The notes below the pieces were generated by a model. It was not told where the DNA came from. It worked only from the letters and a program-made list of their open reading frames with translations, and did not search any database. Both the position numbers and the translations under genes were made by a program. DNA of 64,000 nt. It comes from Fragilariopsis cylindrus CCMP1102. Its lineage: Eukaryota > Bacillariophyta > Bacillariophyceae > Bacillariales > Bacillariaceae. Location of the stretch: positions 466,459 through 530,458 of the forward strand of contig FMBT01000310.1 of NCBI GenBank assembly GCA_900095095.1, written 5' to 3'. The number at the start of each line of letters is the position of its first letter. Position 1 is the stretch's first letter. This document shows, piece by piece, positions 1 to 64,000 of this stretch.

Positions 1-201
1 AATCTGAATAATTCCTACAGAGATGACGATGAAGGATTCCATGACGAACCATCGCAGCCACCAACTGGATTATTTCAAGACAATGAACCTGCTGGATTTT
101 TAACGGTAGAAGGACAAATCATTCAAGAGGGCATTAGTGGAGCTCTTGGTGATCCAGATTTATTTCCAGATAATCCAGAATTATACAGAGAATCTATTTA
201 A
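1..201 (+). CDS. 3' end of an unrecognised protein gene
   Basis: An open frame enters at base 1 and ends at TAA 199-201, giving about 66 C-terminal residues. The tail is acidic and rich in Pro, Asp and Asn, with short motifs such as PDLFPDNPELY just before the stop. No domain is recognisable from this fragment. The rest of the gene lies to the left of the window, so start, length and function are unknown. An AT-rich stretch with no further frame follows, consistent with a real 3' end. Confidence 0.55.
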   Translation, partial: NLNNSYRDDDEGFHDEPSQPPTGLFQDNEPAGFLTVEGQIIQEGISGALGDPDLFPDNPELYRESI

Positions 202-626
202 ATCATTCTGAATTTTTATTGCGAAATCCGTCAACATGCATACCTGCTTCCAGTTGTTTGAAACGAACAACTAATACATAAAAAATACATATAAATAAAC
301 ATAAAAATACTACAAAATACAAAACATACTATATTCATTATTAATAGGGCTCCCAACATAGTAAAAAAGTAACTACTGTCTCGCTGCTATCTTACCTTAC
401 CTTTTTCGCTGAAGCGCAAGCTCCTTCAAGGGAGTGCATCTAAACCTTGCAGATGCCGTACCAGAAACATTCTCCACTACTGTATTAATTATGTAACCAT
501 GGACAATTATTGTCGAGACGAATAAATTAAAAAAAGTATCTACGGTAATTTAACCTAAAAGTAAAATGTATTACATGCAAAAATTAAAAGTCAATGCGAC
601 ATGATATTCGTCGTTTCGATTCGTGT
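202..626. other. intergenic, convergent gene ends
   Basis: This AT-rich stretch lies between the partial plus-strand gene and the 3' end of the minus-strand gene at 627. I see no coding frame, repeat or RNA gene. It presumably holds both 3' untranslated regions. Confidence 0.5.
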
Positions 627-2211
627 CTAAACTACAGAAGAAACCTTTTTGTCCAAGTATTCGGTCTGTTTGTCGGCGTATCCGTTGCCCTCAGTCAAAG
701 CTAGCTCGGTTTCGTTCACTTGTTCCGTGACAACCGCTGACCGTTTTTTCTTTTCGCTTCTTCTAACAAAGAAAAATGCCACCCCTACAAAACTGCTCAA
801 CACAAACATGCTAAGGAACATTTTACCGGCAGTGCTCATACCTTGGTTCGCTGCTCTTGCCACCATACTGTCCATTTCCGCACCCGAAACGTAGTCGATT
901 CTTTCTCCGTCTTCGAAAATAACGGTGTATAAACCCCCAGCATTGTATTCGATAGAGCCCCAGTACCACTTATCTTCAAATTTTTCATAGACTGGCGTTC
1001 CGATAGGGAAAATACCACTTTCTTCGAATGAAAGATACTGAGTATTCTCAACCATCTCATCCATCTCCGGACCAGGAAGAAAATTGTCGTAGGTATCATC
1101 CATCCATAGAACAACATAATAGTCTTCTGCGTACGTTTCGACGTGACCGGTCCACCAACCGTCGTCGAATTCTGCATAGACGATTGTTCCGATGGGATAA
1201 TACTCGTATTCTCCCTGATCGTCGTCACCGTATCCATCGTCGTCACCGTATCCATCATCTCCCCCAAAATCATCTACTCCATCGTCTCCCATAGCGTATT
1301 GGACCATCTGATCTATCTTTTCTAGGTTACTATAAGTCTTGGTACTCAGGTCGCTCCATGTTACCTCGTAGGTACCATCTGTGAAGCCGGTAATGTTTCC
1401 ATCCCACCATCCGTCATCGAAGTCCCACGAAACGCGCGTGTCAACTGGCCACGGTTCGTAATTGTCCATTAGAGTGGGGTCCTTATTCATCTCGGCGTTG
1501 TTCACGAGTTCGTCGATCATATCAAAATCGTTGTAAACGATCGATTCATCGTTCGACCATGTGATGGTATATGCACCGTTTCCGAATAACGTAATTTCAC
1601 CACCGAGATAGGGTTCATCAGAACTAGCGTCTGGGTTTGGATATCCGTATGTTTGACTGAAAAGGAGGAAAAATGCGATGAGAATGGAATGGAATGGAAC
1701 GGATCGATCTATATACATAGTATTACGATGATGAAAACAAAGAAGATATGTATTTGTGCATGCCCAAAATAATAACAACAACAACAACAACAACAACTCA
1801 CGTCTTTAGCTCCCACGGTTCGTATTCTTTAGCGTTCTCCACCATAAGATCCATCCATTCCAATTCATTAACGAATTCGTCGGTAGTATCATCACTCCAG
1901 ATAACGACGTACGTTGCAGTTGATTTGTCCTCTGATAGGTCGAAGCTTTGGATTTTACCTTCATAGTACCCATCTTGGAATTCTAACAAAGTTAGGGTAC
2001 CGACCGGCCAAGATTCGTAAGCGCCAAGATTCTCGTATTTGTACGTATACCCAAAGTCGAAGTCTTCTGGAACTGATCCTTGTAAGTATCGTCCCGCTGA
2101 TGTAATAGTAGATGAAGAAGGAACGAGAACTTTTGCCTGGACAGCGATTGTAGCTGTTTGTACCAGCAATAGGAATGACAACAATACAGCGATAGGGATA
2201 TATGGTGCCAT
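627..2211 (-). CDS. secreted/type I membrane protein with five Tudor/agenet-like repeats
   Basis: Two exons, 2211-1802 and 1656-627, join at a GTGAGT donor and a TTTTCAG acceptor (145 bp intron holding an AAC repeat), giving 479 residues. Residues 1-26 are a signal peptide. Five repeats follow, each starting near a Y/F-x-P-W/I-x-x-G/D-T motif, then a D-G-W-W-x-G core, an aromatic strand with x-V-x-W, and ending in D-x-M-V. The pattern resembles the Tudor/agenet barrel, normally a nuclear reader fold. The intron splits repeat 2. A Gly/Asp/Tyr-rich linker precedes repeat 4. A membrane helix lies near residues 415-434, followed by a basic stop-transfer RRSEKKKR and a short cytoplasmic tail. The paralogue at 5143-6673 has the same plan. 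The function is unknown; an extracytoplasmic binding or scaffold role is my inference from topology. Confidence 0.75.
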
Positions 2212-2710
2212 TCTTCTCGGTCGGTCTTCTAGTAATGCTACTGTAATGGTGTGTGTCTTTTTATTCTAGACGTCTACTTGGGTTACTTGTACTCTTCAAA
2301 AGTTACAGTTCCTTGATTGAATAGGTGCGGGTTATCTAAATTAATGTCACATATGTTGAATACTGTTTTGAACTAAATTATTGACGTACAGTAACTGCAC
2401 TCTAAGCTACAAAGAATAAGTAGTCGTACTTTAAACTTGTGTACCAGTGTACAAGAAGTAGTACTGTACTTTAAACGAATTAATTGCGCGCCCGTCCTCC
2501 CTCATAAGGTTGGATTTTGATTGGATCAAAAATAAGGAAACTTTTCATCGTGGTTCTACTCAACATTGAACATACTGTAGTGGATGGCGCGAAAACTTTT
2601 CAAATTTTTTAACACAACGGAAACACTATATTCGAGGAAAATCTCATTATTATGATGATGTCTTTTGTTTCTAAATACTCTCTTTACACAATGACAAGGA
2701 CAACAATAAT
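2212..2710. promoter_or_regulatory. divergent intergenic region
   Basis: This stretch separates the divergent starts of the Tudor-like gene (minus) and the carbonic-anhydrase-like gene (plus), so it probably carries both promoters. I see no clear TATA box, operator or repeat beyond imperfect AGTACT/TTTAAAC words near 2430-2475. Confidence 0.4.
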
Positions 2711-4549
2711 ATGATCTGTTCAATATACAATGAAACCATAATCATAACGCTCCTCCTCCACTTCATTAGCGTCGGGGCACAAAACTATTATCTTGATCGT
2801 TTCAATTATGATATCACAGTCCAACGGAGTGACGGGTTCACAGATTATCAACCAGAGGATTGGGAACAAATTCAATGTGATGAAAAATCTTCATTAGAGT
2901 CATGTTTAGCTTATACTGATAAGTGGGAAACGGGCCGTGATTGGGCTATCAAAACTAACTACTGTCAATGGTGTCCAGAAGGAGGTGATCCCTCTCTGTG
3001 CAATAAAAATCGACATCATCAATCTCCAATCAACCTAGAACGTGTCGTAGGCTATGAACCTGACACACATTATTTAACAAACGAGTGCATCGTGAGTATC
3101 ATTAGGACAATCATGGATGTTTGATTACGTATCAATAATATCATAATGCAAAATAAATGATGCACGACGAACCTATCACGTGCTTGTATCCTTCCAACAA
3201 ACTAACTTCTTATACTTATTTCTCAACAGGACATACATTGGATGAAATATGAAGATTCAGTTTGTTCTTTGGAACAACTAATTGACGCAGACGCATTTAG
3301 TATCGAACGGCATAGTTTGAGGATATCCCAGCCGGTTGCCATTTATGACGACATCAACCAAGACATCGATGGTGTCCCTGATGGTGTACGGCTGCAATGT
3401 CGAGAGAAAGGAATAGGCAGTCGCTTCGGTAGAATTGATTTCTCGAAGGGATTTAGTCAATGGTGGTACTTAAGTCATACTGATATCAAAACTCCATCGG
3501 AGCACACCCAAGATGGGAAACGATACGATGCAGAAATCCAGCTCCATCATTTTTATAGTGTCACAGCCGAGGAAGCTGGTACCAACAACGAGGTCGCGAC
3601 TGTTTCGATCTTCGCTCAGGCCTACGATGATGCAGTCCCATACCCATTCCTTGACAAGGTAATTTGTCAATGGAGACGAAAGGAATATGATGTACGAAAA
3701 GAATGCGGACTAGATCCGGTGCAATCGACGTATCCAGGTTGCTTTCCACTCAAACGAAGTAAACGAAATCTTCGTAATGAACAACAGCAACGATCGATCT
3801 CTTCTCCCACTAATTCCAAAAAGGATATGGACTTCCTAACAGCACAAGATGTCATTCTCTATAACGATCAACATAGAAATAATCCCAATCATACCAACGT
3901 GAAAATTCACATGGATGAAGGTAATTGGGCACCGGTAGAAGAAAAGGATTGGGATACCTGGATCAAGGAACAGTCAAATGAGATGACTGAAAAGGAAGAT
4001 ATATATCATAGAATGAGAAATGAATATCATGGAGGCAATCATACGGAGGAACTGCATCGTGAATTCCGTAAACTTTACCAGTATGAGGAACTAGAATGGT
4101 TCAATTATTGGCCAATGTTAGGAGTTCGGACTGAATATTATTTTCGTTATTCTGGCTCACAGACCATACCTCCGTGTTATGGAAACTTCATCGATATGAG
4201 CCGCGTCGGCACAAATCATTGGAGGGTGATGAAGGATCCCATCCGAATCCATAGTCGTCAACTGCTCGAACTTCAACGATTAAGTGCTGAAAGGATCGCT
4301 CCAATTGGTAGTACCGTTAACGCATGTCAATCTGATACAGCAGCAAAGGTCACAAGAGACCCAATGGATCCTGGTAAGATTGTAGACGTAAACAACGCTC
4401 GACCGCTCATGTCTTGGGCAAAGCCACATTTCAAAACCTTTTGTGAATGTAAAGATTGGGAAAGTAAGTGGCCCGAAGATAGAAATTGGTGTGCCATTGA
4501 AGATATAAACGAACGTTTCTACGATAAGCCTTACAATTACGGCTGGTAA
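2711..4549 (+). CDS. secreted alpha-carbonic-anhydrase-like protein, copy 1 (intact)
   Basis: Exons 2711-3091 and 3230-4549 (GTGAGT donor, CAG acceptor, 138 bp intron, phase 0) encode 566 residues. A signal peptide covers about residues 1-23. Alpha-CA landmarks appear in order: HHQSPINL, a G-S-x-F-G-R segment, the gatekeeper region SEHT, A-E-x-x-L, Y-x-Y-S-G-S-Q-T-I-P-P-C, N-H-W-x-V, and N-x-A-R-P. Relative to human CA II, the positions of His94, His96 and His119 read Trp, Leu and Gln (QWWYLSH and AEIQLHH), so the zinc ligands seem lost while Glu106 and Glu117 remain. A family-specific insert of about 150 residues precedes the YFRYSGS block. A Cys-rich tail (FCECKDW...WC) follows. It is probably a non-catalytic CA-related secreted protein; a relocated metal site is possible. 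Confidence 0.8.
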
Positions 4550-5142
4550 CATAATACAAGTAAATCTTAATCAAAGGTATAATCTATTTTTGAAACGTTT
4601 ACTCCATAATTAATTAATATATTGGTCAAATAATTAAATAATCATTCAACTACTTTTTAACTTCATATGGAAGTATTGTTTACCAACCAAGGGGCAGAAA
4701 ATAACCCCTGATCGAACGTATACATGATCATCTAGCTAGAGTATAGATAAGCAAGACGGACGACTCTGTCCACTGTAGTGCTGATGAAGTCAAACGGAAA
4801 AATGGTATATCCGCATGTAATGACTCTGTGAAGTTGGTGTCTTGTAATGAAGTTTTGATAGCATAAATTGGATTTATACACTTTTTTGCAGTTTAATAAT
4901 GCATGCATACGATAGACATATCTCCCTCCTGCTGGTAAATTGTACCTACTAGTATGCAAGTTTATATATCTGTAAAATAAATTCTAAGATAGTATTGTGT
5001 AGTAAGATTGAATGATAAGTTATTTCTAAAAATTCGTGATTTATAATGTATTAAAATATATATATAGTGTCATATGTAATGTTTAGTAATATGCGTATGA
5101 GTAAAAAGGTTGTTTTTTATCGACGGAAGAACACTTTCTTAC
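4550..5142. other. intergenic, convergent gene ends
   Basis: AT-rich sequence between the 3' ends of the CA-like gene and the second Tudor-like gene. It includes a TATATATATA run near 5060. The one moderate open frame (about 4732-4959, minus) has no recognisable features, so I leave it uncalled. Confidence 0.45.
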
Positions 5143-6673
5143 TTAGATGATCTTTGGTAATTCTGATGGTTCATCTCTATAAGTAGGTGTACCATCATCG
5201 TCGTATCTTTCTTCTCGTGCTAATTGGATTTGTCTTCTTTCATATAATTTGTATCCAAAAAATGAACCAACCAGACAAAGAGCAATGACAAATATACTCA
5301 AAGCAGCCTTACCGGCAGCGGATATACCTCTTGTTTTAAGTGGTGATTGTGTTACACCATCCGCGACCATTTGATTTACAAAATCAAAATCATCTTCCAA
5401 TTCAGTTTCACCATCATCCCATGAAATCCTGTAATTGCTATTGGTGAAACCTGTAATACTACCCAAGTACCAGACATCGTCTTCGAGAAAAGCAACACGT
5501 GTTCCTGTTTTCCACAAATCTTGACCTGCTCCATCATCAGAAGGTGCACCATCATCATCATTCAGTGCATCCTGTGACATGTTTGTCAATTGTTGCATAT
5601 CTTCAGCATTGGACGATGCGTAGTATTCCACATCATCTTCATCGTTCCATTCAACAATGTAGTTACCATCTTGGAATGCAACAACTTCACCATCAATCCA
5701 ATCACCATCTTCAAAGTCACTCACGGGTGTACCATTAGCAAAACGTGGTCCACTTTCTGGTGCGTTTGCATTTCCCATTGGTGGGGCATCATCATCACCA
5801 TATGCATCTTCCACGGCCTCTTTCAATTCGTTTAGGTCATCACCGGAATCATCATAGTCATCGGTAGATCCATCTTGCCACATAACAGAGTACGTACTAT
5901 CCGAATAACGAGTGATAGTACCATCTTGCCATTCACCATCTTCGTCGTAATAAGAAACGGGTGTTCCAATAGGGAAACCGGTGGCTCCGACAGTTGGTGC
6001 ACTACCAGTAACACTTGCAGGTCCACCTTCATAACCAGCAGGTGCTGCATCATCATCACCTTGTCCATCGATGATCATAGTATCCATCACTACACCTGCT
6101 TGAATTTCTTCCACTTCACTATCATCCCATTCGATAGTGTAGGTATCGACATCACTTCCGTATTGGACAATAAGACCATCACACCATTCACCTTCTTCGA
6201 ATACAGAAACTTTACTTCCAACAGAGTACTGACCAGCAACAGCAGTTCTTGCAGGCAGACCCTGCTGCTGCATTGTTTAATGTTGGATCATTCTGTGCGT
6301 AGGCCACCATTTGATCAATCTTATCATCGTCGTCATAATAATCAGTAGAACCATCCTCCCATGTTACCGTATACATTTCAGAAGTAGGATTGTAGGATGT
6401 GATAGTACCAGACCACCAACCATCATTAGGGAATTCGGTGTACACTTTAGTACCATTATCCCATTCTTTATCCTCGTCAAGTCGTCGGGCTGATGTGGTT
6501 GTGGTAGAAGTAGCAGTAGTAGTAGTAGTAGCGACAGAAGAAGAAGAAGAAGATGGGATTATTTCAGCACCAAATTCTGTAGTTGTTTTGATACTACTAG
6601 TATCAACTGCTGCCACTACCGATAGAATGGCAGCGATAGTAACAAGGATCGTAGAAGAGGAAAAAGATTTCAT
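5143..6673 (-). CDS. second type I membrane protein with five Tudor/agenet-like repeats (one frame break)
   Basis: Residues 1-22 form a signal peptide, followed by a Ser/Thr-rich stretch encoded by a triplet repeat near 6500-6550. Five repeats follow with the pattern G-T/S-x-V-x-x-x-E/D-D-G-x-W-x-G, then V/I-x-W-x-D, as in the paralogue at 627-2211. After the last repeat comes S-A-A-G-K-A-A-L-S-I-F-V and a membrane helix; the neighbour has S-T-A-G-K-M-F-L-S-M-F-V at the same place, which is strong evidence of common ancestry. The 5' part (to about 6260) and the remainder are in different frames, with the shift within or beside a GCAGCAGCAGGG tract near 6255-6285. The joined product would be about 509 residues. 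I treat it as one gene with an indel; a one-base assembly error or a true lesion are both possible. Function unknown. Confidence 0.7.
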
Positions 6674-7441
6674 CGTGGAATATACTGTACTATAACGTTA
6701 CTTGACTTCTAATTTGAATGCTTCCGAGAAATGAAAACGAAAGTTTAATAATAAAAATGAACACACAACAATATTTTTTGATCTATATATTTTGCCAGTA
6801 AATCGTATCGTGAAGAAATCAAAAATTTCTATCGTAACGCTAACGTTGTTAACGTTCTTAACAATGTACGTTTTTCCATACACACGCAAAATAAAAAAAT
6901 TATACTACAGTACAGAATTCACGTGTTACCAACAGTAGAAACGAAAGCCATCCTTTTCGCCGCAATGACACAAGTAGAGTCGTGCCAATATATTTTCACG
7001 TTCAAAAAACTGAACGGGTGGCCAATAAAAGTTGGGCGTGCTCTTCATTGATTCAAATAGTCGCGCACGGGATTTGATACAGTATCGAAATATTAAACAA
7101 TGTGTAGGTAGCGTCACGTAACGTATGAGTATAGCTAAGGTAGGTCCTAAAAGCAAACTACATACCTATGTCTACATACCTTACTCCACATTTTTCCAGA
7201 TCTTGTTATTCGTCTCAAGCAAGTCTCAAGAACTTTGTGAAAAGATCAGAAACTAAATCATTCTACTAATATAGTACCTGGTACCTGGTACCTAGTAGCA
7301 GAAGAAATATGTTGTATAGCATAGATTCTATAATAGTATAATTTTCGTAGTAAAACCCTATAAATTAATTATTTACTTAAAATTGTGTTATCTGTTGGAC
7401 CCCCTCCTCCCTGTATTTCCCTTTTTTATTAATATTATTTT
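6674..7441. other. intergenic region
   Basis: This stretch is upstream of the second Tudor-like gene and downstream of the zinc-ribbon gene. It is AT-rich with no credible frame. The word ACCTGGTACCTGGTACCTAGTA near 7278-7300 is a short tandem GGTACCT repeat. It probably contains the promoter of the gene ending at 5143. Confidence 0.4.
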
Positions 7442-9738
7442 TCAAGCTGGAGAAACTGTTTGACATTTAGGACAAAATACTAAAGAATAATGAACAGGAG
7501 CTGTTAGTCTTCCTTTACAACCCTGACACCTCACAGCGTGTGTATTACCTTTAGATATAGCATCCCGAGTCTCCGTAGCTCCACGTGTTTCTAGTAGACT
7601 TCGTCTTCGTGGTAATTTTGTGTGACAGTGTCGTCTTTGTCTTACATCTCTTTCCCCTAAAAGTGACGACGACGGCGACGACGGAATAGCAACTGTAGCA
7701 TCCGACGACGACGGTAGCAGTGGCATACTCGTTGACGACGAGATGGACGGTGCTGATAAGCGTCGGGGCATCATGGTAGAATGACCCGTAGTGGTACATA
7801 GCCGGTATTATTATTACTATTATTATTAGTATTGTTCTTCTGGTATTCTTCCATTGCCTTGGAATTGACTGGTTAAAAATGCGTCATTGTTGTCATCACT
7901 TTTATCCAATGTTTCTTTAACTGTTCTCTTCCCCGACCAAACAACTTCTTTCTACATCAGTTGTAGATAACGAACATGCGGGAGAAATCTTGTCCGAGTA
8001 TGAGTGCGATGATGATGATGATGACGATGCCGCTGCCGTGATTTCTTCCATTGCCTTGAATTGACTGATTAAAAATTCGTCATTGTTGTCATCACTTTTA
8101 TTCAATGTTTCTTTAGAGCTGTTCTCTTCCTCTACCAAAAACTTCTGTTTACATCAGTTGTAGATAACGAATACGTCGAGGAAATCTCGTCCGAGTATGA
8201 ATATGAGTGCGATGAGTAATGATGATGATACTGCCGCCGTGATTTCCGCTTCGTGAAGGGATAGTTCCAATGCTAATTGTAGGTCTTCGTCATCATCGTC
8301 ATCCTGATTTTCTTCCTCATGCAAGTCTTCCGTAAATGGGATATGATGAGCTGTAGGAAGAAAAGAAGGAACAACGGTTTTTGATGATCGAGTTACCGGA
8401 AAAGAAATGTGATCATAATCATCTAATGATCGATAACATCGTACCATCGGAGTCGGAGTGGTATCCAACAATGATGATGATAATACTACGCCGTAGTGTG
8501 ACGATAAAGATGATAATGACGATGATGTCGAACTACTTCGTATAGCAGGTTCGGGAATCATAACAGCACCAGGTCGTTCTTGTTCTTGTTCTTCGCTGCT
8601 CAGCTCTTGTAGTGCTTCTGCAGATGCAGCTTCTTCTAATGCTGATAGATAAAACGAGCTTTTCGTTGTTGTAGTAGTAGCAGTAGTAGAAGTAGTAGAA
8701 GTAGCAACCACAGTATCAGTATCGTTAATATCTCCAGATACGTATACGCTGTTGGTAGTATGAGGAGCATAGTTGTCCTCATCATCATTAGCAGCCTGAT
8801 GTTGATGCTGATACTGATTCCTTATTCTTCGTTGATCTTGATGATCTTGTTTTTGTTGTAACGATAACTCTTCTTCTTCTTCGTCAGTTAATGCAGCTTC
8901 TTCGATTGCCGATCGATAAAATGAACTTATCGTCATCACAGTAGTAGCATTAGTAGTAGTCGCTTCTTCTTCTTGTTGTTTTTTCCGATTGTAAAACAGA
9001 CTACTGTTACTGTTGGTGTTGGTGTTGTATCCGTCGCTGTGACGCCGTTTTATGTGTTCATCTTCTTCTTCTTCTTCCCCCACTTCTTCTTCTTCTTCTT
9101 CTAAAAGATTTGGATATAAAAAAATCCTTTTTCTTCCTTCACGAATGGTACTACTAGAGGTAGTAGCACTGCTCGGTTGCCATAGATTCAGATTCAGATT
9201 CAGATTCGCATTGGCATCAGCAGTAGCAGCAGTCTCCCCTTTATTGTTGCTACTATTCTCTTGATCTTGATCTTGACTGTGATGACTATAACTATGACTA
9301 CTTTCGATTCTCCATTCATCGATTTCATCTTCTTCTTCTTCTTCTTCTTCTTGGTCTTTATCATTCGATACTATCATAATTGCATCATGATATCGTAACG
9401 AAGCTTGATAAACTGAAATTCCTCTAGTAGTTGTCGAGGAGGTGCTACTGCTACTGCTACTGCTGCTGCTGTTGCTACATCCAAGGATACACGATCGCAT
9501 CTCTTCAGCGTTTAAGCTCGTACCCACAGGAGATGACCATCGTCTACTGCTGCGATTATTAGAGCCTATTTCGTTTTTTTCTGGTCCTCCTCTGCCCACC
9601 ACCACTACCACCTTCTTTATCTTCCTTGCAACAGATATTCGTTAGTAATTTTTCTGATGTTGTTGTTGTTGACGAAGAAGGAGAGGAAGAAGGAGGAGGG
9701 TTGTGTTTGTGATGCAATGAAAATGTCGTCATTGTCAT
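7442..9738 (-). CDS. low-complexity protein with ubiquitin-interacting motif and C-terminal zinc ribbon (several frame breaks)
   Basis: The best ATG is 9738-9736; the long frame 9611-8154 has no ATG of its own and joins this start if one G of a GGG run near 9595 is discounted. The protein is Ser/Thr/Glu/Asn-rich. Two similar blocks, FYRSAIEEAA and FYLSALEEAA, are spaced along it. Near 8250-8300 the segment DEDLQLALELSLHEAE fits the ubiquitin-interacting-motif consensus closely. A 197 bp tandem duplication (7849-8240) follows, carrying further L-x-x-x-F-x-A-M-E-E blocks. The C-terminus (7442-7774) has C-x2-C...C-x2-C spacing in CQGCKGRL and CPKCQ, resembling an LSD1-type zinc ribbon. Frame changes occur near 8235, 7920, 7855 and 7790. 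A GTATCA...AACAG intron inside unit 2 could replace one of them. It could also be two genes (7442-7774 separate). A ubiquitin-binding role is inference from the motif. Confidence 0.5.
7849..8240. repeat. 197 bp tandem duplication within the UIM/zinc-ribbon gene
   Basis: Two adjacent copies begin with TTCCATTGCCTT at 7849 and 8046, an offset of 197 bp. They remain alignable through the word AGTTGTAGATAACGAA to the ATC-rich end near 8235. The copies differ by small indels: AACTGTTC versus AGAGCTGTTC, CCTTGG versus CCTTG, and different numbers of ATG/ATC triplets. These indels move the reading frame between copies. Confidence 0.85.
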
Positions 9739-10847
9739 CGAATAATAATGCAGTATTATTGAGTATTGATTTCTTTAGATGGAAAGAATTGATAGTTCAG
9801 ACACTGCTGTGTGTGTAGATAGATGATCGATCTACAGTACTAGTACAGCAGATTTCCAGAACCGATTTCGGAACTGAGACTAAAAAAAGTCTTCTACGGT
9901 ATATCCAAGTCGGTGGTGTGTGTGCAACAATAATGAAGCGTATTGTTGATTTGATACAGTATTTCAAGTCCATATTATTATATATCTTAACTGAATAACG
10001 TGTTATCGGCACGTGGAGCGTATGGAAGGAGCGTAGAAAAAAAATGTACTGTAGGACTACAACGTATTAAAACTTTGCTGCTGTAGACACAAGGAGAAGA
10101 AGAAAGAGAAGCGATGAAGAAAAAAAAAGATATATAGAATACTTCGTATATATATTAAATATTTAGAAAAAAATCCATTTAGTTACAGATATAAAAAGTT
10201 TAAAATTGTATGTGTATTGTAGATATTTATTTTTGATCTTTAGATATTTTTGAAAGCCTATCAAAAACCTCGAAGCAGACATTTTTAAATTTACGCGTCG
10301 TCACCCCCAATGCACATTCCCGCCCTGTTTCATAGGCGCGGAACTTGCATGCCCTTACCGCATTTGTATCAATATTTTTATCGTCATTGGTTGATTTTTG
10401 TCAAGCTTTTTTACGCTGTTGTTATTATTTATGTTTCGACTCGACTCATTCGAATACAGTGACTGTGTTATCTTTCGTGTTTGGACTTGATTTCTAGATG
10501 TCAGTCACGATGCGATTTTAGGATTGTTCTTTATTTGAAGAAAATGAAAGTAAAGTTTTGCTTTGATTGTCACTTTCACATCGAGAAGTCGCAGACAAAG
10601 CATGCATGATGGGTTCGGGTTCTCATCCATCCAAGGAGAGCGAACATTCATGAGATAGCTACACCAAGTGACAGTGAGGAGTGTCAAGTCGAAATCAAAT
10701 GTCACCTCCATCATCTCATACTAAAACAGTGAAACAAAAATTAAAAATTTGACAATCAAAAAGAAGAAAAGCATAACAGAAGCAAAAAAAGCAAGACAAA
10801 AGCAAGACCGCACATCAAGACCAACAAATAACGAGTCAACAATCATA
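9739..10847. promoter_or_regulatory. divergent intergenic region
   Basis: This is about 1.1 kb between the divergent UIM/zinc-ribbon gene and the IF1-like gene. The sequence is AT-rich, with A-rich tracts near 10110-10180 and 10735-10800 just upstream of the IF1-like ATG. Small frames at 9797-10012 and 10505-10714 have no recognisable features. It probably contains both promoters. Confidence 0.4.
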
Positions 10848-11035
10848 ATGTCTACCTTATTTCAAGCAGCATCCAATCGCGTCTTTGTTCCTGCACTTCA
10901 CCGATACACAATCGTGAATAGTATCAGCCGACGTTCCATGATGATGTCATTCGAAGAAAAAGTTCGTCTCAAGGTACGTTACGAATGTTGATATAATAAG
11001 TCTGATAAGTCGTTGCATTGTTCGTAGGAAATCAA

Positions 11036-11072
<37 letters not shown>

Positions 11073-11895
11073 TACACGTGTTCTATTTTGTTATATTTCA
11101 ATCCCTCAAACTGATTCGTCTATAGAATGAATTAAGAATATGATGTACTTGCTGCGCAGGTGTCATTCATTCGCATTAACGTGTGATAATCGAATCAACA
11201 GGACCGTATTGTATTATTATCGAATTGGAAGCCCTTCTATAGTACCGTTGTGCGTGTCCTTGTGCTTTACCGTCGTCGTATATTATTGAGATCATCTTTA
11301 TATTCCACGCAACGTAACAACATGACTTTTCTCGACAGGTAGGAATCTATTTGTACAATCTTATCAAAAATTAGGTTCATTGTCACTTAACCTTTCTTTT
11401 CTTCTCCCGTTATTCGATTTACCTTTTTGGAAAACAATGGTTCGTTTATTCTTCTTCGCTTATTTATGCTCTCCTTTTCTCCCTCTCCTACACGCTTACT
11501 CACTCAAATCACACACCACACAACGCCGACAATCGATACCCAATTACTTACATATTTTATGTGGTCATCTCACGAAACATTGGCATTTTTATGTGCTCGC
11601 TTGGTGCTGCATCGATTGTTTGATTGTACAATTTTCGTTATTATTAAACATACACATACATACATACATACAGGGAAAGGTCGAAGAAGATCGATACTTG
11701 AAAGTACAAGAAAACCAATGGTTGGAAAAATTACGTACTTTAAAAGCTCAAGAAGAAAAGGATCGTCATCAGAAGCATCAAGATGAAGTCGTTGGTCCTG
11801 TGAAAAAAGATCTTTTTGATTTATTATCCAAAACAGGTGATACAATTTCCGACGAAGGATTAGAAAATCTTGCCAAGTTCCGACTTGATCTTTAA
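10848..11895 (+). CDS. mitochondrial ATPase inhibitor (IF1)-like protein
   Basis: Exon 1 is 10848-10973 (ATG to a GTACGT donor) and exon 2 is 11674-11895 (after a CAG acceptor, to TAA); both junctions are phase 0, giving 115 residues. The N-terminal 30 or so residues are basic, Ser-rich and free of acidic residues (Arg at 11, 19, 28, 29), as in a mitochondrial presequence. The block S-F-E-E-K-V then E-E-D-R-Y-L-K-x-x-E-x-x-W-L-x-K-L matches the inhibitory helix pattern of IF1 proteins (F-x-K-R-E-x-A-x-E-x-x-Y-x-R-x-x-E-x-E-x-L). It is followed by a charged helical region rich in Lys, Glu and His. IF1 binds F1-ATPase and blocks ATP hydrolysis. The 700 bp intron is long for this window and holds a CA repeat; a further small exon cannot be excluded. 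Confidence 0.6.
11037..11070. repeat. (CA)n microsatellite in the IF1-like intron
   Basis: About 16 to 17 uninterrupted CA dinucleotides lie within the large intron of the IF1-like gene. Confidence 0.95.
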
Positions 11896-12004
11896 AACAA
11901 GATAATAACAGTAGCAATAATAATGATAATGATAGCACTATTCGTGTTATATACTGTACTTTCCAAAAATTATCTCAAGAATATCTTCGAGGGTTAAGAA
12001 AGAT

Positions 12005-12036
<32 letters not shown>

Positions 12037-12353
12037 AAACGTAAGACGAACAACAAAAATACCATCTGAAATAGCATCAAGCTCAATATTATAACAATAG
12101 CGATCCGTTTCACGTTGAGAAATTTAAAAGAAGAAGAATATAAATTATAATTGATGATTGTATAGTATTATGAGTGTGTGTAAGTGTGTGTGTGTGTGTC
12201 TTAAATTATATATGTATTATATGTAGGAGTATGGATTAGAATAGTATTCTCCGGATCAATCAGATTCTTGTTCTCATTTACATATGAGTAGACAAAATGT
12301 TGTAGCAAGATTAGTAGAAAATAAAATGGTGGACCATCATTGGTCTCTTAGTT
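11896..12353. other. intergenic, convergent gene ends
   Basis: This region lies between the 3' ends of the IF1-like and MATE-like genes. It contains a tetranucleotide GAAA tract (about 12006-12038) and a short GT run (12177-12200). No coding signal is seen. Confidence 0.5.
12006..12038. repeat. (GAAA)n microsatellite
   Basis: Eight or so consecutive GAAA units lie in the region between the convergent IF1-like and MATE-like genes. Confidence 0.9.
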
Positions 12354-14770
12354 TTAACAATCTTCGATTTTAGTAGAAGTCGGAATTTCGCTCACCGTTC
12401 CCGCCATGCTGGACGACACGGCAATAGGTTCAATCGATTCCGATTTCTCGTGGTTCCTGTCCGTACTATCAGCCTCGTCATCCTCGTTGTCATTGACCAC
12501 CTCCTCTAATCCCTTGTTGTTAGTCGGCTTCGCTACTTCGTCACTCCAGGGCCCTTTCATTCCGTTCTGCATACGCTTGAGGTTGAAGTGAATCCTTGGT
12601 AATGATGTGAGAATAAGAATCATTTGAGGAATGTTCATTGCGATGTAGTAAGAAATTGCTTGGTCTTTGAAGTCTGTAGGGGCTAACGTGACAACAAGTA
12701 TTGCTGGTATATACATAAAACCGGCCGCAAGAGTACTGTATAGCAAATAATCAAAATCCTTCATAGAAATAAGCACTGCCCTCAAGACAATAAAGATCGA
12801 ATCTGTTGATTGTGAAAATGCAAGAGCATTAAAGGTAAATGGTAAAGTGAATTTTCCTCCTAAAGCATTTGTTCCGAAAACTTTCGAGAAGAAGGGGACA
12901 CATTGAGTATCGTAGGCGAATTCGCAAGAGTTTGTACCAGCATCGTATGCAATCGGAAACACGAAAGGGACGATAGATACTATAATGACTGGAATGAAAA
13001 CCAGCACACAAATTACAGTAATACGTGTGAATGCGATGTATCTCTTGAATCTTCCCCTTGCTATCATGAATGACCCTGCAAGCGTCGTAACGATACCCAT
13101 AGTGTATGCATATGCAACTCCGAATGCGGGCTCTTCGGATTGCAATGCAGTGATTCTGTTAAAGAAGGATAAGTAGAAGAGAAGAGTTTCACGCCATTGA
13201 TAATGCATGAGCAAAACATAATGTGAGGTGAATGCGGTCCTACGCCAAAATCGGAACCGCTCTTACATTGACAGGAACATAATAACTTACTGGTATCCGA
13301 TTGCCTGGTCTTTCAATAGGGCTAAATAAATCGTAACCAAAGTTGCACCCTCAAGGACAAGATCTATTACCATTATCTTCAAGCCATCCATCAATAATGC
13401 TCTGGAATAATTTTCAGAATCTGATTTTCCAGTGTCATTTTCAACTTGGCTATGTTCCTCTGTGGCGTCACTTTCACGACCGAAAAGTTCCTTCATAGAA
13501 ACAATAAGCTTGGAAAAAGATAGAGAGACACCAGTATCTTCACGAATGGTGGAACCAATTGGAGTCATCAAATAGATGATGCTAAAGATAGGGATACCAG
13601 CTGCTTGGCAAAACTCTGACAAACCCATCAAAGTCAACGTATTGGGAAAAGTAGATACTTGCGTGTACTGAAATAAAAAGAAGTTGAGCTTAGTCATAAT
13701 TATACATCCCCAACACAGTATATGAAATTCGAATACAAAACGTTTTTTCGTATTGAATAGATTAAAATCGTACTTACCCAAACGATTCCTTGAATTGCGA
13801 ATGCGCAAAATGCAGTCCAACCGTACGCATTAATGTTTCTTGATCCAAACATTAATCCACTCATTACCATACCAATTTGTACAAAAATTACTTTCCAGGA
13901 TTTCAACAACCATAGCGGAATAATATTATCAGAGTCATAGTTTCCAATGAACTCGCAGTCTGGATATAATAACATCGAGTTTTCCAAGCCAGGACTCGCA
14001 AAAAAATCTCTTGCTGGTTGGATAAAAACAATAATCGTACCAATTATACCAGCAATAATTCCAGCTAGGATACTACCAACTAACCCTGTATGGACCAATT
14101 TATCAGTGATTTTCTTATCGCCACGTCCTAGAGCGTACATCATTCTAACCATAACGATATCTTCGATGAACTGGAAAATCTGGTCGAAGGGCGCCATAAA
14201 GACCTGAACAGACATCAACCTGTTGTTGTTTTGAATAGAGTACAAGGTTTAGTTTATCAAAAGTGAGAGGGAGAATAGTATTGGTATGAGTGGTTCTAAT
14301 CGTGCTGTCGAAATAGAAAGATGATCGATCACAAGAGAACAGCAAAATAACGAAACTGCTTACGCGTTACGCTCGTTTACTGCCATAGTTGCCTGGTAGG
14401 ATCTGTTCAGCGTGATAGAAAGACCAATTAATACACCAATGTAGGCGATCAGTCCTAAGTTAAAGAGTTTTGTCAAGGGGTATTCTAGTCGTCCCATATT
14501 GGCTAGAAACTTAGGTTCTTTTCTATGTTTATCTTTCTCGTATTCTTCCTTTTCTTCTACAGTTTTAGACAATTTCACATAAATTAATGGAATGAACTGA
14601 ACAATGGCCAAGACGAGATAAATTTGTGGGTAGGAAATTTCGCTTTTATTTGCGTCGCAACAATCCTTTGTCGGTAAATCGGGACCGCAATTGGCATCAG
14701 GAAATATACACTCTCCGTTGTTGTCAAGAGTCCCATTGACATAACTATGATCGGTATCATCTGTGCCCAT
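12354..14770 (-). CDS. multi-pass membrane transporter, MATE/MOP-superfamily-like
   Basis: Four exons join cleanly in phase: 14770-14364 (donor GTAAGC), 14219-13778 (GTAAGTA), 13667-13291 (GTAAGT) and 13239-12354. This gives 703 residues with no internal stop. The intron between exons 3 and 4 is only 51 bp. The protein has about ten or more hydrophobic segments. The first cytosolic stretch is Lys/Glu-rich, and a charged loop (about 20 Asp/Glu/Ser residues) splits two membrane halves. The segment M-x-Y-A-L-G-R-G-D-K-K-I-T-D-K-L followed by a Gly/Ile-rich helix resembles the G-x-G-D/N-x-x-x-A loop of MATE transporters. The tail is acidic and cytosolic. A drug/cation antiporter role would follow from MATE membership, but the family call rests on overall pattern and is moderate. 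Other multi-pass transporters remain possible. Confidence 0.55.
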
Positions 14771-15178
14771 TTTATATAGTTTATTACAACAACAACAACA
14801 ACAATAGTAATAGTAACAGTAACAGTAACATAACAACAACAACAACAACAACAACAAAAGGGGGGAGTAAGAAAGAAAGGATATGGATACAGTTAGATAT
14901 TAAGTTTAAATATATAAATCAATTACATTCTCTTGATGCTGTTGTCTCTACCAACTTCAGTTCTTACAATAATAGAATGGGAATGTTCCCGCATCACAAA
15001 TTCTTGGGTCTGCCATTGTCCACTAAATCCTTGGTTTCGTAGTTCTAGTTCGACGTTTCTTTCTTTCTTTCTTTCCGTGTCGATTCTTGATCGTACGATA
15101 CAGTTTTTATGACGAATGAATCAATCAATCAAATTAGAATAAACACAAAGAAGATTACTTCAAGTAGTGTGTGATAAG

Positions 15179-15520
15179 AACAGATTAGATCACTTCACGT
15201 ACCTCTACTCTAATTCACGCAACATTATATCTTGCATGCCGAATAAGTCCTAATAAGTCGAACAGATTAGATCACTTCACGTATCTCTACTCCAGTTCGC
15301 GCAACAGGGTGTCAGTTATTTAAGGTAGCGCGAAACGCTACCTAAGTTTCAATGTGTTCTTTGTTGTTCTATGTTGAAACATTCACATTAAGTAGTGAAC
15401 TATATATTTTTGTACGTAAAGAACAAGATAACAATGAGTAATACCGTAGAATCTAATTAACATTCCAAGCATAAATTCACTTCACGTCACCTCTAGTTCA
15501 CGCAACATTATAACATCTTT
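15179..15520. repeat. three imperfect copies of a 45 bp noncoding repeat
   Basis: The word AGATTAGATCACTTCACG followed by TA-C/T-CTCTACTC and TTC-A/G-CGCAACA occurs at about 15181-15225 and 15263-15306. A shorter relative (CACTTCACGTCACCTC...TTCACGCAACATTATA) lies at about 15478-15515. The spacing of the first two is 82 bp. They are not in a coding frame. Confidence 0.75.
15323..15343. repeat. perfect 8 bp hairpin
   Basis: AGGTAGCG is followed by a five-base loop CGAAA and CGCTACCT. The right arm with its extension (CGCTACCTAAGTTTCA) recurs near 15549-15565, where the left arm is missing. Function unknown. Confidence 0.7.
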
Positions 15521-17231
15521 CAATCAAAAATTGACCCTGCCTGGCATGGCGCTACCTAAGTTTCATGTTGTTTTATGTTGAGCATTGAAACATTCTAATC
15601 GTGTATCATCTTAAACCGACACGTGCAACTTTTTTCATACTTTCGGTACTTATAAAAACTAATACGTCTGGTGCTTGACTATTTTGATTTGTTATTGATA
15701 TATTGATGTGCCTGTTATTGATATCATTATTGTCAATTCTATTATTATTGATAGTAGTTGTTAGTAAAATTTTGCTACTACTTCTTGTTGTGAGTGAATC
15801 TTAAAAGTAACTAAACAAAAGAGAGAGAAGAAAAAGAGAGAGAGGCCTGAGCCCAGCTCGCTCCTAGCAGCCAATTTCAAGGTTTGGGTGGAATGTATGT
15901 GTATTCACGGCAAGCTTTAGCTTTTTTTTAGTGCAATAGCTCCCTTTTTCTAGTTCTATTTTTACTCCTAGCATCCAATCATTCAATCTGTCTATTATAA
16001 AGTCTAAGCTGTACATGAGCGTAACACTCAAGTTAGGGCTAATGATGAGTTGATTGTTGTGTTACTGAGTTGACCTACCTCTAGCCAAGTGAATGGATAG
16101 TTAGAAATGCTCCTATAGGACCTCTGTAACCTCATCAACAGTAGCTTCTTCAGCTATCTTCCTGTTCTAAATTCCAGTGCTTGATGGAATATGTAGCAAT
16201 TTCCAGGTTTCTTCTCTCTTACTCGTCATCTGAGATGTGATGATGATCTGATGGACTTTATCATCATATTATAATTATATATACTGTGATTCCTACTATC
16301 CATTCCTCTCCTCCTACTTCTAAAATCAAAGCTAACTACAATATCTGTGTGTACAGTAGCCTTGGGTACTTTATTCTTTATCCTGAAATTTATATATACA
16401 TAATGCTGTTTGCTTTTTTTCTTGTGTGTGTGTGTGTGTGTGTTTTTAAGTTGGAAAGCCAAAAGACATACAGTGTATTTGCTGGTAGTACGTACTGGTA
16501 CATCCTTGATTTGAAAAAAATCATAAAGATCAGCAAAACTCACATTGCGTGCGCGATGATTATTGTCACAGCTACAATTGAATCAAATGAGTCAAAAGAT
16601 TCAGCTCAAATATTTGATTTGTGAGCTGAATGATTTTCAGCTCATGGGACTCAAATATGACTCAATTTTTTACCTGGCCCTGTGGTTAAGCCGCGTGTAG
16701 GGTTTTCACTTATTAAAAAAACATTTACGCGCGATAAGCAGCGAGGCATGGATAGAGAGAGAAAAATGAGGAGGAGGAGAGAAAAAAATTGGCTTGCGCA
16801 AAAAGTTCGTTGCTTAAATCGCAGGGTGAGACTTAACTTCAAAACACACTTATGCAACGAAGTGAAATCGTCGCCAAAATTTATTTTTGTGATGTCGAAA
16901 GACAAAAATGTTAACATACCGCTAAGCATACTTACTATTATTGAAACATAGATGATACGGTAGACGAAACATAGTTAGTTATAAGCTCCATCTGCTCACT
17001 CACTCATCGATCGTATACGGAAATTATAAATGATACTCTCTTTGGTACTGCTGTGAAACAAGTCTAAAAGAACACAAATACTGATCTAGAAAAAAATTCA
17101 TTCGTTCATTCCGACTAGCAAGACCTTTTCCCCAGCCAGACTAGAACTGATACGATTTTGACATCACTTTCAAGTAAAAAATCCTGCCTCAATCTGGTTA
17201 AATTTGTGTAGCCAAGACAAAATTATCAACA

Positions 17232-19000
17232 ATGCCGCGAATGCGAAATGTTTTGCAGCAGAGAGCTGAACGGAAACGGAAACAAGAAGAGAATAAAAAA
17301 GTGTTATTAGAAGTAGAAAAATATCCTCCTCAATGTGATCCCAAAGACAATGAGATAGAATTTAGTGGTTTGTATGTCAAGGCGCAGGTCGAACCGGATG
17401 GAATAAGTGCTGGTTCAATATACTCACTAGAGGCGAAGCCCACCAGAGCAACTATGGCAGAAACATTTTCCTCCGGAGAAGAAAATACCGCATATTCGGA
17501 AGATGATGACCACATTATCTTCACGGAACCTAAGAAAAATCTCACCTTTTCACAACATGATCGGAATCGTCTTGATGATAAAGGAGAATTTACTGATCTT
17601 GCCTATCAATCGTCGAGAGGAAATATGTTTATCGACTTGGTTCAGGAAGATGAAAGAAACAAGAATGTTGGGATCGACAGCTCCCAATACAGTAGTTATG
17701 ACGAGGAAGAATGTGATATCGTCGCTGGTAGAGCAACGACGACTCAGATGGATCAGCCCGAAACTATCCAATTTGTCGATAGCGAGGATGGAAAGGTCTT
17801 CGCTATTACACCACGAGTTGGTAAGAAAGTTTACGCTACAGAAGAAGAGAGTATCGAAAATGAAGAATGCTCGAAAACATTGAATACAAATCTTGATTCA
17901 CTCAATTATCTTCCTAGTTTGAGCGAAGATGATAGTGCTCAGATGGATCAACGGGATCTAACTCAAAACAATACAACCATAACCACAACCGTTTTCACCG
18001 TTTACAAGTAGACATCAGAGAGGGGAATCGTATGAAGAAGATGATCAATGCGGCGGAGTTTATGACAATGGTGATATTCACGAGGCAGAAGAAGCTTCTA
18101 TTCCCCAAGGCAACTCCGAATTGTCCGAATTGTATGACTGTGATGATGGAGAGCTGTATTTTCCTGATAATAATTTAGAAGATCACCAGCAAGGAGAGGC
18201 GTTTGATCCTAATAACCAAGTTCGATCGTACGATTTTGAAGAAGACGGAACCTTTTTCGAACAGTTACGTTCCGAACATACTCAGCCCGTAAATGATGGG
18301 CCATCTCAGTCCGAACATTGGCGGTCAATAAAGGAGGAAATCCACTCTGGACATCCACAGTCAACGCATCAAAATGGTGCGTATCTTGATACGGCCAACG
18401 GCGAACAATACTTACCGAATGCATTGTCAGATCCTGATAGTAACTCTTCGTGGGAAGAAGGCAGTTTTGGTACCGGTGCATCAAGAACTATGAGTCGTAT
18501 TGATACTACTTACGATGATGATGATGGTACTTACGCTGAGACCCTCGATGGAACCGAGAACTACTCCGATGACGATAATACATTCGCAGAGTATGATGGC
18601 GATCGACCATTTGTCCGAATCTTAAAGAAATTCCGTGACATGAACGTCGGAGGTCAGAAATTGGGTAGTGAGGAAGTTGAGGAAGAATAGAGGAAACCAT
18701 AGAAGAGCAAAAGATGGACAGACACGACGGGGCAGGCCTTCCAGGAGTCAGACAATGTAAATGTATTTGAACGCCTTGGTGAGATTGGAATAGACATCTT
18801 GAACGAAACCATTGAGCATGCTGAAAAAGCAAATATGTCACCTCGTAAAGAGGCAGAAATCAGGGTGGAACTATTATCAATACCTTCGCCGATCTATTTT
18901 CATGTGGTGCTCCTTCTCGATATTAGTGCTAATGGCATGGCATGCATTTAATAAAGCATGCATTAAAAAGCAGAAGCTCCTCATAATATTTTGCCGATGA
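17232..19000 (+). CDS. acidic protein with C-terminal membrane helix (apparent frame breaks)
   Basis: The ATG at 17232 begins a basic N-terminus (R-x-R-x-V-L-Q-Q-R-A-E-R-K-R-K) and then a long Asp/Glu/Ser-rich sequence. The first frame stops at 18009-18011, but removing one T from a TTTT run near 17990 restores an open frame from there to 18690, with the same acidic composition and repeated Y-x-D-D-D-G-T/D-Y-x-E blocks. Further coding character continues after 18690, in shifted frames, to about 19000, where a hydrophobic helix (R-S-I-F-M-W-C-S-F-S-I-L-V-L-M-A-W) and a basic tail occur. I read this as one gene of about 590 residues, a single-pass tail-anchored acidic protein. Either assembly indels or real decay explain the three breaks. 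No known family is recognised. Confidence 0.45.
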
Positions 19001-19126
19001 TCCTTGAGACTGCTCTATAATAACTTAATTTATAATTGTATTCAATATATTATGATGTTAAATGCCGTCCTTATTTCTTTATTATTCTATTCCTTTTAGT
19101 TGTGCAGGTATGAGTTTCGACCATAG

Positions 19127-21104
19127 CTAAAAGCCATCGCTTTCAAAGTTATACGGCGTCAAGTACAAACGTTCTTCGAGATCCTCTGTCTCACACCAAG
19201 CTTGGTCTTCCGGCCACTTGCTCACCCAATCTTTACATTCACAAAAGGTTGGATCGTGGGCCTCCTCGTCCGTGGACATCAAAGGGCGTGCAACGTTGAC
19301 CCTTCCATCATCTGATACTTTTGCTGCAGTGTCAGGCTGACAGGGCATGACGGGGTCGTCTGGTGGTGCAATGCGATCACGGATCAGACGTTCCAGTTCT
19401 TTTAGTTGTGTCGACTGTATTCGAATGGGATCCTTCAATACACGCCAGTGATTTACCCCTCGCTTGCTTGCCCTGGTGTCGCTCCCGTAACAGGGAGGAA
19501 TCGTTGCCGTTCCTTGGCTACATTGATACATCACATTTCAAGGGGGAATGTAAGACAACGAAGAAAAGCTGTTAGTTCGTGCTGCATATTATCTAACCTT
19601 AGTAAAAAAAAGTCTAAAGAAATTATTAACTTACTATCGGTAGTAGTACTCCGTACGGGCTCCCAACATCGGCCAATAATTGAACCATTCCGTTTCATCT
19701 CCTCGATTAACCTTCGATGAAGATCGTCCGTATGAACGCCGTTGTATTCCTCCTGTAGGAGTTCACGATAAAGACTCTCGTCATCATCCATTTTTTCACT
19801 TTGCTCGGAAATCCAGATATCCCAGTCCTTTTCTTCGGCGGGAGACAAATTCACCTCATCCATATGTATATTCAACAACTGATTGTTATAGGGATCGTCA
19901 CGGTGTAATTCGTTATGGTAAATAGCATCCGCAACAGTCCGAACAGGATGCTTTTTTACTTGTGGAATACCTTCTGTGGAATTGGAATTGAAAATTCTCG
20001 TTTTCAAGTTCCAAACAGGGGGTGTCAACGGAAAACAACCTGGATATGAGAATTCGATTGGATCTAATCCACATTGTTTGCGTGTACTGAACTCCTTTTC
20101 TCGCCACCGGCATATGACTTTATCTAAATAGCGGTAGGGTGGCGCATCGTCGTACGCGTTCATAAATACAGATATAGCAGCCATTTCGTTATCGTAATCT
20201 ATTGAATAAAAATGATACATCTGTATCTCAGCATCATAGCGTTTCCCTTCTTGGGTATGTTCGGATGGAACGTGTAAATCTGTATGACTTAAATACCACC
20301 AATCACTAAAGCCCTTACTAAAATCAATGCGTCCAAATTTTGATCCACGTCCCTTCACCCGACATTCGAGTTTCACTCCATCGGCTACACCATCCGTGTC
20401 GTTGACCATGTCTTTGTATACAGTAATGGGTTGACCGATCCGTAATCCATGCCTTTCGATTGTAAATTGATCTTGTTTTACTAATTCTTCCATAGAACAA
20501 AAACTATCTTCATATTTCATCCAGTGAAGATCCTACATTAAAGTATAATACAAAAAAGAAAAATTGAATGCATATATACCTGAGTAAGTCAGCCAGTCGA
20601 TATATTATTATTAGTATTATAGAGATGACAAGGATAAGGCATAGGCACTAAGCACAAACTTACGATACATTCGTTGGCAACAAATGAAGTGTTCGGATCT
20701 AATCCAACCTCACGCAATAAGTTGATCGGAGATTGATGGTGTCTACCACATTCATCCGATCCAACCGGACACCAACGACAATAGTTATCTGTAACAGTAA
20801 AATTTATACCCTCGTGCCATTTGTGTGGGTATCCCTCACATTGGTCAAGAGATTCTGTAGTTCGTTCATCACATTTTATCTTCCCCCAATCCTTTGGACC
20901 GTAGTCGATAAATCCATCTTCTCGATTGGTAGTTGTTGTGTCGTAATTAAATCTATCCAAGAAATGTGTGCTATTGTTTTTGGCAGAAACGATGCGACTT
21001 GTATGCGAAGAAACGAAGAAGAAGAAGAAGAGTAGGAAAACCTTGACGATCGACGACAACAAGCCGAAGACGGGATTTTTTCCTGTGGTCAACATCGACG
21101 TCAT
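19127..21104 (-). CDS. secreted alpha-carbonic-anhydrase-like protein, copy 2 (one frame break)
   Basis: Exons are 21104-20664, 20532-19635 and 19517-19127, with GTAAGT donors at both introns and TGTAG/ATGTAG acceptors. A signal peptide (hydrophobic run of Leu/Phe) occupies about residues 1-40. The same landmarks as copy 1 are present: HHQSPINL, HWMKYEDS, SEHTQEG, AEIQMYHFY, the long insert, T-I-P-P-C-Y-G, NHWRV and the Cys-rich tail ending PYNF-ESDGF. The zinc-ligand positions read Trp, Leu and Gln again (DWWYLSH, AEIQ), so the loss is shared. The frame shifts by one base between L-I-E-E near 19710 and the conserved W-F-N-Y-W-P-M-L-G block near 19680. It is divergent with copy 3 across 755 bp. 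Confidence 0.75.
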
Positions 21105-21859
21105 CCTTGTTCTAATTCCTGCTGCTCGACTGGATAGACAGGGTTGTTTTTACTATGTATGTAGTAAATCTCAATGCAAATTATCTGGCTAATAGCGGAA
21201 GCGGTAGAGTTATTCGTGCTTAATAGTACTGTTATGCTAAAAATGTATATAAAGTGACGACGAGTGCATGAGAAGAAGGATTTTTTAGAGAGATAATGGC
21301 GAATGGCTGATTTCGATTTTAGATCGAGAAAAACACAGTATTTACGATTGTAGATTGACGAGAAGAGTAGATTTTTCATAACACTGCTACTAAATAGCTA
21401 ATTCAATCGTGCATACTTCGATACTGTCAAATAATTTGGCCGCCTACAGTATCTAAACTAAGCAAGAATTCGCCGAAAAGTTGACGCGAAGTGTACTCTG
21501 TAGCTAGGGTTTGGAAACTTCAATATATCCATGTCTCAATATTTTTGCGGTACACTCAAAACTTAAAAAATCATTTTGAGAGCTCAAGCCACGGACGCTT
21601 TTTTATCGTGAACAACAAAACATCACATACCGTATGTACTTGAAGTAGCTACTATAGTAGCGTGGAGACTCTCAACTTCACAAATTTGTTTGAAAAAGAA
21701 TCGTTTGAACCACTTCGCACGAAAAACAAGAGAAATCAACAATCGAGAAAGAGAGAAAGGTTTTCTGTCGTCATAAAAAGGAAAACAATAGACTGTACAA
21801 ACATTAATCTAATCAATCATTTTCTATACATTTAAGTAGTAGAAGAGGAATAGCATAAA
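21105..21859. promoter_or_regulatory. shared divergent promoter region of CA-like copies 2 and 3
   Basis: The two CA-like genes are transcribed away from each other from this 755 bp stretch. No TATA box or clear palindrome is evident. A small minus-strand frame (21101-21379) lacks any recognisable feature. Shared control of the two genes is plausible but not shown. Confidence 0.4.
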
Positions 21860-24425
21860 ATGATCATCAACAAGAGCAACATCAACGGTAACAGCAAAGG
21901 TCTTTGTATCTTTCTGTTGCTTTCTTCTTTCCTACTATTCATGTCAATCATTGAAGTTCGTGGCCAGAACAACGATAATCGTGGACTATACCTCGATCGG
22001 TTTACGTATAAGAACGAGGACGTCAGTCGCAAAGAAAATGGTCAAACATTCATCGATTATTCACCTCAGAATTGGGATGACATTAAATGCAACGAAGGTT
22101 CAAAACTTGACGAATGCGTCGGATATGTTGATAAGTGGACAACTGGTAGAGACTGGGGAATTACAAAAAATAATTGTCGTTGGTGTCCAGCGTCGAAGGA
22201 TGGATCTGGATCTGATAATAACTGTGGAGTTCACCATCAATCGCCTGTGAATTTACAACGTGAGGTTGGTTATGACTTCAATACTTCCTCTCCGTATTAT
22301 TCTGATATTGCCAACGAATGTATCGACCTTCATTGGATGAAATATGAAGATTCGGTACGTTTATGTCATATCATATCGTATATCATATACGAATCGAATT
22401 TAATCGAATCGAATCGAATTTGATCAAAGCATCCCATCGTCGTATCTACCCATCTCACATAATAACAAAAACATTTTCCCTTCCTTACTCTATTTTTCTC
22501 CTCACTTTCTTCTTCGACTTCTTCTTCTTTTGCTTCACTTTACCAATACAATTAAAGTTTTGTACGTTAGATCAATTGGAAGATGCTGATGCTTTTACCA
22601 TCGAACGACACGCTCTACGTATCGCCCAACCAATTTCGGTGTATGATAATTTTGACGACGATAAGGATGGTGTTCGAGACGGCGTTCGTTTGAATTGTCG
22701 TATTGATGGAAAAGGTTCAAGATTTGGTCGTATCGATTATTCAAAGGTTTCAGCCAGTGGTGGCATTTATCACAATTGATATACACACACCCTCAGAACA
22801 CACCCAAGATGGACAACGTTACGACGGTGAAATCCAATTGCAACATTTTTACAGTGTCACTGGAAGCGAAGCGGGGTAGGTTAAAATAAAATACAGCAAA
22901 CAGCAACAGCTAGCACTGCTTGAAATGGTAGTAGCGGAAGCGTAGTACTACGTGATATTTCATTAACTAACTAACTACTGACTAACTAACTAACCAACTA
23001 ACTCGTTTGCTTGCTATTTGTATCCACTCTATTTTATTCTACTCAGTGTCGACAACGAAATGGGTACAGTTTCTGTTTTTTTACAGGCCTACGACGACGC
23101 ACCACCATACCGGTATTTAGATAAAGTTATCTGCCAATGGAGACGAAATGAATACAATGTACGAAAAGAATGTGGATTAGATCCCGTGCAATCGACCTAT
23201 CCAGGTTGTTTCCCGCTCAAACGAAGGAAACGAAATCTCGTAATCACGAAGACATGGCACTGCGTTGATACTGATACGGATGCTCTCACTCCCACTAATG
23301 TTACCAAGTTGATGAACGACAACAGGCCCAAACGCCATCCGAAAGGATTCCGTACAATTCATGATGTTTTACTCTATAACAATCAACATAGAAACAATCC
23401 CAACCACTCCGATGTAAAGATTCATATGGAAGAAGGTAATTTTGGTCCAGCAGATGAAACTATAGACTGGGATAGCTTTGTGGCGGAACAAAGCAAAATA
23501 ATGGGAGATGAAGAAAAACTGTACCAAAAGATGATTGCAATTGAGAATGATGCCAATGAAGAACTCGTCCACGAGCGATACTTACGTGAATTAATTTCCT
23601 ATGACGAGATTCCATGGTTCAATTATTGGCCAATGTTAGGAGCTCGGACTGAATATTACTTTCGTTATTCTGGCTCACAAACGATTCCTCCCGTAAGTTT
23701 TATTTATTACGACTACGTTACAGTACGTCATCGTGCATATGCGATGACCAGGGAAATTTTCATCCACCCAATCAACCCACCTTCTTACTCAACCAATTCA
23801 TTCTTCTTTGCCCCTCCAATTTATTTTACTGAAACAAATAACGTAATATCCAGTGTTATGGAAATTTCGATGGCGGTTCAAGAAAAGGTACGTTACGTTG
23901 ATATACATATACATATACATATACATTACATACCTACCTAAATACTAAATAAGAATGTTTGTTTGAGATCGACTGTAATAATGTAAAGTATATTTTGAAA
24001 TCACCTCTTTTCTTATCGTAAAATACTGATATAAATATTTTCTTAATTTCCCATGGTATATGATGAAAACATAAGGCACAAATCATTGGCGTGTATTGAA
24101 GGATCCTATTCGTATCCACCGACGTCAATTGGCTGAGCTCCATCGACTCATCGCGGAACGGATCGCTCCTAATGATGATCCAGTAAAATCTTTGAGGTGT
24201 AAACCCGATACCGCAGCCAAGGTCAAACGTGATCCAGTGAATCCTAATAAGTTTGTAGAAGTCGATGTGGCACGACCATTACAATCATGGGAAAGAACCC
24301 ACTTCAAGACCTTCTGCGAATGCAAGGATTGGGTTTCAAAGTGGCCAGAAGATAGAAACTGGTGCACCATTGAAAATATGCAGGAACGTTTCTATGATAA
24401 GCCTTACAATTACGATGCATCCTAA
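21860..24425 (+). CDS. secreted alpha-carbonic-anhydrase-like protein, copy 3 (two one-base frame breaks)
   Basis: Five exons can be placed: 21860-22354 (donor GTACGT), 22558-22875 (GTAGGT), 23047-23692 (GTAAGT), 23854-23887 (GTACGT) and 24076-24425. The 34-base exon encodes C-Y-G-N-F-D-G-G-S-R-K. A signal peptide covers about residues 1-34 and is followed by HHQSPVNL. The F-G-R-I-D-Y-S-K then G-F-S-Q-W-W-H-L-S block is broken: one G appears missing near 22748 and another base near 22775, exactly where the zinc-ligand loop lies. The downstream SEHTQDG, EIQLQHFYS, WFNYWPMLG, YSGSQTIPP, NHWRV and FCECKDW motifs are all intact. Exon 2 is 318 bases, two short of the phase required by its neighbours, which independently supports two missing bases. 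The expected length is about 614 residues. Confidence 0.72.
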
Positions 24426-24948
24426 TCCTAATCAAGAAAAGAAGAAATCGAAGTGCGATACATGCTTATGTTCATTCCATGTATGCACCCAATAGAAAAC
24501 AATGAGAAGATGAACGAATTTCGACCCCAATTCGTTTGCGGGGAGAGAGCCAACTAAAAATGCAGGAGGGTTCAATCCTGCGAAGTGGTCTATCCAAATT
24601 GCTATTTATATTTATAGATGGTAGCAACGACTTTTACAGAAAATAGATATGTATTCAGAGTGGGACACTTCTATATAGAAAAACTAACAAGATTAGATAG
24701 TGTCTTTTTATGAATCATATTTTTCTACAATTAAGTTCTATGTTATTTTGATTTGTACTATGATGGGTCGTCAAGTTGACGATACACAATACCTACTGGA
24801 AGTACTCTACTACTAGCATTACTTTTGGTCAACTATGACAGCATGCTTTTTCTAGCTAGTGTAATGTACTCTATATTATTAATGTTTAACTTTCTTCTTC
24901 GCTTTCTATCTACCTCAACTAATTGTATAGCGATAGGCGACATTACCA
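24426..24948. other. intergenic between copy 3 and the broken copy 4
   Basis: The stretch lies between convergent 3' ends. The word GCAGGAGGGTTCAATCCTGC near 24562-24581 resembles a tRNA T-arm, but no acceptor, D or anticodon arms can be assembled around it. No coding frame is seen. Confidence 0.45.
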
Positions 24949-25352
24949 CTAAAATCCATTCGTCGTGAAGTTATAGGGTCTATCATAAAGTCGTTCGTTG
25001 ATATCTTCTATGTGGCACCAATCCTGGTCTTCCTTTCACTTACTGCCCCAATCTTTGCATTCGCAGAATGTTTCGTAATGTGCCTTGGTTGTAGATTGAA
25101 CTGGTCGTGCGGTAGTGACCTCCAAGATTTGTCGAGGATCGTTTGGATCTCGGCTCACTTTGGCCGCAGTGTCAGCCTGACAAGGTACGATAGGATCATC
25201 TGAAGGCGCAATCCGATCTGCCATCAGACGTTGAAGTTCCCCTAATTGACGAGGATGGATTCGGATGGGATCCTTCATTACACGCCAGTGATTTGAATTG
25301 CGCCTCGAATTTTCGATCCACTTTCCGTGACAAGGCGTGAACGGGACTGTTC
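24949..25352 (-). pseudogene. fourth CA-like copy, last-exon fragment with in-frame stop
   Basis: Reading minus from about 25352, the sequence gives P-F-T-P-C-H-G-K-W, N-S-N-H-W-R-V-M-K-D-P-I-R-I-H, the A-D-T-A-A-K-V tail and F-C-E-C-K-D-W-G-S-K. A TGA then replaces the conserved Trp codon (TGG) at 25038-25036. After the stop, the homologous residues continue in the same frame (E-D-Q-D-W-C ... P-Y-N-F ... N-G-F) to TAG at 24951-24949. The ending matches copy 2 (PYNF-x-x-x-GF) better than copies 1 and 3. Nothing upstream resembles the rest of the gene: the next gene ends at 25507. This is a truncated, inactivated duplicate of the final exon. The nonsense change is a substitution, so it is not explained by the indel pattern seen elsewhere. 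Confidence 0.85.
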
Positions 25353-25506
25353 GATAATAGTAATATTACTATCATTTTTTAAGTCACACCCTTTCTATCT
25401 CTTGTTCGGTAATATTATGTGCAATATAAGCTTACTGTACTGCAAATACTGTAGGTGACTTATTTCATTGATAGTACGGCTAATTTTCTATGCGACTCTA
25501 AAACCT

Positions 25507-28500
25507 CTACGATTTTCCGCGTATTCTTGCAAACACGATTAGATCAGTATGATATGGCCACATACAATTTGCTCCGGTGTCCCACCAAGAACCTTGGCCT
25601 TCATACGTAACATTGAATCCAGAAGATTCTAAATTCTTCACTGCTCTATGGAACTCTGTGACACGACGCTCTTTCGTAAATGACCACTCAAACACAAGAT
25701 TTGTGACATCCAGCCAGTTTGAACGATGGGAAGACTCTGGTGATAAAAGAATACCAATCTCTCCTCCTTCTGAATCTATTTTTACAAATGTAATTCCGGG
25801 ACGTAAAGCGCCATTATCTCCGAAAAAAGGAATAGTTTGCACTTGGAAACGAGTCAGAAGTTCATCCTGGTCCTTCGATATCGATTTATCTCCTTTTTTA
25901 TCGACATAGCTGCTGTACTTCTCTAAAGAATGTCTCCACGTGTTTAAGGTTCCGTCGGTTCTATTTCTAGCGCACACAAAGTTCTGTAGACTGGCTTCTC
26001 CATGAGCAACAGCATACTTGTAGATATCAATCGTCTCTCTAGCTTCGTAATCGGACGATATTTCTAAACATTTTAGATTACATTCAAGAAGTTTCAAATT
26101 CTCTACTTCTGGTTCGTATGCAATAATTTTCCTGCAACCAACACTCAACGCATATCTACAAAATACACCAATATGAGCACCAATATCCAAAACAGTATCG
26201 TGTGCTTTCAAAGAAAATCCATTTTCAAACCATGACATTTTAGGTAATTCATACGCACATCCTCCATCTGTGTCAAGTATCTCGTTTATTACCAACGCAT
26301 CTGTTGACTTCTTCCGAAAACTAAGGCGAGGATAAGATGGTAGTGAAAGGGAATGTTTGTCGATCAGTATCATAGCGTTCGAATCTTCGAAGCTCGTATC
26401 TTCCTTAATAGAGGCTGCTAAATCTTCTCTCATTTCTGGAGTAAACCAAATCAATGAAAACTGTTCTCCTTGGAAATGACTTGTAGAATGAATCTGTTTC
26501 CATCCATCGTACTGTAGGGCTTCGTATCGTATATTGTAAGATCTGCCGTCAACATTAAATTCTCCGTCTATATAATCACCAAGACCAACAATAGTCATGG
26601 CGTCATATTTCCCTTCCCCATTCAGAAAGTGCGGAGTAAACTCTACATTTCGATTAACCATACAGTGTGTTGATGCAACTGATCGTTCTGGGTTATCATT
26701 CAAGTAGCACCTTTGATTTAAGGAGCTACGTACACCTTTTGGACAAATGTGTGACTCAAGCTCAAATATAGCTTTGACGAGTTCTGGGAATTGTTTATTG
26801 GTCGTAGGGAGTTTCCCTTTAAACATTCTTGGATTGACAATAGTAAATGATCCGCACTGAAAAAAGTGTCCTTGGAACTTAGATAACACGGTTCTACTTT
26901 TCAAGATTGATAAAAGATTGGGATCGCCTTCTTTAAGCGTTCCACCATGTGATCGGAGTACTCGCGATATTGAATCTGATGTCTTTGGCCACTCTTTATT
27001 TTCCCCGCAAATATCGTGTAGCAGAGATAGGGTCTTGCGATAAGGATTCGGAGCAACCGAAAATGTAAATTCCCTCGTGTTCGAATCATCATCACTTTCG
27101 TGTTCTTCCTTTTTAGGTTGACTTTGCCCTATTATTGACGGATTATCAAGAAGTTTGATTTGTTCGAGTGTTGAAAGTATACGGGGACTCGTATCGTCCC
27201 TTAGCTTGTTGAGCCACTCATCTTCCTTCTCTAGATTTTGTGCCGATTCTTTTAACATTGTAGCCTGCAATGAGCTTAACCACGATGCATTGGAATCATT
27301 TCCATGCTGTGTTTCGAACAGAGATAATCCTTGTCGTGACAGATCGACAAAATGAAATCGAGCTTCGCTAAAGTAAAGTAAACTAGACGGAGCGATAGGA
27401 GTTTCGATGGAAATATTCATATTAGTGGCTAATTGAACGAATTCTTCAGGTAGCCAACCATTTGATATTGCAATTACTGCTGCAACCATACGTCGTACTT
27501 GTTGTTGAAGGAACCCATCTCCTCGAAATTCAGTCACAACATATGCATCATTCTTATTTTTGCTATCGATGATGAAACCATCATAACAAGCTTTGTCCAC
27601 GCTTCGCCATACATTCTCATTGCTAGGACTTGCTATGCCTCCCGATCCTAATAAAGGATCGCAGAAATTATGGAATGGTCGTCTTTCTTTCTTCCAAAAA
27701 TCCCCGAAACGACCAGTCGATGATACAGCAACGACTGACGACGAAATCTTAGTTACGTCACGACTCTCTAGAAGTTTCAATATTTCTTAAATCTAGTGAG
27801 AGACGGTGGTGTAGTCGTGTGTGTTCGACTTTCGTGTGAAGTACTTGTATCATCTTTTGCAGTAGCTTTATCGATAACCCATTCTAAAGTTTCAGTGCTA
27901 TTATCAATCCAATACAGAGGAATCAAATACTGATAACTCCTTTGAGTACAACTTTGTTCGGCGTGGAATTTGGTTGATAGCATAACAGTTTGTATATTGA
28001 GCACTTTCACAAACAACAAAAGTCCGATATTATTCTTTTCGGCAACTGTCACACTGATAACTTCTTGCATGTGACATACAACTCTTTTGAAGTCAATATC
28101 CCGTAGCTGTGGGCCACCAATTTTATAATTTATCCCTATAACATCACCCCACCCACTACACGTGTTCTCTTGCATCAACGAAGGGTGACGTAGCTTAGCA
28201 GCTGTGGCCAAAGAAAAAGTAGTTTCTCCTTCGTCACCTTCCTCTACACTCAATGATGGATATAAATCTCTCAAAGCACGAAAAAAGGTTTCAACGACAA
28301 TCTCTGCTGCTACATCGTTTCCACAACAAGCTGTTGTTGTATCATTATTAAGATTATCAGAAATGTGATACCCAAACTGAATAGCTACTTTCCTTTTTTC
28401 CAATCTAAGAAAATCAATGACACTATTATTGTCGTTGCCATTATTATTTTGTTTAACTTCTGCTGACTTAATAGCGAGATCATAACAGCTTATACTTGAC

Positions 28501-28565
28501 CGAAGATGCCGAAAAACAGCATTTCGCGACTCAAATACTTCGTTGCAATACTTACAACTTGCCAT
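25507..28565 (-). CDS. fusion: zinc finger + TruA-type pseudouridine synthase fold + TET/JBP-like oxygenase fold + FkbM-type methyltransferase
   Basis: From M at 28565 (an upstream M at 28628 is also in frame) comes a C-x2-C...H-type zinc finger (CKYCNEVF). A TruA-like region follows, with F-H-A-E-x-S-x-T-x-R-S-Y-Q-Y in the first half and F-H-N-F-C, F-R-G-D-G-F-L-x-x-x-V-R-R-M-V and P-I-A-P-S-S-L-L in the second. The halves join at 27785, where AAGAAATATTG is one A short; restoring the frame gives the natural helix RFKKILKLLES. The TruA catalytic R-T-D motif is not visible. Next comes G-L-G-D-Y-x-D-G-E-F, the Y-D-G-W block and I-H-S-T-S-H-F-Q-G-E-Q-F-S-L-I-W-F, the strand pattern of TET/JBP oxygenases. 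Last is a methyltransferase with V-L-D-I-G-A-H-I-G-V-F and F-V-K-I-D-S-E-G-G-E. The combined protein is about 1020 residues. RNA or DNA base modification is inferred. Confidence 0.65.
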
Positions 28566-28628
28566 ATCGCTTTTTTGTGTATTTGTTTTCGTTCGGGGGG
28601 CGGATTTGATAACGATAATACGGTACAA

Positions 28629-29096
28629 TTTGAAATTGTACTAGATGAAAATAAATAGGCAGCTCAATTTTTAATTTCACTTTTTTGATGGCTGAAAATT
28701 GAGCGAAGATGCATATTCCCCCCCCCCCCCCCAGAAAATCTCATCACAAAATAAATAATAAGTTGGAATCTATAGAGCATAGGGTGCTAATAAGTATGAG
28801 TTCAAAGTTCAGATGAGACAAAAAAAATTAGAATTATTCCTCAACTTAAATTACCTTGAGCTAAATGGATGATTGCGGGTAAAGAGATTGGTACATGTTA
28901 ATCGGCGAAATCAATCTCCTTTCTTTTTTGGTAGAAAATTAATACAATCTGAATTTAACTTGAATATTTTAGATTATAGATTAGTTGAATGATATGTACA
29001 TTATCGAATAGAAAAGAATCAATCGTGAATGAATGAACGAATGAATCAGCGTTTTGCACGGCCAATAGTCGAAAAAGCAGTTGCGTTGAGAGAGAG
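28629..29096. other. intergenic region with a poly-C tract
   Basis: This stretch lies between two minus-strand genes and probably carries the promoter of the fusion gene. It contains 15 consecutive C at 28718-28732 and short ATGAATGAACGAATGAATC repeats near 29027-29048. No coding frame is seen. Confidence 0.5.
28718..28732. repeat. poly-C tract
   Basis: Fifteen consecutive cytosines stand out in otherwise AT-rich sequence about 90 bp upstream of the fusion gene. Confidence 0.95.
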
Positions 29097-31162
29097 TTAC
29101 TGGCTCGTCGTTATCGGCACATTCAGTTCAGTTGTATTGCTAGGATTGATGGCATCTAGTAGCTCTCTTAGGTTTTCATAGGACGGTTTGTCTGGTGTAA
29201 TGGCACTTTCCAGTACAAGAATAGTTGCTGAGGCACATTGGCATGTCACTGAGTGTCTTTCTCCTTCTTGTGAATCGTCATTGTTGTTATCATCTTCCAA
29301 TAAAACATTTTTAAGAGCTAAAACTAAGGCCGGACGGTCAACGATTGCTTCAGCTGTTTCTTCAATCGCTAAGTTGTGAATAGCAGAAAAAGACAGATCA
29401 ACAACGTATTGATCTGTCTCATTCAACGCCACATCTGTTAGGACATCGAGTAGTTTCCCGCTGTTATAGCTACAGAGGGAAATTTTGGAGCGGCGTGGCG
29501 CGGCACTTATGTTTCGAAGTGAAGCGATAGAGTGCCGACGGGCTTGCACTAGAACATTTTGCATAGTTTTGCTGCTTTTGTAGGGAGCTTGTCGTTCCAT
29601 TACCAGTCGAGATAATGCTAGAACTACCGCAACATTTTCAGACATAAGAATTTTGTTTTCTGGTGACCAACTTAGATTTAGAAAACTTCTTGACGCAATC
29701 GATTTAGCCCTCAAGATCTCCATTATTGTTTCAATTGAATCACCAGAATTTGGACGTCGATTGGTGATGGTAACAAGTGAGTCGATGAGGTTTGGAGTGG
29801 ACATCATCATTGCCATATTGTCTGTATTACAGGCAAGATTTGCAATCGTCCACAAACAACTAAGTCGTGCTTCAAATGGGATTGAAGAATAGGGACGCAT
29901 ATTGATCAAGTTGAGAACAGAACCAAGAAAACCTGGGAAACGTGCCATAGGCCTTGTTGCCATTCCAACTCTTGCAAAATGACCAATGATTTTAGTAGCC
30001 TTGCGAAGAACTAAGTCGTGTACATAACTGTATGTATCCTCCAAAGATCCGCCGTTCTTCTTCTCGTTCTTCCTAGCTGAATCATTGATCTCGTCATCAA
30101 TCAGAACCACTAGAATCTGGAGCAAGTCTGTTCCAACTCTGTTGAAAGATTTACCAACAGCATCCGATGAAGCCCTGAGGTAATAAATTAGGGATACAAA
30201 TTCAATTTATGAGCGATGGAATGATTATAATCCTCTGCTTTGCTGCTGCTGCTGCTGCTGCTGCTACTGCTACTACTGCTATTAAATTTCATACGATACT
30301 GATTATTTCACGACACAGCTCACTCACCTATAGACACATTCTAATGTCTTCAATACCGTACCAATCTCCAATGTGATTTCTTCCCTATTAGCCTTTATCG
30401 GTTCTCTGCGAAAATTAGCTTTGAATTCAAGGAACACTAAAGTTTTGACAAGTGCAATATCAGCCCCGGCCTCGATCTCATTGTCATGGATATCCCGTTC
30501 ATTATGATCAAATGTCCCCCTGATGATCCGATCATTTGTTTTGGTAAAATTCGTTTACATAAATAGAAGGAAAAAGAGTAGAAAAAAATATACTGATGAG
30601 TTTTCCAATTTATATTATTTGATAGGTTTGATATACCGCATGATAATGAAAATTAAAAAGTACACTCATAGTCTCGACTATTTAATACTTACATTGCATT
30701 TTCTAATGCTTCCTTTCGTTCCTTTGGAGACATAGCACAATTCAATTCTTGAACGATATCGGTTGCTGAATAATTTCCTGCTGTCATTCTTTGTCGTTTC
30801 GGGGGCATTTTAAAATCAACACTTCTTCTTCTTTCACTCTTTTTATTATTATTATCAGGACTAGGACTAGGACTGTCGATAAAAGGTCGAGCATTATCTT
30901 GTGGTGGATTTGATTTACTATTGCCACTACACGTACTGATGGTAGATGTATCGTTGTTGGTAATTGATGGTTTCTCTTTCAACATAGAAGATAGTGCTCG
31001 TTTCTTTCCCGCCTCACCGTCATCAGAATTGCATCTGTCATTGGCATTAAGTTCAGAAGACGATGACTTCAAGATATTACAGGATGAAGATCTGGTGTAC
31101 GACGACGACTTTCCTAGCATTGCTTCGGCCATGTCTAAAAACGATCTTCCAAAATCTGCCAT
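29097..31162 (-). CDS. armadillo/HEAT-repeat protein
   Basis: Three exons join in phase: 31162-30693 (GTAAGT donor), 30519-30328 (CATCAG acceptor, GTGAGT donor) and 30174-29097, giving 579 residues. The N-terminal 150 residues are Ser/Asn-rich and disordered, with a basic patch (K-K-S-E-R-R-R and P-P-K-R-Q-R) that could be a nuclear signal. The middle exon encodes an all-helical segment. The C-terminal 340 residues carry helical repeats typical of armadillo folds: A-R-L-S-C-L-W-T-I-A-N-L-A, I-A-S-R-S-F-L-N-L-S-W, S-I-A-S-L-R-N-I-S and S-F-S-A-I-H-N-L-A. The second intron contains a GCT repeat (about 30240-30268). A protein-binding role is likely; the partner is unknown. Importin-alpha membership is possible but I do not see its specific signatures. 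Confidence 0.7.
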
Positions 31163-31896
31163 TGCCGTTCAATTATACACTGATATGAACTGAATAAACA
31201 AGAGTAATTTTTATATGTTATTTCTTTTTGGTGTCGTCGCCCTCTCTCTCTCTCTCGCTACCGCAATTATTTATGAGGCAGAGCCAAATTGATGAGCTCT
31301 GATTGATTAGTGGCTGTTATGTTATTATATTGGGTTAATGTTGTTTTATGTGAAGAGTGGTCGACATATAGTGGTGGTAATAATAACTTCGAATTCGTTT
31401 TTGTGAGGAAGACTCTCTTTGTTGACACCATCTTTCCATGTCATCGAAATGTTCGCTCAATGTCAAGAATACGATCAAGCATTCGTGCATGCTTCGTCGC
31501 CGCTTTTAGAAAGAAAGTAATTAATTTTCAGTCATGGATAAATACTCATTACTCATTCTATCCGCACCTAAACTGACGACTTTCACAAATAATAATAACG
31601 ATTCACATACTTTCACAACCAGTCACGAAGTCCCCATACTAGTGATTCAATGTGAAATCGCTAAGTTAAAATTGGATCGCTAACGAAATGAAGTACATAA
31701 TTAAGTACATCGCTAACGAAACAACAAGTACATGTAAAAGCATTGCTGTTCTATTCATTTCGTATCTTATTGTTGTTGCAAGTACTTCTTCTATCATATA
31801 AGAAACAAAAGAGCTCTTTCCATTCCTACACCATTGCTATAACGTAGCCAAAAGTAACTGCACTGTGTTTCTCTGATTCTTTTATTTCGTTTCACT
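31163..31896. promoter_or_regulatory. region upstream of the RusA-like gene
   Basis: The left part is the promoter side of the armadillo gene. From 31579 two copies of ACTTTCACAA occur (31579-31588 and 31609-31618), also found in the same orientation beyond the recombinase gene at 36393-36413. Words AAGTACAT and ATCGCTAACGAAA repeat near 31650-31740. A frame at 31310-31576 has no recognisable features. Confidence 0.4.
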
Positions 31897-32622
31897 ATGT
31901 CATCAATGGCATCATCGTCAAGGCCGTCATCATCGTCAAGGTCGTCATGTTTGTCATCGCCATCTAAACTTAACAAGAAACGACATACTGCACCTCCAAA
32001 AAATACCAAGAAGAAAAGCACAAAGAAAAGCATGGAAAATAACCCAAAAAATAAGAAGCAGGAGAGAGAAAACCACTACAGTGTAGATCTGTCATGTCAA
32101 TGTATTTCCAATACTAACCAATTGAAGGCAACTGTTTTGGGTGCCCCTTTATCATACAAAAGAAGTGGACGGAAAAAGTCAATGTCCTACGATCAACAAG
32201 CACTTGAGAAGAAGTCGTTTGTTAATGCTGTTGACACTTTGTTTCAAATTAATAAAAAAGAAATGGTACCATTCCAAAAACAAAATGTTCAAGTAAGAGC
32301 AACATTCTACTTCACTCGCAAATGCATCATGAATGATGTTGACAATTTAACAAAGTTTATATTGGATTGTTTTCAAATTGGTAAGATATATCATGATGAC
32401 CACCAGGTAATGAAACTAGTTGTAGAAAAGAAGACAGGAACACGGGACATGACAGTATTTCATATATCACAACATTTCTTAGAAGAAGAAGACAGCAACG
32501 ACAACAAAGACAACAGTAATAACAACAGCAAAGCAGTTAAACAAATTGAAGGAGAAGACACGGAAGGAAATGCAAACAACACAGAAGACAATGTAGACGT
32601 AATTGATTTAACTTATAATTGA
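31897..32622 (+). CDS. RusA-like Holliday-junction resolvase/endonuclease domain protein
   Basis: One uninterrupted frame encodes 241 residues. The first 60 residues are Ser/Lys/Asn-rich and disordered. The C-terminal half of the domain carries the RusA signature: N-D-V-D-N-L-T-K-F-I-L-D-C-F followed, 12 residues on, by H-D-D-H-Q-V and then K-L-V-V-E-K-K. In RusA the acidic residues of D-x-D-N and the D-D pair bind the catalytic metal ions; the first Asp of D-x-D reads Asn-Asp-Val-Asp here, so the key Asp residues are present. The C-terminal tail is Asn/Glu-rich, ending D-V-I-D-L-T, which resembles a SUMO-interacting motif. RusA proteins are typical of phages and bacteria, so the context beside a recombinase suggests a mobile-element gene. 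Branch-DNA cleavage is inferred. Confidence 0.65.
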   Translation: MSSMASSSRPSSSSRSSCLSSPSKLNKKRHTAPPKNTKKKSTKKSMENNPKNKKQERENHYSVDLSCQCISNTNQLKATVLGAPLSYKRSGRKKSMSYDQQALEKKSFVNAVDTLFQINKKEMVPFQKQNVQVRATFYFTRKCIMNDVDNLTKFILDCFQIGKIYHDDHQVMKLVVEKKTGTRDMTVFHISQHFLEEEDSNDNKDNSNNNSKAVKQIEGEDTEGNANNTEDNVDVIDLTYN

Positions 32623-33551
32623 ATGGTAAGAATTATTCTTACTAGAAAAATAAGTTCAAACAAGTAGTAAAAGTTTTCTTACTAGTATATTTGCAGTGAA
32701 AATCGTATGCTACTAGCAATTTTTATTTCATTACTAGTGATTTCAGTTTTACTTAGGCAGCCAAAATCTTACGCTACTAGCAATTTTATTTCATTACTGG
32801 TGATTTCAGTTTTACTTAGGAAGGCGATTTTTATTTCATTACTAGTGATTTCAGTTTTACTTAGGGAGAGGAAATCTATTAACAGGCAGAAACACTAGTA
32901 AAACAACTAGTAAAAGTACCTGGGGATTGAACACTTGGGTGTCCCATTTTTTAGCTGTCAATTTGCACCTCTTTTAATTGGGTGTCACATTTTTTACTAA
33001 GAAACACTAGTGAAATAACTAGTAAAAGTACCTGGGGATTGAACACTGGACAGTGATACGTTGTAAGTGGAGGTATAAGTTTTTCCACTGTTAATGTTAA
33101 CATAATGGTTATCGTAATTGTAATTGTAATTGTAATTGTAATTATAATTGTAATTGTAATGATTATCATCGTTAGCGTTAGCGTTATCGTAATGGTTATG
33201 GTTATCTTTATCGTTATCGATGTCGTTATGGTTACTGTTATCGTTACCGTTACTGTTTTTGTTACTCTACTAGTATTCAATCCCCAGATGCTTTTACTAG
33301 TTGTTTTACTAGTGTTTCTGCCAGTTCAGTCAAAATGTTCACTAAAAGTTACTACCTTATCATTATCGTTATTGTTATTGTTATTGTTATCGTTATCGTT
33401 ATTGTTATCATTATCGTTGTTATCGTTTTTATTGTTATTGTTATCGTTATTGTTATCGTTATTGTGTTATTGTTATTGTTGTTATTGTTATCGTTATTGT
33501 TATATATGTAATGTAGTTATTATTTATATTGCCATCATTATTACTATTAGT
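32623..33551. repeat. inverted and tandem repeat zone between convergent RusA-like and recombinase genes
   Basis: The zone contains three copies of ATTTCATTACTAGTGATTTC (one with GGTG) at about 32725, 32788 and 32834. A near-tandem unit of 112 bp starts at 32889 and 33001. A 50 bp inverted repeat has arms 32885-32934 and 33273-33322, matching at 47 of 50 positions by eye. Hexamer-like GTTATC/GTTATTG arrays fill about 33095-33254 and 33355-33510. The plus-strand open frame here is purely a product of the repeat. Confidence 0.85.
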
Positions 33552-36242
33552 TTACAATGGTTTTGGTTTGAACAAGCCCATGAACTTTCTCATAGGAGAA
33601 GTCGACGGCTTGCTATTACCATTAGTGTTGTCGTTATTAGCGTTACTGTTGTCATTATTATTGGTAGTGAAATCATATTTATCAATACTATTGTCCTTGT
33701 TACTGTCTTCGTTACTGATATCATTATTCTCATTACATAATGGAATGACAAATTCACGTTCAACACAGCATTGATACATAGTTTTATCATGGTAGTGCTT
33801 CGATGCTAAACTACCATAAGCTTTGTCTTTCTTCCATTTTAAGCAACGAGCTCCAAACCCTTGAACATTGTACTGATCATTTCGAATTTTCATCACCCCA
33901 GATCGTCGTTCTAAAGTCCATAGGAAATCTAATGCTTGGAATGAAACTTCTTCTAATAATTCATCCAAGTTTTCCACTGTAACAACTTTTTTTAATTTAT
34001 TTAGTTGTGATTGAGAACAAGATAGAAAGACAGTTTCAAGACAGCAATTGTATGGTCCTTTATCTCGATTATTTGTGTAGCTAAGATTCAACGTATCAAT
34101 TGTAAATCTACCATCATCTTGAACGTATTGTTTGATTTTGTTTGTAGTGTGTAGTTCCTTCAAAGCGTTTGCAATCGTAACTCCTCTCATTGTTTGGACT
34201 GACATAGGTGTCATCCCACGTAACACACTATTTAAACTGCGTGGATTTACTACTTCTGTTGCTGTTGCTGTTGTTGGTGTCATTGTACTTGTTTTAAAAC
34301 GTAATGACTGATTTTCAAATGCAGCAGTCTCAAAATTATCCTGCAAATTACTAGCAACGTCCAAAAGTTCTTCATTACTACCATTATTATCTACGTTACT
34401 TACACGTAATCGCTTTCTTGGTGATGACACATACATTGGTTGTTGTTGATTGTGTTCTAGCATATTCCTCATCATGCGGTTTTCGTGACATAGATCATCA
34501 TATTTTAGCGACAAATCTTCCATCAAAGAAGCAAGACTTGACATACTGCTTTTGACCTCTGCATTGGATGAACTATTCTGATTGAAAGCATCGATTATTT
34601 TAGCCACATCATTATCAGTAATTTGTTTGACAGGACGATTATTAAAGGTAAAACCATCATGAATTTGTGTAGACATGGTGGTCAATAACTTTAATGATAA
34701 GTTAGGATCATGTTCAAAAAGTTTTTCCATTTTATATACAATTGGATTAGAAGGATAGTATCTCGTACGCATCTTGTTATAGGACATAATCAGTGTTGCA
34801 GCCGTGTCCTCTAAAGCACAAAACAGACGTCCCTCTGGCTGGAAATCCACAAGATTTGATGGTAATAATTTTGTTACAATCAAAGTTTTCATTTGCTGAT
34901 CAATACGATAGATTCCCTTAACAGATTCGAACATAGGAGGGACAGGAACAGCAAAAATATTCTTATGTTCTGTTAATGTCATCATAGCAGGAAGCGACAG
35001 ACCAATACCGGTACTGTCGATATATGTTTCGAAATGGCTACCACTCTTATGGCCAGATAAAGCAACAGCATTAACAAATTTCAACCACTTCTCCCATGCC
35101 ATTCTTGTACATCCACCTCTACGCCAGGACTTGGGGGTGTATCGTGCCTTGACTTCACTTGGCATATCTTCAGGTAAATGAGCCCGTAACTTCTTTCCTA
35201 ACTTATTGGTGACAGAAGAATCTGCAATTTGATGAAGATCAAGAAAAACAAAGTCACGATTATCATCACCATAACGATTTAAGATTTTGTGATCTGCTAT
35301 ACAAGCGCATGCAATTGCGTGTAATGGATCAACTTCAAAACAATCAGGATCTGCAAAATTCACCAACGGCATTGAATACCAATTAGATGTTTTAAGCTCA
35401 CACCACCCAATATCAATAACTGAAAATCTAGTATCGTAAGTCCAGAAAGAAAAACGACACCATTTAATTTCGCCTCCTCTGCTAACAGCAAAGGCACTAA
35501 TAACAATTTGGGCTCTTATCTTCAGTAATTCTGAGTTGTAAATCGTTGACTTCTTTATGAATGTTTGCATAATGTGGAACAAATCTACACGTTCTGTATA
35601 TCCCTTGCGCTCTGGTTTAAAACGAGAAAGCATCGGGTTGTTAATAATATAAAGAGGAGCTGTCTTTGGATCAAATTCTTCATGCTCTCCTCTAATTCTC
35701 TGCTTATCTAATCCACTGCGCAAATTTTTCTTCGTTTCTAACCACCATGATGGGCGGTTCTTTTGTCCACCTTGCAAGTTGCGATGATCACTAAAGGCGC
35801 CTTGAAGAATAGCAAATAATGGCTCTACTATTTTCATTACATAATCATTTGACAATGCAGTTGGATTTTCTTGGTACCAGCCATTTGGTAGATGCCATCC
35901 TGCCGGAACCATTCCTTTGTTTCTTATACGACGAACATGATCATTCAAAATCATAACCACGTTGTCATTTCTAACATCATGGGCTGTTAGATCTCCAAAG
36001 TCTTTAATGCGATTGTCGTCAGATTCTTCAATTGCTTTAAGAGAGTTATAAAGTCTAATTGCTAGACCATCCCGATCTTGTTTTCTGATAAGATCTCTGC
36101 TGCAAAGAGAAGAAATAGTACCAATACTGTCATCAACGGCAGCGGCAGAAGCTGGTTGTTCAGCTGCAGCAACAGCAGATGCAACAGCAGCAGCATTGCT
36201 AGCTCCTCTATTGCCTAGTAAAGTATTGAGTACAGGAACCAT
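33552..36242 (-). CDS. tyrosine-recombinase-like protein
   Basis: One uninterrupted frame encodes 896 residues. The N-terminus is Ala-rich, followed by helical segments with conserved Trp (P-A-G-W-H-L-P-N-G-W). The catalytic half shows tyrosine-recombinase boxes in order: A-V-S-R-G-G-E-I-K (first Arg, about 35470-35490), S-W-R-R-G-G-C-T-R-M-A (box II Arg, about 35108-35130), and L-S-G-H-K-S then F-E-T-Y-I-D (His and nucleophile Tyr, about 35015-35055). The usual H-x-x-R reads S-W-R-R, a substitution also seen in divergent recombinases. A C-terminal region of about 350 residues contains a coiled segment, an Arg/Lys-rich K-R-L-R and an Asn/Asp-rich tail partly encoded by the adjoining GTTATC repeat. 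It is likely the integrase/transposase of a mobile element. Confidence 0.6.
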   Translation of the reverse strand: MVPVLNTLLGNRGASNAAAVASAVAAAEQPASAAAVDDSIGTISSLCSRDLIRKQDRDGLAIRLYNSLKAIEESDDNRIKDFGDLTAHDVRNDNVVMILNDHVRRIRNKGMVPAGWHLPNGWYQENPTALSNDYVMKIVEPLFAILQGAFSDHRNLQGGQKNRPSWWLETKKNLRSGLDKQRIRGEHEEFDPKTAPLYIINNPMLSRFKPERKGYTERVDLFHIMQTFIKKSTIYNSELLKIRAQIVISAFAVSRGGEIKWCRFSFWTYDTRFSVIDIGWCELKTSNWYSMPLVNFADPDCFEVDPLHAIACACIADHKILNRYGDDNRDFVFLDLHQIADSSVTNKLGKKLRAHLPEDMPSEVKARYTPKSWRRGGCTRMAWEKWLKFVNAVALSGHKSGSHFETYIDSTGIGLSLPAMMTLTEHKNIFAVPVPPMFESVKGIYRIDQQMKTLIVTKLLPSNLVDFQPEGRLFCALEDTAATLIMSYNKMRTRYYPSNPIVYKMEKLFEHDPNLSLKLLTTMSTQIHDGFTFNNRPVKQITDNDVAKIIDAFNQNSSSNAEVKSSMSSLASLMEDLSLKYDDLCHENRMMRNMLEHNQQQPMYVSSPRKRLRVSNVDNNGSNEELLDVASNLQDNFETAAFENQSLRFKTSTMTPTTATATEVVNPRSLNSVLRGMTPMSVQTMRGVTIANALKELHTTNKIKQYVQDDGRFTIDTLNLSYTNNRDKGPYNCCLETVFLSCSQSQLNKLKKVVTVENLDELLEEVSFQALDFLWTLERRSGVMKIRNDQYNVQGFGARCLKWKKDKAYGSLASKHYHDKTMYQCCVEREFVIPLCNENNDISNEDSNKDNSIDKYDFTTNNNDNSNANNDNTNGNSKPSTSPMRKFMGLFKPKPL

Positions 36243-37645
36243 AGTAGTGTTTTGTCTGATATACTGTATGATGTAGAGTCCTAATGTTATAATGAAGTGT
36301 ATGTGTCGTTTGTAAAATGTACGATGGAATACTTTTATTTTATTAAAATTTTCAATGAAAAATGAATGGTGTTCCTAGTCCAGCTGCGCTAGACTTTCAC
36401 AAAAACTTTCACAAAAATACCGTGCTACGCACAGTGTGAAAGTTCCACGCTGCGCGTGAAAGTAGAAAAAATCCGAACACAAACACACAAGATACTACTA
36501 ACTACTCATAATATATATGCATTAGAAGATTTCATTGCTTGGAGTTTAAGTATATAGCTATATTATAATGTAGCTACATACTCATTCAATTGTACTACTG
36601 CCATAGGGATAGTTGGTTGCTGAATCTCATTGTTCAACACAACAATCAACACAACACCAACACCAACCAACAACACATCATACTGACATACTGTGGCTAG
36701 CAATCATTCAAAATGCCAAAAAATGGCGGCGGGTGGCAGTAAGAACAGTACAAATATAATTACTGTATAACAAATAATTAGCATGCCATCATAAGCTACC
36801 AATTGTTTGAAGGGTAGGTATGGTAATATGTATTGATTTGTTGCTGGTTTATTACTGACGACAGCTGCTTCCATTGTCATCCTCGTGTGTGTTAGTACTG
36901 TTGTCACTGCAAGAGGTAGGTACACAAAAGTTAAACCATCGAACCATTTGATTCAAATTGTGATGACATATAATGTGTGCTATACTTATTTAGAGTTGTA
37001 GCAATTTGGACCTTTAGTTCTTGCCTTTGGTTCTTGGATGGAATGAATCTAGGGATTTAGTCTGGTTGTTTGAAGTGTTGATACCTTCTCCTTTGCAGCT
37101 CATAAAGATTTCATAGTGAATATATAATACTAATCTATGGGCATATTGATCAGGATGATATGTGTGACTATTCAATATCCCTCTGATCAATACCTTATCA
37201 GTACTACTGTATCTATGATAGAATTTCATACTATTCTTGGAGCATTTGAGCTTGATTGAGATAGCAACAACTTAATATCTTGAAATCAACAACAATCGCA
37301 GCACATACCTTCCAATTTCAGTAATAAAAACTGCTCTGTTACAAGTGTTCTTCCAACTCTCTTCTCGCTACACGGTGCATTATGAATTATATTTCTACAA
37401 CAACTATGATATACGTACGCTACTAGCTAGTATGGAGTCTCAATGCCCCTCCTTCATACAAGTACAACCCTGTATGAGTTTTGTCTAAATTATCTTTTTA
37501 ATTGTATCAACACAGAGGAAGATTGACACTAAAAAATAAAGTACATCATGGTATTGTATTGTATTGAGAGTTTGAAATATATCGTCGTAAAGGGGTTTGT
37601 TTTAAATTATGTATATATAGTACTTTATCTATTCATTGGTTTTGT
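36243..37645. other. intergenic region including ACTTTCAC palindromes
   Basis: ACTTTCACA at 36393-36401 and 36405-36413 pairs with TGTGAAAGT at 36435-36443; a further GTGAAAGT lies at 36456-36463. Together with GCTGCGCTAG and CGCTGCGCG they make a local hairpin-prone block about 150 bp upstream of the recombinase ATG. The rest (36480-37645) is AT-rich with CAACACAACACC-type repeats near 36630-36675 and no credible gene. Confidence 0.45.
36393..36463. repeat. hairpin-forming ACTTTCAC cluster
   Basis: Four copies of the same octamer occur in 71 bp, two in each orientation. The inner pair (ACTTTCACA at 36405 and TGTGAAAGT at 36435) is a perfect 9 bp inverted repeat with a 21-base loop. It could be a subterminal recombinase-binding site or a promoter element. 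Confidence 0.7.
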
Positions 37646-37849
37646 TTATTTCATCTTGTCAGCGTTAGAGTTAGGTCCAACACGTTTTCCTCCCATACCG
37701 GTAACGACATTGACATAACGACGATTGTATTGAAGTCTCTTCTTGGCACGTCCTCTAGGTTGTTTCTTTCCTTCTTCTTGTTTTTCGACCTTTGGTGTTT
37801 GATTTTTCACCTTACCGGCACGTGCTAATGATCCATGTACTTTACCCAT
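37646..37849 (-). CDS. RPS30: ribosomal protein eS30 (small subunit)
   Basis: A 67-residue frame starts at ATG 37849 in a good context (ACAAGATGG) and matches eS30 along its full length: [17 protein letters not shown]-x-K-Q, then [17 protein letters not shown] and a G-P-N tail. eS30 is part of the 40S subunit head. In animals it is made as a ubiquitin-like fusion (FAU); here the eS30 part stands alone, as in many algae and yeasts. The frame is intact and very basic, as expected. No intron is required, though a 5' untranslated intron cannot be excluded. Confidence 0.95.
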
Positions 37850-39223
37850 CTTGTTATAATTTATGTGTAATTAATATAATATAATATCTGATTGTGAGAG
37901 TGAAAGAAAGGTAGAAGAAGACAACAGAAACGTTAGTTTGATAATAATGATGTAGATTATATATTGGCAAATTGATACGTTCATGAAACGGACGGAATCA
38001 AATCAGTTCTTCATAAACGGGCTGAATTATGTCGATATGATTTTTTCTCAAATGCCATAAAAAAGCAACCAACTATCCCCGCAGAGTAGTTAAGAACGGA
38101 TAGATTGATTGAAGTTGGTATCAGTATCATTTTAATCTTCTCTCGCATCTACTGTCGACCGCGTTTTTCGAGCCAGTACATACTACAAAGTAGGTTGACG
38201 GTATACGATAAAATGGGTCTAAACAGTCGACGGAACCGAGGGGATTATTAAAAAGTTAACAGTACCAAGTTCAATCCTCAACCTCAACTGACTACGAAAT
38301 ATTACAGACATGATACATTTAAAAAGGCATGTGGTGTATCTAATCACTCTAGAACAACTAAAAAGTCATTCTGCCATGGTCAACCGTTGTCTTACCTTGA
38401 CGTAATTTAATAGCGAGGTGTAGATGTACTTCTCTTGAGGGTGTTGAAAAAGCGACAAAAAATATTGGTGGTGATATTACCGTATAAATTGCGTCTGCGG
38501 TGGTGTTGTAAAAATACCGCGGTTTGCTACTAGACAAGAAGTCATACGAAATTACCGCGTGATTATTAATCGCTGTATTTTCTCAACATTCCACGTGGAA
38601 TGTAAATTAATTGATAACGCCGATTAGTAAGAGGTAAACAACAACGAGGTTGTACTTAGGTACTCTTAGTATGTACTAACAATAACAAGATTGCGCGATT
38701 TTACAAATTGTGGTATTGTTCTTGTACCGCGCATGTTAGTGAAACAAAATAATAGATACAGTACAGGCGTAATAGTATTCTAACATAAAATTGTAGAAGG
38801 AAAAATTTACATTCTATAAAGTAGGGTCTATTAGTAGATACAATTGATACAATTGATTATCAGCTCGATTTACTACTAACCATTCAATACGGTAGCTAGG
38901 TTAAATTACTGTGTTACTTAGTGCCCGCATACTTCAGATCTCCTTGTCATTTTGTTTCTAAACAGTTGGTTTTGCCACTGCTGTTTAGTTTGTTGTGCAT
39001 CATCTGATACCACCATGCCAGAGATAATAAAAGTTGATAAATAGACTAAAATACAAAACTGGTCATTCGGGATAATGTGTGTTCGTTTTTACAGTAGTGT
39101 AGTTCTGTAATTTCAAACGTGATGATTATATTTTCGTTATTTATTTTAACAAGAAATGTTCAGTACAGTACACTTTTCTTTATACACTCCAACCCTAACC
39201 TAAAACCTATCGGATCATTTTAC
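37850..39223. other. intergenic region, no gene seen
   Basis: This is 1.4 kb between minus-strand genes: the promoter side of eS30 and the 3' side of the ABCG gene. It is AT-rich without a credible coding frame, RNA fold or long repeat. GATACAATTGATACAATTGATTATC near 38838-38862 is a short tandem repeat. Confidence 0.45.
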
Positions 39224-41489
39224 CTAAAAAGTTGCCTTGCGCTTTAATATGACCATCGACGTGAGTCGGAATATGGCTGCGATACAAAACAAGATGATCC
39301 AATACCAATAGGATGGCAACTCGTACACTCCGTTGTTTTCGAGTAAGGTCTGACATGCCGAGGTTGGGCAGTCTCCAAATTCATACAATGATGCCAATCG
39401 GATCGCATATGTCAACGAACACGCATATTGTGCCCACCTCAAGAATGACGGAATGTACGCGGTTGGAATAAAAAATCCCGAGAATAGTAATTGAGGGACA
39501 ATTAACGCCGGCATTAATTCAGCAGCAACACCGGGATCTTCGACGCAACTACCGATGAAAATCCCAATAGAAGTACTAGCAATAGCAAGCAAAAAATTAA
39601 TCATCAAAAATAAGAAGAAGTTCATTTGGAAGCCCATCAAGAAGAAAGCAGCAATTTGTTGTACTAAGACCTGACACAAAATTGTAAAGCATTCAATGCT
39701 AAATTTCGCTAGGAAATATGGAAGGACCGAATAATGATTTGTTGAATATTCACGCAGAAAAACTGGCCGATCTTTTGGAAATTCCGTCAGTGAAGATTGA
39801 GCGACACCGAACATGGTAGAAATTAACAGGTTAGCAATGGCACCGAACGATGCCTAAATATCAAAATGTATGAAATTTGAAAGTCGAAAAAAATTGAAAT
39901 TTGATTCCATTAGAGAAAAGAGAGGATGAATATATAAGTTGATATGATAAGAATTAACGAATGTGCGTCTCTTTCGTTGCCATAATTATATAACGATTAT
40001 GCTGTACGTACCATGACTTCGGGGTAAACAACGTAGTACGCTCTTCCGATGTTCAAAAATATTAGACCAAACAGAAGACCGAATACTGTTGTCGATCCTA
40101 CTCGTACTACAAACGAAAACTTGTCTCGGCATAGTTTCTTGATTTCTCTATCGAAGAGGAGTCGCGTTTGGATTGCGAGTCCCACGTGTTCCACGCTAGG
40201 CGTGACAATGGCCGCCTTCTTGACGAGAGCCGCTTTTGACAATGATTTTGTGTCACTATCCTCAAGATATTTCTGTTGCTGTTTGTCTACGTCGTCAAAA
40301 AATCCAGCTTTTTCCAGTTCTTCGATAGGATAGGCTTGAGCAACTTGCTGTTGAACGACAGGAGGAGGAGTAAGTAAAGAAAAACAGACAGTATGTGAGT
40401 GGATGGTTAGATAAAAGAAAACAAGACGAAGTGAGCATCGCAAGATGTACAATTGTTTATAGATAATACAACACATACCAATATCCAATCGGCGATGTTG
40501 TAATCATTAGGTCTTGGATAACCAAAATCAGTAAATTTCTGCTCCAAGACAATTCCCATGGGACCCGTGTACATGAGTCGTCCAGCCAGTAGTAAAAATA
40601 AATTGTCAATTTTCCGTACAACGGGTGGTGGAGGTTGATGGATCGTTACAATAACAGTAGCACCAGCATTTGCAATTTTCTTCAATACCTCCATTAAATT
40701 TTGTGCCGAATACGAATCTAAACCACTCGTTGGTTCATCGAGGACAATAATTTCAGGTTTCGTTACCAATTCCACACCACATTGGACACGTTTTTTTTCT
40801 CCTCCAGAAAGTCCACCGGCCATGAGAATCCCCCCTCCAATCAATGTATCTGCACAATTTTGTAATCCTAAATTTTCAAGGATCTCATTAACAACATCAC
40901 TGATTTCTAAATCAGTCAATGATTTGTCTAATCGGAGACGAGCAGAGAATGTAATAGCCTCACGCGGAGTACACGTTGCGGGAATCGATACGTCCTGTTC
41001 TACGTAAGCAATTTCTCTTCGGACGTCGATATCGGTTGGGTCCACTGTATTATAATCTAAACGTATCTTACCCTCCAAATCGAGTTTAGAATTTGAACCA
41101 CCAATTCGACCAGTTAATATTTTCAATAGACTTGTTTTCCCACTACCACTTGGTCCCATCACGGCGGTTAATGTCTTGGGTGGAAAGTTCCCCGAAATGC
41201 CCTTCAATATATGTTTAGGTGGATTTTTTTCATGATTTTTGCTTTGAGTCGATAATTTTATATTATCGAATTCCAACGTATGTCCATCTCTTGTGGAAAA
41301 TATTGAACTTGTCTTTTTCATCATGATCGAATTTGGCGTTTTCATCGTTGCTGTTGCTGTTTCTGATACCTTGTCCGCCTCGTCTACAGCTTCATCTTCT
41401 TTATCACCATCGCCCTGAGGAATATTTAAATCAACGACTTTCGTCGCTTCTACTTCGTTGAGTTCATTGGTGGATTCTTGCGGCGCCAT
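39224..41489 (-). CDS. ABC transporter, ABCG (white) half-transporter
   Basis: Three exons join in phase 0: 41489-40479 (donor GTATGT), 40347-40012 (GTACGT) and 39853-39224, giving 658 residues. The N-terminal ATPase has Walker A G-P-S-G-S-G-K-T-S, signature L-S-G-G-E-K-K-R, Walker B I-I-V-L-D-E-P-T-S-G-L-D and a downstream switch His (V-T-I-H-Q-P-P). The membrane domain follows, with an extended loop and about six helices, including the typical N-F-F-L-F-L and F-S-G-F-F-I-P segments near the end. The ATPase-before-membrane order is diagnostic of the G subfamily. ABCG proteins dimerise to export lipids, sterols or small hydrophobic compounds; the substrate cannot be read from the sequence. 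Confidence 0.9.
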
Positions 41490-42013
41490 GTTGATGTTTC
41501 TAGAGCTGCTGCTGTTTGTTATGATGGCGCTATTCGTTTTGTGATACTCTCACTGGAATGCGATAGATTAATGAATCTCTGTTCTGTATCGTTTCTGTAA
41601 CTCAATAAAAATAATAACGACAGTAGAAAGCGGCGCTTTATTGGATTTGGCGTTTACATACGTGTACATATTATTAATACAACCGAAACCGGTGCGAGGG
41701 TTTTTGTATGGCTTAAGAAGACGCCGTTGGGCCTGATGATGAGTAGGTCCTATTGGACGAATCAATCTGACGCATACCTTTTTCGGCGAAGTGCATCAAC
41801 CTATAACTCGCCGTAAAACAAGAACTCTAAAACCTTATCACCACGATCAAAAAATCAAAAGCGACGACGAGCTCGAGACACGATTGAAAAAAAAGATTCA
41901 GATCGTCTTTTTATGTCATCATGTCATTCATAACAGAGCTTTCGTCTCATTTATGAGCATAAAGCTGTCCTATTATAGGCCCATAAATTATCTACATATC
42001 GGTAATAATCAAG
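41490..42013. promoter_or_regulatory. divergent intergenic region
   Basis: This stretch separates the divergent starts of the ABCG gene (minus) and the large unknown gene (plus) and so probably holds both promoters. TCACTGGAATGCG and the region near 41640-41700 are GC-richer than the surroundings. No specific site is recognised. Confidence 0.4.
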
Positions 42014-45000
42014 ATGTATACAGATTTTAACGAAGAAGTTTTCAAGGCTTCCGTCGACGAGGCTCTACATTCTGTTAGACGTGTGTTGGACATCAATCGT
42101 AGTCCTCATCTACATTTAGCGGAGGATGTTGATCACAAATACAATGACAAGTTCAAGCTCGCGAACCTGCTCACGAACACAGCTATAATTTCTTCGACAA
42201 TCATCCTGGAACGATTCGGATTGACTAAGGAAGTACTCCAAAGTATCGATACGTCTAAACCAACGACATTGCGCTTTGTTGCTTCCGAATCGTGTCACTT
42301 AGTAAAAGAAGAAACCGTTGACGTGCCTTTGCAAAGTAAGATTGAAACCAACGAAGATACGAAAGTTACCACAGAATATGAAGAGACCAATACAAGTAAA
42401 TCGACGATCAAAAAGGTCGTAAATCGAGTCACTCAACAGCACTATAACATCGAAACGGAGTGGGAGATATCGATTTATACTGGAACTGATGTCGATAACC
42501 GTCGTGTGATCAAGAATCGCAATGGCACGAGCTTTGATTTTATTTGGGCAAAATGTAGTTTTCGGGATCCTCCACTCCCTTCAAAGCATGAGCACGACCC
42601 AATTGATTTGTCTCTAACGTGGCTGTTTCAACAAATCGATACAGAGCAACTCAAGTCTCATTTTACTATCGATACACAAAACCACAACAAAACCAAAACT
42701 CCCCGTCGAAATCTTCAGGTCGAAGAGAGTTTGTCTTTTTTCGATTCTTTAGAGCAATGGACTCGTGGTGTACATTTTCGTTTTGCCATATTCTATCAAA
42801 GATATATTTTCGATAAACATTCTCCGGCTATGTCTAACCCCAATGAAAACGGGAACAATGAAGACGACGAGAAGTCTCTTGCCAAAAACCTCAAAAGATT
42901 CACATCGAATGGAATTTTCGTTCCGGTTATTCCGTTACTAGACCAAGAAATTGTATCGGTTGATGATTCTGTTGAATCGAAAGCGATCCTCGAAATTCGG
43001 GATGAAAGAGAAGATAGTATCGAAAAAAATGAGGATGGAGAAGATAAGGAGGCGTCGTCGCCTATTCTTTCTTTTGCTGATACAACACGATTTCTCAATG
43101 AACAAGTTAGGACATTAGAGGAGACGGAACTGAAAATTCAACAACAGTATTCCGATGCCGAAACGAAACTCATTTCTGCGATCGAAGTTAATCTTTGCGT
43201 TATTTGCATCCACTCCAAACAGTTGACGAATCGATATGCTGAAAGCATCCAGTATATTGAGTTTATGCTCGAACAGCAACTTGTTGCCGCCATCGGAAAG
43301 AAAGTCAACAGCACCGACCTTGGTAAATTTGTGAAGTATCACAACGAAAAGATGTTGAACCCTTGTCCGGAACCATTTTGTTATACGGTATGTCGACCTG
43401 ACCACTATCCCGACGGTATCTTGAGCATCGAACAAGACGTTAGTGATGGTATGGTACATAAATCGGAACCCGTTTCCACACACGCAAGAGTAATCAAATC
43501 CTCCATTCATCCACTGAAGGTCCCACTAAACGCCGCGACAACGCTAGAATTGACTGGAAAAACATACCTCCATGGCTGGCTAAAACATCGTTTTCAAGAT
43601 TCTACTAATTTTTTCCGATTGAGCGCCAGGGCGAGACAATTTTCTTCCTTCGTGCTAGTTGTAGGAACCATGACAAGCAACGATTGTATGCAACCAAAGG
43701 AGGCCATAATTCTAAGAAATAAGGATGAAATTAACATCCCCCTACTTCTCAATGAGATACCGACCGCAACAGAGTTTAAGGACGCTATTGTGTCGCTTTC
43801 CCCCGAACAACAGCGATTTGCAAAAGCCTTTCGGTCGATGCAACTTGAGTCGTCCGTAATGGGCGTATGTATTGTGCAGATTAAACCACAACTCGAAAAA
43901 CTATTGAATCTTCCACAAGATTCATTAACCAAGGAAATGAAACTTACCGAAGATTTAATGCAACTTTTCGTTGAGTTCCAAGTACCTTCAGACTTGATGT
44001 CGTATGATGGGGAGGAAAGCAACGGCGTTTCTACTCAGGATAAAGTCGCTAATGTCAAGGATCATGTGAACTCAGTTTTGAGTGTCATCGCCGAACAGAA
44101 GAAAGAGCAACTCGCGGCCCAAACGATGGAAACTGATATGGCAATGGAAGAAGATCTTGCTCAAACGATGGAAACTGATATGACGATGGAAGAAGATCTT
44201 GCTCGTTTTTCTTCTTCTCGTCCTTCATCTGCAGGTGGTCCAGCAATGCACGGACGAAGATTGCAAAAGCAAGCAAATCCAATGAGATGCGCAATGCAAG
44301 CTCGGGCAATGGGATACAAAACACAGCCTTGTAGTATAGCATATGCTTCTCCTAGTATGGCATATACTTCTGCTGCTCAATCAAAGTGTGATACCAACAA
44401 ACCTTTTGGGGGTGAAGTTTATATCAGAGCCGACGGGAAAAAAGTTCGGAGAGTAAGAAAGAGTTGTACCGATATTACATCATCATCCTCCTCTTCTGGA
44501 GTTCTACCTGGTGATACAGGAAAGAAAATGAAGCCAACGATGATCACTGGCAAAAATGATGGTGAACATCATCATGTGATGGATTTTACTATGATACCTA
44601 AATTATTGGATAGGACAATCGAGGTACACGACAAGGATGGGGCTCTTCGTTTGACGACCGTAGAAACATCTAAAGACGGTTGGACAAGAAATCGTCAGAA
44701 AAACCTGCTGACAAAGTCTGAAAAGCACATCTTGACAACGACGGATATTGCATCCGAAAAGTCCAAAGCTTTCGATTTGTTAGATGCATTATCGAGGAGT
44801 GGTTCTCTCGCTATATCATTTTCAGAACTGCATGTGGTGATTTGTGCTACACATAGTTTCGAGAAGAATGTGATGGAGACAGTCATCGAAGATAATATCA
44901 ATCCAATTGAGAAATTGGAAATGTCAACGTTGTTGATGGCATCTACAATCCTTGACATACCAGTACGAGACCTAATCCGTAAAGAAGAAGAATGCGAGCG

Positions 45001-45094
45001 ATTGGCTGTATCGTTTCCACGTCTTCTAAAAGACGACGTGTCTTCATCGACGTCGATACCAGCCACGACAGATATTACCGTTACTAAAATTTAA
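42014..45094 (+). CDS. large conserved protist protein of unknown function
   Basis: A single intronless frame encodes 1026 residues, starting at ATG 42014 (AAGATGTAT). No catalytic domain is recognisable. A distinctive block at about residues 590-660 reads L-S-P-E-Q-Q-R-F-A-K-A-F-R-S-M-Q-L-E-S followed by V-Q-I-K-P-Q-L-E-K-L-L-N-L-P and K-L-T-E-D-L-M-Q-L-F. From memory, this block recurs in large uncharacterised proteins of several protist groups. Upstream of it, L-T-G-K-T-Y-L-H-G-W and F-F-R-L-S-A-R-A-R-Q-F-S-S-F belong to the same conserved region. A 14-residue unit (A-Q-T-M-E-T-D-M-x-M-E-E-D-L) is tandemly duplicated near 44120-44203. The second half is rich in Met, Gln and Ser. Soluble, no signal peptide or membrane helix. 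Function unknown. Confidence 0.75.
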   Translation: MYTDFNEEVFKASVDEALHSVRRVLDINRSPHLHLAEDVDHKYNDKFKLANLLTNTAIISSTIILERFGLTKEVLQSIDTSKPTTLRFVASESCHLVKEETVDVPLQSKIETNEDTKVTTEYEETNTSKSTIKKVVNRVTQQHYNIETEWEISIYTGTDVDNRRVIKNRNGTSFDFIWAKCSFRDPPLPSKHEHDPIDLSLTWLFQQIDTEQLKSHFTIDTQNHNKTKTPRRNLQVEESLSFFDSLEQWTRGVHFRFAIFYQRYIFDKHSPAMSNPNENGNNEDDEKSLAKNLKRFTSNGIFVPVIPLLDQEIVSVDDSVESKAILEIRDEREDSIEKNEDGEDKEASSPILSFADTTRFLNEQVRTLEETELKIQQQYSDAETKLISAIEVNLCVICIHSKQLTNRYAESIQYIEFMLEQQLVAAIGKKVNSTDLGKFVKYHNEKMLNPCPEPFCYTVCRPDHYPDGILSIEQDVSDGMVHKSEPVSTHARVIKSSIHPLKVPLNAATTLELTGKTYLHGWLKHRFQDSTNFFRLSARARQFSSFVLVVGTMTSNDCMQPKEAIILRNKDEINIPLLLNEIPTATEFKDAIVSLSPEQQRFAKAFRSMQLESSVMGVCIVQIKPQLEKLLNLPQDSLTKEMKLTEDLMQLFVEFQVPSDLMSYDGEESNGVSTQDKVANVKDHVNSVLSVIAEQKKEQLAAQTMETDMAMEEDLAQTMETDMTMEEDLARFSSSRPSSAGGPAMHGRRLQKQANPMRCAMQARAMGYKTQPCSIAYASPSMAYTSAAQSKCDTNKPFGGEVYIRADGKKVRRVRKSCTDITSSSSSSGVLPGDTGKKMKPTMITGKNDGEHHHVMDFTMIPKLLDRTIEVHDKDGALRLTTVETSKDGWTRNRQKNLLTKSEKHILTTTDIASEKSKAFDLLDALSRSGSLAISFSELHVVICATHSFEKNVMETVIEDNINPIEKLEMSTLLMASTILDIPVRDLIRKEEECERLAVSFPRLLKDDVSSSTSIPATTDITVTKI
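44119..44202 (+). repeat. in-frame 42 bp tandem duplication
   Basis: Two copies of a 42 bp unit encode A-Q-T-M-E-T-D-M-A/T-M-E-E-D-L back to back within the large protist protein. The DNA copies differ at a few bases. Confidence 0.8.
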
Positions 45095-45180
45095 ATATAT
45101 ATTATGATACGATACTACATGAAGCTTAGTAGAGCGGAATAGAAAATTCAGAAAAGAAACCAAAAATGAGATAGTACTTT

Positions 45181-45253
45181 AATAATACATAATAATGCAT
45201 AATAATACATAATAATACATAATAATACATAATAATACATAATAATGCATAAT
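45181..45253. repeat. AATAATACAT minisatellite
   Basis: About seven tandem copies of a ten-base unit, AATAATACAT or AATAATGCAT, lie between the convergent large gene and cupin gene. Confidence 0.9.
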
Positions 45254-45345
45254 GACAATAACGTCTATAATGTCCTAACGGGTGTTTCACCTATTTTAAA
45301 TTTTTTCTGTTTCTTCATTTACAGCAACGTGCGTACACTTCTTTT

Positions 45346-46050
45346 TTATCCAATTGTTCCCGACAATAGTAGACCGAACAATAGTATTATCCCCCCTATA
45401 ACGCCTATAAATATGTTACCTTCCTCAAAGTTTGGTGTCAAAAAAATCATCTCTTGACAATCATCATCGCACGTCCATTCCAATTCGACATTGTTCCCAC
45501 CAATTTCGACAAGCATTCCCGGCTTGATAATGATTTTATTATTTTTATTATCATCATCACTTTTATTTCTATTATCATTAATCTTTAATGTACCAGTTCC
45601 TTCCAATACATACCGTACCAATGATGAAGAAGAATCAGCATCATCATCATCACCATCATTATCGGAGGTAGTAGTACGTTCCGTCCATGATCCTTTCTTA
45701 CTTTGTTGTGGCCATTCACGGATTCCTAATGTTTCACATTCGGATTGTGATGGAGTAGAAATTTCTACCTGTGGACTACCACTACTTATTGCAGCCATAA
45801 AGAGAGATGACGACGACGACGACGATGACGATATGGATGTGGATGTTGATGTGGAAGATCTCATCGCTGTCGTTAAAACGGGCGATGGCATTATTTCTCG
45901 GTGGTGTGAAGGAATTATTGTAAAGGATTCGCCTTCGGATATCAATGATAGTGCAAGAAATGAACATCCAAGAAGAATTCTCCTGAACGACGTTGATATG
46001 GACGACGTTGACGTTGACGTTGACGTTGACAACGATAACTGAATCTTCAT
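45346..46050 (-). CDS. probably plastid-targeted cupin-fold protein with C-terminal membrane helix
   Basis: The ATG at 46050 (A-A-T-ATG-AAG context) gives 234 residues; a longer frame to 46212 has a hydrophobic extension that I think is untranslated. A signal peptide (R-R-I-L-L-G-C-S-F-L-A-L-S-L-I-S) ends in G-E-S-F-T-I-I-P, which resembles the cleavage motif with Phe at +1 used in diatom plastid precursors. A Ser/Thr-rich transit-like stretch follows. The core matches small cupins: L-G-I-x-x-W-P, G-S-W-x-E-R, L-x-x-Y-V-L-E-G-x-G-x-L, P-G-M-L-V-E-I and W-x-C-D-D-D-C. A final membrane helix (I-G-G-I-I-L-L-F-G-L-L-L) is present. Metal-binding histidines of classical cupins are not evident, as in the DUF861/EutQ-like branch. 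Function unknown. Confidence 0.6.
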   Translation of the reverse strand: MKIQLSLSTSTSTSTSSISTSFRRILLGCSFLALSLISEGESFTIIPSHHREIMPSPVLTTAMRSSTSTSTSISSSSSSSSSLFMAAISSGSPQVEISTPSQSECETLGIREWPQQSKKGSWTERTTTSDNDGDDDDADSSSSLVRYVLEGTGTLKINDNRNKSDDDNKNNKIIIKPGMLVEIGGNNVELEWTCDDDCQEMIFLTPNFEEGNIFIGVIGGIILLFGLLLSGTIG

Positions 46051-46485
46051 TATTGGATTTTGATCTCGTCTTTCTGATAGTATTACTGAGATAAAGAAAT
46101 AAAGTATCTTGATACTGTGTATTGATCCTCTTTGTTTGACTACGGAATGATACTGATCATCTATAAGAAAGTGGTAAATATATGATAAGTACAATAAAAC
46201 GTAGGTATGCAATCATCGTCGTAACCTCTTTCTTCACAAGCAATTTGTTAGAAGAAAGAAAAGATATTATTGTGAACTGTGAATCGTACGTAAGTCGTAC
46301 GTAAGTGTGTATATCTAGTAAAATACTAGTACTAGTATAACTAAATATAGGACCTAGTAAGTTTCGAATATAGTATATAATATGTGTATATTATAATGTG
46401 CCATTAGTTTTTCTTTTACTTCGTTGTTCTTGTCTTTCAACTCTTTTTTTTCATCTTTCTCGATGGTTAGTTCAGGTTGCTTGAT
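46051..46485. other. intergenic region
   Basis: AT-rich sequence between two minus-strand genes, with TCGTACGTAAGTCGTACGTAAGT near 46286-46308 (two copies of an 11-base unit) and ACTAGTACTAGTA at 46326-46338. No coding frame. Confidence 0.5.
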
Positions 46486-48441
46486 TCATTCATTCTTTTT
46501 TTCGACGACGTTCGTTCGTTCGTAGTCATCAAGTTTGGCTAAATAATCTTTACAAGACACACCGTCGTAGGAGGGAGGAAGAAGTTTATCATCCTCGTCA
46601 CCGATGTTGCTGCTGCTATTGCTGCTGCTGCTGTTATAATCATTACTGGTCAAAGTCCGATTACTACCAGTAAAACTGGTACTGTTGTTTGATGATAATA
46701 TAGTTATTGAAATCGTTTTTGGATGTCCCAATTTCACATCCTCCGTCCAATGTTGTATACCGCTTACTAATTCAACTTTTTCGCGTTTCGTGATGTTTGT
46801 GTAACTAACATTATTATTATTATTACTATCATTGCTGTCATACAATGAAAAACCATCAGTAGTCATCATTTCATCGTATGTACCACCTAAATTCCCTTTT
46901 GCGTATTGTCCCGATCGTGGAGTATCGATCTTTTGGATTTGAGTGTAATAGGATGAATTTCCAAATATTGTTGCATTTTTTTCTAGTAACAACTGGAACT
47001 TACGATATGATGTCTTTAATGGTTGTGGTCCAGTAATATGAACGACTCTAGGACGTGCAACGTTCTTAATTTTTAACAATCGTCGACTTATATCCTGTAA
47101 GGTAAATATTGCAATAGGATGTTTTGGTGTCATTGCAAATAACCATTGTGATGGACGATCTTTACTATCTGATAGAGAGAAGAAGGAATCATCTACATGA
47201 ATTGTAGTAGAGTCCATATCTTGTCCTGGCCAATTATCAATATCAGTATACAATCCACCAAATTCATAACTAATAAGCATCCTCCATATATCGATAAGCA
47301 TCGCACCCTTAAATTTAACACATCGTAAATGATTTTGCAATTCAGGGAAATATCCAGATGATTTCCATGTCGATTGAATGTGATGATGATCATGATCATC
47401 GTCACCTTCTACTAGTCTTTGTACAGCTTCATCGTCATGAAAGAATAATGAATGATCCGGTAATGCTTCTTGCCATCGTGTAATAGTTTCTGCCAATTCA
47501 TTCGGTATACATCGATTGTTAAATGAAACATGAATGATACGTGGTATTTTCCTTTTTTGTTGTTGTTGTTGCTCTCCTTCTGAATTTATTTCTTCCTTTG
47601 ATTTGCTTACTGTAGTAGTAGCAGCAGTAGCAGTAGCAGTAGCAGTAGCAGTAGGATAAACAATTTTATCATAGATCGGAGTTAAATGTGGAGACGGACA
47701 TATGATACTTCCTCGTGGAGGACTTTTTGTTATTTCTTGTAAGGATTTTAATACCGCTACTAATGTCTCGTCGTGATCGGTATTATCTTGACCATTCTCT
47801 TGACCATTATGGTTGGTATCTTGATCAGGTACCCGATGATGGTGATTTTGGTTATGTTGGTCTTCCTTCAAAGCAACAATATGATCCTCTTGACCATATT
47901 CTTGACCAATTTTATGGTCGGTGTCTTGACCGGCAACTCGATGATGGTGATTCTTGTTTTGTTGGTCTTCTTTCAGACCAATAATATGTTCAGTAGTCTT
48001 ACTGCTTGTAGTAGCCATATTATTAGTAGTGGGAGCAGTAGCAATGGCAGTAGCAGTAGTAGCTACAGTATCCGCAGTCTCATGCAGTCGTAATATTATA
48101 ATCGCAAGAAGAAAGAAAAAGAAGAACCCCATGAATGAAGTCATGATACTTCTTGTGATTATACTACTTCTGCTTCTACTATTCGCATGATAAATATGAC
48201 CTTTGTGTTGTTGTTCTTGCTGTTGTTCTTGCTGTTGCTGTTGCTGCTGATTCTGATTCTGATGCTGATGCTGATGCTGATGCTGATGCTGATGCTGATG
48301 CTGATGCTGATTCTGATTATGATTATGATTATGATTATGATGCAAATTCTGATGCTGTTCATCGTTGTTACATTTCCCATTGCGACGATGAAGAAGAGCA
48401 CATGAGTCCACTCCTTGAATCACATTATCATCGATCGTCAT
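46486..48441 (-). CDS. type II membrane glycosyltransferase with DXD motif (GT32/OCH1-like)
   Basis: The first ATG in frame is at 48441; the frame is open to 48510 but without an earlier ATG, so an upstream exon is possible. The product is about 651 residues. A cytosolic tail with a long Gln-His run encoded by a GCTGAT repeat (about 48240-48345) precedes a membrane anchor (F-M-G-F-F-F-F-F-L-L-A-I-I-I-L), as in Golgi type II enzymes. A stem with two copies of an L-K-E-D-Q-x-N-x-N-H-H-H-R-V unit follows. The catalytic domain starts at I-P-R-I-I-H-V-S-F and carries K-G-A-M-L-I-D-I-W-R and F-G-G-L-Y-T-D-I-D, the DXD sugar-nucleotide and metal site of GT32 enzymes. It probably adds hexoses to glycoproteins or glycans in the Golgi. 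Confidence 0.8.
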   Translation of the reverse strand: MTIDDNVIQGVDSCALLHRRNGKCNNDEQHQNLHHNHNHNHNQNQHQHQHQHQHQHQHQHQNQNQQQQQQQEQQQEQQHKGHIYHANSRSRSSIITRSIMTSFMGFFFFFLLAIIILRLHETADTVATTATAIATAPTTNNMATTSSKTTEHIIGLKEDQQNKNHHHRVAGQDTDHKIGQEYGQEDHIVALKEDQHNQNHHHRVPDQDTNHNGQENGQDNTDHDETLVAVLKSLQEITKSPPRGSIICPSPHLTPIYDKIVYPTATATATATAATTTVSKSKEEINSEGEQQQQQKRKIPRIIHVSFNNRCIPNELAETITRWQEALPDHSLFFHDDEAVQRLVEGDDDHDHHHIQSTWKSSGYFPELQNHLRCVKFKGAMLIDIWRMLISYEFGGLYTDIDNWPGQDMDSTTIHVDDSFFSLSDSKDRPSQWLFAMTPKHPIAIFTLQDISRRLLKIKNVARPRVVHITGPQPLKTSYRKFQLLLEKNATIFGNSSYYTQIQKIDTPRSGQYAKGNLGGTYDEMMTTDGFSLYDSNDSNNNNNVSYTNITKREKVELVSGIQHWTEDVKLGHPKTISITILSSNNSTSFTGSNRTLTSNDYNSSSSNSSSNIGDEDDKLLPPSYDGVSCKDYLAKLDDYERTNVVEKKNE

Positions 48442-49673
48442 CGTCGTCGTCGTCGTCTTGCCACTGTTGCTATTGATGTTACTGTGTCGATGATGTCCGG
48501 TAAATGCCAACCTCCAGCGCCTCGAACGCTTTTATCTATTTGTTATTAGAGTATACAACGTTATACAACTTGTTACATAAAAGATGTGAGACAAATTCTG
48601 TTTCTCCCGTTCAGTACCCTATTATATACAATTACGACTATTCCATAGCTGTTTCCTCGCAGTACTGTAACGTTAGTGACAATAATTGTGTCCGAACAAA
48701 AATATCACCAAGAATGAAAGAATCATTCATGATAGTGGGCATATTTAAAAGCAATGCAATGCCACCACTGAGGGGCCTGGTAAATAATCGTGTATTGTTG
48801 GTCACGTGACTGAATTAGTCATATTACATATTACTACAAAGGCTGAACATTTCCATGTTGTTACTCATACGTGTATAACAGTTCTTACCATCAACTAATT
48901 GTTGCAAAATAAACAATTTCATTATCATTATCATCACCCTTGTTAATTATCAACTAGTAAGATCATAGGCAATTCATCTTTCAATCGCATAGCATACTAC
49001 CAATAGTTTTCTTTCTGGGATTGAAGCATGGGTAGTAGAGAGTAGCTGCTGCCTATGAAGAGTTTGGACCAAACTATTCTACATTTCCTGTGGAGAAAAC
49101 ACCTCAATTGTCTTAGTATTTAATACAACTGTGTGATTCCTAGGTTGTTATGCATCAATATGACGAGTTAACATCATTTGTGACTATTACTATTAAAATA
49201 GGATGTTAGTAAGACCTAGGAAAGGACTTTCTTTTGTGCTAGCTTCATAGGAAACAAAAAAGAAGTGTGCCAGTAAATACCAAGTTATTGCTAATTGTTG
49301 GGGACCTACTACTGTGAATAACAAAAACAGTGGCAAAATCAAGATGTACTAATTGATGACAAAAAGTATTCAGTCTTTGTAGACTTGGAAAGACTTGTAG
49401 TATGCTTAATAGCGTTGGACTTTGCTGGGATCAGAGTCCTAAATAAATGTGTTTAATACTATGAAACTTAGATGCGACTATGGAAATAAGAGTGTAAGAC
49501 CACTGGTGGTTTAAATTAAATATTTGTTTAATTAGACGCATTGTCGTATGTCATATCTTTCCTCCGCCGTCATAGATGTATCTAACAATGAAATTTAACA
49601 ATGAATTCCCCCATGATGCATTTCGGTATTTTAGGACGTACTATATAAATTCGAATTAGCCTACACTCAATAA
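48442..49673. other. intergenic region
   Basis: About 1.2 kb upstream of the glycosyltransferase and downstream of the heat-shock factor. It is AT-rich, with CATTATCATTATCATCA near 48920. A plus-strand frame at 48504-48809 shows no domain or composition typical of the genes here. No RNA gene or long repeat seen. Confidence 0.4.
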
Positions 49674-51266
49674 TTATACTGCAATATCTTCTTTAAAGTC
49701 GCTGCTGTCTTGTTCTGTCAACTCGCCTGTATCCGCCGTTGGTGTTGGTGCCGGTGCTGGTTGTGACGATTCTGGTGGTACTCCGGGTTGTTGTTGTTGA
49801 GCAGTAGCGTTTTGAGGATGAGGATGAGAAGGGTGAACATCAGTGGGGTGCTGATCATGATCCTGTTGCTGGTGCTGATCCTGTTGAGCGTTATGTGGAT
49901 ATGAATTGTGTTGCGTGTGATATTGATCCTGATACTCATGCGGCTGTGCTTGTGGTGGCGGATGTTGCTGTCCTGTGTGATTATGTTCTTCGCCACTTTC
50001 GATACCGCCTTCAGAGGAAGGATGCGGCTGCAGTGGTGGTGGTGGATGCTGCTGCTGCTGCTGCTGCTGTCCGTATTGGTGATGCGGATGATGATTATAG
50101 TAAGGCGCAACACCCGGATGCTGCTGCTGATGCGGATGGTGCTGATGTGGATGCATATGATGAGGTCCGCTATGTGGAGGAGGATGCATATGGTATGGTT
50201 GCTGTTGTCCGTTTCCTCCTTGATCCGTCGACGTATCACCTGAAGTTGGTTGTTGTGGATGTTGAGAAGGATATGGAGGCAGTACAGCTGGCTGCTGCTG
50301 CTGTTGCGTTCCATCACTACCAATCGTATTGGCATTATGGGCAGCCGTACTTCTATCACTACCGTCCACATTAGCATTCACGCCAGGCACACTTCCCCCA
50401 GTATTTGCGGTGATGGCTGATTGCTGTGCTGCTTGGAGTTGCTGTTGTTGAAATTGTTGTAATTGGAATTGCTGCCACTGCAATTGTTGCAACTGTTGGT
50501 TGATATATTGGTTTTGCTGTGACAAATCGGTTGGAGGTCCCGGTTGCATATTTGACGCCGTCGCTCCCGGCTGCATCACCGCTTGTTGTTGCGCCATTCC
50601 GTAGAAAGGAATTGGAATTCCACCAGGAGCGATGGCAGTCTGCATTAGATGAGCTTGGACTTGGTGATGAGCCTGAGAATGAAGCACATTTGCCTGACCG
50701 TGAGGGGAATGACGATACTTGTACTTGCTGGAAGTATGGCTACTCATCCGTAAGCACAATTCAGGTGAGTCTCTAAGAAACTGTCTGTGGTAGTATGATC
50801 CCATTTCTGGTCCTCGTGTGACACGGGTAAATCCCCAACGATTCAATTTGCGGGTGAAACTCGTAAACTTCGTCGCTTTGAAAAATTCCGGCAAGACCGT
50901 GGCTGCAAACGTTTTCTTCTTATAAATAATAAAAGACCGCCCATGTGGCAACCATGATATAGTATCAGCATGATCGTCACTTGTCAGAATTTCCATGAGC
51001 TATTCGTTTTATTTATTTATTTTGATTTCGTAAGATTTACAAAAAAAGGAAAAAGAACAGTGAGAACACCCTAACTAATACAAAATACAAAATACAAAAT
51101 AATGTAATATTGAACTGAATATGCGACTTACAATCTGGGGGAATGTCTTGGGAGTTTCATCATCAAGTTCATTCAATATTTTGTTGTTGATATCGTTGAT
51201 GCTCGTATCCGTTGAGGTTTTAGTCGCAATGACTTCGGTGCCCCGTTCCTCTTCCGTCTTGGCCAT
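49674..51266 (-). CDS. heat-shock-factor family transcription factor
   Basis: Exon 1 (51266-51132, GTAAGT donor) and exon 2 (50999-49674, AATAG acceptor) join in phase 0 to give 486 residues. The DNA-binding domain spans the junction: T-F-P-Q-I then L-M-E-I-L, I-S-W-L-P-H-G-R-S-F-I-I-Y-K-K-K, F-A-A-T-V-L-P-E-F-F-K, F-T-S-F-T-R-K-L-N-R-W-G-F and Y-Y-H-R-x-F. The last segment is the recognition helix plus wing. The intron position right after T-F-P-Q is typical of HSF genes in this lineage. The remaining 330 residues are extremely rich in Gln, His and Pro, with a Glu/Asp-rich end. I see no clear trimerisation coiled coil. HSF expansion is well known in diatoms, where many members are thought to act beyond heat stress. 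Confidence 0.93.
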
Positions 51267-52566
51267 GGAAGCTTTGGATATGGATTAAAAACGAAGTAAC
51301 GTTATTAATTATGTTTAAATGTACCTAGGCTTTTCGGATTTATGATGAATACACTTGACTTGACTTGACTTGACTTGTGAAGAATGAAGTCTATTCATTG
51401 ACTAAAAATCAAAAAGTATGTCTTATCAAATGTCGCAGAGAAAGAGTATTACGACGCAACCTGCTCACGTCTCTTCGCTGTACAATTAATTGTAGGCGCT
51501 TTAGCTAGTAGAAAGCTAAAAGGGTAGCTACGGCTAATACACGACAACGCCTCACACTGCGCTGTTAACTTCCACTTCATTATTTATATATTTTGAAGGT
51601 TCAGGTCAAGCAGGCCATAAAATCTACATTAGTACAGAAATAGTTGTTTACACAATAATATATGAAAATAAGTTTTAAAAAGGTGTACAATTGTACTATG
51701 TATTTTAAAAGAAAAATAGAACTCTATTTAATCCAAAAATATTGACATATTTGAGCTATCTTTGCAATTAAGGTGAGTAGTAGAAGACAGCTGTCTCCTT
51801 CTTATGATTATTGCTACCATGTTTTGATCATACAAGTAGAGAGTAAATAATGATTGATGGCATTTTTGTTATTGTGAAGTACTTTAAGAAAAGTTATTAA
51901 GTTGACACTCTTGATCAAGAAGAATTGTGGAAATGCTGTTTTACTTTGCTTAAGAGACACAGGAAAAAAGGAAAGCAAGGGAAAGAAATCTTAAATCTTA
52001 TAGTTTGTTTGTGTGTGATATAGATATATAGATATAGATATACATACATACATATATGTATGTAAATAATTATAATGTTTTACCCAACCTATATATCACA
52101 AACAACATGGTGGTTACTTGTACACAGTTTCTAAAATCGAAGAGATCAATTCTATTCCTTTTGATTATATCCAAATGTGTCTCTCGGTTAAATTTGGCTA
52201 TTCAGAAGCTTTCTTATTGTGTTCCTGTTTGCTCTATGTTGCTGCTGCTGCTACACGTATTCAAATTATGATCCTAGTTTTATCCCCCTCTCCCTCTCTC
52301 TGCTCGGATACGACACCCGATCATCACACCTAGCATCATCATTCCTGGTAGAGTACAACTTGTATGTACATATTTGTGTGCATGAGTGCTTTCGTTTGCT
52401 ATAAAGCCGATCTTCACCACTCAAATCAATTTCATTCAAGACAGACTGACTGACTCGTCATTTCTCGTTTTTTCCTCCCCTCGACCATACAATTAAAATC
52501 ATCTCCCCAAAAAGTACTCTATACTACAGTATCAAAATCACAAACAGCACATATATGTCATCATTC
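51267..52566. other. intergenic region
   Basis: About 1.3 kb between the promoter side of the heat-shock factor and the 3' end of the fusion enzyme gene. ACTTGACTTGACTTGACTTG lies at 51354-51376, a tandem pentamer. ATAGATATATAG/ATACATACAT repeats occur near 52020-52060. Plus-strand frames at 52056-52404 show no recognisable features. Confidence 0.45.
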
Positions 52567-54318
52567 TCACGTCGGAGTTTTCTTTTCATCCGCCGGTCGT
52601 GCATTTTGGATTCGTTTGATCAGATCGCTCGTTGATAAGCCTTGGGTACGAGATAATGGACGTGCAATACCCATTTGTCTTGGGACTTTGTAATATGGAT
52701 CATCATTCGGATCGGGATATCTCTCTAGGTATTCTTCTCCGTAGGCTACTATGTGAATCTGGTGTCGATCCAAGAATTCACGCGTTAATCCGAAACAGGG
52801 TGCGTCTGGGATAACTTTAGTGACAGCTTTACAGGCTTCTACTTCCGCACATCGTTCTGAGCAGGTCATGATCGGTGGACGTTTGTATGCGTTCGCGTCT
52901 TTATCTCCGACAACTCCAACATACAATCGATTTCCGTACGTTAACGCGTTTTGGAAGAGCATCTTATGTCCGACGTGGCACAAATCGTAGATCCCGTCAC
53001 AATAAACGTTCCGGCAGGTAGTCAGCAAGGGTAGATTGAGATAGGCGCACAAATCTCCAAAAACGGCGACGTAATAGGTAAGCACAAGAGCTAATATCGT
53101 CGAATGGGAGTAAACACCCGCTAACGACATGAGAACGACCCATGGATGAAGTTCTCGTCCTGCCATTTTTGCCAAGGTCAAATCACTCGTTAAAACAGCC
53201 ATAAATAAACCATCACAAATAACATCAGCCATGCTCACATTGGGAGTGTCTCCCGCCGCTGATACGGATGAGTCGATACCCTCTATATTGTCCGCACCAG
53301 CAAAAAAACGGAAAACGACATCGGAATGAAAGTACAAGACAACCGGAATAAATCGCATCAACAAAGACGCCGAAAGACCGAACCGACTCCATCCGTGATT
53401 TTTTTCTAGTAGCATAGTTCTAGTAACGGCCAAAACATACATAGCATAATATCCGAATTTTACCATAAGATGGGGAGTGAGGCTGCTGTAGAGTCGAGCA
53501 GCATCATCGGTATCAATTAACCCACCTCCATGATCGTCGACTTTTGTCAGTATAGTTTCTACGGCAGTTTCAGTTAAGGTCCACAACCAATCAAATCCTA
53601 TGGTAGCTCGGATGGCAAGCAGAGAAACGGCCATAAAAATCACTTCCCCCGGTCCACTCAAAACGCTAAATCTCAATGGCGCCTGTCTATTGAATGCTGA
53701 TAAGTGCTTAACGAACAACACGAGTTGCGCACTCTGTACGGCATACCATTGAGTTTCCAGTATGGTTGCAGCTGTATTAGCGTTACTATTTTCGCCCGTC
53801 CCACCGAGGAGACAATAGGTCGTCAATACGCTCAAGAAAACCGTCGCAGCGGAATCCGTCGAATATTTGAAAAAATCTCCCAAAGGAGTGCGCTGTCGGA
53901 TACGATCGGCATGGACCAACACCATCGAATTTAACGCAAAAAACACGCTAATGACGGAAGCAGCCAACCAAGCGTATCCGGAACTTGTTGCAGCCCCACC
54001 GTAATGAAATACAATATACCAGGTTTGTCCTAGCAACCCTAAACCACCCAAACATAACACGTTCGGTGCTACGGTAGCTGGGACATATCGAGATAAAAAT
54101 ACCCACAATGGTAACAAGTATTGGCCGCTCAGACTTTTATCGGCGATTTCTTCCTTCCAACACCCGAATCTATACTTTTCAGGCGTGGTTAAAAACAATT
54201 CCAACCAATTTTCGGTTGCTCGTACAACAACGTTGTTTGAAGACGAAGCTAAATCACTGTAGCTGTTGGTTTTGGCGTTCATATTAGTCGTACCATTGGT
54301 TGCAGTGGAACTAGACAT
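52567..54318 (-). CDS. fusion of CDP-alcohol phosphotransferase fold (degenerate) with phosphocholine/ethanolamine cytidylyltransferase
   Basis: One frame encodes 583 residues. Residues 70-420 are a multi-pass membrane domain that opens like aminoalcohol phosphotransferases (V-P-A-T-V-A-P-N-V-L-C-L) and has T-P-L-G-D-F-F-K-Y-S-T-D-S at 144-156. The family motif D-x2-D-G-x2-A-R-x8-G-x3-D-x3-D appears mostly lost: the positions read Asn130, Val133, Leu134, Ala137, Asp138, Gly147, Lys151, Asp155. Residues 435-575 are a cytidylyltransferase with Y-C-D-G-I-Y-D-L-C-H-V-G-H (HxGH at 448-451) and R-T-Q-G-L-S-T-S-D-L-I, the substrate-binding motif of CCT enzymes. CTP:phosphocholine or phosphoethanolamine cytidylyltransferase is thus the likely activity, anchored in a membrane by a non-catalytic partner domain. 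Both steps belong to the Kennedy pathway. Confidence 0.8.
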   Translation of the reverse strand: MSSSTATNGTTNMNAKTNSYSDLASSSNNVVVRATENWLELFLTTPEKYRFGCWKEEIADKSLSGQYLLPLWVFLSRYVPATVAPNVLCLGGLGLLGQTWYIVFHYGGAATSSGYAWLAASVISVFFALNSMVLVHADRIRQRTPLGDFFKYSTDSAATVFLSVLTTYCLLGGTGENSNANTAATILETQWYAVQSAQLVLFVKHLSAFNRQAPLRFSVLSGPGEVIFMAVSLLAIRATIGFDWLWTLTETAVETILTKVDDHGGGLIDTDDAARLYSSLTPHLMVKFGYYAMYVLAVTRTMLLEKNHGWSRFGLSASLLMRFIPVVLYFHSDVVFRFFAGADNIEGIDSSVSAAGDTPNVSMADVICDGLFMAVLTSDLTLAKMAGRELHPWVVLMSLAGVYSHSTILALVLTYYVAVFGDLCAYLNLPLLTTCRNVYCDGIYDLCHVGHKMLFQNALTYGNRLYVGVVGDKDANAYKRPPIMTCSERCAEVEACKAVTKVIPDAPCFGLTREFLDRHQIHIVAYGEEYLERYPDPNDDPYYKVPRQMGIARPLSRTQGLSTSDLIKRIQNARPADEKKTPT

Positions 54319-54772
54319 ACTCGTAATTGGAATTGTTGATGATTCGATTCGATTCGATTATAAGTGATAACCAGGTGGGCGAATGTACATACTATACTTT
54401 TTCGTGTCCCAATACCATTTTGTGTAGTTTACAAAAAAAGGATTCTTTTAGTTGAACTTTGTCCGTAAGGTAGTGCTCGCTCACCTCTTTTTGGTGGTAG
54501 CTAGCTAGTTTCGAAAACTCCGTGCTTTTAATGCGCGCACCAGAATTCTATTTAGAAAAATAATTTATTTAAATTTACGCCTTATAATTAATTAGAAAAC
54601 AAATGATAAATAATAATAATAAAAAGTCTCATAAAATAAACAATAAATCCTACAAAATACAATAATATTATGTCTTCACACAAATCTCTCATGGAAAATA
54701 TAATAGTATTATGTACGGTATGTGCTCTCTTTGTTTCGCATTCAGTCTCTGAAGATTTTGATCCAACAAATA

Positions 54773-54879
54773 CTAGTCTTCAGTCTAAGATCCTAGCTAA
54801 CTCTGCAATTAGATGACGATGTAAACCAGTAAGCAAAAGCACGTCTCTTTCAAAGACAGTGAGAGATCAATACCAATCA
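54773..54879 (+). repeat. dispersed noncoding repeat, copy A
   Basis: This segment shares TAGTCTTCAGTC, CTGCAATTAGATGA, GATGTAAACCAGTAAGCA, AAGCA-C/T-GTCTCTTTCAAAGACAG and GAGATCAAT with copy B at 55663-55760, in the same orientation. The longest shared stretches are about 20 bases. Confidence 0.8.
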
Positions 54880-55662
54880 ACTTTAACCTTAACTCATTGA
54901 TTTACTATATAACTTGTATGAATGTATATTTATTAATCTAGTTAATTTCTATGTAAATTTGTATAGCAGACTATTACATCTTTAAATTTGCCTCCGTTAA
55001 TTAAGTGAGAGATCTAACTCACCCCGGGTAAAACAACACTTGCCACAAGTTGCTTTCAAGAGTACAGCTGGTCAATACCAACCGGCAAAAAACTAAGGAT
55101 CAAAGGCAATGATTATTGTACCTTGTATTTGAACGAGAATACATATTGATGAATATCCAAATCCTCACAAAGGAGAACACACAGTTTGGATATCACCTGG
55201 AAATCAATGCATAAGATAGAAACTATTAGGAAATGGTTGAATCATCATTACACCAACCAATAGTGACAAATTACTGGTAAGTGTTTGACTCATCAGTGGT
55301 AACCAATTATTGATAGGAATGAGCATCAAAATGTAAATTCAAAAGCTCAAGACAAAGCAATAGACGATAAAATAATTGTACAAATAATATATGAACACAA
55401 AGTGATACCATAGATTATTCAATCCATTGTGTGGTGAGTGTTGATGGACTACTAACTTGCGCATGAACAGGGTCTTGGTGAGCATCTTGGTGTTCTGGTA
55501 CAGGTAGTAGTAGAACGCGGCAATGATGTATACAAAGAGATACTCTACTTAGTGCATCTCATTTTATGAAAGGAAAACTCTTAATATCCAGTTTGAAATG
55601 TCCACATATCCCAAGCAACAAGAAGAGTAAGCTTTAGAACAATAGATATCACCAACAAAGCA

Positions 55663-55760
55663 TAGTCTTCAGTCAAGATCCAAATCTGCAATTAGATGAT
55701 GTAAACCAGTAAGCATAAGCATGTCTCTTTCAAAGACAGCAAGAGATCAATGGCAATCAA
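55663..55760 (+). repeat. dispersed noncoding repeat, copy B
   Basis: Second copy of the segment at 54773-54879, in the same orientation and about 890 bp away, with a few deletions. Confidence 0.8.
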
Positions 55761-56562
55761 TCAAGAAGGTGTACACCAAACATGTTGTTCAAGATAAATG
55801 TATAGCTACTTTTCCCTTCTTGCCAGAGTAAAACTTATGATAAGTGCTTTACATGAGAGCACAATTTGTCACAGTATGAAAATGATTTGTGTTCATTTAT
55901 AAAAACTACTAAAGGTGGTACGTACTATCATAGAATAGTCTGTAGTAGTGGTCAATAAAAGCAAAACTAATACGCCTATCTCATATTGATTTAATTTTAT
56001 GGATTCACTATTTTTTTGAGTAAAATATCCAGGTAATGCATTTTGGTTTTTTAGAGATATGTTGTATGATCTGGTCATGTTAAAGGTGTACAAGTATGTG
56101 ACGCTTATAGTACTGAATCTTATTCAAGTTGACAAATCCCTATTGCTTGTATAGCATCAGATAATACAATTGCATAAGTTCACAAGGGTGTAAAGTGTGC
56201 TATATTGTTATAAGCAACTATGGAATATTACAGAGAACAAGGAGATATATGTAGTCTAGAACAAAAATATTACTGCATGAGGTCTGAGAAAGCCTGCTTA
56301 ATTATTTGTAGTCAATGGAAGAATGTGTATGGCACATTCTTTTAACTGTTGAAGAACGAGCATGACCATAGCTCTAAACAATGTTTGCAGGTCGACCATT
56401 GTCTCACACTAGCCTTTCTTGAGAAGCGGCACGTGCAGCTACTCTAATAAAAAAAAAGTTATATATGCAGAGTAAATGTTGAGTATAGGACTATAATATG
56501 TTATCTTTGATACAATTGTAGCAGTCTATCTCCGTTCACAATAAAAGAGAGAAAATAATCCT

Positions 56563-59500
56563 TTAGAGAATTTTCTTGGCTCTTCGAAGAAGGGATCGCC
56601 ACTCGTACGTCGGTACGAGGTAACATCTTTGGTTCTCAGCCGGGTCCGCGCGACTCAGAATCCCGATCACTTCTCCTTGCTGGTTAATGCAAGGTCCGCC
56701 ACTGTGACCGCCGATTGTAGGGCAAATGATGACAATTTCTTCACGTGGTTTGAAACGATGACGAACCGGCTGTTGTTGGTGTCCGTTCCCGTCGTTGTTG
56801 TTGCTAACTTCGCCGAACTTTTTACACACATACCCTCTAGCGAAGTCAGCGTATCGATTCAAACTCACACCAGGGCCCATCAGACCTTCTCCTCCTTGAT
56901 TGTAACCTACAATCCTTACTTGCTCGTCCAATTCACACTTGTCCGTTATTTTCAGTTGCTGTAACTTTTCTTGTTTGATAGCGTGGGGGTTATTCAAGAG
57001 AAGATGTTCTATTTGATCGCCACATCCTTCCCCAGCGCCTCCGATATCATTTTCCATCCTCGTTGTGATGCGTAGAACGCAAGCATCGAGATGACATGTG
57101 CCTTCATCGATTTCTGGATCCTTAGCTACTATCTTTGCAAAGTATCGAAAGACCGCCTCTGTTCCCGATTCTTCCCCCTTCTTTCGAGGAATTATTCCTA
57201 TGACAACCTTCCCTTGTCGCATTCCGTAGTAGTTTTCACCGAAAGGGGTACTTTTCTCGCCCCAAATATTCATTAACGTGTGAGCCGCTGTTACAATTAA
57301 GCCGCGTTTCTTGTCGGCAATGAAGCCGGATCCGACACGAACAACTTTTCCAGTTTTTCCGTCCCACAATCCGACAACCACCACACTTCGCAACATCTCG
57401 TTGATTGGGACGACAGCTTCAGTCATATCTCCCCTTATCGTAACTCTCTTGGAATGATAAAGGCTATTAGAATAAGGGCATACTAGTCTAATATCAACCT
57501 TATGACCATGGCGGCATCGAAGTGTGAGATCACCTTGCAAGACTCTCCTGCGAATGAAATTAAAGTCCCAGCAACTAGCCTCGCTCACGCCTTTCTTCGA
57601 CAGACATTCTGGACAAAAACCTTGCTTTTCAAACTCTAGACAACTGTATTCTTCCATGACCCTTATCGCCGCCTTAACAACTACCCAATAACCACCCATC
57701 CAAATCTTATTACCTCCGTTACCTTCTTGCCCTTTACCGCTTGTTACGAGGCGCATCGACCCGACGGACATCTGATCGGATCCGACGCAAACTTTAGAAT
57801 CTCTGTCCACAAGAGCCGTGAAGATTTCGACGATACTCTCTTTTTGCTCCCCATTTGATGACTGGACCTGCATTCCAAGCTTTACAATAAATGCAGTGCG
57901 CCAGCAAATAACCTCTTTTACCGTGATATTACCTTCATACGCAAGCTGCCGACGCTTTGCACCTGAATCTTTTGTGTGAGACATAGCATATAGGTCGCTC
58001 AATACAGAGGCTGTAATACGCTCCATCAATCCTGGCGGAACTCCGTCTGGAAATAGAATAGAATGACACAGGGTAGCCTTCCAAGAATCTGTGCTCTTGT
58101 ACGTCCAGGCTTCAGTTGGTTCTCCTGGACCGAGTAGACTAGGTAAAAAGAAATATGTCGATTGAAGCGAATCTTTATCATCAGAAGCGGATCCACTAGT
58201 CGTTATAATATCTGGAGTTTGTGATTCGCCCAATGACTGACGCGAATATTCTTTTCCGCCCAAGAAAGCCTTTTCAATGCAAAGATCGATTGGAATAAAT
58301 ACTCTAAACCGTACCAAGAGTAATTGTAGAAATTCAAAGGGCTTCATTTTCATTTCGTTTGAATATTCTTCTGCACGTTGTGCTGCTTTTTTTGTAAATC
58401 GCTTGGCCTGCCATAGCATACATGCATCTTCTGCTGTAATTACTGGACAATTCATATTAGCTTCGTAAAAAGTATTAGAACGGACTGCTTGTTGATGAAC
58501 ATCGTCTAATGTACGCCTTGTTTCTTTAATCTCGCGATCTAGATCATGACGGAGAATACAAGCGACTGCCGCCACAAGCCACCTCGGATTGAGAAATATA
58601 AATTGCGAGAGCCCACCCGAAAGGTGATCATCAGTTGATACAGAACTATTTTCTGCCGTTGGAACTGCACTGTTCGTTCCAGTTGAAGACTTGTTAGAAG
58701 TCCCATCAACGTCAATGTCATCGTCATAATCGTCGTCGTCCTCATCGTTGCAACGACCGTCGCAACGAGTGGTATTTGGTTTCTCTAGTTGTACCGCGAG
58801 GTTGTGCTGTGCTCGATCTGGTAAAACATCACCAAAATATGAGAGCTCACCAATATTTGTCAAGAAATAGAGAGCATCCCTAACATTTTCTGCGCATGTA
58901 ATGTCATACTTTCGTAATTCTTCTAAAAAGTAACCCCATTCGACTACCTTAAAACGATCTCTCATTCTTCGCACGGCATCTAAGACCTTCAAACGCATGC
59001 GAGGAATACGCGCACCGACGTGACCACGAAAAATTGGATATCGATCTTTCGCCGTATCTCGACCGGTTGCAATATTGTTGATCTTCTCGGTCAATTGCGC
59101 AAATCCAGTGTACTTCGTCCCGCTGACTCTAACAACACAATCCTCTCCATCGTTACCAAAAATTATTTTAGGGCGAGTGTAAGATCCAAGTAATTTGCGC
59201 AAACGCAGAGCAGGCGCGTCATTAGCTCTGTTCTGTTCAGTGTATTCTTTTAAACGATCCTTGATGCCTTGGATGCGAAGAGCTTCATGTTTTAAGAGTC
59301 GTTTTTTAAGGATGCCGCACCTTCGTTTGGCTTCGTAATGGTCATTTTCCTCAAATAGGTCGTCAAAACTAGCAACTGGCAAAATGGCAGCACCCGGAAC
59401 ACTGGACTGTATGCAATTTACCCAAAACTGAACTTTTTCATCAATATCTCTTTCCAGGGCTCGATCCGCTCTTCGCGCTTCCTCTTCGCTGATAAAATCA

Positions 59501-62500
59501 TCGTCATCTGAGTCAGAAAACCCATCATCAGAATCGTAACCTAGTTTAAAGGCGCCAAAAAGATCGTTGGAGCTATTGTCCGCGTTTTTTACACGTTTTT
59601 TGGTCGCTGGATTTGTTGCCCCCATATCCCATACTAGGACATATAGGGCACGTGGGGAAAAGAATAGTTCGTGGGTGGCATGGTAAACGTGCTGCCCAGC
59701 GAAGTCCCATACGCTAAATTTCACGTTGGTATTTCCACAAACCTCCTCCAATTCTTTGTCTTGTAACTGTATCCGACTGTCGATATGTTCATATCGCTTA
59801 TCAACAGCAGGGTCCCATTCGTATATGTCAACGCCAATCGTTCGCTCATCTCGTTTCGGGATGGCAGCATCTTCTCCCTCGATGAGTCGTTTGATCATGG
59901 ATGTCTTCCCGGCCATAGCCATCCCAACAAAAATTACCTTTAGGGTATCATTTATAGTCACTTGGCCGGTATCACCGGCCACATTGCTAGATTCTATCTC
60001 CGGTACCAACTCTGACCTGGAGGAAACCGTGTAAGAATTTTGCTCTGGAGAGTATCGTGTTGAAGGGGAGCTTTTGGTTGATGTTTCTATATCTTGCTGT
60101 AACGAAGCTTCTTCTGTAATTGGATCTTGCAGGCTTTGTGATCGTTTTGGCAGTTTATTGACTGATGGATCATGCATTGCTATCGACGCACGATTATCAG
60201 AATTGGTCGACAATGATTTCGACTTAAGAAGGTCATCCCGTCGATTCTGACTGGATGGGGACGATTGTAATTTCTGTGGTATAGATTTAGATGTGGAAGA
60301 GTGTGAACTGTCTGTGTCGCTGGAATGCCTCCGTCCCAAACCGACTTGCATCCTACGTTTTGGTTTGGAGAAATTCAAGCTCAACCCAACCCCGCCAACC
60401 ATTTTCGATTTGGACTGGTTTTTAGAATGACGCGCCGCTTTGGATTGCAACGCTTCTAACGCATTCGGTTTGGATTGGTCCTCCATACTGAGACAATGAT
60501 AGTAGCGTTTCATGCTACCAATACCTCGTTCACAAGTTTCAATCGGTGGTTGAATAACAGGATTACTCGACACGTCAATTGTCTTGATATCCATATTACA
60601 GACTCGCATAGGAATTCTTTCCAAAAAATTGTTCATTACTTTGAGTGTTTTAAGTGTTTTTAGGCGGTCTAATTCTTCCGGTAGATATGCGAGATCGTTG
60701 TAACCTAAATTCAATATCTCTAATCGAGCAAGCAACTTTGGATTGTGGGGAACCACTATCACCGAAATCTTATTCCCGTACAAATTCAAATCTTGTAATT
60801 CTAAGAGTCCTTCCAACATAGTCTGTGAGGGACGATAAAAAATACGACAAGAAAGAAAAATGCGATTAGGACACGAAGTGATTCCATTCCATTTCGTTGG
60901 CAAAAACGAACGGCTAGCACGGTATCAAAACACGTCAACATTGATTGATTCAATTTTTGCTGTGTGTGTGTGTGGTGTGTGTGTTTAAACGTACCTCTTC
61001 AGGAAAGTCGGTTAGACGATTGTGTGACAGGTTTAATCGTTTCAATTGCGGCAAATTCCATCGCTCCGGCAGCTGATGTATCTCGCACTGGGATATGTCC
61101 AACGATTTGAGAGAAGGCAAACACGTGACCAATTTTCTAGGGACGGTTGATAACCGGTTGCCCGACATCGATAGTTTGTATAACGATTGCCCCAAAACTG
61201 TTCCGAACAAATCCTTCACGGGTATATCAGCTGCTGTCATGTGCAATGAATTCAGAATCAGTTTCCTTTTGAAAGGAAATCGGATTGTTTCGCATGCGTC
61301 TAGTAGCAATGCAATTTTGTTCTGTAGCTGTGTGTCGTTCGTCGAGCTTCTCTGGGCGTTATTGTTTGCGGTATCACCACTACTGCCGCCACTGTGTCTG
61401 ATGTGAATCAGCGGCTTGTAGACGACGAGCACCATCGCCATCACCACCACCAATTGAGGTGGTAGTTGTTGAGGTTGCAATAGTGGTATGGTTTTCGTCC
61501 TTTGGTGTGCTACCGATGCTATATTCTGATTATGGTTGTCGCTGACGTTGCCAGCACCACCACCAAAGGCTGTACTACTATTGTCGATTAGAGAGAAAGG
61601 CTCTACTATCCCACCAGTAATTCTCGAACCGCTTAGGTCGCCTCCATTTGCGTTAGAAAAGTGTTGCTGCTGTTGGTGATGCGGGATCAGCTTACCAGAA
61701 GAAGCAAAAGAACGGCTTGGTACCGGGTTGCCCTGTAGAAGACTATTAGAGGCGTTGGCGTCGCTGCCAATCTTACTACTGCCTCTATCGATACCACGTG
61801 TCATCGTCCCCGTATTATTGTTGTTATTCTTGCTGCTGTTATAGTAGTGGTGTTGATGTTGATTGGCGTGATGCTGGTGACCGTTATTCTCGGAGATTGA
61901 CAGATCACTTAAAGTGCTAGTCGTCGATCGACTATCGGTGTTATCGCAGTAATATGAGGATGCGGGCGCAAAAACTACAGGTATTTGATGCTGATTTTGA
62001 TGCTGCTGCTGTGACGACGAAGATGCAGTAGACTGTTGTCGTGTGTTATTATTTATATTTTGCGTCAATAAATGTGCCCTGTCGTCTCCACGATTGCTGT
62101 TGTCGTTGTGCGCCGCTGGAACGACGACGCTCAGAACTGCTGCCGCAGCTGCATCCGCAGCGGAAGCATATAATGTAGAGGATAATATTGGTTGATGTTG
62201 TTGTTGTTGGTACGACGGTGGAGTAGTAATACGATGGATGTTGCTGCTGTTATAGCATTAATTTGGTTGTTATGGTTGGTCAACGTGGTCGTCGTCGCCA
62301 AGTTGGAATGCAAGAAGGTATGAGAACCATCATTATCCACCGAGTTATCGTAGGTGTATAACTATCATCTGTTGTATACACATCACTGGACATCTCTTCT
62401 TCTAACGCACTCATCGTTGTATTATGACCACTCGATACTTGAACATTATTGCCATTGCCATTGCCATTGCCATTGTCATAATTATAACTATTTCGATTGT

Positions 62501-63600
62501 CTCTATTGATGTTTATGTTGCTGTTCACGGTTGGAACCTCTGTATAATAACCATTATCGACGATCCCGCCGTCTACGCCTAGTTGTTGTTGTGCGTCAAG
62601 CTTTAAGCGCCGTACCTCGTCACGTTGTTTACTCTTTAACCGAGCTTCAGCGCTGTTTGAGCCGGTACTTCCCAAGCTGGATGCGGAAGCACTATGGTGG
62701 AATGGATGAACGGGTGGTGATGATCGTTGTTGCTGTTGCTGTTGCTGCTTTTGATTTTTTTGGTGATGATATAACATTAATACCATGTTGTTGATTATCG
62801 TTCGCTGCCTCCCTCGTAGGCTTCCTAGTGGCTCCAAACATTTTCGGCCCGGACGATAGTATTGTTTTCATTTTGTGAATGCTGTTATTCTTCTTCGAAA
62901 GTGAATTTGAGCGTGAGTTTTTATTGTCAATGTCAATGTCAACGTCAGCATATCTTTGTTGTGCCGTTGTTTGATCACTGCTACGGAGTCTTCCTGTTCC
63001 TCCTCCCAAAGCCCTACCACTACCACTACTGCTACTAGCACGACTAGTACGACTGGTTTGTCTAGTCGTTGTCTTCCAAAAATTGCTTCCGCCACCTCCA
63101 CCTCCACCACTTATGCCACTGTATATAATACCTCCATTTCCATTTCCATTTCTGCGAGGAATTAACACCACCGAAATTCACTACTGACGGTGCTACTATT
63201 TTTATTTTTACTATTATTATTATATTATTATTATCTCTTAACAAGGAAGAGGAACCAAGATCTGGAATACTACTAGTACTTGTATTAGCCATCGTTCTAC
63301 CACCACCAGCAACAACACCACCACCAGAGTGTCCGTGTTGTTGGTTGTTGTTGTGGTTGTGCTGATTATTATTATTATTATTATTGTGACGTCCTCCCAG
63401 CTCCAGAAGAAGCCGCAAATTGTCGATGGAATTCGTCAACGGCGTCTTCTTGTCTATCGTATGCTAAAAAACTTTGTTCTTCATAACTGTAACTTGGTTC
63501 GGTTTCATCAGGAGTTTCGTTCAAAGGTTGTTGTCTCGGGTGGAAAATGAATTGGACGTCCTCTCGTACCTCCGCCACTGACGTCGACGTTAGTTGACAT
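56563..63600 (-). CDS. LRR-Roc-COR GTPase with C-terminal trypsin-like protease (N-terminal part with frame breaks)
   Basis: The C-terminal exon 60822-56563 is one clean frame of 1419 residues; the preceding exon ends at 60993 with a GTACGT donor (170 bp intron with a GT repeat). Leucine-rich repeats span the junction (L-K-S-L-D-I-S, L-K-R-L-N-L-S-H-N-R-L, L-E-I-L-N-L-G-Y-N). A Ser-rich linker leads to a Ras-like Roc GTPase with P-loop G-M-A-M-A-G-K-T-S and W-D-F-A-G-Q. A COR-like region, a Cys/His segment (C-P-E-C-L ... C-R-H-G-H) and a chymotrypsin-fold domain follow: V-T-A-A-H, C-H-L-D-A-C and G-G-H-S-G-G-P supply a full His-Asp-Ser triad. Upstream to ATG 63600 the coding is low-complexity (Asn, Gln, Ser, Gly) and broken by one-base shifts near 63560, 63420, 63200, 62700, 62340 and 62245. 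Likely a nucleotide-regulated signalling protease. Confidence 0.7.
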
Positions 63601-64000
63601 GATGATACAATTATATATATTGATTTTAATAACGCGATGATTCGAGTATGATGCTTCGATTCGTTTTTTATTTTACCCTCAACTCTACCCATCCTATCTT
63701 GAACTTAACTAAACTACCATTTAATTACTACTATATACTACTATATATTATTATATACATTTGATAAAACAAACACCGGCGTTTGTAATGTTTGCTTTCA
63801 AGATTTCGATTTTCGATACTGTATCGCTTGTTCTCTATTTATTTACAATACTCAACAATACCAAGTTACGCCACTTTAGAGTAAAAGAGTTACATCACAA
63901 GAAGGAAGCACACAGAAAAGAACCTAAAAGATGTCGCGCTCGCACGTAGCAAACTAAATACCGTAGAACATACTCCTCCGTGCAACGTTTAATTCACTCG
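63601..64000. other. region upstream of the LRR-Roc gene
   Basis: Probable promoter of the minus-strand LRR-Roc gene. TACTACTATATACTACTATATA repeats occur near 63727-63749. A short plus-strand frame (63761-63949) has no recognisable features. Confidence 0.4.

Follow-up and report, generated by a model that had tools for sequence, protein, structure and literature searches.

A phage-type methyltransferase joined to a TET-like fold in a diatom hints at a base modification by methylation of an added hydroxyl

The closest described systems are the phage TET/JBP oxygenases and their tailoring enzymes (Tet_JBP, PF12851; TAGT, PF20691, Nonlabens phage P12024L). The products of these phage TET/JBP enzymes are tailored by glycosyltransferases, as stated in PMC12730594, which cites Burke et al. 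2021. A locus of the diatom Fragilariopsis cylindrus, located within a window of 64,000 nucleotides (the whole stretch of DNA that was analyzed), resembles these systems in that a tailoring enzyme is tied to an oxygenase fold. In addition, the paralogues of the gene share the pattern N-x-N...H-x-D...GG...H...R with the phage enzymes. Unlike the phage systems, the window gene has a TruA-like fold and a zinc finger in front of the oxygenase-like domain, the Asp and Arg of the pattern are lost, and the part of the tailoring enzyme is taken by an FkbM methyltransferase, which is fused to the rest. The same two families are found side by side as gp18 and gp19 of Pelagibacter phage HTVC112P, where the methyltransferase is 28.6% identical to that of the window over 91% of the query (tblastn). 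The phage pair differs in that the genes are separate and overlapping, the oxygenase motif is kept, a ParB-like gene is the neighbor, and no TruA is found beside them. No link between FkbM and TET proteins was found in titles or abstracts among the literature matches listed, and an earlier description may exist.

The locus lies on the minus strand at 28565-25507. It runs, in order, from a C2H2-like zinc finger through a TruA/PUS1-like fold and a TET/JBP-like domain to an FkbM methyltransferase. The features are listed below, where L024 and L025 are the two paralogues from the same genome.

28565-27777, minus strand: ORF1, with the zinc finger and the TruA N-half.
28485..28556, minus strand: C2H2-like zinc finger (CKYC...H...C); Pfam zf-C2H2_4, E 0.0067, 17.5 bits, below the cut-off of 27.
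27858..28394, minus strand: TruA/PUS1-like N-half, divergent, with estimated borders; 24% identity to L024 (E 2e-16) in an alignment that takes in the zinc finger too.
28176..28202, minus strand: AAKLRHPSL, the inferred place of the catalytic R-T-D from an alignment by eye, with Leu (28193-28191) at the Asp position.
27777-27786, minus strand: frame break between ORF1 and ORF2, inside a PPSL..K stretch that is unbroken in L024.
27786-25507, minus strand: ORF2, 759 codons, with the TruA C-half, the oxygenase-like region, and the methyltransferase.
27355..27567, minus strand: TruA/PUS1-like C-half; Pfam PF01416 (PseudoU_synth_1), 28.8 bits, cut-off 23.3.
26434..26865, minus strand: TET/JBP-like domain, presumably a double-stranded beta-helix; 48% identical to L025 in the core, and matched to phage TET/JBP by hhalign of a three-sequence profile.
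26631-26623, minus strand: H-F-L at the H-x-D iron-ligand site, with the Asp lost; alignment with HVD (L024) and HTD (L025).
26461..26490, minus strand: distal His kept (26490-26488) and the 2-oxoglutarate-binding Arg replaced by Gln (26463-26461); alignment with the paralogues.
25522..26325, minus strand: FkbM-type methyltransferase, with the SAM motifs VLDIGAHIG, YEPE, and KIDSEGGE kept.

An earlier note on this DNA had placed all of these elements on one minus strand, and this is confirmed by the ORF coordinates, the Pfam and NCBIfam matches, and the kinship with the paralogues. The three folds that it named and their order were also right, by Pfam for the TruA C-half and the FkbM domain and by hhalign with the paralogues for the oxygenase. 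Elsewhere in the window, carbonic-anhydrase-like reading frames are present at 3206-4549 (+) and 19531-20532 (-), the second of which scores below the Pfam cut-off.

The genome (818 contigs, 67.9 Mb) was searched for further members of the family, and the window gene, L024, L025, and a near-duplicate copy of the window gene on contig C328 were obtained. L024 is found on the same contig as the window gene, at about C79:458.6-461.5 kb and some 30 kb away, and contains the finger, the TruA-like halves, and the oxygenase in 873 residues after the removal of two introns. L025 (C384, L025:55-2955) has the same domain order with several frame breaks; since its oxygenase motifs are kept despite these breaks, it may be either a damaged gene or a poor assembly. 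Weak fingers, also below the Pfam cut-off, recur at the N terminus of both paralogues. The FkbM domain was seen with the window gene only, and none was found with L024 or L025. The N terminus of L024 (5466 and down, minus strand) opens with a hydrophobic stretch and an AAF motif, which we take to resemble a diatom plastid presequence; the window gene opens at the finger. The two introns of L024 (L024:2651-2911; C79, about 458.65-458.91 kb) are 125 and 123 nt long, are 95% identical, and flank a 13-nt exon. The pair was considered as a genome-wide introner and rejected, as only its two copies were found in the genome, and it is therefore probably a local duplication.

Within the TruA-like part of the window protein, significant matches are confined to the C-half. 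Besides the Pfam match given above, the C-half was matched by TIGR00071 with an E of 5.6e-6 and 26.2 bits, under the cut-off of 142.85, and by PDB 4nz6 with an E of 0.0039. The N-half provided no Pfam match and no significant profile match. Its motif FHAExxCTQRxYxYLxPL resembles a mitochondrial TruA-type enzyme and aligns, at only 1.7 bits, with FNSKNRCDARTYCYLLPTF of PDB 4nz7, a mitochondrial tRNA pseudouridine synthase A that is presumably human PUS1. When L024 and ORF1 were compared with the TruA proteins of the same genome using hhalign, the C-half alone was aligned, with a probability of 7.8. The place of the R-T-D motif was located by eye, without statistical support, in an alignment with L024 (ANMRHQSL), L025 (YYSDRQNAL), and the same-genome R-T-D proteins L001, L002, and L004; a MAFFT run left this spot unaligned. 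The Asp position in the alignment by eye is Leu in the window copy, Met in L024, and Asp in L025. The catalytic Asp thus seems to be lost from the TruA part of the window copy, in line with the absence of an R-T-D motif that had been pointed out earlier. The window copy and L024 would therefore differ from the TruA/PUS1 synthases in lacking this residue at its inferred place, and they differ further in the fusion of the fold to a TET/JBP-like domain.

The oxygenase region of the window protein provided no Pfam hit at E <= 10, and no match was obtained when the Tet_JBP HMM was run across the whole genome. Against Pfam Tet_JBP, the domain of L025 scored 11.4 bits (E 0.19), below the cut-off of 34.9, and the domain of L024 provided no hit. 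No relatives of the domain were confirmed in viral contigs, genome contigs, or phage records. The window sequence, L024, and L025 were combined in a three-row profile and compared using hhalign with phage TET/JBP, which gave a probability of 71.7% and an E of 3.5e-5; none of 200 column shuffles was as good, and the reversed profile gave 0.2%. Against an alignment of 40 TET sequences, chosen greedily so that members were less than 80% alike, the three-row profile gave 88.2% and an E of 3e-6, with none of 100 shuffles as good. Single rows gave 77.3% for L024, 89.0% for L025, and 15.6% for the window sequence; the shuffles cover the three-row profile. The N-x-N, H-x-D, GG, distal His, and Arg positions are paired in the hhalign alignment. 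The window domain is called TET/JBP-like from its kinship with the paralogues, to which it is 36-48% identical, depending on the stretch. Two structure models were too poor for use (mean pLDDT of 34.2 and 38.0), and a fold search with one of them returned no match at E <= 0.001.

The paralogues keep H-x-D...H...R, and the window copy reads H-x-L...H...Q. The sequence GWKQIH...GEQFS of the window copy corresponds to GWKQRH...GERYS in L025 and GWKERH...GERFS in L024. The earlier note had read H-F-L in place of the oxygenase H-x-D, and the HVD and HTD of the paralogues at that site bear this out. It had also proposed that the oxygenase be checked by a profile search, with a failure to match the region counting against its reading. 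Taken alone, the window sequence does fail in Pfam, but the fold is supported once the paralogues are included and profiles are compared with profiles.

Among the modules of the window protein, the methyltransferase alone has its full set of expected motifs. It passes both family cut-offs for the FkbM O-methyltransferases, with 38.4 bits against Pfam PF05050 (Methyltransf_21; cut-off 22.7) and 40.7 bits against NCBIfam TIGR01444 (fkbM_fam; cut-off 37.7). Used alone as the query, it provided no confirmed relatives in genome contigs or IMG/VR viral contigs and none in plasmids at E <= 0.1, and its sole match in 50,697 phage records (E <= 0.1) was gp19 of HTVC112P. A profile of gp19-like phage methyltransferases matched the window methyltransferase with 110.8 bits. 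The gene upstream of and overlapping gp19 (L050:1055-1963) is gp18, which is annotated as DnaJ/SNF2 and is identified by Pfam as Tet_JBP with 103.2 bits.

When gp19 was included in the query, 50 loci were obtained from IMG/VR, a set that leans toward the kin of gp19 for this reason. A TET reading frame lies immediately upstream on the same strand in 41 of the 50 loci (42 of 51 when the seed is counted). Among the nine loci without one, six have a methyltransferase frame that starts no more than 51 nt from the end of the contig, and three (L094, L095, and L097) lack it. After clustering of this set with the seed, an adjacent TET frame was present in 11 of 15 clusters at 80% identity and in 3 of 6 at 60%. 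A ParB-like frame, with frames taken from stop to stop, overlaps or abuts the TET frame in 29 of the 30 loci among L050-L092 that have at least 600 nt before it. The conserved order of the phage genes is thus ParB-like, TET/JBP, and FkbM, with the frames overlapping or abutting. In the cyanophages MED4-117 and MED4-184, the FkbM gene is followed by a gene named queuine tRNA-ribosyltransferase (L101:4666-5451 and L102:4666-5451, respectively). Both of the latter genes were matched by the TET profile with 41.0 bits, and the one from MED4-117, the only one run against Pfam Tet_JBP, scored 26.8 bits (E 3.5e-6), under the cut-off of 34.9. From these scores, the two genes look like TET/JBP oxygenases.

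A wider set was obtained with a looser query, and the best 80 of 135 relatives were analyzed. Of the 80, 48 have a TET reading frame on the same strand no more than 600 nt away. When these best 80 of 135 relatives were ordered by similarity to the window sequence, the successive groups of twenty contained 19, 13, 10, and 6 loci with a TET frame, and the linkage therefore becomes rarer as similarity to the window sequence falls (Mann-Whitney p of 9e-6, with near-copies included). Clustering of the same 80 left an adjacent TET frame in 10 of 30 clusters at 60% identity and in 4 of 22 at 45%. The TET frames from eight of ten listed loci were sent to Pfam (the short frames of L171 and L221 were left out), and all eight matched Tet_JBP, seven of them over the cut-off. 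No fused TET-FkbM frame was found in the best 80 of 135 relatives. The idea of the earlier note that an oxygenase and a methyltransferase act in two steps gains support from these phage gene neighborhoods.

The reading that we favor, with a confidence a little short of even, is that a dead TruA-TET scaffold positions the FkbM O-methyltransferase at a hydroxyl that an active paralogue has made. The basic form of the family would consist of the zinc finger, the TruA/PUS1-like fold, and the TET/JBP-like oxygenase, and the window locus would be a derived member of it. In this member, key residues are lost from the oxygenase center and, it seems, from the pseudouridine-synthase center, and a phage-type FkbM domain of the kind that accompanies TET genes would have been joined at the C terminus. 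The finger, the TruA fold, and the dead oxygenase fold would recognize a nucleic-acid target and keep hold of it. A paralogue that is active and has H-x-D...H...R (L024, perhaps L025) would hydroxylate a methyl group on a base, and the FkbM domain would then O-methylate the new hydroxyl. The two steps are modeled on the phage methyltransferase relatives that lie beside TET genes, by analogy with the TET-associated glycosyltransferase in Nonlabens phage P12024L. We infer the nucleic-acid substrate, the division of labor between the paralogues, and O-methylation as the reaction.

The frame break at 27777-27786 could be the sign of a dead gene and is counted against this reading. A gene in decay would be a pseudogene on its way out, marked by a break of recent origin and by the loss of catalytic residues. 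The break is identical on contig C328, two active sites are altered, and L025 likewise has several frame breaks. The two contigs are not independent witnesses of the break, since they match by 99.9% over 7 kb, and a single break can arise from an assembly error or from an unrecognized intron. Eleven GT-AG pairs in the stretch scanned could bridge the frames of ORF1 and ORF2, and none is backed by other evidence; an intron seems less likely because several of these pairs would partly or wholly remove the PPSL..K stretch kept in the paralogue. ORF2 runs through its 759 codons without an inner stop, whereas the remaining five frames there hold 21 to 59 stops, and the SAM motifs are kept, both of which argue against decay. 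A pseudogene is on this balance unlikely.

It was also considered that the fused methyltransferase acts on a glycan or a small molecule with the upstream modules as passengers or otherwise employed. FkbM proteins are mostly known as O-methyltransferases of sugars or small molecules. Synechococcus phage DSL-LC02, one of seven records that match gp19, has an FkbM gene beside a mannosyltransferase and a tail fiber gene, with no annotated TET gene in the 8.5 kb seen, and this FkbM gene scores 79.5 bits against the gp19-type profile. Its relatives served as a control set of 37 loci. Four of these have a weak frame matching the TET profile (18.7-19.4 bits), which lies about 2.4 kb away from the query match. 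Sixteen control FkbM frames also matched the gp19-type profile, and the 12 of them that were listed scored 72.5-153.2 bits, a range that includes the score of the window methyltransferase, and a score against this profile alone is therefore no marker of TET linkage.

Trees of the methyltransferases bear on the favored reading and on this alternative. In a tree of 32 rows, the window methyltransferase falls within a starred set of 13 (99/95) that comprises itself, 11 TET-linked rows, and L089, the contig of which starts 51 nt before its methyltransferase frame; a twelfth TET-linked row, L099, lies outside this set. After rows L147, L094, L097, L043, and L044 were dropped, no starred set of up to half of the 27 remaining rows holds the window methyltransferase. 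With these 27 rows, joining it to the DSL-LC02-type FkbM rows gave a p-AU of 0.056, and this grouping is not rejected. Against a glycan or a small molecule, the highest identity of the window methyltransferase (39-40%) is to the TET-linked row L072 in both trees, and the five nearest rows listed are all TET-linked, so that within the FkbM family it is nearest to the TET-neighboring phage members among the rows compared. The four other FkbM loci of the same genome that were compared, from a total of 23 others, score 14-26 bits, and the fusion partner is itself TET/JBP-like. A substrate of this kind is considered to be quite improbable.

A real functional break would yield two proteins, one with the finger and the TruA N-half and the other with the TruA C-half, the TET fold, and the methyltransferase. 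The break is present in both contigs, as this explanation would have it; it also cuts a stretch that is unbroken in L024 and halves the TruA fold, and two separate proteins are very doubtful. Two genes seem a less likely cause of the break than an assembly error, a recent mutation, or an intron. The proposal in the earlier note that all three modules are active and that one chain builds a hypermodified base in sequence is not supported and is scarcely credible. All three folds are supported, but two of the three modules lack key catalytic residues: in the TruA part the Asp, as judged by eye, and in the oxygenase both the iron-ligand Asp and the 2-oxoglutarate-binding Arg. The paralogues keep the oxygenase set.

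The dead scaffold that delivers an FkbM O-methyltransferase to the product of an active paralogue is the preferred explanation of the locus. A phage-type methyltransferase joined to a TET-like fold hints that a base is first given a hydroxyl, which is then methylated. It is conceivable, and on the whole rather unlikely, that phages and the diatom share an undescribed modification with two steps: a TET/JBP enzyme would add a hydroxyl to a methylated base, and an FkbM enzyme would O-methylate that hydroxyl to give a methoxymethyl-type base. The diatom would then have split the steps between TruA-TET paralogues, with the methyltransferase carried by the copy with the dead oxygenase. A methyltransferase that keeps company with TET/JBP genes across many viral contigs, and that is joined to a TET/JBP-like fold in a eukaryote, points to a tailoring step that differs from glycosylation. 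For the diatom family, the fusion of TruA and TET folds suggests a way in which an RNA-binding fold may guide an oxygenase.
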